The translations under genes and the position numbers were made by a program. This document shows positions 1-64,000 of a DNA stretch of 64,000 bases, one piece after another. The notes below the pieces were generated by a model. The model was not told where the DNA came from. It was given only the letters and a program-made list of their open reading frames with translations, and searched no databases. Positions within the stretch are counted from its first letter, which is position 1, and every line of letters starts with the position of its first letter. This DNA comes from Candidatus Aminicenantota bacterium. Its GTDB lineage: Bacteria; Acidobacteriota; Aminicenantia; Aminicenantales; Saccharicenantaceae. The DNA is taken from NCBI GenBank assembly GCA_026393975.1, contig JAPKZD010000025.1, positions 1 through 64,000 of the forward strand, written 5' to 3'.

Positions 1-150
1 CGTCGTCGTCTTGCCGGCGCCGTTGGCGCCCAGGAGGCAGTAAACTTCACCCGGGGGAATGTCCAGGTTCAGATGATCCACTGCCAGGACACCGTCCTCG
101 TACCGCTTGGACAGGTCGGCGGCTTTCAGGATGGGCTTTGGGTCGGTCAT
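1..150 (-). CDS. ABC transporter ATP-binding protein, N-terminal part (runs off window edge)
   Basis: Reverse-strand translation MTDPKPILKAADLSKRYEDGVLAVDHLNLDIPPGEVYCLLGANGAGKTTT; Walker A GANGAGKTT. Confidence 0.9.
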   Translation of the reverse strand, partial: MTDPKPILKAADLSKRYEDGVLAVDHLNLDIPPGEVYCLLGANGAGKTTT

Positions 151-195
151 CTTTTTCTCCTCGAAGGGGAACGGGCCCCGCTTTATTATGGTTCA

Positions 196-377
196 TCTCC
201 CGATTTCGGGGGAACTCCCGTATTCGGCTTGGCGAAGGATATCACCCTTAGCCCCCCGGCCCCCCCGGGAACCAGTCCCGGCGGTTCCCCCGCCTTCGGC
301 GGGTCCCCCTCCGCTACGGGGGTCGTCAGGGCGATATCCATCGCCGCCTCATTAAGAACTTCCCCGAAATCGGGAGA
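196..377 (-). repeat. MITE-like interspersed repeat, copy 1 (terminal inverted repeats TCTCCCGATTTCGGGG / CCCCGAAATCGGGAGA)
   Basis: Perfect 16-bp terminal inverted repeat; internal block GAGGCGGCGATGGAT...ACCCCCGTAGCGGAGGGGG...GGGGCCGGGGGG shared with 22805-23001. Confidence 0.75.
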
Positions 378-387
378 AGAGCCTTTT

Positions 388-1830
388 TTATCGGACATCG
401 TACTTGATGAAGCGGACATAAGCCGCGGCGAACGGCGCGATGAGCCAGAAAGCCAATGACAGCAGGCTTTTCCAGTTCGCCCTGAACACGTCGGCGAGGG
501 AGGCCGGCGCGATCGTGAACTGGGGCAAGGTCTTGAAATCGACCGGCTGGGCCGAGAAACCCAGCGACGTTCCGCCGCCGGGATGGATCATGAGCGTCCG
601 CTTGACCTTGCTGAACAGGGCGCCGTCGAGGGCCCGGGCGTGGGCCTGGACGGCCTCGGCGTATTTCGCTCGTTCGAGTTCACCCGTACCGCAGACGTCG
701 GCGACGAAGCGGGCGAAGGCCGCGCTCGGCGAGACGAGGGACAGGTTGATCGCGAGGTCCTGCTGCCGGCGTCTCTGCTGGCGGTAGGTCTCGTCGATCG
801 CGCCGAACTGTTGGGCCTTCCTTTCCTTGGCGCCCTGCTCGATCCCGGCCTTCAGGACGTCCCATTTAATTCTCTCCGGCGATTTCTCGTCGTCGGCGGC
901 TCCCTTGGGCGCCGACCCGAAGATGAGGTCGTACTGCCGGCCGAGCTCCCGCGCCGTTTCCATCCCGAGGGAATTGGATAAAAGAGATTTCTCGAGGGAG
1001 ACCTGCGTTTCCGTCCGGACCGGATGGACGAGCGCGGCGACCATGTCGCTGAGTTTGGGCATGATCAACTGAAAAAACGCCCAGATGAGGAGGATAGACA
1101 CAAGCGCGGTCCGCGTTTTCGCCGCGCTGGCCGAGACCATCGTGCCCAGCGTGAAATAGGAGAGGAGGAACACGGAGGCCGCGAGGAATACCACCAGGAT
1201 CCTTGCCGGGGTGTCGCCGCCGAAAATGGGGAACGCCCCCAAGATCAGGAGAAGGAGACCGACGAGGAACGCGGCGGTGAAGGGGGCCCACAAGGCGAGG
1301 AACCCCCCGGCGACCTTGCCGGTTAGGACGGCGTCCCGAGGCAGGCGGTTCGACAGCATGGCTCTCAGGGTGCCTGCCTCTTTTTCTCCGGCGATGACAT
1401 CCGAGGCGAAAAGGAGGCCGACGAGGCTGAGGACCATCTGGACGAGGAAGACGAAATCGAACTTCCCCTGGACCGATAGAATGGACTCCTCGCCGCTCGA
1501 GGATTCGCCCGGCTTCGACCCTTCCTGGGTGAATTCGTAGTAGCGCGGCAGTGTGCTCTCGAAGCCCCGCGTGTAAACCGAAAGCAGGGCTGGCCGCCGG
1601 AAACCCTTGATGGCCACCGTGCCCGCCATGACGTCCTGGATCTTAAGCGAGGAGGTGGCTTCGCCGGCCAGGCGGACCTGCTCCTCGTAGTCCCGGACCC
1701 GTTTCGTGTAGTCGAGCTGGTTGACGTACATCCCCAACGGGATGAGGAGCATGGCGATCAGCCCGAACAGTGGGAACCTATAGCTGAGGATATTCTCCAG
1801 GATCTCTTTCTTGACGATCGTTTTCCACAT
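388..1830 (-). CDS. ABC-2 type transporter permease
   Basis: 480 aa, multiple TM segments, downstream partner of ABC ATPase; membrane-bound DUF3526-like layout. Confidence 0.85.
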   Translation of the reverse strand: MWKTIVKKEILENILSYRFPLFGLIAMLLIPLGMYVNQLDYTKRVRDYEEQVRLAGEATSSLKIQDVMAGTVAIKGFRRPALLSVYTRGFESTLPRYYEFTQEGSKPGESSSGEESILSVQGKFDFVFLVQMVLSLVGLLFASDVIAGEKEAGTLRAMLSNRLPRDAVLTGKVAGGFLALWAPFTAAFLVGLLLLILGAFPIFGGDTPARILVVFLAASVFLLSYFTLGTMVSASAAKTRTALVSILLIWAFFQLIMPKLSDMVAALVHPVRTETQVSLEKSLLSNSLGMETARELGRQYDLIFGSAPKGAADDEKSPERIKWDVLKAGIEQGAKERKAQQFGAIDETYRQQRRRQQDLAINLSLVSPSAAFARFVADVCGTGELERAKYAEAVQAHARALDGALFSKVKRTLMIHPGGGTSLGFSAQPVDFKTLPQFTIAPASLADVFRANWKSLLSLAFWLIAPFAAAYVRFIKYDVR

Positions 1831-1843
1831 CGGTGTTGCGCGC

Positions 1844-3331
1844 TTATCTTCTGGTCAGCTTGATCCCGAAGACGACAATTCCGACGAGGAGCCCGACGAG
1901 AAGCAGGACAAGGGCCCCGATGCCGAGGACGTTGGCCTTCGAGGTGATGTGGATGCGGACGATCTTGTCCTCGGATTCGACGCGCCGGTTGTCGGCGACG
2001 GCGTCGGTCCGGATCTTCGGCTCGTAGTCGCCGACGGAAACCCCGGCCGGGGGCAGGAACTTGATGCTGACGACCTCGTCCTTGTTCTGCTCCAGGGTCG
2101 GCAGGAGGTCCGGCTTGATCTCGACGCGCCAGTTGAGCGGCAGGTCGCAGTAGACGCGGACGTTGTTGAGCTTGCGGGTCCCCGTGTTGCGGATGGTCAC
2201 CTCCATGCTGATGTTGTCGCCCGCCTTGATCTCGTGGTAGAGGTTGACGGCCTGGACTTCAACCTTGGGCACGCCCCGGGGGATGAGCTCGAGCTTGACC
2301 GACCCGGCCTTCAGGCTTTCGATCTCCTTGGGGCCGATCCCGACGCCGGCCGTCTCGAGGGCGCGGAGTTTCAGCGTCTGGTCGTTGTCGAGGGCCAGAA
2401 CAAAGAACTCGAGGGGCTTGTCGAGAACGACGCGGTCGTCCGGGTTCTTGGGGAGGTAGAGCTTGAGCTGAAGCTTCAGGCTGGTGATGCCCTCGCTGAA
2501 TTTGATCTGGGACAGGCGGGCGCTCGTCGTCGGGTCGCTGAATTCGTAGGTGATCTGCTGAGGCAGGTCGATGGCCTCGAGCTTGAAGACGTTGGCCTCG
2601 CCGCTGAATTTCTCGAGCGACAGATCGTAGGTCGCCGTGCTCTCGAGGTCGGCTTCCTGCGAGAACTGGGCGGAGTTGACGGTGACGATGTTGGCGCTGA
2701 CGCCCTTTTGGAGATAAACGGACGTCTTCTCGGTCTTTCCCGAATAGGAGATATTGACGTCCAGGTTCTCGACGTCCTTGAGAAGCTGGAAGGTGACGTC
2801 GCGCTCGGTTTCGATGGGCATCGAGGCGATGGACTTCTCGTAAGGGTCGGAGATGATCTTGCCCTCCGTCAAGAGGGAGACGTAGACGTCCTTGATCTCT
2901 TTCATGAAGTCGAGCGGGAAGAGCTCCTCGGCGCTGATCTTGAGGTTGGCCAGCTCCTTGAGCTCCTTGGAAGCGTAGCGCAGGGTCACTCGGACGAATT
3001 TTTTGCCGCTTCCGTCCTGGAATTTGACGGCGCTGGCGACTGAGATGCGGGCCTCGCTGCCCATGAAGCTGATCAGGGCCTGCTGGTAGTCGACCTGGGC
3101 CTGGAGATAGGACGTCTGCCTCTGGGCGAAGTCGGCCTCCGAGGTCAGGCCGTCCTCCTTGAGCTTGAGATAACGGTTGAAATCCGCCTTTTTCAACTCG
3201 AGAGAGAGCTGGGCGCTTTTCAGCCTGAGGAGCTTCATGCTCTGGGAATCCTGGGTCTGCGCGGGGAGCGACAGGACGATGAGAAGGACCGCGGCCAGGA
3301 CGAGGACGAGTTTATGGACCTTCATGGGCAA
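1844..3331 (-). CDS. NEW3-domain exported protein with C-terminal TM helix
   Basis: Signal peptide, NEW3-like 'AGDNISMEVTIRNTGTRKLNNVRVYCDLPLNW', C-terminal TM; next to ABC exporter genes. Confidence 0.75.
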   Translation of the reverse strand: MPMKVHKLVLVLAAVLLIVLSLPAQTQDSQSMKLLRLKSAQLSLELKKADFNRYLKLKEDGLTSEADFAQRQTSYLQAQVDYQQALISFMGSEARISVASAVKFQDGSGKKFVRVTLRYASKELKELANLKISAEELFPLDFMKEIKDVYVSLLTEGKIISDPYEKSIASMPIETERDVTFQLLKDVENLDVNISYSGKTEKTSVYLQKGVSANIVTVNSAQFSQEADLESTATYDLSLEKFSGEANVFKLEAIDLPQQITYEFSDPTTSARLSQIKFSEGITSLKLQLKLYLPKNPDDRVVLDKPLEFFVLALDNDQTLKLRALETAGVGIGPKEIESLKAGSVKLELIPRGVPKVEVQAVNLYHEIKAGDNISMEVTIRNTGTRKLNNVRVYCDLPLNWRVEIKPDLLPTLEQNKDEVVSIKFLPPAGVSVGDYEPKIRTDAVADNRRVESEDKIVRIHITSKANVLGIGALVLLLVGLLVGIVVFGIKLTRR

Positions 3332-3653
3332 ACCTCCATCGATCCGCCTATCATAGCGTAAATACGGTCCAAAATCGAAATTTGTTATGCCGGATTTTTA
3401 CAAATATCCGGGTTTCCTGTATCCTTAGATACGTTCGACTGCGCCAACGCCGATTTGCAGATCTTTGCAAATCGGTGCAAGAGCGCCGCTCAGTATTAAC
3501 CCTGAGTGTATACCCCGGGCTTCAGACCGGGGAGTCGAATGGGTTGATAACCGGTTAGAGAAAAGGACAGCTCCCGGGAGTCCGTGACCGGCGTGAACGA
3601 AAGTCCAGCAAAATCGTATTATAATAAGATGGCTTTATGCGCTTCATCGGAGG

Positions 3654-5201
3654 ATGGCAATGATTAAGGAAAAAATCGCGGCTGCGTTCCTCATCCTGGC
3701 CTTTCTCGGCGGTTTCGCCCTCGGCCAGGAGAAAAAAGACGTTTCCCTCACTCTCGAGGATTCGATCGTCCAGGCCCTGAAGAACAACCTCAACGTGGCC
3801 GTCGAGGTCCTCAACCCCGAGTTGGCTTCGGCCTCGGTTTCGCGGGCCCGGCAATATTTCATGCCGACGTTCCAGGTCGACTTGACCGGGAACCGGATGG
3901 AACAGCTCTCGACCTGGTCGCTCCAGGGCTCGGGGACGTACATCCTCAAAACCACGGGGTCCACGGCGTCCGTGGCCCAGCAGATGCCGTTCGGGGGAAA
4001 TATTACCGCCTCTTTGAGCTACGATTATCAGAAGAACAACCAGCTCTTCCAGAGCTACAACCCGTCCTACACGAGCCGCCTGAATTTCGCCCTGACCCAA
4101 CCCCTGCTCCGGAACTTCGGCTGGGCGATCAGCCGGAGGGAAATCATCGTGGCCCAGAACGACCTCGAGGTTTCCCGGAGCCAGTTCAAGACCATCCTCA
4201 TCAACCTGGTCTACTCCGTTGAGACGGCCTACTGGAACCTCGTTTACTCCGTTGAGAACCTGAAGACCCTGGAACAGGCCCTCCAGAGCGGCCGGGACCT
4301 CCTGGTCAAGACCAAGAAAGAGGTCGAGGTCGGGACGAAGGCGCCGATCGAGGTCCTCAACGCCGAAGCCACCGTGGCCCGGCGGGAGGCCGATATCCTC
4401 CAGGCCGAAGCCATGGTCAAGCGCAGCCAGGACCAATTGAAGACCCTCCTCAACCAGGGAGGGGATCCTTCGGCCAAGGGCCAGAACCTCCGCCCCGCCG
4501 ACACGCCCAGCTTCAAACCGTTCACGATCACCCTCGACGAGGCCTTCGAAAAGGCGATGGCCCGGCGTCCGGACCTCGAGGTGGCGAAATCGACGATCGA
4601 AATCAAGAGGATCAATTTCCGCTACGCCAAGAACCAAACCCTGCCCCAGCTCGACCTGCAGCTCGTCAAAGCCAGTCCGGGCATCTCCGGGGCCCAGTTC
4701 ATCTACGACCCGAACAACCCGTTCCTTCCGCCGACTCCCGGCGACGCGGGCAGCGCGGCGCAGGCGTTCAAAGATACCTTCAAGTTCCTGTACAACAATT
4801 GGACGGCCGGGCTGACCCTGACCATCCCCGTCGGAGACGTCGTCGGACGTGCCAACTACACCTATGCCAAGCTCGACCTGGAGCAGACCCAGGCCCGCCT
4901 CAAGAACCAAGAACAGCAGATCTACCTCGAGGTCAGCGACGCCATCCTGACGCTCGAAACCGCCGCCAAGAGCGTTGACGCCTACCGCATCGCCCGCGAA
5001 CTGGCCGCGAAGCAGCTCGAAGCCGAGATGAAAAAGCTCGCCGTCGGGATGTCGACGAACTATTTCGTCCTCACCTACCAGGACGCCCTGGCCAGCGCCC
5101 GGTCGATGGAGCTGAAGGCCCTCATCGATTACAACGTGGCCGTGGCGAACATCGCCAAGGTGACCGGCTCGACCCTCGAGACCCGCAACATCACCTTTTA
5201 A
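3654..5201 (+). CDS. TolC family outer membrane efflux protein
   Basis: Signal peptide, TolC-type 'TLEDSIVQALKNNLNVAVEVLNPELASA', coiled-coil repeats; SD ggagg before ATG. Confidence 0.9.
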   Translation: MAMIKEKIAAAFLILAFLGGFALGQEKKDVSLTLEDSIVQALKNNLNVAVEVLNPELASASVSRARQYFMPTFQVDLTGNRMEQLSTWSLQGSGTYILKTTGSTASVAQQMPFGGNITASLSYDYQKNNQLFQSYNPSYTSRLNFALTQPLLRNFGWAISRREIIVAQNDLEVSRSQFKTILINLVYSVETAYWNLVYSVENLKTLEQALQSGRDLLVKTKKEVEVGTKAPIEVLNAEATVARREADILQAEAMVKRSQDQLKTLLNQGGDPSAKGQNLRPADTPSFKPFTITLDEAFEKAMARRPDLEVAKSTIEIKRINFRYAKNQTLPQLDLQLVKASPGISGAQFIYDPNNPFLPPTPGDAGSAAQAFKDTFKFLYNNWTAGLTLTIPVGDVVGRANYTYAKLDLEQTQARLKNQEQQIYLEVSDAILTLETAAKSVDAYRIARELAAKQLEAEMKKLAVGMSTNYFVLTYQDALASARSMELKALIDYNVAVANIAKVTGSTLETRNITF

Positions 5202-5275
5202 TATTTTTTTTCGCTGTGCTAAGATGACCGTGTGAAGATCCCAGCGGTTGTCCCACTCCTGCGGCGGGAGGTGCG

Positions 5276-6373
5276 GTGAGCCTTTTCCTCGTCGACGCCG
5301 GCCGCGAATGGCGCGAGAGCCAACGGCAGGTCCTCTGTATAGCCCGCGAACTCCGTAAGAAAAGCTACGCGGCCCACCTCGTCGTCGAGTCAGGCGGCGC
5401 TCTTCACCGGAAAGCGGCCGAGGAGGGGTTATCGACGCTCCCCCTGCGCATGCGCGGCCGGATGAAATGGGTCGTCCGCCGGGACTTGACCCGGGCCATG
5501 CGGGCCCACGGCTGCAGGCTGGCCCATTTCCACGAGACCCTGGGCGCCGCGATCGGGCTTCCCGCGGCGGTCTCGGCCCAGGTCCCCGTCCGCATCCTCT
5601 CCCGGCCCGCCGACTCTTTGCCGCTTGAAGGGCGGCTGCCGCTCTCGGCGGTCGACGCCGTCATCGCCGGCTCCGAAGGGGTCCGTTTGATCCTCGTCCG
5701 TGGCGGCGTCGCCGAGGTGAACGTCGAGGTCGTCCCGCTGGGGCTGGACTTTTCGCCGTTCACCGCCCACGGCCCGGACGATTCCGTCCGCAAAGAGCTC
5801 GGCTTCGGCCCGGAGGACTCCCTGGCCGGCGTCGTCATCCCGCTCGAGGACGAGCGGGGACACCAGGTGCTCCTCGACGCGGCCGCGATCGTCGGCCAGG
5901 CGGCCCCGAAGGTCAAGATCGTCGTCCTCGGCGAGGGAAGCCTGCGCCTCGAATCCGGCGACCCCGCCGTCGGGCGCCCCATGGACAACGTCTTCTATTT
6001 CCTGGGCCGGCGGAACGAAGCGCCGCGGAGCCTGGCATCCATGAACATGTTTGCGGTCTTCTCCCATCTCGACGGACTCGGCGGCTTCCTCATCGAGGCC
6101 ATGGCCAGCGGCCTTCCCGTCGTCGCCGCGGACGTCGGGGCGGCCCGGGACATCATCACTCCCCGCGAGACCGGCCTCCTTGTCCCGGCCCGCAGCGCCA
6201 AGGCCCTGGCCGACGCCATCCTCAAGATCTGCCTGGACAAGGTCCTGGCCGGCCGCCTGGCCGCGCGCGGCCGGGAATCGGTTCTCGAGAAATATTCCGC
6301 CGAAGCCATGGCCCGCCGTATCATCGGCATCTACGAATGGCGGGCCCACCGGAAAGGAGTCAAGCTTGGCTAA
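5276..6373 (+). CDS. Glycosyltransferase family 4 (GT-B)
   Basis: 'GGFLIEAMASGLPVVAADVGAARDIITPRETGLLVPA' GT-B C-terminal motif; GTG start. Confidence 0.9.
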   Translation: MSLFLVDAGREWRESQRQVLCIARELRKKSYAAHLVVESGGALHRKAAEEGLSTLPLRMRGRMKWVVRRDLTRAMRAHGCRLAHFHETLGAAIGLPAAVSAQVPVRILSRPADSLPLEGRLPLSAVDAVIAGSEGVRLILVRGGVAEVNVEVVPLGLDFSPFTAHGPDDSVRKELGFGPEDSLAGVVIPLEDERGHQVLLDAAAIVGQAAPKVKIVVLGEGSLRLESGDPAVGRPMDNVFYFLGRRNEAPRSLASMNMFAVFSHLDGLGGFLIEAMASGLPVVAADVGAARDIITPRETGLLVPARSAKALADAILKICLDKVLAGRLAARGRESVLEKYSAEAMARRIIGIYEWRAHRKGVKLG

Positions 6374-7187
6374 GCACGTCCGCATCAAGCCCCTGGAATC
6401 GTTCGAGGATTTCGAGAAGCTTCTGCACATCCAACGGGTCGTTTGGAAGCACGAGGACCTCGACCTGACGCCCGTGCACCAGTTCGCCGTTTCGAGCCGG
6501 ATGGGGGCGATCCTGCTCGGGGCCTTCGTCGGTCCCGAGCTCGCCGGCTTCGTCTACTCCTTCCCCGCCGTCTTCAAAGGCGAATCCTGCCAGCACTCGC
6601 ACCTCCTTGCCGTTCTTCCGGAGTTCCGGGGATACGGCTTGGGCAAGGCCCTCAAGTGGGCCCAGCGAGAGGAAGCCGTGAAGCGCGGCTATCGTTTCGT
6701 CACCTGGACCTACGACCCCCTCCAAACGCGCAATGCCAACCTCAATCTCCAGGCGCTGGGCGCCGTTTCCCGGACGTATTTCCCCAACTTCTATGGCCTG
6801 ACCCCCGCCCTCTGCCTCGGGCCGGGCATCCCCACCGACCGGATGCTCATCGAATGGTCGATCCGCGACCGCCGGGTGAAGTCCAGGTTCGAGGGAAAAG
6901 CCCGGAAACCCGTCTTCGACGACGCCGCCCTGCCCAAGGCCCAGGCAAGGAAGCCCGGCGGGGAGGACCCGTTCCACCGGCCCGGCCGCCCGAACCTGCG
7001 GCTCGACGACGAGGTCGTCCTGGTCGAGGTGCCGAGGGACATCAAGGCCCTGGCCGGCCGGCCGGACCTCATCGCCGAGTGGCAGACGGGCCTGCGCCGG
7101 ACCATGACGGCCTATTTCGGCCGCGGCTACGTCGCCGAGCATTTTATTTTCGGCGACAGCTCCTTCTATGTCCTCAAGAAGGGCTGA
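6366..7187 (+). CDS. GNAT-family acetyltransferase
   Basis: TTG start overlapping upstream gene; 'HLLAVLPEFRGYGLGKALKWAQREEAVKRGY' acetyl-CoA binding motif. Confidence 0.8.
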   Translation: MAKHVRIKPLESFEDFEKLLHIQRVVWKHEDLDLTPVHQFAVSSRMGAILLGAFVGPELAGFVYSFPAVFKGESCQHSHLLAVLPEFRGYGLGKALKWAQREEAVKRGYRFVTWTYDPLQTRNANLNLQALGAVSRTYFPNFYGLTPALCLGPGIPTDRMLIEWSIRDRRVKSRFEGKARKPVFDDAALPKAQARKPGGEDPFHRPGRPNLRLDDEVVLVEVPRDIKALAGRPDLIAEWQTGLRRTMTAYFGRGYVAEHFIFGDSSFYVLKKG

Positions 7188-7205
7188 CCGCTCCTCAATT
7201 CAGGA

Positions 7206-7514
7206 TCAGCCTGTTTTTTCCAAAAATTTCTTGAAGCGGGCCCGGTAGGCGCGGTAGGCCGCGGCGCCCGCGTCGGTTAGGCGGACGAGGGTCAGGGGGA
7301 TACGTCCGCGGTAGGTCTTTTCGATGGCGATGTAGCCGGCCTCCTCGAGCTTAGCCAGGTGGGATGAGAGATTGCCCTTGGTCAGCCCGGTCTCGCGCTG
7401 GAGGTAGAGGAAGTCGGCGCTTTCGACGACCGAGAGGATGGCCGCGAGGGCCAGCCGGGCCGGCTCGTGGATGAGACGGTCGATGTCGGCCAGGCCGCGC
7501 AGGTCAGACGGCAT
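7206..7514 (-). CDS. Winged-helix transcriptional regulator
   Basis: 'YLQRETGLTKGNLSSHLAKLEEAGYIAIEKTYRGRIPLTLVRLTDAG' wHTH. Confidence 0.85.
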   Translation of the reverse strand: MPSDLRGLADIDRLIHEPARLALAAILSVVESADFLYLQRETGLTKGNLSSHLAKLEEAGYIAIEKTYRGRIPLTLVRLTDAGAAAYRAYRARFKKFLEKTG

Positions 7515-8142
7515 CGGGATTCTCCCGGTCGGCGCGCGCCGACTTCCGGAGGTAGACGACGAGAGACGCCAGGCCGGAGAGGGTCACGGCGGCGCCGAAA
7601 AGGCCGTAGTAGAGGCTGATCCCCTTGACGTCGCCGACCCCGGCTGCGGTGACGGCGAAGCCGATGACGGCCGAGGCGGCGGCGAGGACGTAGAAGCGGA
7701 CGAGGCCGACCTTGATGGCGATGAGGAGGACGGCGACGGCGAGCAGGAGTCCGTTCAGGGCGGGGAAGAGCGCTTTGAACGACGGGGAGAGGCCGTAGAG
7801 CGCGGCGAGAGACGCGCCGATGATGCCGCCGACGATGCCGGCGGCCACGCGGCGCTTCGGGCCATGCTCCTTCTTCTTGTAGGCCACGTAGCCCGTCCGG
7901 GCGTAGGTGATGCGGCGCTTGAAGAAACGGATGAAACGGTTGACGAGGAAGCCTGCGGAGACGATGACGAGGACGAAAAGGGCGCTCAGCGCGGCGTTGA
8001 ACGGCGAGCCCTCCGGCACGAGCGTCTGGCCGAAGAAATAGCCACCGAGCAGGAGGAAGATGAGGCCGACGGCAATCTCCGTCAGCCCGTCGCTGTAGAA
8101 ATACTGGACAGTCCGTTTCTCGATCTTTTCGATGTCGACCAA
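7504..8142 (-). CDS. Hypothetical multi-pass membrane protein coupled to wHTH regulator
   Basis: Hydrophobic segments; 11-bp overlap with downstream regulator. Confidence 0.75.
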   Translation of the reverse strand: MVDIEKIEKRTVQYFYSDGLTEIAVGLIFLLLGGYFFGQTLVPEGSPFNAALSALFVLVIVSAGFLVNRFIRFFKRRITYARTGYVAYKKKEHGPKRRVAAGIVGGIIGASLAALYGLSPSFKALFPALNGLLLAVAVLLIAIKVGLVRFYVLAAASAVIGFAVTAAGVGDVKGISLYYGLFGAAVTLSGLASLVVYLRKSARADRENPDAV

Positions 8143-8305
8143 GTCTTTTCTCCTTTATGGTTTGTAACACAAACTAGTTTGTATAATAACATGAATTCTG
8201 GGCTTGTCAAGCGGAATCTAAAAAAAATCCCGGCTCGGATTTCCTTGAATTCGACGGGCATCCTGGATTATGTTAGGCGGGAATCGAGAACGCGGAGGAC
8301 AGCCC

Positions 8306-9412
8306 ATGGCCATCGAACGGATCGAGATTGACCTACTCAAGCTTCCCTATGTCCACTTCTTCGAGACGAGCTTCGGCCGGTCCTATGACCGGACCTTCAG
8401 CTTGGTCAAGGTCTACGAGGGCGGCGTCTGCGGCTGGGGCGAGTGTGTGGCCGAGGAATCGCCCCTCTACAGCGGTGAGACGACGGAGACGGCCTGGCAC
8501 GTCATGAAGGAGTTTCTCGTCCCGCTCGTCTTCCGCAAGGGCCTCGTCGAGCCCGAGGACTACGCCCGCGAAGCCGCCGTCTTCCGGGGCAACCGGATGG
8601 CCAAGGCCGGGATCGAGCTGGCCCTTTGGGACCTCAAGGCGAAAAAGGCCGGGCTGCCGCTCCACAAGCTTTACGGCGGCGTACGAACCGAGATCGCGGC
8701 CGGGGTGAGCTGCGGCATCGAGAATTCACTCCCGGACCTCGTTGCCCGGATCGGCCAGTACCTCGACCAGGGCTACAAGAGGATCAAGATCAAGATCAAG
8801 CCGGGCTGGGACGCCGCGGCTTGCGCCGCCGTCCGCAAGAAATACCCGGACATCATGCTCCAGGCCGACGCCAACGGCGCCTACGGCCTGGGGGACATGG
8901 AGACGCTCAAGGCCCTCGACGCCTACGATCTGCTCATGATCGAACAGCCCTTCGCCCCATACGACCTCTGGGACCACGCCAAGTTGCAGCGGGAGATGAC
9001 GACGCCGCTCTGCCTCGACGAGAGCATCCTGTCGTTCGACACGGCCCGGGCGGCCCTGGAGATGGGGAGCTGCCGGGTTGTCAACATCAAGGTCGGCCGG
9101 GTCGGCGGGATCGTCGAGACGCGCAAGATCCACGACTACTGCGAATCGCGGGGCGTGCCGGTCTGGTGCGGTGGCATGCTCGAATGCGGTATCGGACGGG
9201 CGCACAACCTCCACATCGCCACGCTCCCGAACTTCAAGTACCCGAACGACCTCAGCGCCAGCCGGCGCTATTACAAAGAGGACGTCATCGACCCCTTCAT
9301 CGAGCTCAGCGGACCGGGCACGATCCGCGTCCCGGACGGGCCGGGCATCGGCGTCAACCCGGTCGAGGCGCGCATCGCCCTGGCCTCGCTCCGCCGGGAA
9401 ATATTTAAATAA
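8306..9412 (+). CDS. menC: Enolase-superfamily o-succinylbenzoate synthase / N-succinylamino acid racemase-like
   Basis: 'GIELALWDLKAKKAGLPLHKLYGG', KIKIKPG, DANGAY, DES, NIKVGRVGG motifs. Confidence 0.8.
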   Translation: MAIERIEIDLLKLPYVHFFETSFGRSYDRTFSLVKVYEGGVCGWGECVAEESPLYSGETTETAWHVMKEFLVPLVFRKGLVEPEDYAREAAVFRGNRMAKAGIELALWDLKAKKAGLPLHKLYGGVRTEIAAGVSCGIENSLPDLVARIGQYLDQGYKRIKIKIKPGWDAAACAAVRKKYPDIMLQADANGAYGLGDMETLKALDAYDLLMIEQPFAPYDLWDHAKLQREMTTPLCLDESILSFDTARAALEMGSCRVVNIKVGRVGGIVETRKIHDYCESRGVPVWCGGMLECGIGRAHNLHIATLPNFKYPNDLSASRRYYKEDVIDPFIELSGPGTIRVPDGPGIGVNPVEARIALASLRREIFK

Positions 9413-9502
9413 GAAGGGGTCAAACCCTAAATCCTATACTTTTTATGCCCGATGGGCTGGGGGTTCTTCATAAGTATAAGATTTAAGGTTTGACCCCTTC
9501 TT
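9411..9502. repeat. REP-like long hairpin (31-bp arms, about 29/31 matching, 30-nt loop)
   Basis: AAGAAGGGGTCAAACCCTAAATCCTATACTT ... AAGTATAAGATTTAAGGTTTGACCCCTTCTT. Confidence 0.85.
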
Positions 9503-9513
9503 TTCACCTCTTC

Positions 9514-9798
9514 TCAGACATTACGGGGCTGGCAGGGGTCGATGCTCGCGCCGCAGGACGGGCAGGCTTTCCAGCTCCTTTCGACGGCCTTGCCGCAGGC
9601 GGGGCAGGTCCGCTTCAGGTTTTTTCCGCAGCCGGGGCATTTTTCCGGACCCGCACTTCCCCCCGCGCTCTCGGTCCGCCGCTTGACGGGCGTCTCGCTG
9701 CGGACGATGGCGAATCGGTAGACGTGTGTGTGGCACATGTCATAAAGCTCGTCGAAGGATGTCATGTGGAAGGCTGAAACGTTTCGGCCTGTCTCCAT
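9514..9798 (-). CDS. Zinc-ribbon protein
   Basis: 'CPGCGKNLKRTCPACGKAVERSWKACPSCGASI' repeated CxxC. Confidence 0.75.
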   Translation of the reverse strand: METGRNVSAFHMTSFDELYDMCHTHVYRFAIVRSETPVKRRTESAGGSAGPEKCPGCGKNLKRTCPACGKAVERSWKACPSCGASIDPCQPRNV

Positions 9799-9815
9799 GT
9801 TGAGGCGGTGGTCCC

Positions 9816-10040
9816 TCAGGCTTCAGGCGTGAAATGCTCGGCGAGGATGTCCTGCGCTTCCCGGGCCCTGTCTTCGGGCACGAGAAGGGCGGCTACACCC
9901 ATCCCGTCCATGGTCAAGCCGTAGATTTTACCCGCGGCCTCGTAACTCACGCGGGCGGGAATGCCGAAAGATTCGAGCATGTTCTTGAGGATCTCCGCCT
10001 CCGTGACTCCGTTGGTCTTGTGGACGGTGATCCAATTCAT
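9816..10040 (-). CDS. DUF2007-like putative signal-transducing protein
   Basis: 'TVHKTNGVTEAEILKNMLESFGIPARVSYE...VPEDRAREAQDILAE'. Confidence 0.75.
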   Translation of the reverse strand: MNWITVHKTNGVTEAEILKNMLESFGIPARVSYEAAGKIYGLTMDGMGVAALLVPEDRAREAQDILAEHFTPEA

Positions 10041-10070
10041 GACCGTATCATATCACCTTCGCTCTTCGGC

Positions 10071-10108
10071 TTGAACTCGCCGCGGAGCTGGGGTATCTTT
10101 GGCCCGTG
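10071..10108 (+). promoter_or_regulatory. Sigma70-like promoter TTGAAC-N17-TATCTT-N6-GTG (predicted leaderless start)
   Basis: -35 10071-10076, -10 10094-10099, GTG start at 10106. Confidence 0.6.
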
Positions 10109-10981
10109 AAATACGGGGCCCATTGCTATCTCTTCACCCGGAGATGGTCGGACGCCGACCTGTCGTACCTCGACCTCGCCCGGGAGCTGGGCCTGGACAT
10201 GTTCGAGCTCTCCGTCGGCGACGACGTCGTCTTCAGCCCGCGGCTGACCGGCCGCCGCGCCGCCGCGCTCGGCCTCGAGCTCATCATCGGCCCGGGCGGT
10301 CTCTGGCCGCTCGACTGCGACCTTGCGGCCGATGACGCCGGGGATCGGGCCCGGGGCCTCTCCTGGCACAAGCGGCAGATCGACCTGGCCGCCGAGCTCG
10401 GCGCCTCCGCCTACGCCGGTTGTCTCTATGGACATCCGGGCGTCGTCAAGCGCCGCCGCCCGCCGGCCGACGAGTTCCCCCGCGCCGCCGAAGGCCTCCA
10501 CGCCCTGGCCGAATACGCGGCCGCGCGCCGCGTCGCCGTCGTCCTCGAGCCGATGAGCCGGTTCCGGACCCATCTTGTCAACACCCCGGCCCAGCTCATG
10601 CGGCTCATAGCCCTCTCCGGCCACCCGAACATCAAGGCCACGTTCGATACCTACCACGCTATCACGGAAGTCCGCGACTATGCGGAGGGCCTGCGCCTCC
10701 TCGGCCCGCGCCTCGCCCTCGTCCACGCCTGCGAGAACGACCGGGGTGTGCCCGGTGGCGGACTCGTCCCCTGGGAGACGGTTTTCCAGACGCTCGCGGA
10801 GATCGGGTTCGACGGCACGATCGGGCTCGAGGCCTACAATTCAAGCCTCGGGGACTTCGCCTTCGAACGGGGGATTTTCCAGGACCTCTGCCCGGACGGC
10901 CGGGCCTTCGTCGAAAAGGGGACGGCCTTCCTGCGGGCCATGGAAGCCCGCTTTTCCGGGGCTACTTCCCGGCGTCCTTGA
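10106..10981 (+). CDS. Sugar phosphate isomerase/epimerase (AP endonuclease family 2 TIM barrel)
   Basis: 'VVLEPMSRFRTHLVNTPAQLMRLI', 'FDTYHAITEV', 'LVHACENDRGVPG'. Confidence 0.85.
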   Translation: MKYGAHCYLFTRRWSDADLSYLDLARELGLDMFELSVGDDVVFSPRLTGRRAAALGLELIIGPGGLWPLDCDLAADDAGDRARGLSWHKRQIDLAAELGASAYAGCLYGHPGVVKRRRPPADEFPRAAEGLHALAEYAAARRVAVVLEPMSRFRTHLVNTPAQLMRLIALSGHPNIKATFDTYHAITEVRDYAEGLRLLGPRLALVHACENDRGVPGGGLVPWETVFQTLAEIGFDGTIGLEAYNSSLGDFAFERGIFQDLCPDGRAFVEKGTAFLRAMEARFSGATSRRP

Positions 10982-11774
10982 TGGACTTGAGGTAGTTCTC
11001 GACCTGGTCCTTCAACACCTGCTCCTTGATGCTGGGAAGGACCGCCTCGAAGACGGCCTTGGCCTTGGCCGGCTCGTTGGCGTTGATGTAGGCGATGCCT
11101 AGGTTGACCTGGAGGCTGATGTCCTCGGGGACCAGGACGAGGCCGGCCTGGAAGCTCCCGGCGGCCTCGGCGTAGCGCCCCATCTGGTTCAGGATGACGC
11201 CCTTGAGGTTGTACGCCTTGGCGCTCTTGCCGTTCTTCTGGATGGACTTGAGGGCGTATTCCAGGGCCTCGTCGAACCTCTTTTCGACGTAGAATAGCCG
11301 CCCCAGATAATAGGCGGCCTCGGCATCTTCGCCGAGCTCGAAGGCCTTTTTCAAGGCGGCGCTGGCCTTTTCTGTCTCCTTGAGCTCGATCCAGACCATG
11401 CCGAGGTTCCTCTGAACGTCCGTGGCGTCCGGCTTGAGGGCCGCCGCCTTGCCGTAGGCCTCGGCCGCTGGGCCGTACTCGCCCTTGGTGTAATAGGCCG
11501 ACCCCAGGAGGTTCCAAGAGTTGAAGTGCTCCGGGTCCAGGGAGATGCCCAGTTTCCCGTACCGGATGGCTTCGTCGGTGAGGCCGTAACGAAGGGCGAT
11601 AGCGCCCTTTTCGTACTGGTACTGGGGGCTTTTTTCGCTGGTTTGGCTTTTCTTTTTCTGGGGCTCCGCCGCGGCGTCGCCCGTCCGGGCGGCGGCCGCG
11701 TTGGCGCATCCCGAGACCAGGGCGGTCAAGGTCAGGGCCATCAGTGTCGTGACGACGCTTCGGCGTGCTATCAT
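10962..11774 (-). CDS. TPR-repeat lipoprotein
   Basis: Lipobox 'LVSGCANA' and repeated TPR motifs. Confidence 0.85.
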   Translation of the reverse strand: MIARRSVVTTLMALTLTALVSGCANAAAARTGDAAAEPQKKKSQTSEKSPQYQYEKGAIALRYGLTDEAIRYGKLGISLDPEHFNSWNLLGSAYYTKGEYGPAAEAYGKAAALKPDATDVQRNLGMVWIELKETEKASAALKKAFELGEDAEAAYYLGRLFYVEKRFDEALEYALKSIQKNGKSAKAYNLKGVILNQMGRYAEAAGSFQAGLVLVPEDISLQVNLGIAYINANEPAKAKAVFEAVLPSIKEQVLKDQVENYLKSIKDAGK

Positions 11775-11890
11775 ATCGTCCTCGAAATTCTATGATGGCA
11801 TAACCGCCGCGGGCGGTCAAACGGCCGGGCGTCCGGACCTTTACCTCGGGTCCCGGGGCGTGTTAGATTGAAACCCAAGGAGGGCCTCAA

Positions 11891-14800
11891 ATGCGAAAAA
11901 GAAACAACGGGAAAGCCGCCTTTATCTGCGCGGGCCCCTTGCTCTTGGCCGCGCTTGTCGCTGGGCCGGTCCTGTCCGCCCATGGAGAGACATCGTCCCA
12001 GACGGCGCCGGCGTCCGGGCCCTCCGTGAACCAGGTCCCGAAACCCGCGCTCGACGTCGTCCCGACCGTTTTCCTGGTCAAGGACGGGGCGGTAGTCAAG
12101 CAGGTCGTCCAGCTCATCGTCGACTATGCCGGCCCCGTAGGCGCGCTGGCCTCCGTCAAGGCTTGGATCGCCGGCAAGCCTCTCGTCCTGGACGTGACCT
12201 CGCTCGACCTCAAGCCCGGCAGGAACGCCGTCGAGACGCGCGTTCCCGAGGCCGTGAAGCCCGTCAAGGCGCGCTTCGAGGTCAGGATCGGAACGGCCGT
12301 CCTTAGCCGCGAGGTCACCCTGGCCCCCCAGCGCCGCTGGTCCGTCTATCTCTTCCACCATTCCCACACCGATATCGGCTATACCGAGCTTCAGACGCGG
12401 GTCGCCCAAAACCACGTCGAATACCTCGACTCCGTCATCGACTATTGCCGGCAAACCGACGCCTATCCCGACGACGCCAAATTCCGCTGGAACATCGAGA
12501 TCTCCTGGGCCCTCCAGAATTTCATCCGGACCCGTCCCGAGTCCGATGTCCGTGCCCTGGTCGACCTCATCCGAGCCGGTCGCGTCGAGCTGTCCGGGCT
12601 CTACCTCAATCAGTCCGACGGCTTCTCCCACGAAGAGATCATTCGCTCCGTCGACCTGGCCCGGGAGTACGCCCGGACCTACGGTTTCGAGGTCCGCTCG
12701 GCCATGAACAATGACGTCACCGGCTTTTCCTGGGCTCTGCCCCAGGTTTTCGCCCAGGCCGGCATCCGCTATTTCGCCACAGGCATCAACGAGACGCGCT
12801 CCCGCGCCCCTCTCCGCCGGCCGAACGCTTTTTGGTGGGAATCGCCCGACGGCAGCCGCATCCTCCACTGGAACGGCGAGCACTACCTGTTCGGGAACTA
12901 CGAGCTCCTCCTCCACGAGCCGGTCGCGAAAAGCGCCCCGAAAGTCGGGGACTATCTGGCCAGGCTTGAGGCGCGCGGCGATTATCCCTACGACATCATC
13001 GCCTTCAACATCGGGGCTTGGACGACGGACAACTGCCCGCCCGGGCGCGGCCTCTCCGACCGGGTCAAGGAATGGAACGAGCGCTACGTCTCGCCGCGTC
13101 TCCGGCTGGCCACGATGAGCGAATTTTTCGGTCGCCTTGAGAAGAGCTACGGGAGTTCGCTCCCCGTCCACAAGCTCGGCTGGCCCGACTACTGGACCGA
13201 CGGCGTCGCCTCGACGTCCTTCGAGACCGGGCTCAATCGCCTGACCCACAGCGACCTCGTCTCGGCCGAAAAGATCTCGGCGCTGGCGGCGAAACTCGAC
13301 CTGGCTAAGGCCTTCCGCTTCCCGGAGGGCCAGATCCGGGAGGCCCACGAGCTGGCCATGCTCTTCGACGAGCACACCTGGGGGGCCTACAATTCGATCG
13401 ACGAACCGCAGTCGGAGCTCGCCCGTGGTCAGTGGACGGTCAAGTCGAGCTTCGCTTATAAGGCGCGCGAGGCCTCGCGGACGCTCCTCCGGCGCGGCAC
13501 CGAGGCGCTGGCCGGCTTCATCAGCGCCGACGGCGATTTTGAGTTCGCCGTCTTCAACCCGCTCTCCTGGCCGAGGACGGACGTCGTCCGCGTGACTCTT
13601 CCGGCCGGGCCGCTGCGCGAGGCGAGAAGGAAGCTCCGGGTCGTCGACCGGCGCCTCGGGAGCGGCGCGAAATTCCAGATGCTGGGCGATGACGCCATGC
13701 TGGTCCTCGCGCAGAACATCCCGTCGATGGGCTACGCCGTGTTCGCAGTCACGGCGGGGGAGGCGCCCGGGGCGCCGGTTCAAGCGGCAGGGCCGGCCTC
13801 CGAGTTTCGCGGCAATACGATCGAAAACCGCTACTACCGTGTCACCGTGGACGCGAAGACGGGAGGCATCTCGAGTCTTTACGACAAGGAGCTCGGCCGC
13901 GAACTCGTCGACAAAACCTGTCCCTGGCCGCTCAACGCCTACATCTATGAGCAACCCGTCGGCGGCCGCAAGGCCGTGGACGACATGACCAAGCGGGCGG
14001 CGTTCAACCGCTGGTCGCCCGAATCGGCCAAGGTCGAGTCCGGCTGGCAGGGGCCGGTGGCCGCAAGCCTCATTATCAAGAGTTCGCCGAAGATGTGCCC
14101 GTCACTCGAGCAACGCATCATCCTCTACGACGACGTCAAGCGCGTCGACCTCGTCAACATTCTCGATAAAGAGGAAACGTTCGCGCCCGAGGCCGTCTAT
14201 TTCGCCTTTCCGTTCGAAGTCGGGCCGGTCGGGCCGAACGTCCGGTTCGAGATCGCCGACGCCGACATGGCCCCGGGGGCCGAACAGCTCCCCGGGACGA
14301 CCCTCGACTGGCATACGGTCCAAAACTGGGTCGAGTTTTCCGGAAAGGACGCCCGCGTCGTCTGGTCTCCCGTAGAGGCGCCGCTCGTCCAGTTCGGCGA
14401 CATCAACACCGGGAAATGGCTCACGCGGCTCGACCTCGCGAACGCCTGGGTTTTTTCCTATGCCATGAACAACTACTGGATGACGAATTTCAAAGCGAGC
14501 CAGGAAGGCAGGGTGGAGTTTCGCTACAGCCTGACGAGCGCTCCGCCTGCCGATCCAGCTAACGGCGCGGCCCCCGCTTCGGACCGTGTCGCCGCCTCCC
14601 GATTCGGCTGGGATGTCCACACGCCGCTCGTCGCGACCTGGCTCCCGGCCCGGAACAAGGGCCGGATCACGACGGCGGGGGAATCGTTCCTGTCGGTCGA
14701 CCAGCCCAACGTCATCGTTCAGGCGCTCTGGCTCGACGCCGACGGGACGCCCGTCGCCCGCCTTCGCGAGATTGCCGGCCGGGCCACGGATGCGCGACTG

Positions 14801-14923
14801 GCCAGTGCCTTCTTCCTGGGATTTACGACCAGAAGCATGGGTGGCCATCAAAGCGTCGAGATCGAGTCGATCCCCGTCCGGCTCAAGCCCTTCGAGATCC
14901 AAACGGTCAGGCTATTGAGATAA
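11891..14923 (+). CDS. GH38 alpha-mannosidase-like glycosidase
   Basis: 'FHHSHTDIGYTELQTR' GH38 signature, 'NNDVTGFSWALPQVFAQAGIRYF'; SD aaggagg. Confidence 0.9.
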   Translation: MRKRNNGKAAFICAGPLLLAALVAGPVLSAHGETSSQTAPASGPSVNQVPKPALDVVPTVFLVKDGAVVKQVVQLIVDYAGPVGALASVKAWIAGKPLVLDVTSLDLKPGRNAVETRVPEAVKPVKARFEVRIGTAVLSREVTLAPQRRWSVYLFHHSHTDIGYTELQTRVAQNHVEYLDSVIDYCRQTDAYPDDAKFRWNIEISWALQNFIRTRPESDVRALVDLIRAGRVELSGLYLNQSDGFSHEEIIRSVDLAREYARTYGFEVRSAMNNDVTGFSWALPQVFAQAGIRYFATGINETRSRAPLRRPNAFWWESPDGSRILHWNGEHYLFGNYELLLHEPVAKSAPKVGDYLARLEARGDYPYDIIAFNIGAWTTDNCPPGRGLSDRVKEWNERYVSPRLRLATMSEFFGRLEKSYGSSLPVHKLGWPDYWTDGVASTSFETGLNRLTHSDLVSAEKISALAAKLDLAKAFRFPEGQIREAHELAMLFDEHTWGAYNSIDEPQSELARGQWTVKSSFAYKAREASRTLLRRGTEALAGFISADGDFEFAVFNPLSWPRTDVVRVTLPAGPLREARRKLRVVDRRLGSGAKFQMLGDDAMLVLAQNIPSMGYAVFAVTAGEAPGAPVQAAGPASEFRGNTIENRYYRVTVDAKTGGISSLYDKELGRELVDKTCPWPLNAYIYEQPVGGRKAVDDMTKRAAFNRWSPESAKVESGWQGPVAASLIIKSSPKMCPSLEQRIILYDDVKRVDLVNILDKEETFAPEAVYFAFPFEVGPVGPNVRFEIADADMAPGAEQLPGTTLDWHTVQNWVEFSGKDARVVWSPVEAPLVQFGDINTGKWLTRLDLANAWVFSYAMNNYWMTNFKASQEGRVEFRYSLTSAPPADPANGAAPASDRVAASRFGWDVHTPLVATWLPARNKGRITTAGESFLSVDQPNVIVQALWLDADGTPVARLREIAGRATDARLASAFFLGFTTRSMGGHQSVEIESIPVRLKPFEIQTVRLLR

Positions 14924-14928
14924 AGAAA

Positions 14929-14988
14929 AAGAAGGTACCAGGTCTACGCAATGCCAATTTTGGCATTGCGTAGGCCTGGTACCTTCTT
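14929..14988. repeat. Near-perfect 29-bp-arm hairpin (28/29, 2-nt loop), REP/terminator-like
   Basis: AAGAAGGTACCAGGTCTACGCAATGCCAA tt TTGGCATTGCGTAGGCCTGGTACCTTCTT. Confidence 0.85.
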
Positions 14989-15044
14989 GAACTTGCCCTG
15001 GCCGGCCGTTCGCTCTACAATAGAAACATCGTTAGGACCGACGC

Positions 15045-15251
15045 ATGCCTGAGTTTCCCTTGAATAAAGAAGAGATCGCCCGGCTGCTCCGGCGCGAGGC
15101 GGAAATCCTCACCCGGATCGACCGCCTGAAGAGCACCATGAACGAAACCAAGGCGCTCGACACCCTGGCCTTCAAAGCCAAGCTGTTCAAGGAAGCCCAA
15201 GACGAGCTGCGCCGCGTCCAGGACAAGCTCGCCGGCCTGCCCGACGATTGA
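15045..15251 (+). CDS. Hypothetical 68-aa protein
   Basis: ORF with upstream TTGCCC-N17-TACAAT promoter; charged helical composition. Confidence 0.6.
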   Translation: MPEFPLNKEEIARLLRREAEILTRIDRLKSTMNETKALDTLAFKAKLFKEAQDELRRVQDKLAGLPDD

Positions 15252-15258
15252 GGCCTGG

Positions 15259-17337
15259 CTAACCGCCCTTCCGGACCTCGGTCCGGACTTTGACTTCGAA
15301 GAACTTGTAGTCCTTGTACTCGACGTTCGTCCGGGATAGCGTGACCGTCCGACCCGACATGCGGTAGGCCTCGATCACTTCATAGGTGCTCGGGAAGCGC
15401 AGGCCGTTCTTCTCGAACCCGTATTCGGAGGAGAATCTGATCCGGGGCTGGGCCCGGCGGGCCTTGGCGAACTCCTCGACGGCCGCGTAGTTTCCCATCG
15501 AAACCGGCTCCCATTCGACCTTCATGACGGCGCCGTCCCGCTCTCTCACCCAGGCCTTGCCGAAGAGCGAGGACGCCTCCTTACCAATCGGCCGCACATC
15601 GATGACCAGAACCGGTTCGCCCTCCATGTTTGCCTCCCCGGCGATCCGGTACTCGTGGATCCATTGGGCCTCGTTGCTGAAGAGCCCCACCGGTCCGAGG
15701 ACGACGAACTTGTGTTCGAACCGGCTGGTCCGGAGCGACGCGTTCTCTTCGCGCCGGGCCTTGCCGTTCTCCTCGAGCAGGACCCGCGTCTCCGCCGCCC
15801 ATCCTTCCCGCCGGACGAGCTGATAATCGTAAGCCCATTCGCGGACAAAGTCTCGGATGTTCCCGACGGTGACGTCGCGATCGGATGGGTCGGTGTCCTT
15901 GAGGATCGAAGCCTGCGTGGCTACCGCGCCCGAGAGCCGTTCCCGGACCTCCTCGCGGCTTACGAAATCGAGCGAGGCGTCCGCGAGCTGACGGCAGTAA
16001 TCGGCGGCCGCTTTCAGGATGTCCTCCGGGACCGGGCCGCCCTTGGCCGGCACTGCTCCCGTCACGTCGATATCCTCGATTTCCCCGCCGGCCTCGCCCC
16101 CGGCCTTCGCGCCGGCTTTTCCCTCGGCCTTGACCGGTGTCGCCGTATCCACGGCGAAGTATCCTTCCCGATGGCTGACCCGCAACCCGCTCCGCTTGAC
16201 CTTGACGGTTATCTTATGGAACTTCCCATCGGCCTGATAGCCCTGCGGCTGATAGTACAGGAGATAGTACTGCTCCGACGCCGCCGCGGCCTTGCGGAGG
16301 AGCGCCGCGGGGTTCGCCGACGCCTCCGAGGTCCCGCCCGTCGCGGTTGCGATTTCCTTGAACACCCTGTAGATCGGGGAGGACTGTTCGGCCATCTGGA
16401 CGTCAATGAGAACGGCCGGGTTTTCGACGTCCATCTGCGGGTCGCGCCGGTTCCTGGTGACGTACAGGAAATGGACGTCGACGGATGCGTCCGAGAAGGC
16501 CCTTTGGATCGCTTCCCGGTCGATCCGGGCCTCGCGGTTGTAGGTCGACATGAGCTCCATGACCTTCATGGCCTCTTCGGAGCCGTGCTCGCCGTTGAGA
16601 TACTCGTTGAGCTTCCGGTTGTTGAATTGCGGGACCTTTTCCCTTTGATAAAAGAGGAAGACGTGCTTGGCCCCCGGCCGGCCCTTCAGCTCGGCCGCGA
16701 ATGCGGACATGCTTTCGGAGTCGATCGTCCGCAGGGCTTCGAGCCTCTCCAGGTCCAGCCTGTAACCGTTGAGGTTGACCTCGGCCGTCTCCGGGTCGCC
16801 CGCGCCCAAGTCGGCGAGCATGTCCTCGATGATCGACCGGTAGGCCCCGCTAAGGACGAGGACGTCCTTGCGGACCCTGGATTGGACTTCGGACTTGGCC
16901 CTCCTCACCTTGTCCCGGGAATCGATCCGGTCCCTCAGCCGGTAGGTCTTCTGGGGCGTGACGACGTCCACGGCATCTCCCGGCAGATACACGCTCTCGA
17001 AGAACAGGTCGATCGCCTTGTCGATATCGGGCAGGTATTCGGCCATCTGGAAGAGAAGGACGAACGTCCGGCTGGTCGCCGGAGCGGGCGCTTTCGCCGG
17101 GCCTTCCTGCCTCCGGACCTCGCTCCCCCGAATCAGGTAGACGGCCTCGACGGGCTGGAACTTTCCGTCCTCGGTGACCTCGAAGTCCTCGAGTTTTAGG
17201 GAATCGACGAACTTCTCCCCATCGAAAACCCGCACCGGGACGCTGATGTTGACGATGGACACTTTGTGCTGGATTTGGGCGAATCCCCAGGTTGCGGCTA
17301 ACAGGGCGATGAGAATGCGGCCCGGTCTTTTCCCCAT
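15259..17337 (-). CDS. VWFA-related (Acidobacteria-type) domain protein
   Basis: 'VSIVNISVPVRVFDGEKFVDSLKLEDFEVTEDGK...', 'QYYLLYYQPQGYQADGKFHKITVKVKRSGLRVSHREGYF'. Confidence 0.85.
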   Translation of the reverse strand: MGKRPGRILIALLAATWGFAQIQHKVSIVNISVPVRVFDGEKFVDSLKLEDFEVTEDGKFQPVEAVYLIRGSEVRRQEGPAKAPAPATSRTFVLLFQMAEYLPDIDKAIDLFFESVYLPGDAVDVVTPQKTYRLRDRIDSRDKVRRAKSEVQSRVRKDVLVLSGAYRSIIEDMLADLGAGDPETAEVNLNGYRLDLERLEALRTIDSESMSAFAAELKGRPGAKHVFLFYQREKVPQFNNRKLNEYLNGEHGSEEAMKVMELMSTYNREARIDREAIQRAFSDASVDVHFLYVTRNRRDPQMDVENPAVLIDVQMAEQSSPIYRVFKEIATATGGTSEASANPAALLRKAAAASEQYYLLYYQPQGYQADGKFHKITVKVKRSGLRVSHREGYFAVDTATPVKAEGKAGAKAGGEAGGEIEDIDVTGAVPAKGGPVPEDILKAAADYCRQLADASLDFVSREEVRERLSGAVATQASILKDTDPSDRDVTVGNIRDFVREWAYDYQLVRREGWAAETRVLLEENGKARREENASLRTSRFEHKFVVLGPVGLFSNEAQWIHEYRIAGEANMEGEPVLVIDVRPIGKEASSLFGKAWVRERDGAVMKVEWEPVSMGNYAAVEEFAKARRAQPRIRFSSEYGFEKNGLRFPSTYEVIEAYRMSGRTVTLSRTNVEYKDYKFFEVKVRTEVRKGG

Positions 17338-17368
17338 GCGATCCTGCCAACTATTATGGAATAAAAAA

Positions 17369-17509
17369 AGGGGGGGGTCAAACCTACGGCCGGGAGCGGA
17401 TTCCGAGAAGCGACCAACAGAAGGACGGCGGAGTGGCCCGGAGCCGCACTTCTGGGAAATATCTGAATTGTGCTTAGAAGGGCGTAAAAGGCAGGTTTGA
17501 CCCCCTCTT
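17369..17509. repeat. Inverted REP-like arms flanking about 107 bp
   Basis: AAGGGGGGGTCAAACCT (17369-17385) vs AGGTTTGACCCCCTCTT (17493-17509). Confidence 0.75.
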
Positions 17510-17512
17510 GAT

Positions 17513-18095
17513 TTACCGGCGGGTTCGGATGAGCAAGATATTGCGGAAGGTCGCCACCGAACCGCTCGTGTTTTTCGGGGAACTGGACGGTGTGCATGGC
17601 CTCGACAAGGTCCTTTTTAGCAGTTGCGCCTCGCCGGACCGCCCCTTGTTGATGTGGAACATGAGGTAGCGGGCCATGTCGGCGATATTGGTGTAAATGC
17701 CGCCGGCGACCTTCAGCGAAGGCGCGACATGCCCGACGGCCCGGTCTTCCGCCTTGAGGATGGCCTCGATGTCAAGCGTGCTGTCGTTGATGCCCAGGGG
17801 TGCCAGCAACTTGTCCCGGACGTATTTCGCGAACGGCCCGCCGCTCTTTTTCTCCAGGATCCAGCCGGCCAGGTCGATGCCCAGGTTGGAGTAGCTGTAG
17901 CGGTAGCCGACCGGATAACGGAGCCACGTGTCGGAAATGCTGAGGATGTGCTCGGCGAAGGTGTGCGGGCGGCTGTCGAAGTTGCCGCCGACGGGCGCCT
18001 CGTGGGTGAACCCCGCCCGATGGGCGAGAAGATGGCGGGGGAGCGGCCACAGAAAATAGCAGGACCGCTAACAGGATGAACCGCGATCGCTTCAT
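17513..18095 (-). pseudogene. Degraded serine beta-lactamase-like hydrolase (internal deletion/frameshift and 3' truncation)
   Basis: Signal peptide MKRSRFILLAVLLFSVAAP out of frame with 'RHLLAHRAGFTHEAPVGGNF...YPVGYRYSYSNLGIDLAGWILEKKSGGPFAKYVRDKLLAPLGINDS'; SxxK region missing. Confidence 0.8.
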
Positions 18096-18118
18096 GATGG
18101 AATTCTCCTCAGCTTCCG

Positions 18119-18997
18119 TCATTTGATGTTCTGGGCGAGCGTCTCTTGGGTGGTGCCGATTTTCTTCATGATGTTGGAGAGGGTTTCGATGAACTTGGAG
18201 CGGCGGTCCATGGTCATCTGGAGCCGCAGAGAGGTCATCTCCGACATCTCGTTCAGGCCGTCGAGGTTCCCCTGGATGTCGTCCCGGAGGGATTTGAGGC
18301 CGGATACCGTCAGGCCGGGGTGCCGCGGCGGGAGCGGCGGAATGACGGGCGTTTTGACGTATTCGAAATGGATCACAGGCGATACTCTGGTCTCCAGGAT
18401 CATCCGGCGGAGGGGCGGGGCCGTCGTCTTCGTGGAGAGCCGGGGGGCGCGGGCCTTCGTCCCTGGAGCGTCCAGCTTTCCGCTGTCGATGTCCTCGGAT
18501 CGAGGATGCTTGGCCATCTCCTGGGAGACCCAGCCGTTGAGCTCCTTGATCAAGTCCCGCAATTTCTGTTTGGCGGCGTTCGTCGCCTTGATCTCGGCCA
18601 TGATCATGCGGATGTCGTTGTCCATGTCCTTGGCGGCCATGGACAGGACGATGAAAGCGGCTTTCGAGATGTCCATACGGGACAGCCCCTCGAAAGACGC
18701 GGTAACCTCCCGCTCGGCCTGGTCGCGGAGCGACGGGAATCCGGTCCCGGCGGCGACGGCCGGCGCCAGCGTCCGTCCCATCTTCTCGAGACTACGGAGC
18801 CCCGAGGGTTGGAGACGCCTCTGCGCCCAGGTTAGCCGGGCCGAAACCTTCGGCGGCAGGACGAGTTGTTTTTCCCATGCGCCGAGACGCTTATCGGGGT
18901 TGGATCCGCCGGGGCCGGATTGGCCTTCCGCCGGCATCGCGATCGCGACCCAGGCGGATAAAGCCAGTAGTGAGACCGCGCGGTTCGCCGTCAGCAT
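18119..18997 (-). CDS. Hypothetical secreted protein
   Basis: Signal peptide MLTANRAVSLLALSAWVAIAMPAEG; no recognised domain. Confidence 0.65.
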   Translation of the reverse strand: MLTANRAVSLLALSAWVAIAMPAEGQSGPGGSNPDKRLGAWEKQLVLPPKVSARLTWAQRRLQPSGLRSLEKMGRTLAPAVAAGTGFPSLRDQAEREVTASFEGLSRMDISKAAFIVLSMAAKDMDNDIRMIMAEIKATNAAKQKLRDLIKELNGWVSQEMAKHPRSEDIDSGKLDAPGTKARAPRLSTKTTAPPLRRMILETRVSPVIHFEYVKTPVIPPLPPRHPGLTVSGLKSLRDDIQGNLDGLNEMSEMTSLRLQMTMDRRSKFIETLSNIMKKIGTTQETLAQNIK

Positions 18998-19069
18998 GCC
19001 TTCACCTCTTTCACCCGTGCCCACAAATCATACTCGCGATAAGCCCTCCGAAACAAGGCGTCAAGGGAC

Positions 19070-19111
19070 GAGCCTTCGGCTCGCCACTCACCCGTGGCTT
19101 ATATCCACGGG
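19070..19111 (-). repeat. Two-hairpin structured element (copy A)
   Basis: Minus strand: CCCGTGG-atataag-CCACGGG TGAGTGGCGA GAGCC-gaa-GGCTC; similar layout at 32311-32359. Confidence 0.5.
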
Positions 19112-19150
19112 CGAGTACTGCGGACGTGGACTCCCGGTCCTGCCGGCTTC

Positions 19151-19234
19151 GCCACCGGCTTTGCAGTGCCGGTGCTGGCAACCGGCAGCACTGCCACCGG
19201 CTTGGCAGTGCCGGTGCTGGAGACCGGCAAGTGC
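19151..19234. repeat. 42-bp tandem duplication (2 copies)
   Basis: gccaccggcttTgcagtgccggtgctggCAaccggcagcact / gccaccggcttGgcagtgccggtgctggAGaccggcaagtgc. Confidence 0.85.
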
Positions 19235-19294
19235 GGTGGCAAGGCCGGGGCCCCGGCCGCTGTGGTATAATCATCCACCGGACGTAAGATCAAC

Positions 19295-20773
19295 ATGAGC
19301 GGCATGGCCAAGCCTATGAAGCGGAGATCGAAGAAGGGCCCGGGTCCGGCCGCGGTCCTGCCTGCCGCGCCGGAGCCTTCCCCGCGCCCCACTGAACGGT
19401 CGCTTTCGCGCCTGCGGCGGGCGGCCGACATCACCCTCGTCGTCCTGGTCCTGGCCGCGATCGGCCTCTTCGTGGCCACGAAGATCATCGGCGGACGGGC
19501 CGACGGGGCCAACGGACCGAACGGCAAGAACGGGAACGGCGTCAGCGCGCCGTCCTCGTCCATCAGCCCCGAAGGCGGCTCCGGTCCGACGGGAGCGTTC
19601 GCCGACCTCGAGACCGGTCCCGACGAGTACGAGGGTGACGCCGGCGACGACCCGATGCTCGGCCCGGCCATCGTCTCCGATCCCACCGCGGCGCGCCCGT
19701 TCTCGCCCGTCGACGACCCGCGCCTCGCCGCCCTCCTCGACCCCGAGATCGAGCGCCTGCTCAAGGTCGGCCGTATCCCGTCCATGGCCGTCGTCCTCGT
19801 CTCCGGCGAGCGTATCGTCTGGACGCGGTCGGCCGGCCTGGCCAACGTCCGGGTCAAGACCCCGGCCGCCTGCGACACCGTCTACATCATCGCCTCGACC
19901 TTCAAGACGATGTCGGCGACGGCGCTCCTCCAGCAGATGGAGCAGGGCAAGTTCAAGCTCGACGACCGGGTCAACGATTATCTCTCGGACATGAAGATCG
20001 AGGGCGAGAACAAGCGTTACCCCGTGACGTTCCGCAACCTTCTGACCCACACGTCGGGCCTGCCGACCGATTTCGGCCGGCACGCCGTCTGGGAGGATCA
20101 GGCTCCGCTGTCGCTCGTCGATTACCTCCGCGGGCGGCTCCGGCTGGCCCGGCGGCCGGGGACGCGCGTCCTCTATTCCAACATCGCCTTCACCCTCGTC
20201 GCCCACCTCGTCGAGAAGTTCTCGGGCGTACCGTTCAAGGAGTACATGCGGAAGAACGTCTTCGCCCCCGTCGAGATGCGCGACACGGCCTTCGAGCCGC
20301 GGGCCGACATGGCCGAGCGGCTGGCCATCCCCTACATGCCCGTGCGGCGGCGCAGCGGCGTCTTCCGGCCCGTGGACTGGGTCAAGGCCGACGCCTGGCC
20401 GGCGGGCGTCGTCTATGGAACGGCCATCGACCAGGCCCACTGGCTCATGGCCAACCTCAACGGCGGAGTCTACAAGGGGCGCCGGCTCTTGAGCGAGGCG
20501 ACCTTCCGGGAGATGATGAAGCGGCAGTACGACCGCTTCGCCGGCCCGATCAACGGCGGCTGGCTCAACGAGACGTCCGGCTACGGCCTGGCCTGGTGGA
20601 TCTCAACTGTCAACGGTGAGACGATCATCGCCCACAGCGGCAGCGTCAACGGCTACACGGCCTTCCTGGCCGGGAACCTGAACAAGCGGACCGGCATCGC
20701 CATCCTGACCAACGGCAACAAGGCCCACCGCTGGCTCTACAGCCTGGCCCTCAAGGCCCTGGCCGCGCTCTAG
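19295..20773 (+). CDS. Membrane-anchored serine hydrolase (beta-lactamase/class C PBP family)
   Basis: N-terminal TM; STFKTMSA (SxxK), YSN, HSGSVNG. Confidence 0.9.
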   Translation: MSGMAKPMKRRSKKGPGPAAVLPAAPEPSPRPTERSLSRLRRAADITLVVLVLAAIGLFVATKIIGGRADGANGPNGKNGNGVSAPSSSISPEGGSGPTGAFADLETGPDEYEGDAGDDPMLGPAIVSDPTAARPFSPVDDPRLAALLDPEIERLLKVGRIPSMAVVLVSGERIVWTRSAGLANVRVKTPAACDTVYIIASTFKTMSATALLQQMEQGKFKLDDRVNDYLSDMKIEGENKRYPVTFRNLLTHTSGLPTDFGRHAVWEDQAPLSLVDYLRGRLRLARRPGTRVLYSNIAFTLVAHLVEKFSGVPFKEYMRKNVFAPVEMRDTAFEPRADMAERLAIPYMPVRRRSGVFRPVDWVKADAWPAGVVYGTAIDQAHWLMANLNGGVYKGRRLLSEATFREMMKRQYDRFAGPINGGWLNETSGYGLAWWISTVNGETIIAHSGSVNGYTAFLAGNLNKRTGIAILTNGNKAHRWLYSLALKALAAL

Positions 20774-20783
20774 CGCCCGGGAA

Positions 20784-21281
20784 TCAATCCCTTCGGCGGC
20801 CTCCGAGCCTGAATCCGAAATTCAGACCGAGGACGATATCGTTGGTCCGGTTGAGGTAGTGAAGGGATAAGGACAATCTGGTCGGGCCCGACAGGTAGCC
20901 CAGTTGGAATTTGGGGACGAGCCGGCCGCCGGCGTTTTCGGTCCAATCGGAAATGCGCCGGACGACCCCGCCTCCGAAGAAAAAATGCCGGAGCCTGAAG
21001 TTCACGGTCACGCCGGGAACGACTTGGACCGAGCTCCCGAAGGAATCCCGGAACCAGACCGAGAGTTCCGGGTTGAAGCTGACGATCTTTCCGAGCCGCA
21101 GTTCGAGTTCCGGACCGAGCGCGATCCACTTGGGGTAACTGTTGAGGTTGACGTAGCCGAGGTCGATATAGAAGCCGAGAGGCCGTTCGTTCCCTCGGGA
21201 CTGGGCCCCGGCCGGCCGCGCTGCGGCCAGCCCGAGGAGCATCCCCGCTGCGATCATGAAGATGATCGTTTTTCGAATCAT
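20784..21281 (-). CDS. Outer-membrane beta-barrel-like protein
   Basis: Signal peptide MIRKTIIFMIAAGMLLGLAAARPAGAQ; alternating beta strands; C-term FGFRLGGRRRD. Confidence 0.65.
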   Translation of the reverse strand: MIRKTIIFMIAAGMLLGLAAARPAGAQSRGNERPLGFYIDLGYVNLNSYPKWIALGPELELRLGKIVSFNPELSVWFRDSFGSSVQVVPGVTVNFRLRHFFFGGGVVRRISDWTENAGGRLVPKFQLGYLSGPTRLSLSLHYLNRTNDIVLGLNFGFRLGGRRRD

Positions 21282-21381
21282 TTCCGCACGCTCCACACAC
21301 GGCATTCCATACAGGATATTATACCCTAGGGCCGCGGAGTCCGTTGCGTCCGGCGGAGGCTTCCCCGCTTTGTTCTCTTTC

Positions 21382-22275
21382 TCAGTTCGGGGGCCGGGTC
21401 CCGACGACGGTGATGCTGAGCACGGCGGTGCCGGACGCGCGGTAGGCGGCCAGCTCCTCGGCGCTGATGTATTTCAGGATGTATTCGTCGGGGAGGTCGA
21501 GCCGTTTCGCGACCTTGATGTCGATCCCGGTGAATCCCGTTTCGTGGACGATCGCCAGGTACTCCTCGGCGTCGAGCGCGCCGGCGATACAGCCGACGTA
21601 GAGCTCGGCCACCTCCTGGAGCTTGGCCGGGAGCTCGCCCCGGAGGACGATGTCCGAGACGCAGAACCGCCCACCCGGCTTGAGGACGCGGAAGATCTCG
21701 GCGAAGGCCAGGTGCTTATCGGGGACGAGGTTGAGGACGCAGTTGCTGACGACGACGTCGGCCGCCGCGTCGTCGACGGGCAGGGCCTCGATGTCGCCGA
21801 GGCGGAACTCGACGTTCCGGAAGCCGCGACGCTCGGCGTTGGCCCTGGCCTTGTCGATCATCTCGGGCGTCATGTCGACGCCGATGACGCGGCCCGTCTC
21901 GCCGATGACGGAGCGGGCGATGAAGACGTCGTTCCCGGCGCCGGAGCCGAGGTCGACCACGGTCTGGCCCGGGGCGAGCCCGGCGTGCTCGGTCGGCAGG
22001 CCGCAGCCGAGGCCGAGGTCGGCCTCGTCCATGTGGCCGTCGAGCTTCTCGTAGGCCTCCTTGATGCCGGCGACGTCCTGGCTGTAGTAGGTCGAGGCCG
22101 ACGGCTCGGCCGCTGGAGCGCAACAGCAAGGGTTGGCGGCCGGGCTGCAGCAAGAGGACGAGGCCCGGACGGCGGGGGAGCTTCCGGGCTTGGGCGCCTC
22201 CCGGGCGATCTGGGCGTATTTCTCGCGGACGAGCTCCTTGAGGCGTTCGCTTTCTTTTTCCTTGTCGCTGGTCAT
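21382..22275 (-). CDS. arsM: Arsenite S-adenosylmethionine methyltransferase
   Basis: 'VVDLGSGAGNDVFIARSVIGETGRVIGVDMTPEMI', 'VVVSNCVLNLVPDK', 'AELYVGCIAGAL' Cys motifs. Confidence 0.92.
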   Translation of the reverse strand: MTSDKEKESERLKELVREKYAQIAREAPKPGSSPAVRASSSCCSPAANPCCCAPAAEPSASTYYSQDVAGIKEAYEKLDGHMDEADLGLGCGLPTEHAGLAPGQTVVDLGSGAGNDVFIARSVIGETGRVIGVDMTPEMIDKARANAERRGFRNVEFRLGDIEALPVDDAAADVVVSNCVLNLVPDKHLAFAEIFRVLKPGGRFCVSDIVLRGELPAKLQEVAELYVGCIAGALDAEEYLAIVHETGFTGIDIKVAKRLDLPDEYILKYISAEELAAYRASGTAVLSITVVGTRPPN

Positions 22276-22291
22276 GGTGTCTCCTTTTTAT

Positions 22292-22729
22292 TTATGGCTT
22301 TCGGTAGTTCTTGGCCTTCGGTTTGGAGCGGGGGCCCGCCCTGCGGGATGGCTCCCGGGCGGCGGGCCGAGGACGGCATGAGTCCGGTGACAGACCTTTC
22401 GCGGCGTCGCCGGGCGGCTCACAGAGGCGACGGAACACGTCCGCGAAGGCCGCCCCGGCCTCGGCCACGGTCTTCGGGTCGAGACAGTAGCAGATGCGGG
22501 GCCCGTCGACATCTCCCCGGATGAGGCCGACATCCAGGAGCTCCCGGAGGTGCTGGGATATCGTCGACTGGGCGAGGGGAAGACGGTCGACGAGAGAGCC
22601 GCAGACGCAGGCCCGGCGGGAAGCCAGGATCTCGAGGATGCGGATGCGGACGGGGTGGGCCAGGGCCTTGGCCAGCCCCGCCGTGCGGACGAGGGCGGGG
22701 TCGAACGAGCCGGTCTTCGCTTGGGCCAT
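22292..22729 (-). CDS. arsR: ArsR-family metalloregulator
   Basis: 'HPVRIRILEILASRRACVCGSLVDRLPLAQSTISQHLRELLDVGLIRG'. Confidence 0.9.
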   Translation of the reverse strand: MAQAKTGSFDPALVRTAGLAKALAHPVRIRILEILASRRACVCGSLVDRLPLAQSTISQHLRELLDVGLIRGDVDGPRICYCLDPKTVAEAGAAFADVFRRLCEPPGDAAKGLSPDSCRPRPAAREPSRRAGPRSKPKAKNYRKP

Positions 22730-22747
22730 TGCGTCTCCTTTTGTTTT

Positions 22748-22770
22748 ATCGTATATCGTAAATATACGAT
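22748..22770. promoter_or_regulatory. Putative ArsR operator
   Basis: Perfect inverted repeat ATCGTATA-tcgtaaa-TATACGAT, 19 bp upstream of arsR start. Confidence 0.75.
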
Positions 22771-22804
22771 ATATTGGTGGCTGCGTCAAGTTTTCTTAGA
22801 TTAT

Positions 22805-23001
22805 TCTCCGACTATTGGGGAAGTCCTCCGTGAGGCGGCGATGGATGTCACTCCGAAGACCCCCGTAGCGGAGGGGGGCCCGTTCCGCTTCGAGAGAAGC
22901 GGGACGGGGGGACCGTCGGGACAGGTCCCCGGGGGGCCGGGGGGTTAGGGGTGATATCCTGAGCCGAACCGAAAGGAGGATTCCCCGAATTCTGACGGAG
23001 A
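22805..23001 (+). repeat. MITE-like interspersed repeat, copy 2
   Basis: Shares GGGGAAGTyCT..GAGGCGGCGATGGATrTC..GACCCCCGTAGCGGAGGGGG core with 196-377; degenerate TIR TCTCCG..GGGGAA / TTCCCC..CGGAGA. Confidence 0.75.
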
Positions 23002-23006
23002 GTCGC

Positions 23007-24764
23007 TCAGCCGCCTTTCTTGTAGAGCACCTTGCCGCCGATGATGGTGTAGAGGACCCCGGTTCCCGGGATGTTGTCCTCGGGACAGGTCAGGATGTCG
23101 CGGTCGAGGACGGTGATGTCGGCGAGCTTGCCCACGGTGAGAGAGCCCTTGATCCCCTCTTCGAAGCCGGCGAAGGCGCCGTTGATGGTGTAGGAGCGGA
23201 GGGCTTCCTCGCGGGTCATTCTCTGGTCGGGGAAGAACGTCGTCCCGTCCTTGAGCTTGCGGGTCACCGCGGCGCAGAAACAGGACATGGGGTCGATGGG
23301 CTCGACCGGGACGTCCGTCCCGTTGGGGATGACGGCTCCGGTGTCCATGAGCTTCCGCCAGACGTAGGCGCCTTCCCCGGCCCGCTTCTCGCCGAGCCGC
23401 TTGATAACCCAGGGCGCGTCGGAGGTGCAGTGGATGGCCTGCATGGCCGGGATGACGCCGAGCTTGCCGAAGCGCGGGATGTCGTCGAGGCTGAGATGCT
23501 GGGCGTGCTCGATCCGCCAGCGCAGGTCGGTTTTTTCCGGATGGGCCTTGAAGGCTGCCTCGTAGATGTCGAGCGTTTCGCGGTTCGCCCGGTCGCCGAT
23601 GGCGTGGGTCGCGAGCTGGAAGCCGTTGGCGATAGCGAAATTCGCCGTTTCCTTCATTTCCTCGATCGACTCCGTGTTGAGTCCGGTCGAGGTCGGGAGG
23701 TCGGCGTAGGGCTCGAGGAGCCAGGCGCCGTGAGCCCCGAGCGCGCCGTCGATGAGCCGCTTGATGGTCCGGACGGTCAGATGGTTGTCGACTGCCCCGA
23801 TCATCCGGTAGGAAGCGCCGCGCTCGGCCAGGGCCTTGTTGCCGGCGCCGAGCATGACGTAGAGACGGACGGGGAGGGCGTCCTCCTCGGCCATCTTCTT
23901 ATAGAGGTCGATCGTCGAGAAGGAGGCGCCGGCGTCGTGAAATGTCGTGACGCCGTGAATGAGGCACTCTCGAGAAGCGAGCTCGATTTCCTTGCGCTCG
24001 CGGGCCCGGGCTTCCTCGGAGGTGTCATGGCCGGCCTGGTAGCGGACGAGGCCCTGGGCCGTTTCGAGGAAAGCGCCGATGGCGTTCCCCGTGGCGTCGC
24101 GGATGATCTCGCCTCCGGCGGGATTGGTCGTCGTGCTCGTGATCTTGGAGAGCTCCATGGCCTTGGCGTTGACGAGCGACGAATGGCCGCTGGCGTGGGT
24201 CAGGAGGACCGGATTGTTCGGGGTCGCTTTACTGAGGGCGTCGTGGAAGGGCAGGCCGTCGACGTTGGGCTCGGGCACGCGGTCCCACTTGTCCTGGTGC
24301 CAGCCGCGGCCGAGGATCCACTCGCCGGGCTTAGCCGTGGCGGCGGCCTCGGCGACCAGGGCCACGATGTCGTCCCAGGAGCGGGCCTTGGTCAGGTCGA
24401 GGACCATCTTGGAAGAGCCGAGACCCGTGAAATGGCCGTGGCTCTCGATGAGGCCGGGGATGGCGAGCGCGCCGCCGAGGTCGATGATCTCGGTCCCATC
24501 GCCGACGTGGCGCTTGTAGTCCTTCGGCTCGGCGCCGAGGGCGGCGATGCGGCCGCCGCGGACCGCGATCCAGGAGGCCGCGGGGACGGCCGCGTCCACG
24601 GTCACGATCTTGCCGTTGATGAGGACGAGGTCGGCCGGCTTGGGCCTGGGGACGCAGGCGGACGCCGAGAACAGGGCCGCGGCCAGCCCGGCGATGAATA
24701 GAAACGCGGCGGCGGAAGCGACGGCCCGCAGCCCCGTCGATTTTGGGATTACTGATCCGGCCAT
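23007..24764 (-). CDS. Amidohydrolase family protein (YtcJ-like)
   Basis: 'IPGLIESHGHFTGLGSSK', 'ATHAIGDRANRETLDIYEAAF', 'RIEHAQHL'. Confidence 0.9.
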   Translation of the reverse strand: MAGSVIPKSTGLRAVASAAAFLFIAGLAAALFSASACVPRPKPADLVLINGKIVTVDAAVPAASWIAVRGGRIAALGAEPKDYKRHVGDGTEIIDLGGALAIPGLIESHGHFTGLGSSKMVLDLTKARSWDDIVALVAEAAATAKPGEWILGRGWHQDKWDRVPEPNVDGLPFHDALSKATPNNPVLLTHASGHSSLVNAKAMELSKITSTTTNPAGGEIIRDATGNAIGAFLETAQGLVRYQAGHDTSEEARARERKEIELASRECLIHGVTTFHDAGASFSTIDLYKKMAEEDALPVRLYVMLGAGNKALAERGASYRMIGAVDNHLTVRTIKRLIDGALGAHGAWLLEPYADLPTSTGLNTESIEEMKETANFAIANGFQLATHAIGDRANRETLDIYEAAFKAHPEKTDLRWRIEHAQHLSLDDIPRFGKLGVIPAMQAIHCTSDAPWVIKRLGEKRAGEGAYVWRKLMDTGAVIPNGTDVPVEPIDPMSCFCAAVTRKLKDGTTFFPDQRMTREEALRSYTINGAFAGFEEGIKGSLTVGKLADITVLDRDILTCPEDNIPGTGVLYTIIGGKVLYKKGG

Positions 24765-24875
24765 GAGTTAGCCTCCTCCTGAATCGGCATCAGGCCAAAA
24801 AATATACCGGCTGACCGCCCCTGTCAAGAAAAAACGGGGTCGAGAATTTTCAGGCTCCGGCCGCTGTCGAATTGG

Positions 24876-24913
24876 TTGATTTTACGGTGTCCCCTGCATA
24901 AGATAGCCGCATG
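24876..24913 (+). promoter_or_regulatory. Promoter TTGATT-N17-TAAGAT-N6-ATG (predicted leaderless start)
   Basis: -35 24876-24881, -10 24899-24904, ATG 24911. Confidence 0.6.
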
Positions 24914-26320
24914 TCCAGTTACGATAAAAATTTGACAGGCAAACCGGCCGCGGCGGCTGAAACCGCCTCCGTGCCCGGCCCTCAGCTCTCCCGGGTCCTC
25001 GGCAAGGGAAGCATCATTGGCATCGTCGTTGGCACGATGATCGGATCGGGCATTTTCATCGTGCCGGCCACCGTGGCCGCCGAGGTCAAGGCGCCGCTCA
25101 TCATGCTCGCCGTATGGATCGTGGGTGGCCTTTTGAGCGTTTTCGGTGCCCTCTCTCTGGCCGAGCTGGCCGCGGCCTATTCGGAGACCGGCGGCATCTA
25201 CGTTTACTTGCGGGAGGCGTACGGTCCGCTGGCCGGCTTCCTCTTTGGCTGGACGCTGTTCCTCGTCATCGATTCGGGGAGCATCGCGGCGCTGTCCGTG
25301 GCTTTCACCTCGAAATACCTGCCCCATTTTTTTTACGTGACGCCGGTCGTCCAGAAGGCGGTGGCCATCCTGTTCATCCTGTTCCTGATGGGGATTAACT
25401 ATCTCGGGGTCAAGCGTGGCGCTTTCTTCCAGAACCTGCTGACAACGCTAAAGTTCGCGGCGTTACTGGGCGTCAGCGTCGTCGTCTTCCTGTTCGCGCG
25501 CGGGGACTGGGCGAATTTCGTGACGCCTCCGGCTTCCGGCACGGGGGGAAACATCGTCGGGAAGTTCGGCCTGGCTTTGGTGGCCGCGCTCTGGGCCTAC
25601 AAGGGCTTCGAGTCGTGCACGTACAATTCAGGCGAGACCCGGAATCCTTCCCGGACCCTGCCCGTCGGCATCATCGCCGGATGCGGCCTGGTCACGCTCC
25701 TCTATCTGATGGCGAACGCCGCCTACCTGTACGCGGTGCCGGCGGGCGAGATGGCCAGGTCGAGCCGGATCGCGGCCGACGCGATGAACGTTGCGGTCGG
25801 GCCGCTCGGCGCGTCCATCGTTTCGTTCATCATCCTGTTCTCGATCATGGGCGCGGCCAACGGCCACATCCTGACCGGACCGCGGGTTTATTACGCGATG
25901 GCCAAGGACGGCCTTTTCTTCCGGAAGATGGCCTCCGTCCATCCGAAATACAAGACCCCGCACGTTTCCATCCTGGTCGTGGGGAGCTGGAGTATCCTCC
26001 TCAGCCTGAGCGGGACCTTCGAGCAGCTCCTTCGGTATGTCGTCTTCGGCCACTGGATCTTCATGGGGCTGGCTGTGTCCGCGGTCATCGTCATGCGCAA
26101 GAAGCGTCCCGGCCTGCCTCGTCCTTATAAAGCCCTGGGCTACCCGGTGACGCCGGGGCTCTTCGTCCTGGCGGCCCTTTTCGTTACGGTCAATGCCCTC
26201 ATCGGAACGTTCTGGAACTCATTCGCCGGGCTCGCCATCATCGCCCTGGGCATCCCCGCCTATCTCTACTGGAATAAAAAAAGGGGCGGCCGCCAAGCCG
26301 CCCCTGGTCCGTTGTCGTAA
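24911..26320 (+). CDS. APC-superfamily amino acid permease
   Basis: 12-TM hydrophobic profile; 'GIVVGTMIGSGIFIVPATVA', 'ETGGIYVYLREAYGPLAGFLFGW'. Confidence 0.92.
   Translation: MSSYDKNLTGKPAAAAETASVPGPQLSRVLGKGSIIGIVVGTMIGSGIFIVPATVAAEVKAPLIMLAVWIVGGLLSVFGALSLAELAAAYSETGGIYVYLREAYGPLAGFLFGWTLFLVIDSGSIAALSVAFTSKYLPHFFYVTPVVQKAVAILFILFLMGINYLGVKRGAFFQNLLTTLKFAALLGVSVVVFLFARGDWANFVTPPASGTGGNIVGKFGLALVAALWAYKGFESCTYNSGETRNPSRTLPVGIIAGCGLVTLLYLMANAAYLYAVPAGEMARSSRIAADAMNVAVGPLGASIVSFIILFSIMGAANGHILTGPRVYYAMAKDGLFFRKMASVHPKYKTPHVSILVVGSWSILLSLSGTFEQLLRYVVFGHWIFMGLAVSAVIVMRKKRPGLPRPYKALGYPVTPGLFVLAALFVTVNALIGTFWNSFAGLAIIALGIPAYLYWNKKRGGRQAAPGPLS
26275..26304 (-). terminator. Intrinsic terminator for minus-strand operon, located inside 3' end of convergent permease CDS
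   Basis: Minus: GGGGCGGC-ttggcg-GCCGCCCC-TTTTTTT. Confidence 0.8.
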
Positions 26321-26328
26321 AGCCGGGC

Positions 26329-27435
26329 CTACTTTTTCTTCCGGATGTAGATGTTGCCGCTGAAGGTGTTAAAGCCGATCTCCTGACCGCCGCCGTTGAC
26401 GATACCGTAGAGCGACTTGTCGAATGTGATGCGGAACTTGCCCTGCTCGGTCTTCTCTGCCGCTTCGGACTTGGCCGGCTGCCGGGTCATGTTGATGTCG
26501 AAATCGCTGTAGATCTCGCCCTGCTCGGACTTCATCTTGAGGTTGGCCTTGACGTCGGCCGGGAGCGTGACGTCGATGTCGCCGTTCATGGTGCTGAACG
26601 ACAGCGGCTTGTCGGCCGCGACCCGGGCCAGCACGACCTCGATGTCGCCGTTGACGGTGTGGACGAGCGTGTTCCCCGAAACGTTCTTTAGCGTCACCGG
26701 CCCGTTGATGTTGTTGATGTCGATCTCGCCGTTGACGCCCTCGACGATAACCGCCCCGTCCATGGTCGATCGGACCTCGAGCGAGGTCGAGCGAGGCACC
26801 TGGATGACGAGGTCCGTGGCTGCTTTCCACGACTCGGTGCTGACCTGGACGACGTTATTTTCCTCCTGGATCTCGAGCCCCGACGCGGACCCGGAGAGGA
26901 GCTTCATGCCGGCGATCCTCTTCTCCTTCGCTTCGCGCTGTGTCTTGTCGTCCTGGAAATATTCGTTGTACAGGTTGCGGGCCTTGTCGCCCGAGGTGAG
27001 TCTCTTGGCCAGGACTTCCTGCTCGGCCAGGCTCTGGGCGAGGGCCGCCTCGACCTGCCTTTGAACGCGCTCAGCCTCGACGCGTTGCCCGGCTTGGGCC
27101 GAGGGGGCTGGCATGGGTGCCGTGGCGGGCGCCGGCTGTCCCGGCTGTGCCGGAGGCGCGATGGCCGCATACGAACCGGTGGAATAGAGGCCGCCGTTGT
27201 TTGACAGCGCCTTTTCCCTGACCCGGGCCTCGACGATAACTTCCTTGCCCTCGTAGCCCTTGACCGTGATGCTGCCCCGGATGACCGAGACCTCGATCTT
27301 GGCCGGCTTGGCCGGGTTGCTGAGCGGAACGACGGCCCGTTCGGGCGGCTCTTCCTTGGCCTGGGCCAGGGCCCAGCCGCATGTCCCGGCGACGAGGACC
27401 GCCAGGATGACAATGTTCGCGATTCTTTTTCTCAT
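26329..27435 (-). CDS. DUF4097-type beta-solenoid exported protein
   Basis: Signal peptide; 'EVRSTMDGAVIVEGVNGEIDINNINGPVTLKNVSGNTLVHTVNGDIEV'. Confidence 0.85.
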   Translation of the reverse strand: MRKRIANIVILAVLVAGTCGWALAQAKEEPPERAVVPLSNPAKPAKIEVSVIRGSITVKGYEGKEVIVEARVREKALSNNGGLYSTGSYAAIAPPAQPGQPAPATAPMPAPSAQAGQRVEAERVQRQVEAALAQSLAEQEVLAKRLTSGDKARNLYNEYFQDDKTQREAKEKRIAGMKLLSGSASGLEIQEENNVVQVSTESWKAATDLVIQVPRSTSLEVRSTMDGAVIVEGVNGEIDINNINGPVTLKNVSGNTLVHTVNGDIEVVLARVAADKPLSFSTMNGDIDVTLPADVKANLKMKSEQGEIYSDFDINMTRQPAKSEAAEKTEQGKFRITFDKSLYGIVNGGGQEIGFNTFSGNIYIRKKK

Positions 27436-27453
27436 ATTCTCCTCCCTGATGAT

Positions 27454-28269
27454 TTAGACGATCTGTTTCAGGCCTTGTTCGGCCCGCTTTTTGACTTCCG
27501 GCGTGAGCTCGTTTTTCTCGATGAGAAGCTTGAGGGCCGCGACCGCCCGCGCTTCGCGGATCTCGACCAGGAAATCGATCAGGGCGACCTGGACGAGGGG
27601 ATAGTTCTGGATGGCGAGTGACCGGACAAGGCTTTCCCGGACGCCCGGCTTGTTCCGGAAAAGGTAGAGCGCGTCCACGGCCGCGAGCCGGACGTTGGGG
27701 TTGGGGTCGTTGTCGAGCGCGTCGGTTAGCGCGGCCAGCGTCGTGTCGTTCGGATTTTCGACGGCGGCGCTGAAACCGATGCCCTGGATCCGCTCCGTGG
27801 CGGAGGATTTGCCCAGCAGCGAGAGGGCGACCTGCTGGCGCATGTCCTGGACCTCGCGCGACAGCGTGGTGAGGCGTTCGCCTCCCGCGCGGCCACTGTT
27901 CAAAAGCCAGCCGGCGCCGAGGCCGACGAAAAGGAGGAAGGCCGAGAACGAGGCGGCGAAGGCGGGCCGCCGGAACGTGAACCACTCCCTCCAGCCGGCC
28001 AGGAGCCCCGTCGCCCGGGCCGTCTTCCCCTTGGCCTCGAGCCCGTCTTTGTACTCCTCGAGCATGGCGTAAAAGCGGTGCCGGAGGCCGCCGCCCGGCT
28101 GTTCCTCGGGCAGGACGCCGAGCTTGGCCCAAACGACGGTCAGGTTCTCGAGGTCTTCGCGGCACGCCGCGCACGAGAGGATGTGTTCCCGGACTTCGTC
28201 GCGGCTTCCCTCGTCGAGGTCTTCCGTCAGGTAGTCGGCGAACTTTTCCTGTGTTTTTTCGCAGTTCAT
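27454..28269 (-). CDS. zf-HC2 anti-sigma factor with C-terminal HEAT repeats
   Basis: 'DEVREHILSCAACREDLENL'; TM; HEAT-like 'NDPNPNVRLAAVDALYLFRNKPGVRESLVRSL'. Confidence 0.85.
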   Translation of the reverse strand: MNCEKTQEKFADYLTEDLDEGSRDEVREHILSCAACREDLENLTVVWAKLGVLPEEQPGGGLRHRFYAMLEEYKDGLEAKGKTARATGLLAGWREWFTFRRPAFAASFSAFLLFVGLGAGWLLNSGRAGGERLTTLSREVQDMRQQVALSLLGKSSATERIQGIGFSAAVENPNDTTLAALTDALDNDPNPNVRLAAVDALYLFRNKPGVRESLVRSLAIQNYPLVQVALIDFLVEIREARAVAALKLLIEKNELTPEVKKRAEQGLKQIV

Positions 28270-28859
28270 GACACGTTCCCTTTCTGGAGGTCCAGGTAGA
28301 TACGGCTGAGGTCCTTGAGGGCCCGGTGGACCTGGGCTTTGACCGTGCCCACCTGGCATCCCAGGAGCTCGGCGATCTCCCGGAGCTTAAGGTTCTGGAA
28401 GCGGAAGAGGACGAGGAGCTCCCGTTTCTGGACGGGCAGACGGTCGAGGGCGCGGCGGACGAGCTCGGCTTCCCGTTCGACCTCATAGGCCGCCTCGGGC
28501 AGGGACTCGCGGCTGGGCGTTTCGACGTACTGCCCGTCGAGGGGGAGCGTGCTCTTCCGCTTCCTCAAGTAGTCGACATGGGCGTTGCGGGCGATCTGGA
28601 AAAGCCAGACATTGAACCGGCTGTCGCCCATGTAGCCGGCCCGGTATTTCAGAACGCGCATGAAGACCTCCTGGACGAGGTCCTCGCTCGCGGCCCTGTT
28701 TCCCGTCAGGCGGAGGAAGAAGTTGTAAAGCATCGTCTGGTATCTTTCGAAGAGGACGGCCAGCTTCTCGACCCGGCCGTCCCTGACGTCTTCCATCAGC
28801 TCGTTATCCGTCGGTGACATGCGTCCGATCTTCTCTCGCTCAGGATTATCGGCGTTCAT
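28266..28859 (-). CDS. ECF RNA polymerase sigma factor
   Basis: 'NFFLRLTGNRAASEDLVQEVFMRVLKY', sigma4 'LKLREIAELLGCQVGTVKAQVHRAL'. Confidence 0.92.
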   Translation of the reverse strand: MNADNPEREKIGRMSPTDNELMEDVRDGRVEKLAVLFERYQTMLYNFFLRLTGNRAASEDLVQEVFMRVLKYRAGYMGDSRFNVWLFQIARNAHVDYLRKRKSTLPLDGQYVETPSRESLPEAAYEVEREAELVRRALDRLPVQKRELLVLFRFQNLKLREIAELLGCQVGTVKAQVHRALKDLSRIYLDLQKGNVS

Positions 28860-28897
28860 GGATATTTACCGTCGCTCGGGAAAAAGGTTACACCGGT

Positions 28898-28927
28898 TTG
28901 ACTTGGCAGGGAAGGGGGTGCTATAAA
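28898..28927 (+). promoter_or_regulatory. Sigma70-like promoter TTGACT-N18-TATAAA upstream of purM
   Basis: -35 28898-28903; -10 28922-28927. Confidence 0.6.
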
Positions 28928-28955
28928 ATGGACGAATTTTCCCAGGAGAGCGCTC

Positions 28956-29957
28956 ATGGCCCGAGTGACCTACAAGAAAGCGGGGGTCGACATCGACGCG
29001 GCGGACCGCTTCATCCGGCTGATCAAGCCCCTTGTCCGGAAGACCGGCCGGCCGGAGGTCCTCGGGGGGATCGGCGGCTTCAGCGGGCTCTTCAAACCCC
29101 GCCTGGCCGGGATGAAAAGGCCCGTCCTCGTCTCCTCGACGGACGGCGTCGGCACGAAACTCCTCATCGCCGCCATGGTAGGCAAATATGACACGGTGGG
29201 CGTCGACCTCGTGGCCATGTCCGTCGACGATGTGGTCGTTCTCGGCGCCGAGCCGCTCTTCTTCCTCGATTACATCGCTGTCGGCAAGGTCGTGCCCCGT
29301 ATGCTCGTCGACATCGTCCGGGGTGTCGCCCGAGGCTGCCGCGAGGCCCGCTGCGCTCTCGTCGGCGGCGAGACGGCCGAGCTCCCCGGCCTTTACGGTC
29401 CCGGGAAATGGGATCTGGCCGGCTTCTGCGTCGGCCTCGTCGACGAGTCGAAGATCATCGATGGTCGCGCCTGCCGGGCCGGCGACGCCGTCATCGGGCT
29501 GGCCTCGAGCGGCCTCCACAGCAACGGCTATTCCCTGGCCCGCAAGGTTTTTTCGGAAAAGGAGATCAAGGCGGGTCTCTGGCGGGAGCTCCTGCGGCCG
29601 ACGAGGATCTACTGCACGGCCATCCTCGAGGTCCTCGAGAAGGTCCGGATCAAGTCCATGGCCCATATCACCGGGGGCGGCTTCTACGACAACATCCCCC
29701 GGGTCATCCCCGAGGGCTACGGCGTCCGGGTCGAAAAGGGATCCTGGCCTATCCCGCCCATCTTCCGCAAGATCCAGCGGGCCGGGAACGTCGGCGAGCG
29801 GGAGATGTTCCGGACCCTGAACATGGGCGTCGGCATGGCCCTGGCCGTTGCGGCCCGGGACGCCGACCGGGCGGTCGCCCTTTTCGCCGAACGGGGCCAA
29901 AAAGCCTGGATCATCGGCGAAATCGTCCGCGGCAAGCGCGAAGTCGTCCTCCTCTGA
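28956..29957 (+). CDS. purM: Phosphoribosylformylglycinamidine cyclo-ligase
   Basis: 'YKKAGVDIDAADRF', 'LVSSTDGVGTKL', 'ALVGGETAELPGLY', 'HITGGGFYDNIPRV'. Confidence 0.93.
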   Translation: MARVTYKKAGVDIDAADRFIRLIKPLVRKTGRPEVLGGIGGFSGLFKPRLAGMKRPVLVSSTDGVGTKLLIAAMVGKYDTVGVDLVAMSVDDVVVLGAEPLFFLDYIAVGKVVPRMLVDIVRGVARGCREARCALVGGETAELPGLYGPGKWDLAGFCVGLVDESKIIDGRACRAGDAVIGLASSGLHSNGYSLARKVFSEKEIKAGLWRELLRPTRIYCTAILEVLEKVRIKSMAHITGGGFYDNIPRVIPEGYGVRVEKGSWPIPPIFRKIQRAGNVGEREMFRTLNMGVGMALAVAARDADRAVALFAERGQKAWIIGEIVRGKREVVLL

Positions 29958-30113
29958 AGGACCCCGCCGGAGGAGTCCGCCCTGCCCCGGGATGTGACAA
30001 AGACTGACATCATCGGACATCCGGCCAAACTCTATTGACTTTGATAATAGCTGGGTTATTTTACAATGTAGGGAACATCAAGGTGTGGCCAAGGATGCCA
30101 TCAAGGTGAGTAA

Positions 30114-30230
30114 ATGAGCCAAAGGGGGGCTTTTACGTTTTGGGGGCTGGGCGCTCTTCTCTTGGGGGCCCTGATTTTCGGCCTGTCCAAGCTCTCCGAC
30201 CGGCACAAGGGCCCTTCTCTCCTGCGCTAG
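30114..30230 (+). CDS. Putative 38-aa single-TM small protein
   Basis: MSQRGAFTFWGLGALLLGALIFGLSKLSDRHKGPSLLR*; upstream aaggtgag and TTGACT promoter-like box. Confidence 0.4.
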   Translation: MSQRGAFTFWGLGALLLGALIFGLSKLSDRHKGPSLLR

Positions 30231-30248
30231 TTCACGCCTTTCCCGCCC

Positions 30249-31907
30249 TTATTCTCCCGTTCCATCCCCCAATTCAGGTTCGAGGAGCGCCCCGGACCGG
30301 GGGGCCACGGAAATCCCCCCGATGACGGCTTCCCTGTCGGATAGATTGACTCCGAGGCGTGCGTCACCCGATAGACCGCCCCGGGAGTGAATGATATAAG
30401 CGTCCTCCCCGAGTAGCCCTGAAACCCGGCTCCTGCCGCCCCGGAGGGCGAGGGCGCGCAGAAAAAGGTTTTTCTCCTCGGGGCCGAGAAGCGAGAGCTT
30501 GTCGCTCGCGATGACCATGTTGTCGAGCGCCCCGGCTGCGAGGGCGTAGAGCTCCCGCTCGTTCCGGGTGAGCTCGGTTTCCCGGCCGCGAAGGAGCAGG
30601 CAGTCCGGGTCGTTGAGCCAGAAAGTCCGGTGCATGAACTGGCGGAGCAGGGCGTTCTTGAGGGCGAAGTAGGCGTTCGGGCCCTGGAAGCCGGAGGGCT
30701 TGGTTTTCCAGTAGGGGGCGGTGTCCTCGCCGACGCGCATGCCGTCCACGAGCCCGGCCGAGGGCAGAAGGGGCGCGCCGCAGGCGAGGACGAAATCCCT
30801 TCCCGCCGCCCTGCGGACGACGCCCAGGCCCTCCCTGTAGGCCTGGATGGGTGTGACGCGCTTTCGTCTCGTCCCGGGCATGGCCGCGGCGAAGAGAAAG
30901 TCGATCTTGAGGTATGAGAACCCGGCTTTTCTTAGGCCCGTGACCATCTCGTGAAGCCAGGTCTTCGCTTCCGGATGGGTCGTGTCGAGGGCGTAGATCG
31001 GTTTCCCCCAGCCCCGGTAGCAGAGCTTGGGCCGGCCGTCCTCCTGGACCATCCAGTCCGGGTGGCTGGCGAACAATTCGGAAGTCGCGGCCGCGCTGAA
31101 CGGCGCCGTCCAGATCCCGGCTTTGAATTTCTTCCGGGCGATGGCCCGGGCCAGGCCGGGGAGGTCCGGATAGCCCGGCTTGGGCGACATCCAGTCGCCG
31201 ATGTCGGTTTCGTAGCCGTCGTCGACCTGGAAAACGTCGAACGGGAAGGACTTCCGGTCGCGGGCCGCGATGTCGAGGTTCTCGAGGACGTCGTCCCAAA
31301 CGAGCTTCCCGAAATAGTGATACCAGCTGCACCAGCCGACGGGGTTCCAGGCATTGATGCGGACGCGATTGGCCCGCTTGACGAGCGCGCCGTAGACGTC
31401 GAGGAGCCTTTCGGCCCGGCCGCCCGAAAGGACGGCCAGGGGCTCGAGCGCGACCGGTGCGTCGAATTCGGCGTCGAAATAATCGACCCGGCCGACGAGG
31501 TCCCCGCCCTCGACGGTGAAGAATGGGTGGCCGATGCGGGAGGTCAGGAACCCGGCGACCGTGCCCTCCCAGGCGGTGAAATAGTCGCTCACCGGGCCGC
31601 GCAGAAGGAGGCCCGGCAGCGGCGAGAAAAGATACGGACTGTAATCACGGACGATGGTCTCGAGCTCGGGGAACCTGGTCGAAGGGGTGACGCGCTCCAT
31701 CGGGCCCCAGGACTGCCAGTTGTTGAGGAGGAATGCCGGCGGGGCGGGCGCCCGGAAGATTTCCAGGCGTCCGGGGCGGCCAGAAACCGTACCCTTGAGG
31801 ATGTATCCGTGCGCCGCTCTCTCGACGTCGGCCTCGATCCGCGCTTTCTCCAGCCGTCGGACCAGTCGTCCGGCGCGGACGGGTTTTCCGAGAAGTTGCG
31901 CTGTCAA
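30249..31907 (-). CDS. GH36-like alpha-galactosidase (melibiase)
   Basis: 'NPVGWCSWYHYFGKLVWDDVLENL', 'FQVDDGYETDIGDW', 'YLKIDFLFAAAMPG'. Confidence 0.85.
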   Translation of the reverse strand: MTAQLLGKPVRAGRLVRRLEKARIEADVERAAHGYILKGTVSGRPGRLEIFRAPAPPAFLLNNWQSWGPMERVTPSTRFPELETIVRDYSPYLFSPLPGLLLRGPVSDYFTAWEGTVAGFLTSRIGHPFFTVEGGDLVGRVDYFDAEFDAPVALEPLAVLSGGRAERLLDVYGALVKRANRVRINAWNPVGWCSWYHYFGKLVWDDVLENLDIAARDRKSFPFDVFQVDDGYETDIGDWMSPKPGYPDLPGLARAIARKKFKAGIWTAPFSAAATSELFASHPDWMVQEDGRPKLCYRGWGKPIYALDTTHPEAKTWLHEMVTGLRKAGFSYLKIDFLFAAAMPGTRRKRVTPIQAYREGLGVVRRAAGRDFVLACGAPLLPSAGLVDGMRVGEDTAPYWKTKPSGFQGPNAYFALKNALLRQFMHRTFWLNDPDCLLLRGRETELTRNERELYALAAGALDNMVIASDKLSLLGPEEKNLFLRALALRGGRSRVSGLLGEDAYIIHSRGGLSGDARLGVNLSDREAVIGGISVAPRSGALLEPELGDGTGE

Positions 31908-32248
31908 GGCCGGATGATGTCGTTCTTCTTGCAGAAATTTTCGATCTTTTCCGCGAGCGCGACGGCCTTGCCGATGGCCTTCTCTTCGGTCAGCGTCTTT
32001 CGAAGCTGGACCAGCTCGTCCCGGAGCTTGAGGACTTGGACGGCGGCGGGATCGGAGTCGGCGAGCGTGTCGAGTCCCAGCGCGCCTGCCCGGCCCGCGG
32101 CGCTCATGAACTTGTGGACGACGACGGCGTAGCGGTCCTGGAAGGAAGCGACCATCTCCTCTTCTTCCGAAGGCGCCTGGCTGGTTTGCCGGTAGATGAA
32201 GAATGCGGCCGCGACGATCAGGAGCAGGACGAGCAGCGCTTTAGCCAT
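31904..32248 (-). CDS. Hypothetical single-TM protein
   Basis: MAKALLVLLLIVAAAFFIYRQTSQ start; alpha-helical remainder. Confidence 0.6.
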   Translation of the reverse strand: MAKALLVLLLIVAAAFFIYRQTSQAPSEEEEMVASFQDRYAVVVHKFMSAAGRAGALGLDTLADSDPAAVQVLKLRDELVQLRKTLTEEKAIGKAVALAEKIENFCKKNDIIRP

Positions 32249-32310
32249 GGCGGTTTTCCCGAGGGCATTGTAGGCCAGTCGGCGAGGGATTTCAATCCCC
32301 TTCGTGGGAT

Positions 32311-32359
32311 TCCATGGACGTATTCCCCTGGAGGAGTGGCGAATTCCCCGCTTCGGGGA
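32311..32359 (+). repeat. Two-hairpin structured element (copy B)
   Basis: TCCATGG-acgtattc-CCCTGGA GGAGTGGCGAAT TCCCCG-ctt-CGGGGA. Confidence 0.45.
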
Positions 32360-32493
32360 CGGGGCTCCAAGGCCCGGAGCCCAGAAATCCACGGACGCTT
32401 AAGCGTGGAGCCTCCGTCTTTCTGATCGGAATAGAAAAAATCGCCGAAACGTGCTAAATTTAGAGGGCTCTTAGGCCTTGAAGGCCAGGGTGT

Positions 32494-32569
32494 GGGCGGT
32501 TAGCTCAGTTGGGAGAGCGCGGCGTTCGCAACGCTGAGGCCGGGAGTTCGAGTCTCCTACCGTCCACCA
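32494..32569 (+). tRNA. tRNA-Ala (anticodon CGC), CCA encoded
   Basis: Cloverleaf GGGCGGT..ACCGTCC acceptor with G3:U70, anticodon loop TTCGCAA, GTTCGAGTC T-loop region, CCA end. Confidence 0.95.
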
Positions 32570-32615
32570 TTTTTTTTGCCCCCGTGCCGGGTACGTGCCG
32601 CGAAGAGGAGTCGAG

Positions 32616-33368
32616 ATGATCGAACGCGAGATCTGGGTCCTGGCCGGCACGGCCGCGTCGATCGGCCTCATCCACACCGTCATCGGTCCCGACCATTACC
32701 TCCCGTTCATCGTCATCAGCCGGGCCCGCAACTGGACGCTCCGCAAGACCCTCTTCGTCTCCTTCCTGGCCGGCCTCGGCCATATCCTGAGCTCGGTCGT
32801 CCTCGGCTTCGTCGGCATCGCCCTCGGCATTGCCGTGGCCCGGCTCGAGGGCGTGGAGTCGGCCCGGGGCGAGATCGCCGCCTGGCTCCTCATCGGCTTC
32901 GGGTTGGCTTATTTCATTTGGGGGATGCGCCGGGCCTGGAAGGGCAAGCCGCACACGCATGCCCACCTCCACGGCCACGACGGGGCCCACGAGCATCCGC
33001 ACAGCCCGGAGCACGGCAGCCATGAACACGCCCATTCGCACGAGAAAGCCGAGCACGCCCACCTCCACGGCGAAGAGCAGAAGGCCAACATCACCCCCTG
33101 GGTCCTGTTCACCATTTTCGTCTTCGGCCCCTGCGAGCCGCTCATCCCGCTGGTCATGTACCCCGCGGCCCGCCACAGCACGGCCGGTGTCGCCCTGGTC
33201 GCTGGGGCCTTCGGCCTGGTCACCATCGCCACCATGCTCATTATCATCACGGCCGCTTCGTGGGGGGCGCGCTTCGTCCGGTTGGGCAAGCTCGAGCGGT
33301 ACTCCCACGCCCTGGCCGGGCTGATGATCTTCGTCTCCGGCCTCGCCGTCCAGTTCCTAGGCCTTTGA
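32616..33368 (+). CDS. NicO/UreH-like membrane metal transporter with His-rich loop
   Basis: 'GLIHTVIGPDHYLPFIVISRARNWTLRKT', 'FLAGLGHILSSVVLG', His-rich 'HTHAHLHGHDGAHEHPHSPEHGSHEHAHSHEKAEHAHLHG'. Confidence 0.8.
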   Translation: MIEREIWVLAGTAASIGLIHTVIGPDHYLPFIVISRARNWTLRKTLFVSFLAGLGHILSSVVLGFVGIALGIAVARLEGVESARGEIAAWLLIGFGLAYFIWGMRRAWKGKPHTHAHLHGHDGAHEHPHSPEHGSHEHAHSHEKAEHAHLHGEEQKANITPWVLFTIFVFGPCEPLIPLVMYPAARHSTAGVALVAGAFGLVTIATMLIIITAASWGARFVRLGKLERYSHALAGLMIFVSGLAVQFLGL

Positions 33369-33378
33369 GGCGCCGGCC

Positions 33379-33858
33379 ATGACCTTCGTCGCCGACTGCA
33401 TGCTCGGCCGGCTGGCCAAGTGGCTCAGGATCCTCGGCTTCGACGTCCTCTATTTCTCCAAGGCGAAGGACAATGACCTTGTCGACATCGCGCGGCGCGA
33501 AGGCCGGGTCCTCTTGACCCGGGACACCGGGCTTATCGAAAGGACGGCCAAGCGGCCGAACCGCCTGTTCGTCCGGAGCGACGATTGGGAGGACCAGGTC
33601 GCCCAGATCCTCGACGAGTTCGGGCTCTGGGACGAGGTCCGGCCGAACACGCGCTGTATCGAATGCAACCTCCCTCTCAAGCCCCTGGCCAGGGAACGGG
33701 CGCGGAACCTCGTCACGCCCTACGTCTTGGAGCACGCCTCGTCGTTCTCCATCTGCTCGGGCTGTGACCGCGTCTTCTGGCAGGGCACTCATACCGGCGA
33801 TATGGAGCGAAAAATCGAGAGGCTTCTCGAGCGGAGAAGGAAAACGATAACCGGGTGA
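33379..33858 (+). CDS. Mut7-C RNase (PIN-like) domain protein with Zn ribbon
   Basis: 'FVADCMLGRLAKWLRILGFDVLYF', 'RCIECNLPL', 'CSGCDRVFWQGTH'. Confidence 0.9.
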   Translation: MTFVADCMLGRLAKWLRILGFDVLYFSKAKDNDLVDIARREGRVLLTRDTGLIERTAKRPNRLFVRSDDWEDQVAQILDEFGLWDEVRPNTRCIECNLPLKPLARERARNLVTPYVLEHASSFSICSGCDRVFWQGTHTGDMERKIERLLERRRKTITG

Positions 33859-33949
33859 AGCGCTCGCCGTACGAGTTTGACTTTACGGCTTTAATCCGTT
33901 AGAGAAAGAACGACATCGAATATCCTCTGATCCGAAGGAGGGTCCGTCC

Positions 33950-36625
33950 ATGAGAAAGCTCCTGATCCTCGGCCTGATCTCTTCTCTCATCCTGCCGGCT
34001 GTTGCGGCGGCAGAGGATTCGAAAGCGTCCCAAGCCGCGTCCCCGGCTTACGGCCGCGACGAGCTCTTCCGGCCCGGGCCCGTGCGGAGGTTCGAGGGCG
34101 CGGCCCTCCGTGAGGTCGCCTTCCCGCTCGGCGGCATCGGTACGGGGACGATCTCCCTCGGCGGCCGCGGCAACCTCCGCGACTGGGAGATCTTCAACCG
34201 GCCGGGCAAGGGCGTCAACCTGCCGTTCACGTTCTTCGCCCTCTATTTCGAGCAGGACGGGCGCAAGCTCGTCCGCGTCCTCGAAGGCCCGCTCGAACCT
34301 CCGTACACGACCGGGTTCGGCTTCCGCCGCGAGGACGTGCCCGGCCTGCCGCGCATGGAGAAGGCCCGTTTCAAGGGCGAGTATCCGTTCGCCGCGATCG
34401 AGCTCTCGGATAGCCAGATCCCGCTCCAGATCACGCTCGAGGCCTTCAACCCGCTCGTCCCGCTCAAGCCCGAGGATTCCGGGATCCCCGCCTTCATCCT
34501 GCGCTACCGGGTGAAGAACACGGGCTCGGCTCCCGCAAAAATCACAATCGCCGGCTCTATCCTCAACCCGGTCGGCTTCGACGGCGAAGGCCAGGTCGGC
34601 GGCCTCGGCCATGACAAGTTCGGTCAGAACGTCAACGAGATCAAGAGAACACCGGCCCTCCGCGGCCTGGCCATGTCCTCCCGGAAGGTCAAGCCGGAGG
34701 CGGCGGCCTACGGAACGATGGTCCTCGCGACTCCCTGGCTCGACATCACCACCCTTACCCACTGGGTCCGGGGCGAGTGGTGGGACGACCTCCAGATCTT
34801 CTGGGATGACTTCGCCGCCGACGGCCGGCTCAAGGACCTGGCCGAAATCTCGCCCTCGCCCGACGGCCGTTCCGACGTCGGGACGCTCGGCCTCATGGCC
34901 ACGGTCGCGCCCGGCGAGGAGGTCGTCCTGCCGTTCATCCTGTCCTGGCATTTCCCCAACGTCCTCAATTATTTCGACATCGTCCCGGAACAGCGCGGCC
35001 GGATCTTCAAGAACCACTACGCCGAGCGTTTCCCGGACGCCTGGGCCGCCGCGGATTATCTCCAGGCGAACCTCGGTCGCCTCGAGGCCGAGAGCCGCGT
35101 CTTCCACCAGGCCTTCTTCTCGACGACCCTGCCGCCTTACGTCCTCGACGCCGTCTCCAGTCAGGCCGCGATCATCCGGACGACGACGGGGCTCTGGCTC
35201 GAGGGCGGAAATTATTTCGGCTTCGAGGGTTGCGGCGATCAGGGCGGCTGCTGCCCGCTCAACTGCGCCCACGTCTGGAACTACGCCCAGAGCCTGGCCT
35301 TCCTCTTCCCGTCGCTCGAACGCTCCATGCGCGAGACCGACTTCCTGGTCAACGTCAAGCCCGACGGGGCCATGGTCTTCCGGACTTCTCTGCCGCTCGG
35401 GAGCGGGGTCCTGTGGAACTTCAAGCCCGCGGCCGACGGCCAAATGGGCCGGATCATCAGCCTCTACCGCGACTGGCAGATCTCGGGCGACACGGCCTGG
35501 CTCAAAAAGCTCTGGCCGCAGGCCAAGAAGGCCCTCGATTACGCCTGGACGCAGTGGGATGCCGACCGCGACGGCCTGATGGAGGGCGAACAGCACAACA
35601 CCTACGACATCGAATTCTACGGCCCGAACAGCATGATGGGGGCCTTTTATCTCGGCGCGCTCAAGGCCGGCGCGGCCATGGCCACGGCCGTGGGTGACCG
35701 CGCCTCGGCCAAAGAATACCTGGCCGTCTTCGACAAGGGCACGGCCGCTTACGACAAACTCCTCTGGAACGGCGAATACTACGTCCAGAAATACGCCCAG
35801 GTCATGGAGAAAAAGTACCAGTACGGCGAGGGCTGCCTCTCCGACATGCTCCTCGGCCAGTGGCTGGGCATGGTCTCGGGCCTCGGCCGGTACCTCCCCG
35901 CCGAACGCATCCGATCCTCGCTCCGGTCGATCTTCAAATATAATTTTCTGACCGACTTCCGGAACTTCTCCAACGTCCAGCGGACCTACGCCCTCGGCGA
36001 CGAGAAAGGCCTGCTCCTCTGCTCCTGGCCCCGCGGCGGCCGGCCGCCCCTGCCTTTTCCCTACTCCGACGAGGTCTGGACCGGGATCGAGTATCAGGTC
36101 GCCTCCCATCTCATCTACGAGGGGCTCCTCGAGGAGGGGCTGAGCGTCGTCAAGGCCGTCCGCGACCGCTACGACGGCGTCCGGCGCAACCCGTGGGACG
36201 AGGTCGAGTGCGGACACCACTACGCCCGGGCCATGTCCTCTTGGGGCGTCCTGCTGGCGCTCTCGGGCTTTTCCTATTCGGGCCCGGAAATGAGGATAGG
36301 CTTTGACCCGAAAATGAACGCCGACGATTTCCGGACGGTCTGGACGGCCGGCTCCGGCTGGGGCGTCTATTCCCAGAAAGCCGAAGCGGGCCGGCCCTTC
36401 GCGGCCGGACTGGAGACTTGGAGCGGGACGGTCGCCCTCAAAGTGTTCACCGTCGTTCTCCCGACTTCCCTCGCGGGAAAGAAGGTCCGCTCGGTCGCGG
36501 CGACCGCCGGCGGGCTCTCCCGCAAGCCGGCGTTCTTCCAGACCGGGAATGCCGTCCGTGTCCTGTGGCAGGAGCCCGTCGTTGTCAAGCCCGGCGAGCC
36601 GCTGGCTCTGGAGGTCCGATTTTAA
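33950..36625 (+). CDS. GH116 family glycosidase (non-lysosomal glucosylceramidase-like)
   Basis: 'AFPLGGIGTGTISLGGRGNLRDWEIFNRPGKG', 'EGQHNTYDIEFYGPNSMMGAFYLGAL'. Confidence 0.92.
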   Translation: MRKLLILGLISSLILPAVAAAEDSKASQAASPAYGRDELFRPGPVRRFEGAALREVAFPLGGIGTGTISLGGRGNLRDWEIFNRPGKGVNLPFTFFALYFEQDGRKLVRVLEGPLEPPYTTGFGFRREDVPGLPRMEKARFKGEYPFAAIELSDSQIPLQITLEAFNPLVPLKPEDSGIPAFILRYRVKNTGSAPAKITIAGSILNPVGFDGEGQVGGLGHDKFGQNVNEIKRTPALRGLAMSSRKVKPEAAAYGTMVLATPWLDITTLTHWVRGEWWDDLQIFWDDFAADGRLKDLAEISPSPDGRSDVGTLGLMATVAPGEEVVLPFILSWHFPNVLNYFDIVPEQRGRIFKNHYAERFPDAWAAADYLQANLGRLEAESRVFHQAFFSTTLPPYVLDAVSSQAAIIRTTTGLWLEGGNYFGFEGCGDQGGCCPLNCAHVWNYAQSLAFLFPSLERSMRETDFLVNVKPDGAMVFRTSLPLGSGVLWNFKPAADGQMGRIISLYRDWQISGDTAWLKKLWPQAKKALDYAWTQWDADRDGLMEGEQHNTYDIEFYGPNSMMGAFYLGALKAGAAMATAVGDRASAKEYLAVFDKGTAAYDKLLWNGEYYVQKYAQVMEKKYQYGEGCLSDMLLGQWLGMVSGLGRYLPAERIRSSLRSIFKYNFLTDFRNFSNVQRTYALGDEKGLLLCSWPRGGRPPLPFPYSDEVWTGIEYQVASHLIYEGLLEEGLSVVKAVRDRYDGVRRNPWDEVECGHHYARAMSSWGVLLALSGFSYSGPEMRIGFDPKMNADDFRTVWTAGSGWGVYSQKAEAGRPFAAGLETWSGTVALKVFTVVLPTSLAGKKVRSVAATAGGLSRKPAFFQTGNAVRVLWQEPVVVKPGEPLALEVRF

Positions 36626-36649
36626 GGACGCCTCCTGTCCCCGAGGCCT

Positions 36650-37189
36650 TCAGCGCCGCTCGAAGGGAGTTGAAAGTTCCATCTCCAGCTCGATGATCTG
36701 ATATCGTGGATCCGGACCGCCGACGAAGCGCCGGGTCTCCCGAAAGCCCAAGCTTCGATACATCCCTAGGGCGGCGGCGAAAAACGGATGCTCGCTCGTT
36801 GTCACGCGAGCCGCCCGCGTTCTCCGTTCACCGAACCTTCTCAAAACCTCAAGGATCTGCCGTTTTCCAAAGCCTTGTCCACGGTATTCCGGCAAGACGC
36901 AGTTTTGCCCGATGATCCCGAAGTCAGGTTCATGGCGCGGATCATATGAAGCCAGGCCGATCGGGCGATCATCAAGACAGCTCACAAATACACATTTTCC
37001 AATAGTGTCAGGATGGGCAAAGGACTGCCTGTCGAAATCATGCCATTTCTCGCTTTCCCCTTTCCAACACCCGGGATCCGGCTCAACGAGTCCGGCGTAG
37101 CTTCTGTGGAGGAGATCCGTCAATAGGCCGGGTTGAAAAATCAAAATCGGGGCGAAGGTCAGCATGTTCGTCCTCGCAAAACCGATCAA
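36650..37189 (-). CDS. GNAT-family acetyltransferase
   Basis: 'NCVLPEYRGQGFGKRQILEVLRRF'. Confidence 0.8.
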   Translation of the reverse strand: MIGFARTNMLTFAPILIFQPGLLTDLLHRSYAGLVEPDPGCWKGESEKWHDFDRQSFAHPDTIGKCVFVSCLDDRPIGLASYDPRHEPDFGIIGQNCVLPEYRGQGFGKRQILEVLRRFGERRTRAARVTTSEHPFFAAALGMYRSLGFRETRRFVGGPDPRYQIIELEMELSTPFERR

Positions 37190-37311
37190 AGTCTAACAAA
37201 AACATCAATGTCTGTCAGTCATCGAATTAGGACCCTTCCGTTCGTGGCCCCGTTTGGGATATAGTGTTTTACTAAAATAGGAAAAGTCCTTGGTTTGGAC
37301 GGAGGATGATT

Positions 37312-38216
37312 TGAGAAAACGCCCGACCCTCGGTTTCACGGTTCTTCTCTTATCCATGATCGCGTGGTCCGTGGCGCCGGCCTGCTCGACCAAGAGCCCG
37401 GTTGCGCCGGGTCCCAAAGGCCATCTCTTCATCGTCGGGGGCGGCGACCGCGACGAGCCCCTCATGAGGCGGTATGTCGAGCTGGCCAAGGGTTTCGGCA
37501 CGGGCCGGGTCGTCGTTTTCACCATGGCCAGCAGCGTTCCGCTCGAAGTCGGGCCGGAGCTTGTCGCCGAGTTCCGGAAATACGGCGTCCAGGATGTCGT
37601 CTATTACCAGCTCACCCGTGATGAGGCTATGAAAGCCGACAGCGCCAAGATCCTCGACGGCGTGAGCGCCATCTGGTTCGCCGGCGGGGACCAGGCGCGG
37701 CTGACCGCAGCGCTCCTCGATACGCCCATCCACGCGCGCATGCGCGAGCTCTACGCGGAAGGGTGCCTCCTCGGGGGCACGAGCGCGGGCGCGGCCGTGA
37801 TGAGCGAGGTCATGATCACCGGCGACGAGAAACGGACCAAGAACGAGGACGAGCTGTGGCAGACGATCGAAGCCGACAACGTCGTCCGCGTGCGCGGTTT
37901 CGGCTTCGTCAAGAACGCCATCATCGACCAGCACTTCCTGATCCGCAGGCGGCAGAATCGCCTCCTCAGCCTCGTCTTCGAGAACCCGACGCTCCTCGGG
38001 GCCGGCATCGACGAAGCGACGGCCATCCTGGTCCGGCCGGACGGCAAGTGGGAGATCCTCGGCGAGAGCCAGGTCTACGTGGTCGACGCCCGGAAGGCGG
38101 TCGTTTCCAAGGCCTCGTCCAATAAGCTCGGCGCCCACGGCCTCGCCTTGCACCTCCTCCTCCCTGGCGACGTCTTCGACCCGGTCAAGGGCCGCGCGGA
38201 GGGCCCGTCGAAATGA
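37312..38216 (+). CDS. Cyanophycinase-like S51 peptidase, predicted lipoprotein
   Basis: 'GHLFIVGGGDRDE', 'IWFAGGDQARL', 'GTSAGAAVMSE'; lipobox 'SVAPAC'. Confidence 0.85.
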
Positions 38217-39619
38217 AAACGAAGAAGCTGAAACTTCCCCACACGCTTATCCTCATCTACATCATGGTCGTCCTGACCGCGGCGGCTACTTGGATCATTC
38301 CCGGCGGCCAATACAAGCGGGTGGAGAAGGACGGCCGGACCATCCCCGTAGCCGGGTCCTACGAGCGGGCCGAGAGCCGGCCCCAGGGGCTCGGCGCGCT
38401 TTTCGTCTCGCCGGCCCGGGGTTTCGTCGACGCCGCGGCCATCATCATCATCGTCTTCATCTGCGGCGGCGCGTTCTCCGTCATCCAGAAGACGGGAGCC
38501 ATTACGACGGTCATCCACAACCTGGCCTTGAAGTTCGGCCGGAGCAAGGCCCTCCGGGTCCTTTTCATCCCCGTGACCATGATCATTTTCTCTCTGGGCG
38601 GCGCCATCTGGGGCATGTGCGAGGAAACCATGCCGTTCATCCTGATCTTCGTGCCGCTCTCCCTGTCGCTCGGATATGACACCATCGTCGGGGTCGCCTT
38701 GCCGTTCCTGGGCGCGGCGGCCGGGTTCGCCGGCGCCTTTTTCAACCCGTTCACGGTCGGCATCGCCCAGGGCATCGCCGGCCTGCCCCTTTATTCCGGG
38801 CTGGGCTACAGGCTCGTCGTCTGGGCCGGCGGGACGGCCATCGTCATCGCCGTGGTCATGCGCTACGCGGGCCGGGTCCTCAAGGACCCGACGAAGAGCC
38901 CGACCTACGAAGAGGACCTCGAGAAACGAAAAAAGCTTCAGGTCGGGGGCCCGGTGATCGAGAAGCTGGCGTTGACGGCCGCCCACAAGCGGGTCATGGC
39001 GGTCTTCGCTCTGGGCTTCGGCGTCATGGTCTTCGGCATCCTGAAATACCAATGGTTCATCTTCGAGATCGGCGGCGTTTTCCTGGCCATGGGGATCTTC
39101 GCGGGGATCGCGGGCAAGCTCACGGGCGATGAGCTGGGGAAATCGTTCGTCGAGGGGGCCAAGGACATGGTCAACGCGGCCCTGATCATCGGCACGGCCC
39201 GGGCCATCCTGCTCGTGGCTCAGGACGGAAGGATCCTGGACACCATCCTATCCGCCATGGCCGGAACGATCTCCCAATTCCACCCGCTCATCTCGGCCGA
39301 GCTCATGTTCGTCTCCCAGTGCGTCATCAACTTCTTCGTCCACTCGGGGACAGCCCAGGCGGCGCTGACCATCCCCATCATGGCTCCCCTCGGCGACCTC
39401 GTCGGCATCACCCGGCAAACCTCCGTCTTCGCCTTCCAGCTGGCCGAATACATCAATCCCGTCCTGCCGACTTCCGGTGTCACGATGGGCATCCTCGGCC
39501 TGGCCGGTTTGCGCTGGGAGAAGTGGGCCAAGTGGATGGTGCCGCTCCTCGTCCTCTGGATCCTTTTCGCCGCCCTGACCCTCATCCCGCCGGTGCTGAT
39601 GAAGTGGGGCCCGGCCTAG
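38213..39619 (+). CDS. YfcC-family C4-dicarboxylate/basic amino acid transporter-like permease
   Basis: 'ATWIIPGGQYKRVEKDGRTIPVAGSY', 'FNPFTVGIAQGIAGLPLYSGLGYR'; ATGA overlap with cyanophycinase. Confidence 0.85.
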   Translation: MKTKKLKLPHTLILIYIMVVLTAAATWIIPGGQYKRVEKDGRTIPVAGSYERAESRPQGLGALFVSPARGFVDAAAIIIIVFICGGAFSVIQKTGAITTVIHNLALKFGRSKALRVLFIPVTMIIFSLGGAIWGMCEETMPFILIFVPLSLSLGYDTIVGVALPFLGAAAGFAGAFFNPFTVGIAQGIAGLPLYSGLGYRLVVWAGGTAIVIAVVMRYAGRVLKDPTKSPTYEEDLEKRKKLQVGGPVIEKLALTAAHKRVMAVFALGFGVMVFGILKYQWFIFEIGGVFLAMGIFAGIAGKLTGDELGKSFVEGAKDMVNAALIIGTARAILLVAQDGRILDTILSAMAGTISQFHPLISAELMFVSQCVINFFVHSGTAQAALTIPIMAPLGDLVGITRQTSVFAFQLAEYINPVLPTSGVTMGILGLAGLRWEKWAKWMVPLLVLWILFAALTLIPPVLMKWGPA

Positions 39620-39645
39620 GGGGCTCGCCCCCATTCCGGGGCTGC

Positions 39646-39737
39646 CCTCATTCAGGGGCTGCCCCTGAATGAGGACTGTCCCTCTTTTCCTGAAGCGCAT
39701 TCCTCACGGAGTATGCCCTCATGGCTTCCATGAGGGC
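39646..39737. repeat. Pair of strong hairpins (REP/terminator-like)
   Basis: CCTCATTCAGGGGC-t-GCCCCTGAATGAGG and GCCCTCATGG-ctt-CCATGAGGGC. Confidence 0.75.
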
Positions 39738-40287
39738 CGCCGTCCCATGTTTTTACCGAGGTCGCCCTGCCGGAGGCCGCCGCGAGCGGGGAATATTGTT
39801 GAGTATTTTGTGATCAGGGGAGAACAGAAGTCTATCGTCTTTTAGCCGGCGCGGTGGGGTTTCTCGCCCCTATTGGATCTTCGGGCGCGGTTTTCGAGGC
39901 TATTGACATCGCCGCCCGGCCGGGGGTACAGTTCCACCATGGATTGGGGGGCAAATTCAATGCCGGGAGGGGGAATTCAGCTCGCTCGGAAAAAGAAAAT
40001 TCTTATCCTTAACTGCGTGAGATGCGTAGGATCTCAGCTCGGGCCTTGGCTCTCAAAACAGGAAGGAAGGCACCATGATGTCAGCAGATCTGGCTCGGCT
40101 CCCACGATTCCACCCACGTCAGATGGAGATATGAAGAGGGAGGACCTAGATCAGCGCCGAGTGAACAAGGATGGGCTCTTCGTCGGTCGTCCACGCCACA
40201 CAAAAGAACGCGGCTCACCGAGTTTTGCAAGATCCTCTTTTGTTCGGTTCATATTTAGCTTTAAACTGTAAAGGACGTGCAACCGCC

Positions 40288-40683
40288 ATGAACAATAATC
40301 AAAAGGACATTATCGCTATCAAACAACTACGAGAAGATTATATGAAAGCGCAAGGCGCTGGAGATGTGGAAGGATGTTTGAGCTTCTGGACGGATGACGG
40401 AATGTTGATGCCGCCAAATGCTCCTTCTGTCTCGGGTAAGCAGGCGCTTCGTACCACGTATACGGATCTGTTTAATGCCTTTAAGTTGGAAAATAAGGTT
40501 TTTTACGATGTTATTGAGGCATTTGATGGAATTAGTTTTGCCAGGGGTAGATATCGTGGACAGAACGTACCAAAAGGCGGGGGAGCACCTATTCCAGAAC
40601 AAGGCAAATTTCTGGAAATTCACAAGAAGCAAAAAGATGGAACCTGGAAGTTTGCTTATCATATGTGGTCGTTCGATGAATAG
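40288..40683 (+). CDS. NTF2-like/DUF4440 (SnoaL-like) protein
   Basis: 'IKQLREDYMKAQGAGDVEGCLSFWTDDGMLMPPNAPSVSGKQAL'; visibly AT-rich. Confidence 0.8.
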   Translation: MNNNQKDIIAIKQLREDYMKAQGAGDVEGCLSFWTDDGMLMPPNAPSVSGKQALRTTYTDLFNAFKLENKVFYDVIEAFDGISFARGRYRGQNVPKGGGAPIPEQGKFLEIHKKQKDGTWKFAYHMWSFDE

Positions 40684-40742
40684 AAATACGCCCATAAACG
40701 TAATCGGTCGGTGATCCTTTCTGGGTATCAGAGATACTGGGT

Positions 40743-41081
40743 ATGAACGAGACTCAGCTTGAGAGACAAAGCTCAGCATTTCCAAGGCACTCGTGCGGGC
40801 CGTCCAAGGCCAACGCGTGCCCTGACCGGGGCGCAGAACCTTCCGGTTCCTACGCCTACGGAGGGCCTGTGCTGAGCTACAAGGCCAAGTCGTTTGAGCC
40901 ATATATCGTGGGTCGCTTCAACTATGTCCAATTCACGTTAGGCAGCATTTTCTGGCTCACTAAAACCATCGGATTGAACGTCGAGGGCAGCGCCTTTGCG
41001 GGCAAACCCGGGCTGGAGGACTATGGGGACTTCGCCGTCCCGTCCTTCGTCTTCCTGGGAGGGGTCAAGCGCCGCTTTTAA
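40743..41081 (+). pseudogene. C-terminal remnant of an outer-membrane beta-barrel protein
   Basis: 'SYAYGGPVLSYKAKSFEPYIVGRFNYVQFTLGSIFWLTKTIGLNVEGSAFAGKPGLEDYGDFAVPSFVFLGGVKRRF' without signal peptide or N-terminal barrel. Confidence 0.55.
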
Positions 41082-41222
41082 GGGTGCCTAAAACAAGCGG
41101 GTTCTGATTTTGGCATGTCGACCTAGCTCATGGGCCTTGACAGCTCCAAACGGCGGCGGCCTCCGGCCATCCCCCAGGCAACCTTTTGCCCGGCTTTTTC
41201 ATCTATACGAGTGAGGCAAGAA

Positions 41223-41906
41223 ATGGACTCACCCGGCTTGATCCTGGCGATTCAAGGCCAAATCGGCGATAATAGCCTCCGTGCGGAGTTCGAATCCTTT
41301 CTGGATGCGGCCTTAGCCATGGGGCGGGACACCGGGGAGGGGCCGGTCTGGGGGACTTCGGACAAAGCCCGCCTGGGCGACCTCGTGGCCCGCGGCCGCG
41401 ATGGCGACCTGGCCGCCGTTGAATCCCTCTACGAGATGTTCAAGCGGCCGGTCTTCGGCCTCATCTACAGGCACACGCAGAACCAGGCCGTCGCCGAGGA
41501 CCTCCTCCAGGATGTTTTCCTCAAGATCTTCAGCCATCTCCGGAACGTCCGCGACGCGGCGACTTTTCCCGGCTGGGTCTTCCGGATCGCCCTCAACACC
41601 AGCTACAGCTACCTCCGCCAGAAAAAGGCCCAGGGTGTCAAGCTCGTCCCGCTGTCCGACCTCGAGGGCCGTCTCGAAGAGCGGGGCGGCGAGCCCGTCG
41701 AAAGGGATCTCCGGAAGCCCTTGGACGAGGCCATCCAGGTGCTGGCGCCGCGTCTGCGGAGTGTTTTTATCCTCCACGACGTCCAGGGGTTCAAGCACGA
41801 GGAGATCGCGCGGGCGCTCGGCTGCGCGGTCGGGACGTCGAAGTCCCAACTTTTCAAGGCCAGGATCAAGGTCCGCGAATACCTGCGGGCCAAAAAGGCC
41901 GTTTGA
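41223..41906 (+). CDS. ECF RNA polymerase sigma factor
   Basis: 'LIYRHTQNQAVAEDLLQDVFLKIFSHL', 'FKHEEIARALGCAVGTSKSQLFKARIKV'. Confidence 0.92.
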   Translation: MDSPGLILAIQGQIGDNSLRAEFESFLDAALAMGRDTGEGPVWGTSDKARLGDLVARGRDGDLAAVESLYEMFKRPVFGLIYRHTQNQAVAEDLLQDVFLKIFSHLRNVRDAATFPGWVFRIALNTSYSYLRQKKAQGVKLVPLSDLEGRLEERGGEPVERDLRKPLDEAIQVLAPRLRSVFILHDVQGFKHEEIARALGCAVGTSKSQLFKARIKVREYLRAKKAV

Positions 41907-41918
41907 GGGAGAACGACG

Positions 41919-42617
41919 ATGAGATGCCGTAAAGCCCACGAATACATCAGCCGGTCGATCGACGGCGAGCTCTCCGGGCGGCAGACGGCCCGGCTCGAGC
42001 GCCACCTCGCATCGTGCGGCGAGTGCCGCGCGCTCCTCGAGGATCTCCGGGCGATCGCCGGCGACGCCGCCAAGCTCGACGCGCCCGAGCCGTCGGACAG
42101 GGTCTGGAAAGGCATCCGGGCCGGGCTCACCGCCGCGGACCTGAAGCCGGCGCGCGAAGGACTCGGTCCTCTCTTCGGGTTGAGCCTCCCGGCCCTGCGC
42201 TACGCCGGCGTCGCCGCGCTGGCCGTCGTGCTCGTCGTCTCAGGCGTCATCATAGGCACGCGCCTGAGACGGCAGGGGACTCCGGCGGGATCGGACAGGG
42301 GCGAGAAATACACCCTGGCCAAGCTCGACGAGGCCGAAGGCCACTATAAGGCGGCCATCAAGTCCCTCAGCGAAGCCTTCGCCTCAGAGAGGGGCGCGCT
42401 CGTCCCCCAGGTCGCGGAACTCTTCGACCGCAACCTGTCGGTCATCGACGCCACGATCCAGGCCTGCCGCCGGGCGGTCCTCGAGGAACCCGACGACCTC
42501 CAGGCCAGGAGCTACCTGCTGTCTGCTTACACCGAAAAAGTGACCTTGCTCGATTCGGCCCTGGATCTGCAGAGACCGGGCTGGGAAGCCGCGGGCAAGG
42601 GAAAGAAAATACTCTAA
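41919..42617 (+). CDS. zf-HC2 anti-sigma factor
   Basis: 'CRKAHEYISRSIDGELSGRQTARLERHLASCGECRALLEDL', single TM. Confidence 0.88.
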   Translation: MRCRKAHEYISRSIDGELSGRQTARLERHLASCGECRALLEDLRAIAGDAAKLDAPEPSDRVWKGIRAGLTAADLKPAREGLGPLFGLSLPALRYAGVAALAVVLVVSGVIIGTRLRRQGTPAGSDRGEKYTLAKLDEAEGHYKAAIKSLSEAFASERGALVPQVAELFDRNLSVIDATIQACRRAVLEEPDDLQARSYLLSAYTEKVTLLDSALDLQRPGWEAAGKGKKIL

Positions 42618-42639
42618 GATACCGAGAAGGAGGACCATC

Positions 42640-43605
42640 ATGATGACAATAACAAACCGAAAATGGCAGGCCGCCCTGATGGGCGCGGTTTTCGTCCTGG
42701 CTTTCGTGGCCGCTCCGGCCCTGGCCGAGGAAAAGTTCCAGGAGAAGTTCGAGAAGACCGAGGCCCTGGCCAAGAACGGAAAGCTGTATCTGAACAACGT
42801 CTCGGGCCAGATCGAGATCGCGACCTGGAAGGAAGCCCAGGTCAAGATCGAGGCCGTCAAGACGTCGAAGGCGGCGACGCTCGCCAAAGCCAAGGAGAAC
42901 GCGGCCCTGGTGACCATCGAAGTGACCAAGGACGCCGACCTCGTCCGCGTCGAAACGAAATACCCCAAGCGCAGCGGCGGCTTTTGGGGCGGCGACTCCA
43001 TCAACGTCTCCGTGGACTACAAGCTCTGGATCCCGGACACGGCGGCCGTCGAGCTCAAATCCGTGAGCGGCGACGTCCGGCTCGCGGCCATCGGCGGGCA
43101 TGCCCGCGTCAGCTGCGTCAGCGGGGACGTCGACCTGCTGGGCGCGGCGGGGGCGGACGTCGACCTCGTCAGCGGCAACCTGACCCTGGAAAACATCGCC
43201 GGTGACGCCTACCTGAAGGCCGTCTCGGGGAACATCGACGTCACCCGGGTCAAGGGTTCGGTCGAAGCCGAGGCCGTGAGCGGCGACATCGACCTCCGGG
43301 ACGTCTCCGAGGCCCAGACGGTCACCGCCAAGAACGTCAGCGGCAACATCACCTACGCCGGCAAGATCAAGGCGGGCGGCCGTTACGAGATCAAGACCCA
43401 CAGCGGCGACGTCCGGATGACCATCCCGGCGGACTCGGCCTTCGACTTCGAAGCCAACACGTTCAGCGGCGACATCGACAGCGATTTCGAGATCCAGGTC
43501 GTCGGCAAGATCTCGCCGCGCGAGATCCACGGCACGGTCGGGAAGGGCGGGGCCACGGTCGTGCTCAAGAGCTTCAGCGGCAACGTGGAGCTGAAGAAGG
43601 GCTGA
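42640..43605 (+). CDS. DUF4097-type beta-solenoid exported protein
   Basis: Periodic 'VSGDVRLAAIGGHARVSCVSGDVDLLGAAGADVDLVSGNLTLENIAGDAYLKAVSGNIDV'. Confidence 0.88.
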   Translation: MMTITNRKWQAALMGAVFVLAFVAAPALAEEKFQEKFEKTEALAKNGKLYLNNVSGQIEIATWKEAQVKIEAVKTSKAATLAKAKENAALVTIEVTKDADLVRVETKYPKRSGGFWGGDSINVSVDYKLWIPDTAAVELKSVSGDVRLAAIGGHARVSCVSGDVDLLGAAGADVDLVSGNLTLENIAGDAYLKAVSGNIDVTRVKGSVEAEAVSGDIDLRDVSEAQTVTAKNVSGNITYAGKIKAGGRYEIKTHSGDVRMTIPADSAFDFEANTFSGDIDSDFEIQVVGKISPREIHGTVGKGGATVVLKSFSGNVELKKG

Positions 43606-43623
43606 CGCCCCTTTTTTTGTATA

Positions 43624-44751
43624 ATGGCGGGGATGCGCCGCATCCACGCCCTCAATTTCGTCCGGACGATGACGGTGACGACCGTCTTCTTCCTGGCCCC
43701 GCTCCATTTCCTCGAGCTCGGGTTCGACGGCCTGGCCATCGGCCTCATCGTCTCTCTCTACGCCGCGGCGCCCATAGTCTTTTCCTTCCCGACGGGCTGG
43801 ATCAACGACCGGCTGTCGATGAAAAAGGTCATCCTCGGAGCGCTCCTCCTCATCTCGGGCCTTTTCGTCCTGGCCGGCTTTGTCCGGGAAGTCCCCGGCA
43901 TGGCCGTGCTGTTCCTCCTCATCGGCGTCGCCAACAACGCCCTCAACGTCTCCGTCAACAGCCTTTATTACAAGGACGACTCGGAGGCGAACCCGAACAG
44001 GAAGTACGGCATCTACATCTTTTGGATCTCGCTCGGCCCCCCGGCGGGGCTCTTCTTCGGCGGCCTCCTGATCCGGTTCGCGGGCTTCCGGACGCTCCTG
44101 CTGGTCTTCGCGGCGGTGACGGCCCTGACCTCGCTCGCGATGCGCGGCTTCGACCACGAGAGATTCGCGGCCGTTTCGATCCGGGACTATAAATACAGCG
44201 TTTTCAACAGGAAAACCCTCGTCTTCTCGATCCTTCTCTTCGTCCTGGCCCTCCACTGGGGCACGGAAGGGACCGTCTACGGCCCGTTCCTGAGGACCCG
44301 TTTCGGGCTGAGCGATTCGGGCGTCGCCCTCTACATGGCCGGGGCCTACATGGCCCTCGCCCTGGCCGCTTTTCTGGTCAGCCGGCTGAAGTACGACCCG
44401 GTCATGAACGGCCGCCTCTTCGTCCTGGGGATGACGCTCTCGGGCCTCGGGCTCGTCCTGATGACGCGGGGTGACGTCCGGCTGTCGTTCCTGTTCCGGT
44501 TCATGCACGAGGGCGGGGACGGCCTCATGGGCGCGTTCGTCGTCCTTTACATTTCCCGCCTCTTCGAGAAAAAGACGATCGGGGGGAGCGCCGGGATCCT
44601 GACCGCCTTGCAAACTTCCGGCCACATGGTCGGCTCGCTGGCATTCTCCTGGCTGGGGTTCCGCGCCGGTCTCCACGTGCCGATGGTCGTCGCTGGGCTC
44701 ATCCTCTTGGGCAACGCCGCTTTCAGCCTCGTCGCCCTGCCCCGGGACTGA
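43624..44751 (+). CDS. MFS transporter (true start may be 43633)
   Basis: 12-TM profile; 'GWINDRLSMKKVILGALLLISGLFVL'. Confidence 0.9.
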   Translation: MAGMRRIHALNFVRTMTVTTVFFLAPLHFLELGFDGLAIGLIVSLYAAAPIVFSFPTGWINDRLSMKKVILGALLLISGLFVLAGFVREVPGMAVLFLLIGVANNALNVSVNSLYYKDDSEANPNRKYGIYIFWISLGPPAGLFFGGLLIRFAGFRTLLLVFAAVTALTSLAMRGFDHERFAAVSIRDYKYSVFNRKTLVFSILLFVLALHWGTEGTVYGPFLRTRFGLSDSGVALYMAGAYMALALAAFLVSRLKYDPVMNGRLFVLGMTLSGLGLVLMTRGDVRLSFLFRFMHEGGDGLMGAFVVLYISRLFEKKTIGGSAGILTALQTSGHMVGSLAFSWLGFRAGLHVPMVVAGLILLGNAAFSLVALPRD

Positions 44752-44788
44752 ATTCCGGGACACCCCGATTTAGGGTAGAATAAGCGCG

Positions 44789-46489
44789 ATGATCGCCACA
44801 AAAGGGGCCGGGTTCGACGTCATTCTCATCAGCGGGGAGCCCTACGCCGACCACCCGCTCTCGCCCGTCGGGATGATCGCCCGGGTGCTCGACGCCGAAG
44901 GATACACGGTCGGTGTCATCGAGTGCCCGGATTGGAAGGGGAAAGAGGATTTCCTCAAGCTCGGACGGCCGCGGCTCTTCTTCGGCATCACCTCGGGCTC
45001 GATCGACAGCATGCTCGTCAACTACACGCCGCTCAAGCGGGAGAGGGCCGTCGACCCGAATGCGCCTTTCCAGTCGCGGATGCCGGATCGGGCCGTCATC
45101 GTCTACGCCAACCGGATCCGGGAACTCCACAAGGGCGCGCGGATCGTCCTCGGCGGCATCGAGGCCTCTCTCCGGCGCTTCGCCCACTACGATTATTGGG
45201 GGGACGACGTCCGCCGCTCGATCCTCCTCGACACGCGGGCCGATATCCTCGTCTACGGGCCGGGCGAGCTCCAGGTCGTCGAGATCGCCCAGCGCCTCGA
45301 CCGGGGCGAAGTCCTCGACGGCGTCCGGGGGACGTGCGTCATGCGGGCCGAGGCGCCCGAGGGGGCGCTCGTCATTCCCTCGTTCGAGGAGGTTATGGCG
45401 GACAAGGATAAATTCTGCGAAGCGCAGAAGCGGCTTTCGAACCGGCGAGTGATCGCCCAGAAACACGCCAACCGCTTCGTCGTCCAGTACCCGGCTCCGG
45501 ATTACACGCCGGCGGACCTCGACCGGGTCTACGGCCTGCCCTTCACGCGCCGCATCCCGGAGGGCTTCCCCGAGCTCGGCATGGCCCGTTTTTCGGTCCA
45601 GACCCACCGGGGATGCGTCGGGCGGTGCTCCTTCTGCGCCCTGTCCCTCCATCAGGGCGACCGGATCGTCTCCCGGAGCGAAGACTCCATCCTCGAGGAG
45701 ATCCGGCGGATGCCGAAGCATCCGGAGTGGCGCGGTTTCGTCGACGACCTGGGCGGGCCGACGGCCAACATGTACGGCATGGACCGGGCGGCGGCCGAGG
45801 TGCGCTGCGAGGGCGACGCGGAAGCGGAAAGAGACCAAAAGGATAGAACGCCGGAACGGGCCAAACGCGGGGTCGTCGAAGCGGCCCACCGCAGGCTTGT
45901 CGGGCTGATGCGCGCCGCCCGCAAGGTCCCCGGCGTCAAGAAGGTCTTTGTCCGGAGCGGCATCCGCTACGACCTGGCTCTCGAGAGCCCGGAGTACATC
46001 CGGGAGCTCGTCCGTCACCACGTTTCGGGCCTGCTCAAAATTGCGCCCGAGCACGTCTCGGAAAACGTCCTGCGGCTGATGAACAAGAGCGGCGGCCGGC
46101 GGAGCCTCGAGGAGTTCCGGCGGATGTTCGCCGAGATGACCGTGGAGAAGGGCCCGGCGGGTTCGGGGAAGCGGGGGGGCGCGTCGCGCCGCGGACGCTT
46201 GGCCGGCCGGCCCCAGCACCTCAAGTATTACTTCATGGTCGCCCATCCGGGGACGACCGAAAAGGAAGCCCGCGAGCTCGCCGCCTTCCTCCGGGAGCTC
46301 GAGGAAAGCGGGGAGAAGCCGGTCGAGGGCGTTCAGATCTTCACCCCGACGCCCATGACCCGCTCGACCTGCATGTACCACACGGGCAAGGATCCGCAGA
46401 CGGGCGAGAGCGTCTACGTCCCGCGCCCCTACGCCGAGAAGAAGGCCCAGAAACGGATGTTGAATCCCGCTGCCGCTGACGACGATTAA
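44789..46489 (+). CDS. YgiQ-family radical SAM protein
   Basis: 'HRGCVGRCSFCALSLHQGD' CxxxCxxC, 'DLGGPTANMYGM', 'HVSGLLKIAPEHVSENVLRLMNK'. Confidence 0.9.
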   Translation: MIATKGAGFDVILISGEPYADHPLSPVGMIARVLDAEGYTVGVIECPDWKGKEDFLKLGRPRLFFGITSGSIDSMLVNYTPLKRERAVDPNAPFQSRMPDRAVIVYANRIRELHKGARIVLGGIEASLRRFAHYDYWGDDVRRSILLDTRADILVYGPGELQVVEIAQRLDRGEVLDGVRGTCVMRAEAPEGALVIPSFEEVMADKDKFCEAQKRLSNRRVIAQKHANRFVVQYPAPDYTPADLDRVYGLPFTRRIPEGFPELGMARFSVQTHRGCVGRCSFCALSLHQGDRIVSRSEDSILEEIRRMPKHPEWRGFVDDLGGPTANMYGMDRAAAEVRCEGDAEAERDQKDRTPERAKRGVVEAAHRRLVGLMRAARKVPGVKKVFVRSGIRYDLALESPEYIRELVRHHVSGLLKIAPEHVSENVLRLMNKSGGRRSLEEFRRMFAEMTVEKGPAGSGKRGGASRRGRLAGRPQHLKYYFMVAHPGTTEKEARELAAFLRELEESGEKPVEGVQIFTPTPMTRSTCMYHTGKDPQTGESVYVPRPYAEKKAQKRMLNPAAADDD

Positions 46490-49128
46490 TCGGCGAGCTT
46501 GAACAGGGCCCGGAACCCCGGGTCTTTTCTGATGGGCAAGTAATCCGGCAGGATGACCGGAAAGAAGGGGTCTGAATAACCCTTATCCAAGGCCTTCTTC
46601 AGCAAGCCGACGGCCTGCTCGGCCTGCCCTAGCTGGGCGTAGAGTCCGGCAAGATCGAGGAGGGCATGGGCGTCGTCGGCCGCGGCGGCCAGCGCCTTAT
46701 TCAGATAGGCACGAGCTTCGCCGGCCCTTCCCGAAACCGCGTTCAGCATCCCGAGCAGGGGGTAGTAGTCCTTGGCGTTCAGCTTGCCCTTCCCGAGTTC
46801 CTTCAGCAATGACGCTTCGGCCTCCGTTGCAACCTTCTTGGCCTCTTCCCGGTTCCCGGCCTCCTTGAGCGCCACGGCGAGGTCAAAGGCGTTAACCGCC
46901 GGATCGCCGGCCATCCCGCCTTGGGGTCCAAGCTCGGCGACCCGCCGATAGCAGGGCACCGCTTCGGCCGCCTTCCCCGCCGCGAGAAGCATGTGGGCGA
47001 GGTTGGGCAGGGCATAGGGGTGTCCGGGCTCGAGCTCGACGGCCTTCCGCAGCTCTTTCTCTGCTTCCGGAAATTTCTCCTGGACTGCGAGAGTGTATCC
47101 CAGGATCGAATGAGTGTTGGCTAATTCGGGGGCCATGGCCACGTAGCGCCTGGCCGTCGTTTCCGCCGCCCGAATGTCTTTTTGAAAAAGGTTCTGGCAG
47201 TACCAGAGATTGAGGAGGGGGATGGAATTGTGCGGGGCCAGCCCGGCGGCCTTTTCGAACATCGCCGCGGCCTCGTCGTAGCGGCCGAGGGACTGCAGGA
47301 TCCTCCCGGCGTTGTTCCAGGCCGGCATGAAATCGGGATAGAGTTCCCGGAGCATACGGTATTCCTCGAGCGCCCCGGCCGGGTCCTTGTCCACGAATTG
47401 CTTGTTCACGGCCTTGAGCTTGAGCAGGTCGCGCGGCGGATAGGCCTGGGCTTCGGCGTTCTTCAAGGCCTGACGGAGCATCTCCTGGCCCTTCTCTTCC
47501 TGCCGCAGGAACTGGATCAGGAGGAGCCCCAGCGAGCCGCGGGCTTCGACGAATTCGGGGTCCTTTTCGAGGGCCAGCTCGAAGAACTTGGCCGCCTCCG
47601 GGAACTTGCTTTCCTGCCACCTGGCCAGGCCCAGGGAAAACTCTTTCAGGGCCTCCCAGGACGATGTCGTCACTTCGCTGACGGGCCTGTTGGCTTTTTC
47701 AATGCTGCGGATCGACTCGCCCAGCCGGGAGCGCAGCTTTTCGGACAGCGCGTCGATAGCCCGGAGAAGGACTTCCTCCCGGCCTTTGGCGGTGACGCGG
47801 ATCCGGTCGACGTGCCGGTGCTTGACCGGGTCGATGACGATGGCCTGGAGCTCGTAGGCGTCGCCGGCGGAAAGGATGCGCGGCAGGACGAAGGCTCGGA
47901 CCCCGCCGAAGTGGCAGAGTTCGTAGCCGAGGGCCTCGTCGACCTTCGACGCGGGGTCCTTCCTCATCAGCCGCAGGGTCTCGCTGATCTGGGGCTTATC
48001 GAAGATGGCCACGTAAGGCGACTGTTGCAGGGCGGCCTCGATGGCTGTCCGCAAGGCTAAGTCAAAGACTTGGTCGCCGGTGAGATTCTCGACGTCGGCC
48101 ACCATGAGCTTATCGCGGTTCTCGAAGGCCAGTCCGGGCCGGCTGAGAAGCCAGACGGCGACCGTGACGGCGGCCAGGGAAAGCGCCCCAGCGGCGATCC
48201 AGACGGGTCTCGGCCGGCGTCGGAACGACAGCCTTTTCGCCGTCGGAAAAGCGCGGGCGCTCATCGCCTCTCTCAGACCGCGGAGCTCGCCGGCCATCTC
48301 CCGGGCTGAGGCGTATCTCTTGTCCGGATCCTTGGCCAGGGCCTTGCGGATGACATGGGAGAGCTCGGCCGGAAAGCCCGGCCGCAAGTCCTTCGTCGGG
48401 CGGGGCTCGTCGTGAACGATGGCGTTGAGGACGGCCCGGTCGCTGTCGCGGCCGAAGGGGAGAGCGCCCGTTGCCATCTCGTAGAGGACGACGCCGAGCG
48501 ACCAGACGTCCGTTCGGGCGTCGACCTCGTCGCCGCGGGCCTGTTCGGGGGACATGTAGGCCACCGTGCCCACGGTTGTCCCCGTGACGGTCATCCGGGC
48601 CTCGCCGGTGAGCTTGGCCAGGCCGAAATCGAGGATCTTAGCCAGCCCGTCGGAGGTGACCATGATGTTCCCCGGCTTGATGTCGCGGTGGACGATGCTG
48701 TACTCGTGGGCCTTGGCCAGCCCGTCGGCGATTTCGGACGCGATCCTGATCGCCTCGACCGGCGCCAGGGCTCCGCGGCCGAGTTTGTCCTTCAGGCTTT
48801 CGCCCTGATAGCAAGCCATGACGATATAGAGGCCGCCGTCCTCGGATTCGTCGACTTCGTGGATGGTGCAGATGTTCGGATGGTCGAGGCTCGACGCGGC
48901 CCGGGCTTCGTGGATGAAACGTTCGCGGGCTTCGGTGTCCGCGGTCAGTCCGGGCGGCAGGAACTTGAGGGCAACCGTCCGCTTGAGGCGGAGGTCCTCG
49001 GCCTCGTAGACGACGCCCATGCCGCCCCGGCCGAGCTTGCGGACGATGCGGTACTTGCCGGCCACGGTCTGTCCGGGTTGGACCTCGGCGGCGGCAATTT
49101 TCAGCGTCCTGGTCGGGACATCCCCCAA
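46486..49128 (-). CDS. Serine/threonine protein kinase with C-terminal TPR repeats
   Basis: 'GRGGMGVVYEAEDLRLKRTVALKFL', 'HRDIKPGNIMV', 'DFGLAKL', TPR repeats. Confidence 0.95.
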   Translation of the reverse strand: MGDVPTRTLKIAAAEVQPGQTVAGKYRIVRKLGRGGMGVVYEAEDLRLKRTVALKFLPPGLTADTEARERFIHEARAASSLDHPNICTIHEVDESEDGGLYIVMACYQGESLKDKLGRGALAPVEAIRIASEIADGLAKAHEYSIVHRDIKPGNIMVTSDGLAKILDFGLAKLTGEARMTVTGTTVGTVAYMSPEQARGDEVDARTDVWSLGVVLYEMATGALPFGRDSDRAVLNAIVHDEPRPTKDLRPGFPAELSHVIRKALAKDPDKRYASAREMAGELRGLREAMSARAFPTAKRLSFRRRPRPVWIAAGALSLAAVTVAVWLLSRPGLAFENRDKLMVADVENLTGDQVFDLALRTAIEAALQQSPYVAIFDKPQISETLRLMRKDPASKVDEALGYELCHFGGVRAFVLPRILSAGDAYELQAIVIDPVKHRHVDRIRVTAKGREEVLLRAIDALSEKLRSRLGESIRSIEKANRPVSEVTTSSWEALKEFSLGLARWQESKFPEAAKFFELALEKDPEFVEARGSLGLLLIQFLRQEEKGQEMLRQALKNAEAQAYPPRDLLKLKAVNKQFVDKDPAGALEEYRMLRELYPDFMPAWNNAGRILQSLGRYDEAAAMFEKAAGLAPHNSIPLLNLWYCQNLFQKDIRAAETTARRYVAMAPELANTHSILGYTLAVQEKFPEAEKELRKAVELEPGHPYALPNLAHMLLAAGKAAEAVPCYRRVAELGPQGGMAGDPAVNAFDLAVALKEAGNREEAKKVATEAEASLLKELGKGKLNAKDYYPLLGMLNAVSGRAGEARAYLNKALAAAADDAHALLDLAGLYAQLGQAEQAVGLLKKALDKGYSDPFFPVILPDYLPIRKDPGFRALFKLAD

Positions 49129-49395
49129 TTTCCCCTCCGATCAGCCGATGGGAAGGATAACAACTCCGGGTTCTGGAGTCAAATCCTAGAAAGAGTCTCT
49201 TCGACGAAAGCCCTGGATTAGGTTTTTCCGCCTTCGCAGCAAAGTGATGGACTCGCCCCTTTCACCACGAATATGCAGTTTGTAAGAAGAACCAGTTAGC
49301 GGCGGCCGCCGGTTCGGTATTCTCCACGAAACTTCCCGGGAAAAACCTGCCATAGCCGCCCATCAAATCGAGGTGGTTCCAAGGGCCAGTGAATA

Positions 49396-49923
49396 TTATT
49401 TCTTTCTGCAAATATACATCTCATTAATATCGGTTTTTCCCTTCTTGATTGATTTGGCATATTTCTTTAATTGTCTTTCAACAGCTGGAAGAAATCTTTC
49501 GTCAGGGGCGTGCTCATACTCTTTTCTGCCTCCAGCATGAAGATCTGAGATCACCACCGATCCTCCGTTTTTACATACTCTGAACATCTCATGCATGGCT
49601 TTGGGCATATTTTTCATATGATGCAAAGAATGATAAGAAAAAACAGCGTCAAAGCTCGCCTTTTTAAAAGGCGTCTTTACAGCATTGATTCGCCTTGCTT
49701 GAAACGAGCCCTTCAACTTCTTGCCGGCGGCTTCCTCTCTGCTTTTATGAACCGCCAACGGGGAAGAGTCAATGCCCGTTACGTCAAATCCTCGTTTGGC
49801 CAAATAAAAGGACATGCATCCGCATTCTCCCAGGCCCACATCCAGAATTCGTCCTCTTCTGAGTCGAGAAAGTTTCAATAATTGTTTTCTGCCTTCCAGA
49901 TCATCCATCGACATCTTGGGCAA
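49396..49923 (-). CDS. Class I SAM-dependent methyltransferase
   Basis: 'GRILDVGLGECGCMSFYLAKRGFDVTGIDSS', 'FSYHSLHHMKN'. Confidence 0.88.
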   Translation of the reverse strand: MPKMSMDDLEGRKQLLKLSRLRRGRILDVGLGECGCMSFYLAKRGFDVTGIDSSPLAVHKSREEAAGKKLKGSFQARRINAVKTPFKKASFDAVFSYHSLHHMKNMPKAMHEMFRVCKNGGSVVISDLHAGGRKEYEHAPDERFLPAVERQLKKYAKSIKKGKTDINEMYICRKK

Positions 49924-49958
49924 ACTCCTTTCTATATGGTGGGGGCGATTCCCTGCTT

Positions 49959-50843
49959 TTATCGAATGGCTGGAATCAGCAGCAGAGACACACCGGCATG
50001 TCTGGCGATATTATGGCTCACGCTGCCGAGGAAAATTTCGCGGATGTATCCCTTTCCCTGGCTGCCCATGACGATGAGCGAATAGTTGCCGGTTGCGGCC
50101 TCGTTCAGGATTTCCGCTGTCGGTATGCCATAAGGTATTTTCGTCTGGATGCGGCTCGCTCGCTTTTTCAGAAGCCGCTCTCTCAGCATCTCGATTCTTC
50201 CCGCATCGATCTTGTTGAATTCATCGAGTTTGTGCGAGAGATGTTTATCGATCTTCGTTTTGTCCTGGACATGCATGATGGTGACCGATGGGCACCCGTT
50301 TTCAACCATCTTTTCAACGTGATCGAAGGCCCGCTGCGCGGTATCGGAAAAATCGGTGCAATAGAGGACATTTGTTAGGTAGTCCGAGCATGAAGCCTCA
50401 ACGCAGGTTTCGCCGGCGTTTTTCACGATGCGCGTTTTGACCAGCAAAAGGGGCCGCGTAAAACTGTGAAGCACCTCCGAGGCGGTGCCGCCGAGTTTGA
50501 ACAGCACGTGATCCGCCATGCTTTCACCGTGAGATCCCATGACAATCAGCGAGGCGTCCTTCTGTTCCGCGACCCTGTGGATCTCCTCCGATGGTACGCC
50601 CGGCGCCAGTTCGATGACCGCGTCAAGCCCCTGGGCTTCAAGCTTCTTTTTCTGCTCGAGCAGAAAGGGTTCGACCTTCGACGCGATGAGGTATTTGAGA
50701 TCGTCAAGATACCGTATCCCCAAGGCGTATGTGAGAAAAACCTTTTTCACGCCGAGCCTTTTTAATCCGATGACGCATTCCACAAGGGCATTTGAGGCCG
50801 GCGATAAATCCGTCGCTAACACGATTGTCTTGAACATGATCAT
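49959..50843 (-). CDS. Tandem-domain universal stress protein
   Basis: Two USP domains; 'LIVMGSHGESMADHVLFKLGGTASEVLHSFTRPLLLV', 'LIVMGSQGKGYIREIFLGSVSHNIARHAGVSLLLIP'. Confidence 0.92.
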   Translation of the reverse strand: MIMFKTIVLATDLSPASNALVECVIGLKRLGVKKVFLTYALGIRYLDDLKYLIASKVEPFLLEQKKKLEAQGLDAVIELAPGVPSEEIHRVAEQKDASLIVMGSHGESMADHVLFKLGGTASEVLHSFTRPLLLVKTRIVKNAGETCVEASCSDYLTNVLYCTDFSDTAQRAFDHVEKMVENGCPSVTIMHVQDKTKIDKHLSHKLDEFNKIDAGRIEMLRERLLKKRASRIQTKIPYGIPTAEILNEAATGNYSLIVMGSQGKGYIREIFLGSVSHNIARHAGVSLLLIPAIR

Positions 50844-50848
50844 CCTCT

Positions 50849-51919
50849 TTATGTTTCCATCGCTGTTTCTTCAACGCGGAAGTATCTCTTTTTGAAATAT
50901 AGCGCCACGTTCACCAGCCCGATAAGCACCGGCACTTCCACGAGCGGCCCGATGACCGCGGCGAACGCCACGCCCGAGTTAATGCCGAAGACGGCCACTG
51001 CGACGGCGATGGCCAGTTCGAAATTGTTGCTGGCCGCCGTAAAAGAGAGCGTCGCGGTGATCGGATACCCGGCCCCGATCCTCTTGCTCATGAAGAAGCT
51101 CACAAGAAACATCACCACGAAATAGATGAGGAGCGGAATAGCGATCCGGACAACATCGAGGGGTATCTTGACAATATACTCGCCCTTCAGGCTGAACATG
51201 ACAATAATGGTGAAAAGGAGTGCGATCAGCGTGATCGGGCTGATTCTTGGGATGAATTTCGTCTGGTACCATTCTTTGCCTTTGATCTTGATGAGGGTGA
51301 AGCGGGTGATCATCCCGGCCAGGAACGGAATGCCCAGGTAAATAAAAACGCTTTCCGCAATCTGGCCGATAGTGATGTTTACGGTACTACCTTTGAGGCC
51401 GAAGAGCGGCGGCAGGACGCTTATGAAAAACCAAGCGTAGACGCTGAAAAAGAGCACTTGAAATATGCTGTTGAAAGCCACCAGCCCCGCGGCGTATTCC
51501 GTATCACCCTTGGCTAGATCGTTCCAGACGATAACCATAGCGATACAGCGCGCCAGCCCGATCATGATCAAACCGACCATGTATTCGGGATACCCTCTGA
51601 GAAAGGTGATGGCCAGAAAAAACATCAATACGGGGCCCACGATCCAGTTCTGTACCAAGGAAAGGCCGAGCACCCTCCAATTTTTAAAGACATCGCCCAG
51701 TTCCTCATATTTAACTTTTGCCAGGGGCGGGTACATCATCAAGATAAGCCCGATGGCGATGGGGATGTTGGTGGTTCCCACGCTGAACTTAGCATTAAAC
51801 GAGGCCACTGCGCCGGGAATCAAATAACCGATAAGCACTCCCAGGGCCATAGCGGTAAAAATCCAGAGCGTGAGATAGCGATCAAGAAATGACAGTTTTT
51901 TTGATACGGATTCAGTCAT
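50849..51919 (-). CDS. arsB: ACR3-family arsenite efflux permease
   Basis: '[23 protein letters not shown]', '[44 protein letters not shown]'. Confidence 0.95.
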
Positions 51920-51960
51920 ATGAAATCTCTTTGACGATCATAATCGCTAACGACCTTCCT

Positions 51961-53811
51961 TTAGATTTCTCCTGAGTTCAACGCCGGCCCTTCGGGACAG
52001 CATTCCCTCTGGAACAACGCTTCCGCGACCTGTTTCAATCTCGGCAATCCGATGATCTCATCATCGAACATGGGGATCTTGAAGACGGGCAATTGGAAGA
52101 GTTTATTGGCGATCTCGAGGTAGTGCTGCTGCATCTCGGCTCTTCGGTGGAAGAAGTCCGAGTTCTTGTCGCCGTTCTCAAGCACGTTGTTCGCGATAAC
52201 CGCCTGAACGTCGATTCCGGCCAGGCTTAGATCATCCAGTGTTCGTTTGGCTTCGTGGATCGGCGTGTACTCGGGATAAAAGACAAGCATGAAGGCGCTA
52301 GTGGCGGGGTCTTTGAGCTTCCCAAGGAGGGACTCGAGCTTTCTTTGCGCCCTATCGGAGGCGCCTCCCTCCTTTTTGATTTGGACCATCAATTCCACCT
52401 GCCGGGCGTAATCATAGGGGAGCTCCAGGAGCCTGAGGGTGTGCCCTGTCGGCGCCGTGTCGAACACGATGTACTCGAAGTCGCCGTTTTCAACGACGCC
52501 CGCGAATTCTTCGAAGACGGCCATCTCTTCTGTGCAGGGCGACTCCAATTCCTCCTTGAGCGCGATGAGCATGTCGTCGGAATATCCCGACCGTACGGCG
52601 TCGTCGATGATCTTCTTCTTATATGTTTCCACGCTCTTCTTCTGATCGATGCGGGCCGCGCTCAGATAGGGCAGGGACTTTGTCTGCCCGATCGAGTCCC
52701 CAATCGGCTCGTCGAGCACCTGCCCGATGTGGGCCGCCGGGTCGGTCGTGACCAGAAGCGTCTTCTGCCGGTTGCCCGCCAGATGCGCCGCCACGGCGCA
52801 GGCGGTCACGGTCTTCCCCACGCCGCCCTTGCCGGTGATGATCACGATTCTCGTATCGCGTTTTTTTTGGATGATATGGGTTAGAGCCTCGCCGTCCGCG
52901 AACTGATCAAACGTCCCCGGCTGATGGAAGCCTTCCGTGACGGCGGTCTTTTTCCCCTCGAACACGACGCCGGCGAAGTCCGTGATGGCCGGCAGGCCCT
53001 TGATCTCGCCGCTTTGAAGAGTCACTCGACTCGAGGGATAGGGCAAGGCTTTTTCGATCATCCCGAGATAGCGTGCCTGCAGGGCAGACAGGTTGGCGTA
53101 GCGGCTATGGACGATTTCGTCGTCCGGGTAGATTCCGTTTATGATGACGCGGAAATTCCGTATGCCCAGCGTGTTCAGCTCGTCGCGGGCGCGCAGGGTC
53201 TCGGCCAAAGAGGTTTTTTCCGGCTTCAGGACGAGATAAAACGTAGTGCGGGAACCGTCCCGCATCGCGGCGATCGCCCGGTCGTATTTTTCCTTCGCGC
53301 CTTGAATGGACGACACCGGGCCGATACAGGTCTGCCCGGAGCCTTTCGCGCTTTCCTCGATGTGCTTAGACCAGTCCACCGGCAATTCCAGCAGGCGGAT
53401 CGTGTGGCCGGTGGGCGCCGTGTCGAAGACGACGAGATCGAATTCCTCGCTGACCAGAAAGTCGGTAAACCGGTCGAAGGCCGCGATCTCAGTGGTGCAG
53501 GCGCTTCGGAACTGCTCTTCGAGGACCTTCATGATGTCGTCGGGCATGACACCGCGCATCGGCCCGATGACCTTTTCTCGGTATTCCTCCGTGGCGGCAT
53601 CGGGATCGATGTCCATAGCGGAGAGATTAGCGATGATCGGTGTGACCGTATGCCCGATCCGCGTTTCGAAAATGTCTCCCAGGTTGCTGGCCGGGTCGGT
53701 CGAAATGATCAGGGTCTTTTTCCCCCGCATGGCGTTGTACACAGCGGTCGTGGCGGCCATCGTGGTTTTCCCCACGCCGCCCTTTCCCGAAAAAAACAGA
53801 AAATCAGTCAT
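51961..53811 (-). CDS. arsA: Arsenical pump-driving ATPase, two P-loop domains
   Basis: 'FSGKGGVGKTTMAA' and 'ITGKGGVGKTVTA'; two 'DTAPTGHT[IL]RLLELP'. Confidence 0.96.
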   Translation of the reverse strand: MTDFLFFSGKGGVGKTTMAATTAVYNAMRGKKTLIISTDPASNLGDIFETRIGHTVTPIIANLSAMDIDPDAATEEYREKVIGPMRGVMPDDIMKVLEEQFRSACTTEIAAFDRFTDFLVSEEFDLVVFDTAPTGHTIRLLELPVDWSKHIEESAKGSGQTCIGPVSSIQGAKEKYDRAIAAMRDGSRTTFYLVLKPEKTSLAETLRARDELNTLGIRNFRVIINGIYPDDEIVHSRYANLSALQARYLGMIEKALPYPSSRVTLQSGEIKGLPAITDFAGVVFEGKKTAVTEGFHQPGTFDQFADGEALTHIIQKKRDTRIVIITGKGGVGKTVTACAVAAHLAGNRQKTLLVTTDPAAHIGQVLDEPIGDSIGQTKSLPYLSAARIDQKKSVETYKKKIIDDAVRSGYSDDMLIALKEELESPCTEEMAVFEEFAGVVENGDFEYIVFDTAPTGHTLRLLELPYDYARQVELMVQIKKEGGASDRAQRKLESLLGKLKDPATSAFMLVFYPEYTPIHEAKRTLDDLSLAGIDVQAVIANNVLENGDKNSDFFHRRAEMQQHYLEIANKLFQLPVFKIPMFDDEIIGLPRLKQVAEALFQRECCPEGPALNSGEI

Positions 53812-54042
53812 CTATATCTCCTCATCTCCTACGCTTTCCAGCAGAGCATTCGCTAAATCGTTAATGTTCTTATTGGGAACGTCTTTTACGGTCCTGGCCA
53901 TCTCTAGCGCATCACGTATCTCTTCCACGGCAATCCCGAGTTCACGGCATCGTTTATAGTGATAGCGGAGACATGGAAAGCAATTTCCCGCCAGAGACGC
54001 GCCCACAGCCACGAGCTCTCTTGTCTTTTCATCCAGAGGCAT
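53812..54042 (-). CDS. Carboxymuconolactone decarboxylase (AhpD-like) family small protein
   Basis: 'LVAVGASLAGNCFPCLRYHYKRCRELGIAVEEIRDALEMA' CxxC and distal His. Confidence 0.85.
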   Translation of the reverse strand: MPLDEKTRELVAVGASLAGNCFPCLRYHYKRCRELGIAVEEIRDALEMARTVKDVPNKNINDLANALLESVGDEEI

Positions 54043-54073
54043 AGCGTCTCTCTGCTTGATAGAAATGATGAGG

Positions 54074-54292
54074 TCAGCCGCAACAGCCGGTTCCGCCCCC
54101 GCCGCAGCACCCGCCGGATGCCCCTCCGCCCCCGGTCTTCTTCCCTAAGAAATTCACCCCAAAAAACTGTTGGCGGACGTCTTCGGAGCCGCATTTCGGA
54201 CAGGTTGCTTTTGCGTTCTGTTTTTCCTCCAGCGTCATCCTTTTTTCGAAAACATGGGTGCACCGCCGGCAGAGATATTCATAGGTTGGCAT
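54074..54292 (-). CDS. FmdB-family zinc ribbon protein with Cys/Gly-rich tail
   Basis: 'MPTYEYLCRRCTHVFEKRMTLEEKQNAKATCPKCGSEDVRQQFFGVNF...GGCCGGGGTGCCG'. Confidence 0.85.
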   Translation of the reverse strand: MPTYEYLCRRCTHVFEKRMTLEEKQNAKATCPKCGSEDVRQQFFGVNFLGKKTGGGGASGGCCGGGGTGCCG

Positions 54293-54592
54293 TTAGATCA
54301 CCTCTTTTAGAAGTTCTTCATATTTTGGATATCGGCCTTTGATGACCAATTTTCCTTCGACGAGAGTGATGGGCAGCGATTCCTTTCCCTCGGACATGAG
54401 GATATTTTTAACGACAGGATTGTTCATGAACCGCTTGGGTTGTTGGTTGAGGGCGATCCTCTCCGCGGAGAATCCGGCCTTCTTGAGTTTCTGGATCGTA
54501 TCCTGCAAAGTCGCAAGGTCCGGATCAGGCGCGGGCCCGCATACGCCTGTTGGGCAACACAAGGGCGGCTCGTAAATTTCGATGATCTTCAT
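54293..54592 (-). CDS. arsD: Arsenic metallochaperone
   Basis: 'MKIIEIYEPPLCCPTGVCGPAPDPDLATLQDTIQKLKKAGFSAERIALNQQPKRF' with conserved CC...C. Confidence 0.95.
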   Translation of the reverse strand: MKIIEIYEPPLCCPTGVCGPAPDPDLATLQDTIQKLKKAGFSAERIALNQQPKRFMNNPVVKNILMSEGKESLPITLVEGKLVIKGRYPKYEELLKEVI

Positions 54593-54966
54593 GACATGCT
54601 CCTTGCGACAGCCATTTTGGTTTGACAGTCGCCGGCCTTTTCCTTCTTTCTCAGGAGGGCCAAATCATGTCGATAAACATCGCGACTTCTTAAAACACCG
54701 TGCACGAGCTCATCGACATACTTCAGTCTGGATGATCCGTTGAGCGAATAAAAAGACCACTGTGCGATTTTTCTGTCCTTTACAAGATCGGCATTTCTTA
54801 AATAGGCCAGGTGCCGCGATATTTTTGTCTGGGTCGTTTCGAGAATATCCCCAATGTCGCAGACGCAAAGCTCCCGCTCATAAAGCAGATTGATGATGCG
54901 CAGGCGTGTCTCATCGGTGAGGGCGTTGAGAACTTTCAAATAATCTTCCATATCAAAAGCCTCCAC
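54589..54966 (-). CDS. arsR: ArsR-family metalloregulator
   Basis: 'LTDETRLRIINLLYERELCVCDIGDILETTQTKISRHLAYLRNADLV'; ATGA overlap with arsD. Confidence 0.94.
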   Translation of the reverse strand: MEAFDMEDYLKVLNALTDETRLRIINLLYERELCVCDIGDILETTQTKISRHLAYLRNADLVKDRKIAQWSFYSLNGSSRLKYVDELVHGVLRSRDVYRHDLALLRKKEKAGDCQTKMAVARSMS

Positions 54967-55090
54967 TGGAGCGATTTACGCGGCTTTCATCCGAGGAGGA
55001 TCCTTGGCTGTCCTTGCTTCTCAGTTCAATCATGGAGCCTCTTCGTGTTAGAAGACCAGGCGTGCAAGATTCCAATTTATAAATAATAAG

Positions 55091-55106
55091 ATGCGTTCTA
55101 ACGCAT
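55091..55106. promoter_or_regulatory. Putative ArsR operator
   Basis: Perfect inverted repeat ATGCGTT-ct-AACGCAT upstream of arsR-arsD operon. Confidence 0.55.
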
Positions 55107-55180
55107 ATGCACATATACAATAATAAGCCTCGCCGCCGTATTTGTCAAGGAGTTGATTGAATTAGGGCCAGACGAACGAG

Positions 55181-55447
55181 TTACTCTTCGCGAAGCTTCC
55201 TTATGACTTCATTTATCGCGTCGATATCCGGAAAAGAGATGGCCGCTACAGGGCACAGGCCAAGGCACCCACTGCAGCCGACGATACAATTAAATGGACG
55301 CGTGACCTTGGCCCTATTGTTCACCTCATCCCAGGTATAAACGCCCTGCTGACAGAATTGAAAGCAGACCTGGCAACCGTTGCACTTCGACTCGTCGACT
55401 GACGGATACCAAGGTATTTTATCTCTTGGGATGGGCTTTGAAGGCAA
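55181..55447 (-). CDS. 4Fe-4S dicluster ferredoxin
   Basis: 'CNGCQVCFQFCQQGVY' and 'CSGCLGLCPVAAI'. Confidence 0.85.
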   Translation of the reverse strand: MPSKPIPRDKIPWYPSVDESKCNGCQVCFQFCQQGVYTWDEVNNRAKVTRPFNCIVGCSGCLGLCPVAAISFPDIDAINEVIRKLREE

Positions 55448-55513
55448 GTGAGCTTCTCCGTTCAGAAAGTACCCAATAATCGTGCAAAGCTTTACTCGGC
55501 AAGTTCTTCAATA

Positions 55514-55687
55514 TTATCCGCAGCAGGAATTACGCTTTTCTTTTGGAGAATCTTTGCCCTTATCGTCTTCTTTTTTTTCTTCCGGGATCTCTTCGATGAC
55601 AAAGCTGCCGCAACAGGGGCTCTTTTTCGTATTGTTGCGTCCGGTCAAGCGTGCGAATAGTCCCTTCTTTTCGTCTTCATTTTTCAT
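55514..55687 (-). CDS. Small CC-motif protein (57 aa), putative thiol/metalloid-binding
   Basis: MKNEDEKKGLFARLTGRNNTKKSPCCGSFVIEEIPEEKKEDDKGKDSPKEKRNSCCG*; below the 60-aa cut-off of the ORF track. Confidence 0.75.
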   Translation of the reverse strand: MKNEDEKKGLFARLTGRNNTKKSPCCGSFVIEEIPEEKKEDDKGKDSPKEKRNSCCG

Positions 55688-55733
55688 AATCCTGTTTCTC
55701 CTTGTTGTTCCATAATAAGATATTTTGATGGAT

Positions 55734-56627
55734 TTATGTCAGCATATTGAAAATCAGTCCAGACAGTACGGCCGAAATAAATACGATCACGACAAAAGCG
55801 ATAATGATCTTTTTCTTGAATATGCTGGCCAGCATGGTCAGTTCCGGGATGGCGACGCCGGCCCCGCTGATGATCAAGGCAATGACGGCGCCAATGCTCG
55901 CCCCCTTATTCATCATTGCCAGGCCGATGGGAATCGCCGATTCGACGCGAATATACAGCGGCAAGCCGATCAAGGCCACAATGATGACTGAAAATGGGTT
56001 TTTGGCTCCGGCCACTTTGGCCAGGAGGTCTTCAGGGAGATATCCGTAAATAGCCGCCCCGATCCCAACGCCGACGATCATGTAGACAAAGACCGACTTG
56101 AAATCTCCCCAGGCTTTTAGGAAAGAAGCTTTGAGACGGTTCTTGAACCCTTTAGGGACCTCCTGATTTAGTTCGGGACCGTCTCTTTTCAGTCGGACAT
56201 GTTTGACTTGATCGGACCAACCCATTTTTTCGAGGATGACCCCGAAGATAACGGCAAAAGCCGAGGTCAAGATGAGAAATCCCACGGCGACTTTCCAGCC
56301 CATAAAGGCGATGAGCAATGTAAAGACCAAAGGGTCCATCAACGGAGAAGAGATGACGAAAGACATTACGGTGCCGAAGGGGACTCCGGCCTGGAGGAAG
56401 ACGAGAGTCATCGGGACGGTGGAGCAGGCGCAAAAAGGCGTCACCGCCCCAAAAAGCACTCCCAGAATATTGCCCCAGAGGCCTTTGCCGGACATCCATT
56501 TCTTTATTTTGTCCTGCGAAATATACATGAAGGCCAAGGCCACAATCGTACTGATCCCAATAAACAGCACCGCAAGTTCGGCCATAATGGTCAAAAAATA
56601 CTTGATTGTCTCGATGAGCGTGTTCAA
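55734..56627 (-). CDS. ArsP-like/DUF318 permease (TTG start proposed)
   Basis: 'LFGAVTPFCACSTVPMTLVFLQAGVPFGTVMSFVISSPLMDPL', 'IGLPLYIRVESAIPIGLAMMNKGASIGAVIALIISGAG'. Confidence 0.85.
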   Translation of the reverse strand: MNTLIETIKYFLTIMAELAVLFIGISTIVALAFMYISQDKIKKWMSGKGLWGNILGVLFGAVTPFCACSTVPMTLVFLQAGVPFGTVMSFVISSPLMDPLVFTLLIAFMGWKVAVGFLILTSAFAVIFGVILEKMGWSDQVKHVRLKRDGPELNQEVPKGFKNRLKASFLKAWGDFKSVFVYMIVGVGIGAAIYGYLPEDLLAKVAGAKNPFSVIIVALIGLPLYIRVESAIPIGLAMMNKGASIGAVIALIISGAGVAIPELTMLASIFKKKIIIAFVVIVFISAVLSGLIFNMLT

Positions 56628-56703
56628 GACGCTGCTCTTTCCGGTTCTTTGACCTTCACGGGATCGACCTGTCCGCCCTTCCAAGTCAGCTCGGCGATGG
56701 CGT

Positions 56704-57183
56704 TCATGAGAACGATCTCCTACGGGTCGAGGGTAGGCTTTTCGCGCTCGCCACCTTGGGCGGTCGGGCTGCCGCAATCAGGAATCTCAGGGCGTCGGCA
56801 ATCATTTCAAGGGAACGGACATCCAGGTCCTTTAAGACATCATCGAGATAGGCAGCATAGTTCTCTGTGATCTTGGACGTAACGCTCTTCCCCCGGCTCG
56901 TTATTGCGACACAACAGACCCTTCCGTCGGCGCTCGAGCGCTGTCTTCGTGCGTAGCCCTTGCGCTCCAGCCGGTCGATGACCCTCGTGGCGCCGCTCTT
57001 CGTGAACTTGATTGCCTTCCCGACGTCTTGGATCGAGCTATTCTCCGTTCTCCGGATCTCGACCAAGGCCTGATACTCCATGAAGGAGAGCCCTTCACAG
57101 CAGTACCCGTCAAAAGCCCTATTCCCGAAAAACCAGGCTGCTTCCTGGAGCAGGTCGAGCAGTTCGTGCGTCTTCTCTTTCAT
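56704..57183 (-). CDS. MarR-family transcriptional regulator
   Basis: 'LSFMEYQALVEIRRTENSSIQDVGKAIKFTKSGATRVIDRLERKGYARRQRSSADGRVCCVAITSRG'. Confidence 0.9.
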   Translation of the reverse strand: MKEKTHELLDLLQEAAWFFGNRAFDGYCCEGLSFMEYQALVEIRRTENSSIQDVGKAIKFTKSGATRVIDRLERKGYARRQRSSADGRVCCVAITSRGKSVTSKITENYAAYLDDVLKDLDVRSLEMIADALRFLIAAARPPKVASAKSLPSTRRRSFS

Positions 57184-57202
57184 TCTGGAGACCACTTTTA
57201 TA

Positions 57203-57248
57203 TAGTTGACAAGGTCAACTAACATATCTAGAAAGGGTGACAATGTCA
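57203..57248. promoter_or_regulatory. Two tandem MarR operator-like palindromes
   Basis: TAGTTGAC-aag-GTCAACTA (57203-57221) and TGAC-aat-GTCA (57238-57248); centres 31 bp apart. Confidence 0.75.
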
Positions 57249-57386
57249 ACTAGATTGTGATTTAGGGCAGGTTCCCCTTCCCGGAGTTCTCTTCTGGCCT
57301 TCTGGGTCGCGTCGACGGACGGAACCAGGGGAAATATTCTCTGGAGATGGAGTTGAAGGGCGTCTATCGTTTCCGAAGTGCCAGAG

Positions 57387-58436
57387 TTAAAAAACGAGGT
57401 TAAACAAGAACCCTACGATCATGATCCCCGTTCCGACGATGCCGACGAAGATAAGGATCAGGGGCAGCTTCAGGACTTTTTTCAGAATGATCGTTTCCGG
57501 AAGAGACAGGCCGATGACGGACATCATGAAGGCCAAAGCCGTCCCAAGCGAGGCGCCTTTCTCGAGGAGGGCTTGGACGATGGGGATGATGCCGGCGGCA
57601 TTCGAATAGAGCGGGATGCCGATAAGGACGGAAACAGGGACGGACCACCAGGCCGACTTGCCCATGATCGCGGCCATGAAGTTCTGTGGCACATACCCGT
57701 GGACGGCGGAGCCGACGGCGATCCCGCCGATGATGAAAGGCCAAACCCGGCCGACGACGTCCTTGACGGCGGCAAGCCCGGCCGCGATCCGTTCTTGGAA
57801 CGGCGTCCGGCCGTTCTCGGAGGTCGCGTTCTGGGCCTTGATCTCATAGACCCAGGGTTCGACGAAACGTTCGAGCTTCAATCGGCCGATAGTCCAGCCC
57901 GCGGTTATGGCGATGATCAGTCCGGTGGAAACATAGAGGAGGGCCGTTTTCCAGCCGAACAGTCCGAAGAGAAGGACGACGGCGACCTCGTTGATCATAG
58001 GCGCGGCGATCAGGAACGAGAACGTCACGCCGAGCGGAATGCCGGCTTCGACGAAGCCCAGGAAAAGGGGAATGGCCGAGCATGAACAGAACGGCGTTAC
58101 GATACCCAAGGCGCCCGCCATGATGTTACCGACGAAGAGGGACTTGCCTTGGAGCAGCCGCCGCGTCCTTTCGGGTGAGAAATAGGTCCGGATAATGCCG
58201 ACCGCGAAGACGATCAGAACGAGGAGCATGAGGACCTTGGGAACCTCATAGAGAAAGAAGCGCAGCGTCTCGGTAAGACGCGACCCGGCGGGCATTCTCA
58301 AAATTCCGAAAACAGCGAGGTCTGCGATGCCCTTCAAGTGCAGATATAGGACGATCCAAAGCGGAAGCGATAATGCTACCCACCAGTTCCTGTTGTCAGC
58401 GCCTTTCCTTTTTATGGGGATGGAGTAATTTTCCAT
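57387..58436 (-). CDS. ArsP-like/DUF318 permease
   Basis: 'GALGIVTPFCSCSAIPLFLGFVEAGIPLGVTFSFLIAAPMINEVAVVLL', 'IGIPLYSNAAGIIPIVQALLEKGASLGTALAFMMSVIGLSLPE'. Confidence 0.88.
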   Translation of the reverse strand: MENYSIPIKRKGADNRNWWVALSLPLWIVLYLHLKGIADLAVFGILRMPAGSRLTETLRFFLYEVPKVLMLLVLIVFAVGIIRTYFSPERTRRLLQGKSLFVGNIMAGALGIVTPFCSCSAIPLFLGFVEAGIPLGVTFSFLIAAPMINEVAVVLLFGLFGWKTALLYVSTGLIIAITAGWTIGRLKLERFVEPWVYEIKAQNATSENGRTPFQERIAAGLAAVKDVVGRVWPFIIGGIAVGSAVHGYVPQNFMAAIMGKSAWWSVPVSVLIGIPLYSNAAGIIPIVQALLEKGASLGTALAFMMSVIGLSLPETIILKKVLKLPLILIFVGIVGTGIMIVGFLFNLVF

Positions 58437-58457
58437 GAGCATTACCTTTCGTTTATA

Positions 58458-58583
58458 ATATATGAACATATTAACATGTATTGTAATTAAAATCAAATTT
58501 GGTTGGCCCAATATCACCCACGCCAGGCAGAAAACTAGGCTTATACTTGACAAAACATGATATATATGAAAATATATTCATTC
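58458..58583. promoter_or_regulatory. Divergent promoter region with two related ArsR operator-like sites
   Basis: ATATATGAACATATTAACATGT (58458-58479) and ATATATGAAAATATATTCATTC (58562-58583; contains ATGAA-N6-TTCAT); TTGACA at 58547. Confidence 0.6.
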
Positions 58584-58593
58584 GAGGTTTAAA

Positions 58594-58968
58594 ATGAAAG
58601 AGATTATCAAGGCTTTTAAGGCTCTTTCCGATCCTACCCGCCTGAGGATTTTCCTCCTCCTCCTGGAAAAGGACCTCTGCGTTTGTGAGTTGACCTATGT
58701 CTTGGATATGTCGCAATCACGGGTTTCGCACCAGCTCAGGCTCCTAAGAGACGCGGACCTGGTGGAGGATAAGAGGGAGGGAAGGTGGATCATTTACACG
58801 ATCCCTCAGCGCACTAGAGAAGACCTCGAGCCTTTGCTTCGGCGGCTCTCCGGCCCCAATCCGGCTGAATCGAAGCTCCTTCCCCGAGATATCGATCGTC
58901 TCGATGTGTGTCTCCGGGAAAATCTCCGTAAGGGCCGCAAGGCGGAAGCGCATCAATCCTCGGTTTGA
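58594..58968 (+). CDS. arsR: ArsR-family regulator
   Basis: 'LSDPTRLRIFLLLLEKDLCVCELTYVLDMSQSRVSHQLRLLRDADLVEDKREGRWIIYTIP'. Confidence 0.94.
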   Translation: MKEIIKAFKALSDPTRLRIFLLLLEKDLCVCELTYVLDMSQSRVSHQLRLLRDADLVEDKREGRWIIYTIPQRTREDLEPLLRRLSGPNPAESKLLPRDIDRLDVCLRENLRKGRKAEAHQSSV

Positions 58969-59011
58969 AAGTCCGGGATTGAGCAAGCCGAAGAAGGACG
59001 GGGAGAAATCA

Positions 59012-59076
59012 ATGGACATCATAATATTGGGCCCGGGTTGCCCAGGGTGTTGAAAGCCTTGAAAGTGGGCGTATGA
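59012..59076 (+). pseudogene. Truncated CPxC mini-thioredoxin relic (or very short peptide)
   Basis: ATG..: MDIIILGPGCPGC* with SD-like ggggaga; -1 frame continues LKALKVGV* ending on the ATGATG of the radical SAM gene. Confidence 0.6.
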
Positions 59077-60398
59077 TGGGCGAAGGCGGTCGGGTCTATA
59101 GCGAAAAGGGTGAGATTGACGCGGTTCTCCGCCGGAGGGATCCCGACGAGTCTCGCAAAAAAACGTACCGGGTCGCGGTCGGGAAGGACGGTTGTCTGTC
59201 GATACCTCCCGAACTGGCCGGAGAGCTCGGCCTCACTCCGGATGTCCGGCTCGACTTCGTCTCCGACCACGGCCGCATCGAGATCCTGCCCAACATCCAC
59301 AGCCTGCGACGCCTCTATATCGAGCCCACCTCGCGTTGCAACCTCTCCTGCCGGACCTGCATTCGCAATACGTGGGAAGAACCGATGGGCGATATGGACA
59401 TGGGCGTCTTCGACCGGCTGGCCGGTCAACTCTCGCGCTTCCCCCATCTCGAGACGGTCATGTTCGGCGGCTTTGGCGAGCCGACGGCCCATCCCCGCAT
59501 CCTCGACATGGTCCGCGCCGTCAAGGCTTCGGGCCTGCGCGCCGAGATGACGACCAACGCGACGCTCCTCGACGACGCCCTGATCGACGGCCTGCTCCGC
59601 GAGCGTCTCGACACCCTCTGGATATCTCTCGACGGGACGACCGAAGAGAGCTTCGAATCGATCCGCGAGGGCGCGAGCTTCCCCCTCGTCCTCGAGAACG
59701 TCGAACGGCTCGGCCGGCGAAACGGCCGGGACGGCCACCGGATCGACATCGGCATCGCCTTCGTCGTCATGAAGACGAACCTCCACGACGTCAAGCACTT
59801 GGACCGCCTGGCCCGGTCCGTCGGGGCCCGACGCATCCTGGTAAGCCACGTCCTGCCGTACAGTGAGGCGATGGAAAAAGAAATGCTCTGCCTCCAGACG
59901 CTGACCCTCGAGACGTTCACCTTCGCCCCGGGCAAAACCGAGCTCAGCCTGCCCCGCATCGACGTCAACAACACGACCAAGGACACGATCTTTAGCCTGT
60001 TCCAGGGATTCGAGAACCTGACCTTCATGGGCAACAGGATCGCCGTCGACTCCCGTCGCTGCCGCTTCGTCCACGATCGCGCGTCCTTCGTCCGCTGGGA
60101 CGGAAGGGTCGGGCCCTGCATGGGGCTCCTCCATTCCCACCGGACCTACCTCTACGGGCTCGAACGGCGGGTCCGGTCTCACGCCTTCGGCGACGTGCGC
60201 GAGGGAGACCTCTTCGAGATCTGGAATTCGAAGGCCTACGTGGACTTCCGGGAGAAGGTCAAAGCCTTCGATTATTCTCCTTGCCACGTCTGCGGCGGGT
60301 GCTCGATGCTCGAGTCGAACGAAGAAGACTGCTATGGGAACACCTTTCCTGCGTGCGGTGGCTGCCTCTGGGCCCAGGGGGTCATCCAATGCCCGTAA
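59073..60398 (+). CDS. Radical SAM protein with AbrB-like N-terminus and Cys-rich SPASM-like C-terminus (resembles tungsten-oxidoreductase maturase type)
   Basis: 'LYIEPTSRCNLSCRTCIRNTWEEPMGDM' CxxxCxxC; C-terminal 'CHVCGGCSMLESNEEDCYGNTFPACGGCLWAQGVIQC'. Confidence 0.88.
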   Translation: MMGEGGRVYSEKGEIDAVLRRRDPDESRKKTYRVAVGKDGCLSIPPELAGELGLTPDVRLDFVSDHGRIEILPNIHSLRRLYIEPTSRCNLSCRTCIRNTWEEPMGDMDMGVFDRLAGQLSRFPHLETVMFGGFGEPTAHPRILDMVRAVKASGLRAEMTTNATLLDDALIDGLLRERLDTLWISLDGTTEESFESIREGASFPLVLENVERLGRRNGRDGHRIDIGIAFVVMKTNLHDVKHLDRLARSVGARRILVSHVLPYSEAMEKEMLCLQTLTLETFTFAPGKTELSLPRIDVNNTTKDTIFSLFQGFENLTFMGNRIAVDSRRCRFVHDRASFVRWDGRVGPCMGLLHSHRTYLYGLERRVRSHAFGDVREGDLFEIWNSKAYVDFREKVKAFDYSPCHVCGGCSMLESNEEDCYGNTFPACGGCLWAQGVIQCP

Positions 60399-60427
60399 GC
60401 CCGCTTATAGTCAACAGGAGGGAAACC

Positions 60428-60859
60428 GTGGAAAAGAAAACGATCCTCTTTATCTGCGTTCACAATTCTGCCCGATCCCAGATCGCCGAGGGCCTGGTCA
60501 ACGCCCTCTACGGAGAGCGGTTCGAGGCTGTGAGCGGCGGGACGATGGCCACGAGGGTCCATCCCGGGGCGATCAAGGCCATGGCCGAGATCGGCATCGA
60601 CATCAGCGGCCATCGCTCGAAGAGCATCGACGAGTTCGAAGGCAGACGGTTCGATTATGTCGTGATGGTCTGCGACGATTCCCAGACGGACTGTCCCTTT
60701 TTTCCCGGCGGTAAGGACTACATCCACCACGCCTTCGACGACCCTGCGGCCTGCACGGGAACGGACGAGGAAGTCCTGACCTGTTTCCGCCGCAGCCGCG
60801 ACGAGATCCACGCCTGGATCAGGGAGGCGTTCATTCAAGGGGAGAAGGAGAAACGATGA
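60428..60859 (+). CDS. arsC: Thioredoxin-type arsenate reductase (LMW-PTP fold)
   Basis: GTG start after aggaggg; 'ILFICVHNSARSQIAEGLVN', 'VMVCDDSQTDCPFFPGGKDYIHHAFDDPA'. Confidence 0.92.
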   Translation: MEKKTILFICVHNSARSQIAEGLVNALYGERFEAVSGGTMATRVHPGAIKAMAEIGIDISGHRSKSIDEFEGRRFDYVVMVCDDSQTDCPFFPGGKDYIHHAFDDPAACTGTDEEVLTCFRRSRDEIHAWIREAFIQGEKEKR

Positions 60860-61305
60860 GCGACGAGATCCTGCAGCTGGCGGTCGATAAATTCCTGTTC
60901 CGCTTTCCCTCCGACGTTCATTACAGCGAGGCCGGGATCTGGGTGAGATTCGAGGGGTCGCGGGCGCGCATCGGGCTTTCCGATTTTACCCAGCAAAGGA
61001 ACGGCGACGTGGCCTTCGCCGAGCCGAAAGAGGTGGGGAATCAGGTCCGGTTGGGGGACGAGGTGGCCGTCGTCGAGACGATCAAAGTCAACCTCAGTAT
61101 CCCCTCGCCCGTGGCAGGCAAGGTTATCGAAGTCAACAACGACCTCTTGACCGCTCCCGAGCTCGTCAACCAGGACCCCTACGGGAAGGGCTGGCTGGCC
61201 GTCCTCGAAGTCGAGGACGGCGAAGCGGCGCGCGGAGCTTTGAAGACGGCTGCCGGCTACCTGGCACTGGCCAAGGTCCAGGCGGAAGCAGAGATCCTGC
61301 GATGA
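60856..61305 (+). CDS. GcvH-like lipoyl-domain protein
   Basis: 'ARIGLSDFTQQRNGDVAFAEPKEVGNQVRLGDEVAVVETIKVNLSIPSPVAGKVIEVN'; lipoyl Lys retained in ETIKV. Confidence 0.92.
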   Translation: MSDEILQLAVDKFLFRFPSDVHYSEAGIWVRFEGSRARIGLSDFTQQRNGDVAFAEPKEVGNQVRLGDEVAVVETIKVNLSIPSPVAGKVIEVNNDLLTAPELVNQDPYGKGWLAVLEVEDGEAARGALKTAAGYLALAKVQAEAEILR

Positions 61306-61721
61306 GCGGAACGCGGCCCAAGATCCCCGTCGTCCCCTGCAGCGGGATCGGGAAAAGCCTCGGAGCCGCGGCCCGGGAAGCGGCCTTTGTCCTTGCCGAG
61401 GACCTCCGTCCCGACAAAACGAAAATCGTCGCCCTTTCCCTCCTCGTTTTGGGGGACGAAGAAGCACGGCGCGAAGTCGCGGGACACGAGGCCGTCGCCA
61501 TCGACGGCTGTAAGCTCGAGTGCGCCGCTAAAGGGCTAGCTTGTTCGGGCGCCTCAAAGATCCACAAAGTCGCCGTCTTCGATGTCGTCCGGCGCCATCG
61601 CGGCCTCAAACCCGAGGGGGTCTGCGACCTCAACGAGGACGGTCTGAGGCTGGCCCGGGCGACGGCCGATGAGGCCGCGAAGATCGTCGATAACGTCGAC
61701 GCGGAGGGCGGCCATGCCTGA
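61302..61721 (+). CDS. DGC-domain putative zinc-binding protein (1)
   Basis: 'VPCSGIGKSLG', 'AIDGCKLECA'; overlaps gcvH-like stop. Confidence 0.82.
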   Translation: MSGTRPKIPVVPCSGIGKSLGAAAREAAFVLAEDLRPDKTKIVALSLLVLGDEEARREVAGHEAVAIDGCKLECAAKGLACSGASKIHKVAVFDVVRRHRGLKPEGVCDLNEDGLRLARATADEAAKIVDNVDAEGGHA

Positions 61722-62406
61722 CCTGCCGAGAAAGAAAATCGGTCTGATCGCCTGCTCCGGCGAAGAGCTCGCCGAGGGCACGGTGACCCGAAGGGCCGTC
61801 CGGAAAGTGCTCGAGACTCTCCGGCCCGACGACACCGTAACGCTGTGCCTGCCGCTGTTCCTTGCGGGAGGCGAGGGAGAACGGGCCTTCGCCCGCCACT
61901 ATCCGACCATCGCCGTCGACGGGTGCGATAAACGGTGCGCCGCCCTGGCGACGGAGAAGTATAGCGCCAAGCCGGCCGCGAGCATCGTCGTGAACGAGAC
62001 TGCCGACGCCGCCGAATGCCATGATATCGGCACCGCCCGCCATTTGAACGAGGCGGGGATGCAGTTCGCCGATTCCGTTGCGCGGCTCATCGCCGAGGAA
62101 ACAGACAGGCTCCTAAAAAAGCCACGACGAAAAACGTCCGGATTAGCGGCCGATTTCGGCGGTTGCAGCTGTAGCTCCGGCCTTCCCTCGGGAACGGTGC
62201 GCATCCTCGGTCGGGCGACGCGAATCGCCGGGCTTCCTCTCATTCTCGCGCAATTCAGGGACCAGGAGAGAGGGCCGGACCAAAAAACGGCCGCGGCTCT
62301 TCTGGAGGCCGCGAAGATTTATAACGAGGTTCCGGATAGTCAGCAGCAAGCCTGGAAGGAAGCGCTGTTCCTGGAATACGCCCAGTTTCTCAAGGAGAAA
62401 GACTGA
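61714..62406 (+). CDS. DGC-domain putative zinc-binding protein (2) with C-terminal CSCSSG extension
   Basis: 'GLIACSGEELAEGTVTRRA', 'VDGCDKRCAA', C-terminal 'GGCSCSSGLPSG'. Confidence 0.82.
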   Translation: MPDLPRKKIGLIACSGEELAEGTVTRRAVRKVLETLRPDDTVTLCLPLFLAGGEGERAFARHYPTIAVDGCDKRCAALATEKYSAKPAASIVVNETADAAECHDIGTARHLNEAGMQFADSVARLIAEETDRLLKKPRRKTSGLAADFGGCSCSSGLPSGTVRILGRATRIAGLPLILAQFRDQERGPDQKTAAALLEAAKIYNEVPDSQQQAWKEALFLEYAQFLKEKD

Positions 62407-62873
62407 TGGCACGAACGGAGATCTATACAGCCTCAGTCGCCTGGACAGGTGGCCACCGGGGACACCTGAAGCTCGGCAACGGGCCCGAGATGGACTTTTC
62501 CGCGCCGCCGTCTTCGCATGGCGAAGCGGGCGTCCTGACTCCTGAAGATGCGTTCGTCGGCGCCGTCAACACGTGCGTCATGCTGATGTTCATATGGGCG
62601 GCCGAGCGCTTCCGGCTGGACCTTGTCTCTTATGAGTGCCGGGCGGAGGGAACGAAGCTTATCGAGCTCGATAGAACCGAGATCTTCACCCGGGTTGTCC
62701 TGAAACCTCGGATCACCGTGCGCGTTGGCAACGAGCTCCCCGAGGCCGTTGAGAAGCGGGTTCGCCGCTCGCTCGTATCTGCGCAAAAGTTCAGTCTTGT
62801 CGCCAACTCCGTCAAGAGCGAGGTTGCTATCGAACCGGAGATCTTTTTAGAAACCCACCCTGGCGTGAAATGA
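62406..62873 (+). CDS. OsmC-family protein
   Basis: 'APPSSHGEAGVLTPEDAFVGAVNTCVMLMFIWAAERFRLDLVSYECRAEG'. Confidence 0.85.
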   Translation: MARTEIYTASVAWTGGHRGHLKLGNGPEMDFSAPPSSHGEAGVLTPEDAFVGAVNTCVMLMFIWAAERFRLDLVSYECRAEGTKLIELDRTEIFTRVVLKPRITVRVGNELPEAVEKRVRRSLVSAQKFSLVANSVKSEVAIEPEIFLETHPGVK

Positions 62874-62885
62874 TGAGGTCATAAG

Positions 62886-63128
62886 ATGGAAATCAAGGTC
62901 CTGGGCCCGGGCTGCCCGAAGTGTGGAGAGGTCGAAAAACGCGTGAAGTTCGCGCTCGCCGAACTTAAAGTCGCCGCCGATGTCGAGAAGGTTACCGACA
63001 TCAAGACGATGATGTCCTACGGCATCCTGGCGACTCCCGGCTTGGTCATCAACGGCAAAATCAAATGCGCAGGCCGTATCCCGCGTCCCGAGGAGATCAA
63101 TGCCTGGATCCAGGAGGCCGCCGCCTGA
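62886..63128 (+). CDS. Thioredoxin-fold redox-active disulfide protein (CPKC)
   Basis: 'MEIKVLGPGCPKCGEVEKRVKFALAELKVAADVEKVTDIKTMMSYGILATPGLVINGKI'. Confidence 0.92.
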   Translation: MEIKVLGPGCPKCGEVEKRVKFALAELKVAADVEKVTDIKTMMSYGILATPGLVINGKIKCAGRIPRPEEINAWIQEAAA

Positions 63129-63162
63129 TGAGCGCGGTCCAAACCCAAAGGTGAAGTAGCGA

Positions 63163-63645
63163 ATGGCTTTTGCTGCGGTGATCTGGGGCGTTGCGGGTGT
63201 AAGCCTTATTCTATCCTGGGCAAAAAGCCGGGAAAAGACGCGGGAAGCCCTCCGCTTTTTCTGGCGGGCATTTCTGTCCCTGGCTCCGTCCATCGTCGCA
63301 ATTATCTGGACGATCGGTTTTATCCTAACATTCCTGCCCTCAGGGTTCGTATTGAATACAATCGGCCGGAACGCGGGAATCATGGGAGTCGTCATAGCCG
63401 CCGCATTCGGCTCTATCTTCCTCATCCCGGCCTTCATCGCCTTCCCCCTGGCCGCGTCCTTTCTCAGGCAGGGGGCGGATGTCCGGGCCATCGCCGCGTT
63501 CGTCACTACTCTGGTCATGGTCGGCGTGCTCACGGCTCCCCTCGAAGTGAAGTTCTTCGGCAAGAGATTCACCCTCTGGAGGAACACCCTCAGCTTCGTC
63601 ATGGCCTTGGTCATCGCCTTCGTCATGGGGGAGGTCCTGAGATGA
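63163..63645 (+). CDS. Half-size permease (DUF318/ArsP-like, first half)
   Basis: 4-5 TM helices; overlaps next half by ATGA. Confidence 0.75.
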   Translation: MAFAAVIWGVAGVSLILSWAKSREKTREALRFFWRAFLSLAPSIVAIIWTIGFILTFLPSGFVLNTIGRNAGIMGVVIAAAFGSIFLIPAFIAFPLAASFLRQGADVRAIAAFVTTLVMVGVLTAPLEVKFFGKRFTLWRNTLSFVMALVIAFVMGEVLR

Positions 63646-64000
63646 AGATCAAAGCCGTGCCGGCGATTCTAGCGGTTCTGGCGACTGCCACGGTGCTCGT
63701 CTGGGCGATGCGGCCCGATAAGGCGATCGCCGTCCTGTTCGTTTCCAAGGATTACCTCTTGGAGATGATCTCCATTCTCCCGCCGGTCCTCATCCTCTGC
63801 GGATTGTTCGACGCCTGGGTCCCGAGACGGACAATTGAACAGCTCATGGGCGATGCTTCGGGAATCAAAGGGACATCCATCGCCTTCCTGTTGGGCACGG
63901 TAGCTATGGGTCCCTTGTACGCCGCTTTCCCCATCGGAAAGTCTCTCCTCGATAAGGGCGCGAGCCTCTATAACGTCGCCGTCTTCCTCTGCGTCTGGGC
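63642..64000 (+). CDS. Half-size permease (second half, runs off window)
   Basis: 'MKIKAVPAILAVLATATVLVWAMRPDKAIAVLF...GLFDAWVPRRTIEQLMGDASGIKGTSIAFLLGTVAMGPLYAAFPIGKSLLDKGASLYNVAVFLC'. Confidence 0.75.
   Translation, partial: MKIKAVPAILAVLATATVLVWAMRPDKAIAVLFVSKDYLLEMISILPPVLILCGLFDAWVPRRTIEQLMGDASGIKGTSIAFLLGTVAMGPLYAAFPIGKSLLDKGASLYNVAVFLCVW

Follow-up and report, generated by a model that had tools for sequence, protein, structure and literature searches.

A GcvH-like lipoyl carrier and paired DGC proteins form a conserved gene set linked to arsenic resistance and apparently undescribed so far

The sHdr-LbpA system carries out lipoate-dependent sulfur oxidation, and arsenic is mentioned in neither of two papers on it (PMC6067878, PMC10332631). 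Like that system, the operon analysed here, which lies at the end of a 64,000-nucleotide stretch of DNA (the window) from a Candidatus Aminicenantota bacterium, encodes a GcvH-like lipoyl carrier dedicated to something other than glycine cleavage, and a lipoate ligase, an HdrA-related protein and an ArsR-type regulator belong both to the sHdr cluster and to gene clusters of the present system. In contrast to sHdr-LbpA, the window operon has DGC and OsmC proteins and surrounding arsenic export genes. HdrB, HdrC, DsrE and TusA are absent from it, every gene in it being assigned, and the hdrC1B1A-hypC2B2 set that stands beside lbpA is not found; type II loci of the system (see below) hold only an HdrA N-terminal-like domain. 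Membership of sHdr by gene content is rejected for want of HdrB and HdrC in the window operon.

Three other described systems share parts with this one. ArsEFG is an aromatic-arsenical resistance system with a mini-thioredoxin, ArsE, and a CcdA-like protein, ArsG. The window operon likewise encodes an MTH895/ArsE-family mini-thioredoxin together with a membrane protein resembling CcdA, but the latter reaches a score of just 46 with ArsG, where the cut-off is 200, and ArsEFG is not known to include a lipoyl or DGC part. A GcvH-related protein, NCBIfam NF045810, was reportedly defined by Haft and Tolstoy in 2025 from selenoprotein neighbourhoods. It too is a GcvH-like paralog, found once near ArsR (locus L246), whereas the window protein scores 47.7 bits and five other system proteins 32-54 against its cut-off of 150, in a different clade. 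With the Tso profiles also far under their cut-offs in the window operon (TsoR 41.8 of 115, TsoB 83.7 of 805, TsoX 22.8 of 52), NF045810/Tso membership is rejected. Among four NF045810 loci, one (L248) contains DGC pairs too, and the NF045810 group and the system may therefore be relatives. Finally, the OsmC-like proteins share with Ohr/OsmC peroxidases the PF02566 fold and the peroxidatic-position Cys (C57, kept in 28/28), but they have Ser at the resolving-Cys position, which PDB relatives retain as Cys, and conserve another second Cys (C78). As Ohr is defined by two catalytic Cys, identity with this peroxidase is rejected.

The features of the operon are as follows, with coordinates in the window unless the contig (C24) is named.
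58564..58581, plus strand: operator-like inverted repeat ATATGAAAATATATTCAT, upstream of arsR
58594..58968, plus strand: ArsR/SmtB repressor (PF01022; NF033788, 97 bits)
59012..59053, plus strand: fragment like the start of a CPxC thioredoxin, MDIIILGPGCPGC, then a stop (from sequence)
59073..60398, plus strand: radical SAM/SPASM protein (nearest TIGR04317, W-cofactor maturase, under its cut-off)
60428..60859, plus strand: ArsC, thioredoxin-coupled arsenate reductase of the LMW-phosphatase type (PF01451, TIGR02691)
60856..61305, plus strand: GcvH-like lipoyl carrier, core (PF01597, 1.2e-30; lipoyl lysine K77)
61302..61721, plus strand: DGC protein 1, core (PF08859)
61714..62406, plus strand: DGC protein 2, core (PF08859)
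62406..62873, plus strand: OsmC-like protein, core of type I (PF02566)
62886..63128, plus strand: CPxC mini-thioredoxin, MTH895/ArsE family (TIGR00412, 101.8 bits vs cut-off 62)
63163..63645, plus strand: ArsP_1-type half permease 1 (PF03773, 39 bits, over cut-off)
63642..64000, plus strand: ArsP_1-type half permease 2, its gene extending to contig 64157
Contig C24 64171-64479, beyond the window edge: ferredoxin
Contig C24 64472-64915, beyond the window edge: thioredoxin
Contig C24 64927-65616, beyond the window edge: CcdA
Contig C24 65639-66688, beyond the window edge: ACR3 (470 bits vs cut-off 282.8)

An earlier note on this DNA had described eight or more consecutive plus-strand genes, most of them overlapping, and this is borne out: all named genes are open on that strand, profile searches confirm their families, and the overlaps along the operon are -4, -4, -8, -1 and -4 bp. 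Position 59012, where the stretch treated in the note begins, is not the start of a gene: what stands there, before the radical SAM gene, is the short fragment (MDIIILGPGCPGC, then a stop), which resembles the start of the thioredoxin at 62886 and is probably the remnant of a CPxC thioredoxin. A selenocysteine reading of its TGA is rejected because a further stop follows two codons later. The operon runs on beyond the window edge, with contig C24 64171-66688 adding ferredoxin, thioredoxin, CcdA/DsbD and ACR3 genes, and it forms one co-directional ars unit from ArsR (58594) to this arsenite exporter (contig 66688). Its 5' end is the arsR gene at 58594, whose product has a CVC metalloid-binding-type motif (DLCVCEL, by inspection of the sequence), with the palindrome ahead at 58564-58581. 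With up to one mismatch allowed, this ATATGAAAATATATTCAT site has no second match in the window or anywhere else in the 2.95-Mb genome; in congeners, exact copies precede the corresponding operon (L038, L040, L041), directly before the radical SAM gene in L038 and L040, and a one-mismatch version was spotted by eye in L039. A terminator scan of the operon gave matches no commoner than in shuffled sequences.

A search for conserved linkage, proposed as a check in the earlier note, had a positive outcome, contrary to the refuting condition that the note had set, the absence of such linkage. The GcvH-like gene with two DGC genes was found at 42 loci, which span six bacterial and archaeal phyla, with loci in Acidobacteriota, Chloroflexota, Myxococcota, Desulfuromonadaceae, Bacillota and Bathyarchaeota. 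Many come from metagenome-assembled genomes, and three named isolates, all Bacillota, are carriers (Clostridium tepidiprofundi, Lucifera butyrica and Sinanaerobacter chloroacetimidivorans). In 40/42 loci the GcvH-like gene and the DGC pair are adjacent and co-oriented, and the remaining two lack this gene at a contig edge. Moreover, unbiased sampling by the DGC family across 396 Acidobacteriota and 391 Clostridia-class genomes found a GcvH-like gene in every tandem-DGC locus uncut by a contig edge. Strict ars genes (ACR3, ArsP, ArsC, ArsA or ArsD, within about 10 kb) lie near 31/42 system loci vs none of 20 loci of canonical GcvH (Fisher p 1.8e-8), and a further 13 canonical loci from carrier genomes are likewise without them (0/33 in total). 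Of the 11 system loci with no strict ars gene in the visible stretch, 7 have stretches of <12 kb.

The system occurs in two mutually exclusive forms: type I, as in the window, has two DGC proteins and OsmC, and type II has three DGC proteins, an HdrA-like domain and ferredoxin. HdrA-N and ferredoxin are present in 15/15 type II loci, where OsmC is absent while GcvH-like and DGC proteins remain; the conserved core consists of the GcvH-like protein and two DGC proteins only. The gene set is well supported as a real conserved system and is apparently undescribed so far, as a literature search, with one relevant paper outside its reach, found none combining lipoyl/GcvH, DGC and arsenic.

The window GcvH-like protein shares with the H protein of glycine cleavage the PF01597 fold family and the lipoyl lysine, which is present in 34/34 aligned system proteins. 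However, it scores under the curated NCBIfam GcvH cut-offs (108.4 of 115.85, 114.9 of 117) and its gene does not adjoin gcvP or gcvT; of five other system proteins, none exceeds the TIGR00527 cut-off and one (L063) barely exceeds that of NF002270 (117.4 of 117). System proteins form their own clade apart from canonical GcvH in three trees (100/99, 99/89 and 100/99). Neither a glycine decarboxylase (GDC-P) over cut-off nor a second full-length GcvH was found in three carrier genomes, those of Clostridium tepidiprofundi, Sinanaerobacter and an Anaerolineae MAG. In the window's own genome, GDC-P adjoins the other GcvH, on contig C19. The separate clade, the GDC-P-free genomes and this placement lead us to reject a glycine cleavage role. 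Its reading as a lipoyl carrier is well supported, with lipoylation itself predicted from sequence: the genome encodes LipA and a lipoyl ligase-type gene, and some system loci carry a neighbouring lipoate ligase (LplA) or dihydrolipoamide dehydrogenase (Lpd). Together with the invariant lysine, these neighbours uphold the earlier proposal of a lipoyl-centred system tied to arsenic genes.

The two window DGC proteins score 46 and 57 bits vs the PF08859 gathering threshold of 27, and each DGC has three to four conserved Cys: C70 and C74 are invariant and C13 near-invariant in DGC 1 (alignment of 39), and C14, C45, C71 and C75 are invariant in DGC 2 (alignment of 33), which has an optional C-terminal domain bearing CxC. 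As(III) favours three-thiol coordination, a number that the conserved Cys match and that we count towards a role as arsenic carriers, although they could instead bind Zn or Fe-S; the family has so far been annotated as putative zinc-binding only. The AlphaFold model of DGC 2 has a pLDDT of 89.9, and searches with DGC 2 gave no PDB match by sequence or fold with E below 0.03 and no match in PLSDB, a check for plasmid carriage. Eleven loci encode a DGC-GcvH fusion (Pfam-confirmed in Clostridium tepidiprofundi), the model of which, at pLDDT 58, is too poor for use.

Arsenite poisons largely by capturing lipoyl dithiols, and these observations suggest that microbes have turned lipoic acid, arsenic's classic target, into a tool for handling arsenic. 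On balance we favour an unrecognised, widely transferred module in which a covalently attached lipoyl arm would be the cofactor of arsenic (or thioarsenic) conversion and the DGC proteins its dedicated enzymes. More specifically, and with confidence just short of even, the genes may constitute a lipoyl-dependent arsenic-handling module within an ArsR-controlled ars operon, whose arm and DGC proteins would pass trivalent arsenic to an exporter. In the scheme that we infer, from lipoylation and As(III) binding to the direction of transfer and the roles of OsmC and HdrA-N, the dedicated GcvH-like protein would bear lipoate on its invariant lysine, and the reduced dithiol arm would bind trivalent arsenic or hand electrons to it. 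The arm would move between Cys sites of the two DGC proteins, its docking and transfer partners, so that arsenic produced by ArsC, or taken up as As(III), is kept away from other lipoyl enzymes and handed to an ACR3 (or ArsP-type) exporter. Lpd, thioredoxin/CcdA or ferredoxin could re-reduce the lipoyl and DGC thiols, and OsmC (type I) vs HdrA-N, ferredoxin and a third DGC (type II) may be interchangeable redox partners. Speaking against this scheme, ArsR-family repressors are also able to sense sulfane sulfur, as in sHdr (PMC12423496), and the module contains several redox proteins for which a simple chaperone would have no use. If an arsenic module of the kind favoured here is real, protein-bound lipoate would have a third dedicated function unrelated to 2-oxoacids, alongside glycine cleavage and sHdr sulfur oxidation, and the finding would assign functions to the DGC family and to many GcvH-like genes now labelled glycine cleavage.

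It is possible, but rather unlikely, that the lipoyl protein instead relays electrons from NADH, thioredoxin or ferredoxin to a step of arsenic reduction or thiol repair (ArsC, OsmC or DGC). Such a relay would suit the position of Lpd immediately upstream in L047, L051, L059-L061 and L200, the constant HdrA-N and ferredoxin of type II, the thioredoxin and CcdA genes of the operon and the reduction of Ohr by lipoylated proteins (PMC5962072). Yet the system OsmC is without the resolving Cys that lipoyl-reduced Ohr uses, type II dispenses with OsmC while keeping GcvH-like and DGC proteins, and ArsC is near just 12/42 loci.

Less probable still is that the module carries sulfane sulfur (e.g. from thioarsenates) as LbpA does, its ars link reflecting thioarsenic chemistry in sulfidic anoxic habitats. 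The parallel with sHdr-LbpA in carrier, HdrA-related protein, lipoate ligase and ArsR-type regulator is close. Against this, the fully annotated window operon has none of the four sulfur proteins named above, and the neighbours of the system are arsenic exporters, ArsA, ArsD and ArsM.

It is very improbable that the GcvH-like protein is a sacrificial lipoyl domain or shields lipoyl enzymes from As(III). Such a role would fit the invariant lysine and the long-known vulnerability of these enzymes to As(III), but it leaves the paired DGC proteins, the fusions and HdrA-N unexplained. That a passenger GcvH and thiol-stress genes merely lodged in ars islands, which do accumulate genes, is strongly disfavoured and the least credible explanation, because the linkage (one gene set in six phyla, with no canonical GcvH locus near ars genes), the single clade, the fusions and the two exclusive forms oppose it.

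Returning to the module as an arsenic-handling system, the unit proposed in the earlier note stands for the GcvH-like protein, the two DGC proteins and, in type I, OsmC, but radical SAM, ArsC and the split permease are optional accessories outside the conserved core. Related radical SAM proteins exceed 200 bits in just 13/42 loci, chiefly in Acidobacteriota, and a core part for this protein is rejected on that count. The window ArsC has the CX5R loop and CX6C pair in its sequence and a GTG start preceded by AGGAGG, and scores 115 bits with TIGR02691 (the pI258-type equivalog), under the cut-off of 174. Export by the permease was also proposed; ArsP_1-type halves are indeed present, but the commonest exporter near the system is ACR3, here past the window edge. 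The permease is split into two half-length genes, a pair also found in L042, L044, L059 and L062, and both align to the same first part of PF03773; they are therefore paralogous half-proteins rather than N- and C-terminal halves.

The GcvH-like carrier and the two DGC proteins encoded in this Candidatus Aminicenantota genome (2.95 Mb; host contig C24, 145,567 bp) belong to a conserved system that is linked to arsenic genes and has its own dedicated lipoyl-type carrier. All genes listed in the earlier note were found at the positions it gave, and their families are backed by Pfam and NCBIfam. The operon starts with ArsR at 58594 and continues without a clear break beyond the window edge with a second permease half, a small ferredoxin, a secreted-type thioredoxin, a CcdA/DsbD membrane protein and an arsenite exporter of the ACR3 family (470 bits, over a cut-off of 282.8), followed 3' by a murJ-like gene and then unrelated genes. 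Features around the start of the operon are:

50876-58433, minus strand: second ars island, adjacent to the operon and divergent from it (another ACR3, ArsA, AhpD-like, FmdB zinc ribbon, ArsD, ArsR, ferredoxin, ArsP permease, MarR, second ArsP-like permease)
58564-58581, 5' of ArsR: palindromic site ATATGAAAATATATTCAT
59012-59053, plus strand: start of a CPxC mini-thioredoxin (MDIIILGPGCPGC), ended by a stop
59073-60398, plus strand: radical SAM/SPASM protein, immediately 3' of that fragment

The thioredoxin fragment is probably a relic of an ancestral ArsR-thioredoxin arrangement. The family closest to the radical SAM protein is the tungsten-cofactor maturase TIGR04317 (306 bits, against a cut-off of 380), and tungsten aldehyde oxidoreductase-like genes lie near the same module in two Chloroflexota loci (L047, L052). 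The palindrome occurs once in the genome, with one mismatch allowed, and among all fetched loci its exact copies lie only 5' of the same operon within the genus (immediately 5' of the radical SAM gene in L038 and L040, close to ArsR in L041), which makes shared control of the operon by ArsR likely; a fourth congener, L039, has a version with one mismatch, as read by eye.

Scanning genome contigs with DGC2 turned up 21 loci, spread over Acidobacteriota, Chloroflexota, Myxococcota, Desulfuromonadaceae, Bacillota and Bathyarchaeota, and a GcvH-like query within the class gave seven further genomes, some overlapping that set. Because searching with the system's own proteins can bias the result, the DGC family was also sampled in 396 Acidobacteriota genomes and 391 genomes from Sinanaerobacter's class, and the neighbourhoods were read. 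DGC genes occur in two settings: tandem genes invariably adjoin a GcvH-like gene, save where a contig edge cuts the locus, and single genes never do, with strict ars genes (ACR3, ArsP, ArsC, ArsA or ArsD within about 10 kb) near 11 of 20. The carrier gene stands with tandem DGC genes in 40 of the 42 system loci, and the other two lack it at a contig edge. Strict ars genes accompany 31 of the 42 loci (ACR3 in 23), and seven of the 11 without them are stretches shorter than 12 kb. Canonical GcvH genes of the same class had none in 20 neighbourhoods (Fisher p = 1.8e-8, which assumes independent loci although related genomes are not independent, with all 20 controls from one class), nor had 13 canonical GcvH loci from the carrier genomes. 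DGC genes that stand alone, with no GcvH-like gene beside them, are often found in Trx3-ArsP-ArsR or ACR3 clusters (L108-L113, L117, L205, L208), and an arsenic link may therefore extend to the entire DGC family. In distant lineages, DUF169 (PF02596) genes lie immediately 3' of the module (L044, 11867-12631; L056, 4803-5549).

The two forms of the module show no overlap among the 42 loci:

Type I, 27 loci: GcvH-like, DGC1, DGC2, OsmC
Type II, 15 loci: HdrA N-terminal-like protein, ferredoxin, three DGC, GcvH-like; without OsmC

The bacterial type II loci encode the third DGC and the carrier as one fused protein (11 fused ORFs, both domains confirmed by Pfam in one). For the HdrA-like protein, the match to solved HdrA has E = 4e-4. 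OsmC and HdrA-N are exchangeable, which suggests that they are alternative redox partners. Lipoate-protein ligase genes are present in five system loci and dihydrolipoamide dehydrogenase genes in six.

Trees place the system carriers in a single clade, apart from canonical GcvH of the same class, from the carrier genomes' own other GcvH proteins and from the NCBIfam family NF045810. All 34 carriers keep the lipoyl lysine. Cysteines in CSG and DGCxxxCA motifs are near-invariant, three in DGC1 (38-39 of 39 sequences) and four in DGC2 (35-36 of 36, the sole exception being a truncated row). The structure of DGC2 is predicted confidently (pLDDT 89.9), and a search of the PDB found no convincing structural relative. 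System OsmC proteins keep the first catalytic cysteine (28/28), share another (27/28) and have serine at the peroxidases' resolving-cysteine position; the only row with the resolving cysteine is a second, separate paralog in L101.

The best reading is that a dihydrolipoyl swinging arm would act together with the DGC cysteines on trivalent arsenic and pass it to the exporter, with redox upkeep through Lpd, thioredoxin or ferredoxin; lipoylation, substrate, direction and chemistry are what we infer here. Two rivals remain, in which the lipoyl protein relays electrons or the module moves sulfane sulfur, and the sequence data do not separate either from the arsenic-carrier reading.

Glycine cleavage cannot be the role of the system protein in Clostridium tepidiprofundi, Sinanaerobacter and one Anaerolineae MAG, where it is the sole full-length GcvH and no glycine decarboxylase scores over the cut-off, an absence that could reflect incompleteness in the MAG, the other two being isolate assemblies.

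No publication joining lipoyl/GcvH-like, DGC and arsenic parts was found in a literature library of 5.4 million papers, and the two main papers on sHdr-LbpA, the lipoate-dependent sulfur oxidation system, do not mention arsenic (PMC6067878, PMC10332631). A Thermodesulfobacteriota locus (L248, 2395-15993) has three GcvH-like genes, one of them NF045810, with two DGC pairs, ArsM-like methyltransferases and DUF169, and is possibly a larger relative of the system. NF045810 and the Tso families appear to stem from Haft and Tolstoy 2025, and given the make-up of L248, that work may mention a related cluster, the main risk to novelty. In Bathyarchaeota, one locus (L165, genome G503) has two adjoining GcvH-like genes of another clade, with no DGC gene in the stretch seen.

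Follow-up and report, generated by a model that had tools for sequence, protein, structure and literature searches.

A GcvH-like lipoyl protein in a conserved arsenic cassette of bacteria and archaea suggests an undescribed use of lipoic acid in arsenic handling

Why should a relative of the glycine-cleavage H-protein be encoded within an arsenic operon? Dihydrolipoyl groups are classical targets of arsenite and lipoyl enzymes are arsenite-sensitive, and few protein roles of lipoic acid have been described, namely in 2-oxoacid dehydrogenases, in glycine cleavage, in sulfur oxidation through LbpA and in the SirTM operon. If a lipoyl protein is dedicated to an arsenic cassette, the poison's target would become part of the defence. 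The gene that raises this question lies in a contig stretch of 64,000 nucleotides (the window) from a Candidatus Aminicenantota bacterium, whose genome assembly of 2.95 Mb in 25 contigs is approximately 95% complete.

The region around the gene is a genuine arsenic island (Table 1). On the plus strand, genes for ArsR, a radical SAM/SPASM protein, ArsC, the GcvH-like protein, two DGC-domain proteins (DGC1 and DGC2) and an OsmC-like protein are followed by those for an ArsE-type thioredoxin, two half-size ArsP_1 permeases, a ferredoxin-like protein, a DsbD/CcdA-type membrane protein and ACR3. To the left of this operon, the minus strand carries a second ACR3 gene together with those for ArsR, ArsD and ArsA and for a pair of ArsP-type permeases. 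The start of the carrier gene overlaps the stop of the ArsC gene by 4 bp (ATGA, 60856-60859), its own stop overlaps the start of DGC1 in the same manner (61302-61305), and further overlaps of 8 bp (DGC1/DGC2) and 1 bp (DGC2/OsmC) occur downstream. The start of DGC2 was set by homology, a longer alternative being offered by the ATG at 61669, and the window ArsC scores 115 bits with arsC_pI258_fam, below the cut-off of 174.3.

Table 1. Features of the arsenic island. Coordinates are window positions unless prefixed by L085.
Feature	Coordinates	Strand	Evidence and remarks
Second ACR3, with ArsA/ArsD	50852-51938	-	ACR3 match
ArsR/SmtB regulator, first in operon	58594-58968	+	HTH_5 61.9 bits; NF033788 97.0 bits
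Radical SAM/SPASM protein, accessory	59073-60398	+	profile matches; in 14/43 loci
ArsC, LMW-phosphatase-type arsenate reductase	60389-60859	+	LMWPc 65.6 bits; start codon uncertain
GcvH-like lipoyl carrier	60856-61305	+	149 aa plus stop; K77 is the lipoyl lysine in Ex2Kx10G
DGC1, DGC-domain protein with CSGIGK...DGC...C	61302-61721	+	Pfam DGC 46.1 bits; orthologs adjoin carrier
DGC2, DGC-domain protein with C-terminal extension	61714-62406	+	Pfam DGC 56.8 bits
OsmC-like protein	62406-62873	+	unvarying C57 and C78; Ser130 at resolving-Cys position of OsmC relatives
ArsE/MTH895-family thioredoxin-like protein	62886-63128	+	TIGR00412 101.8 bits
Half-size ArsP_1 permease a	63163-63645	+	ArsP_1 match
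Second half-size ArsP_1 gene	from 63642, beyond window end (L085:643-1158)	+	ArsP_1 match
ACR3 with lipoyl/DGC cassette	L085:2640-3689	+	ACR3 match

Two ACR3 genes are thus present on opposite strands of one arsenic island, one beside ArsA/ArsD and the other beside the lipoyl/DGC cassette. In the 294-position model, both of the adjacent half-size ArsP_1 genes match approximately the first half; locus L009 has a similar pair, and such pairs possibly represent a split permease of two halves. The radical SAM/SPASM protein scores 305.9 bits against a tungsten-cofactor oxidoreductase maturase family, near but below the cut-off of 380.

The window carrier matches the Pfam families GCV_H (106.4 bits, E = 1.2e-30, with the match extending to position 117 of 122) and Biotin_lipoyl (29.9 bits), and falls slightly below the NCBIfam cut-offs for GcvH (108.4 versus 115.85 bits for TIGR00527 and 114.9 versus 117 bits for NF002270). 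The cut-offs of the chlamydial not_gcvH model TIGR03077 (53.6 versus 144.05 bits) and of the GcvH_rel_desulf model NF045810 (47.7 versus 150 bits) were not reached. An earlier note on this DNA had read a retained lipoyl-lysine context in the protein, and this reading holds: the stretch VVETIKVNLSIPSPVAG fits Ex2Kx10G, the residues E74, K77 and G88 are unvarying across 12 aligned orthologs, and the motif is found in all 43 of the GcvH-like relatives that we gathered. The window carrier contains no cysteine.

A normal gcvT-gcvH-gcvPA-gcvPB cluster is located on a separate contig of the same genome (C19), so that the carrier is not a sole GcvH beside a scattered glycine cleavage system. The housekeeping GcvH of this cluster is about 34% identical to the window carrier. 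One LipB/LplA-type enzyme is encoded on contig C5, LipA on C25 and an Lpd above the cut-off on C18, with a second Lpd relative on C23. Because the best gcvP or gcvT match in the window is no better than E = 0.2 and the genome's sole LplA/LipB and LipA matches are on other contigs, the claim that neither glycine-cleavage P/T proteins nor a lipoyl ligase or synthase lie near the gene also stands. At least one further GcvH is present in each of 35 examined genomes that carry the paralog, and the lipoyl ligase family was detected in 33 of them. The search for LplA/LipB gave no match in the other two (G021 and G763), which says little, since such an enzyme would be required there too for the canonical GcvH that each of them encodes. 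In G1226, a genome of the Asgard search, the LplA/LipB catalytic family is matched 18 times.

We constructed a tree of the 43 GcvH-like proteins and 47 canonical GcvH proteins, including those of E. coli and of the window genome itself. Forty of the 43, the window carrier among them, lie on one side of a branch with 99/88 support, apart from all 47 canonical proteins; the inner forks of the tree, which was drawn from an alignment of only 144 columns, are weak. The three exceptions, all from the Asgard search, fall with the canonical side. Two of these (L170 and L174) still have DGC neighbours, and the third (L176), which has none, is probably an ordinary GcvH. At the sequence level, an N-terminal DKF-type motif occurs in 35 of the 43 GcvH-like proteins but in none of the 47 canonical ones. 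The peptide NQDPYGKGW was ruled out as a family signature, because the control loci described below had been retrieved with an overlapping peptide. The window carrier does not cluster with housekeeping GcvH, and of the earlier proposal of a moonlighting lipoyl carrier one half survives: the protein is a carrier paralog outside glycine cleavage, but it looks like a dedicated paralog rather than one that moonlights.

A scan that covered 85,462 species with one genome apiece found close relatives of the carrier in Aminicenantes, Terriglobia, Anaerolineae, Planctomycetes, Bathyarchaeota and Lokiarchaeota. Whole-genome searches located the paralog in 15 of 396 Acidobacteriota genomes, in 5 of 399 genomes from the phylum of the Anaerolineales locus and in 2 of 395 from that of the planctomycete locus; for the phylum to which the Lokiarchaeota locus belongs the count was 30 of 197, at a looser cut-off that admits some canonical GcvH. 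A plasmid collection gave 159 matching records, all below 60% identity, and the best matches listed were ordinary GcvH where annotated.

The 43 loci, which derive from Acidobacteriota, Chloroflexota, Planctomycetota and Asgard/Bathyarchaeota, were selected by the GcvH-like sequence alone, and their neighbours within 6 kb were compared with those of 68 loci of ordinary GcvH. DGC proteins were found at 42 of the 43 loci, ArsR at 31, OsmC at 26 and ACR3 at 23, and none of these at any of the 68 controls. An ArsE-type thioredoxin neighbours 25 of the GcvH-like genes, compared with a thioredoxin at a single control locus. Conversely, gcvT and gcvP were absent within 6 kb of all 43 but present at 20 and 25 of the controls, respectively. 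The Fisher p values for these contrasts (about 1e-6 to 1e-29) are descriptive, because the genomes are related. Ferredoxin (15/43), radical SAM (14/43) and ArsC (7/43) genes are also encountered; at these frequencies radical SAM was ruled out as part of the cassette core and ArsC as a fixed partner. At 20 of the 43 loci, some of them incomplete, the surrounding 6 kb showed no ACR3, and the arsenic link therefore rests partly on ArsR, for which arsenic specificity is assumed. Since most of the genomes were assembled from metagenomes, and many of them into short contigs, absent neighbours are often absent sequence. These results indicate that the gene, previously called an orphan, has conserved partners, namely two DGC proteins, OsmC, thioredoxin, ArsR and ACR3. 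The presence of a GcvH relative in a conserved arsenic cassette of both bacteria and archaea suggests an undescribed use of lipoic acid in arsenic handling.

The DGC proteins carry conserved cysteines, three each in DGC1 and in the DGC domain of an archaeal fusion protein and four in DGC2 (C14, C45, C71 and C75, unvarying in the alignment). In the Asgard loci the carrier forms the C-terminal half of this DGC-GcvH fusion frame. All seven aligned Asgard fusions match both Pfam domains, and their lipoyl lysine and three DGC cysteines are unvarying. The predicted structure of one member (mean pLDDT 84.7) includes a long C-terminal helix (268-293) and a GcvH half that resembles solved H-proteins (TM 0.9); the relative placement of the two halves is not to be read because of the low pTM (0.55). 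For the DGC2 model (mean pLDDT 87.1), a Foldseek search of solved structures returned no match at E ≤ 0.001, and its chemistry is thus not readable from structure. With this result, readings of DGC as a PTS-IIB/LMW-phosphatase-like P-loop or an arsenate-reductase fold were dropped. The C-terminal domain of DGC2, which starts CSCGSG in many bacteria (CSCSSG in the window protein), is predicted with high confidence to consist of two strands and three helices, and PDB sequence and structure searches with it gave no significant match.

Two of the Asgard clusters contain their own lipoate ligase. The order in L167 is ACR3, a CVCTGKCPG-motif protein, ferredoxin, DGC-GcvH, DGC1, DGC2, a small CGC protein, ArsR and LplA, and the L173 cluster holds an LplA gene together with a weaker LplA-like neighbour. 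The presence of a ligase inside these clusters supports lipoylation of the carrier. In archaeal clusters with ferredoxin, the adjoining protein of about 125 aa carries the motifs CVCTGKCPG and GCAP (L167:4343-4717, L173:4323-4697 and others); it had no match in a Pfam search, and the label HdrA-like was dropped.

The redox partners of the cassette depend on lineage, with ferredoxin and the CVCTGKCPG protein in archaea versus OsmC and thioredoxin in bacteria. Ferredoxin is regular only in archaeal loci, and OsmC, restricted to bacterial loci, was not found in the archaeal clusters, which have ferredoxin and the CVCTGKCPG protein instead. Among Acidobacteriota, the OsmC subfamily (matches to E ≤ 1e-64, set off by a gap from the next at 1e-27) accompanies the carrier in 14 of 15 genomes (the exception being G328) and is absent from all 381 genomes that lack the carrier. 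In addition to its two unvarying cysteines, this subfamily has Ser130 in 18 of 18 sequences, at a position occupied by cysteine in the solved OsmC relatives 2onf and 2d7v.

The cassette carrier shares its fold and the Ex2Kx10G motif with housekeeping GcvH (PF01597, TIGR00527), but differs from it in its separate branch, its DKF motif, its N- and C-terminal extensions, its DGC and ars neighbours in place of gcvT/P, and its fusion to DGC. The LbpA proteins of sHdr systems (PMC6067878) are likewise GcvH-like proteins outside glycine cleavage, encoded in a dedicated cluster and sometimes with their own ligase. All but some archaeal LbpA proteins, however, carry a pair of conserved cysteines, one towards each end of the chain (PMC6067878). 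The 43 cassette carriers show no such conserved pair, and no hdr genes occur among the annotated neighbours. GcvH-L of the SirTM operons (PMC4518038) is also a paralog of GcvH, and its stress-linked operon includes redox partners and, in some lineages, a ligase. Nevertheless, GcvH-L has no C-terminal alpha helix, whereas the modelled Asgard fusion has one and the window carrier retains the corresponding C-terminal region; the window carrier is also much closer to the canonical structure 1onl (90 bits) than to the GcvH-L structure 5a35 (29 bits). None of sirtuin, macrodomain, LplA2, OYE or LLM occurs among its scanned neighbours, and neither sirtuin nor macrodomain among those of the two Asgard clusters with LplA. 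The earlier note had proposed these two systems as analogues, but the carrier appears to belong to neither.

Two further systems bear some resemblance to the cassette. Ohr depends mainly on lipoylated proteins for its regeneration (PMC4486171), and in Trichomonas OsmC works with the H and L proteins (PMC7946386), so that an OsmC-fold protein is paired with a lipoyl carrier in these systems as well, the carrier in Trichomonas being an H-protein. Their known donors, however, are SucB/Lpd or parts of the normal glycine decarboxylase, whereas the cassette has a dedicated paralog, adds DGC proteins and arsenic genes, and carries serine at the resolving-cysteine position of the OsmC-like protein. 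The ArsD/ArsA system likewise relies on a thiol-based protein that is encoded in ars operons alongside ACR3, but the cassette carrier has a predicted lipoyl group instead of cysteine thiols and matches Pfam GCV_H, not ArsD. The open-access literature yielded no account of arsenic operons that encode GcvH or DGC proteins, an absence that is not proof.

The constant core of carrier and DGC, with a redox partner that varies by lineage, favours a lipoyl arm acting on the cysteines of DGC (and OsmC). We tentatively regard the protein as a lipoyl-carrier subunit dedicated to an arsenic-response module with DGC at its centre, a reading that we consider almost as probable as all its alternatives together. 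K77 would be lipoylated by the cell's LipB/LipA or, in some Asgard archaea, by the LplA of the cluster. The swinging arm would then alternate between dithiol and disulfide and serve the unvarying cysteines of the two DGC proteins, with a further DGC domain fused to it in Asgard archaea and the OsmC-like protein as an additional client in bacteria. Ferredoxin in archaea, and thioredoxin/Lpd in bacteria, might supply the electrons with which the module would act on arsenic-thiol species, reducing or processing them, with As(III) leaving through ACR3 under the control of ArsR. Lipoylation of K77 in vivo, the direction of electron flow and arsenic as the substrate are what we infer here. If so, the cassette could represent a previously undescribed form of arsenic processing in bacteria and archaea, in which a lipoyl arm on DGC cysteine proteins gives lipoic acid a new role (arsenic carriage or reduction) and DGC its first function; we advance this broader claim a little more cautiously still. 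Either way, the cassette gives the uncharacterised DGC domain (PF08859) a partner and a testable function.

As(III) carriage comes next after the redox arm. The reduced lipoyl dithiol might bind As(III) and pass it from one DGC cysteine site to another on the way to ACR3, in the manner of ArsD with ArsA. Consistent with this, the carrier gene is linked to those for ArsR and ACR3 and, at some loci, for ArsA/ArsD; an As(III) site could be built from the conserved cysteines, of which DGC1 and the fusion DGC have three and DGC2 has four; and dihydrolipoyl groups are well-established targets of arsenite. Nevertheless, ArsD and ArsA are already encoded in the window, and carriage, which we consider rather unlikely, would leave the ferredoxin, OsmC and thioredoxin partners unexplained. 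If either the redox-arm or the carriage reading holds, K77 should be lipoylated and contact with DGC should depend on the lipoyl group. Alternatively, the carrier might merely donate electrons to the OsmC-like protein, a lipoyl-dependent peroxidase couple that eases oxidative damage during arsenic stress. The near-perfect tracking of carrier and OsmC subfamily in Acidobacteriota and the Ohr and OsmC precedents point this way. It is nonetheless improbable, given that archaeal clusters without OsmC keep the carrier and DGC, that serine is invariant at the resolving-cysteine position and that the DGC proteins would have no part in such a couple.

It is very improbable that the protein is a spare glycine-cleavage H-protein, induced once arsenite poisons the normal lipoyl enzymes: the intact GcvH fold and motif and the arsenite sensitivity of lipoyl enzymes would suit such a role, but the lack of gcvT/P at all 43 loci, the separate branch, the distribution of the DKF-type motif and the fusion to DGC argue against it. 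Equally doubtful is an unlipoylated structural protein that has retained the fold; the two genomes without a detected ligase are compatible with this, whereas the lipoyl motif in 43 of 43 relatives and the ligase genes inside two clusters are not what it would lead one to expect.

Divergent, lower-scoring GCV_H genes were additionally observed as tandem pairs with frames of 227-285 aa (G203:C20:174009-175056, G242:C748:1700-2819 and G242:C884:904-1983), and constitute a further unusual GcvH-like group.
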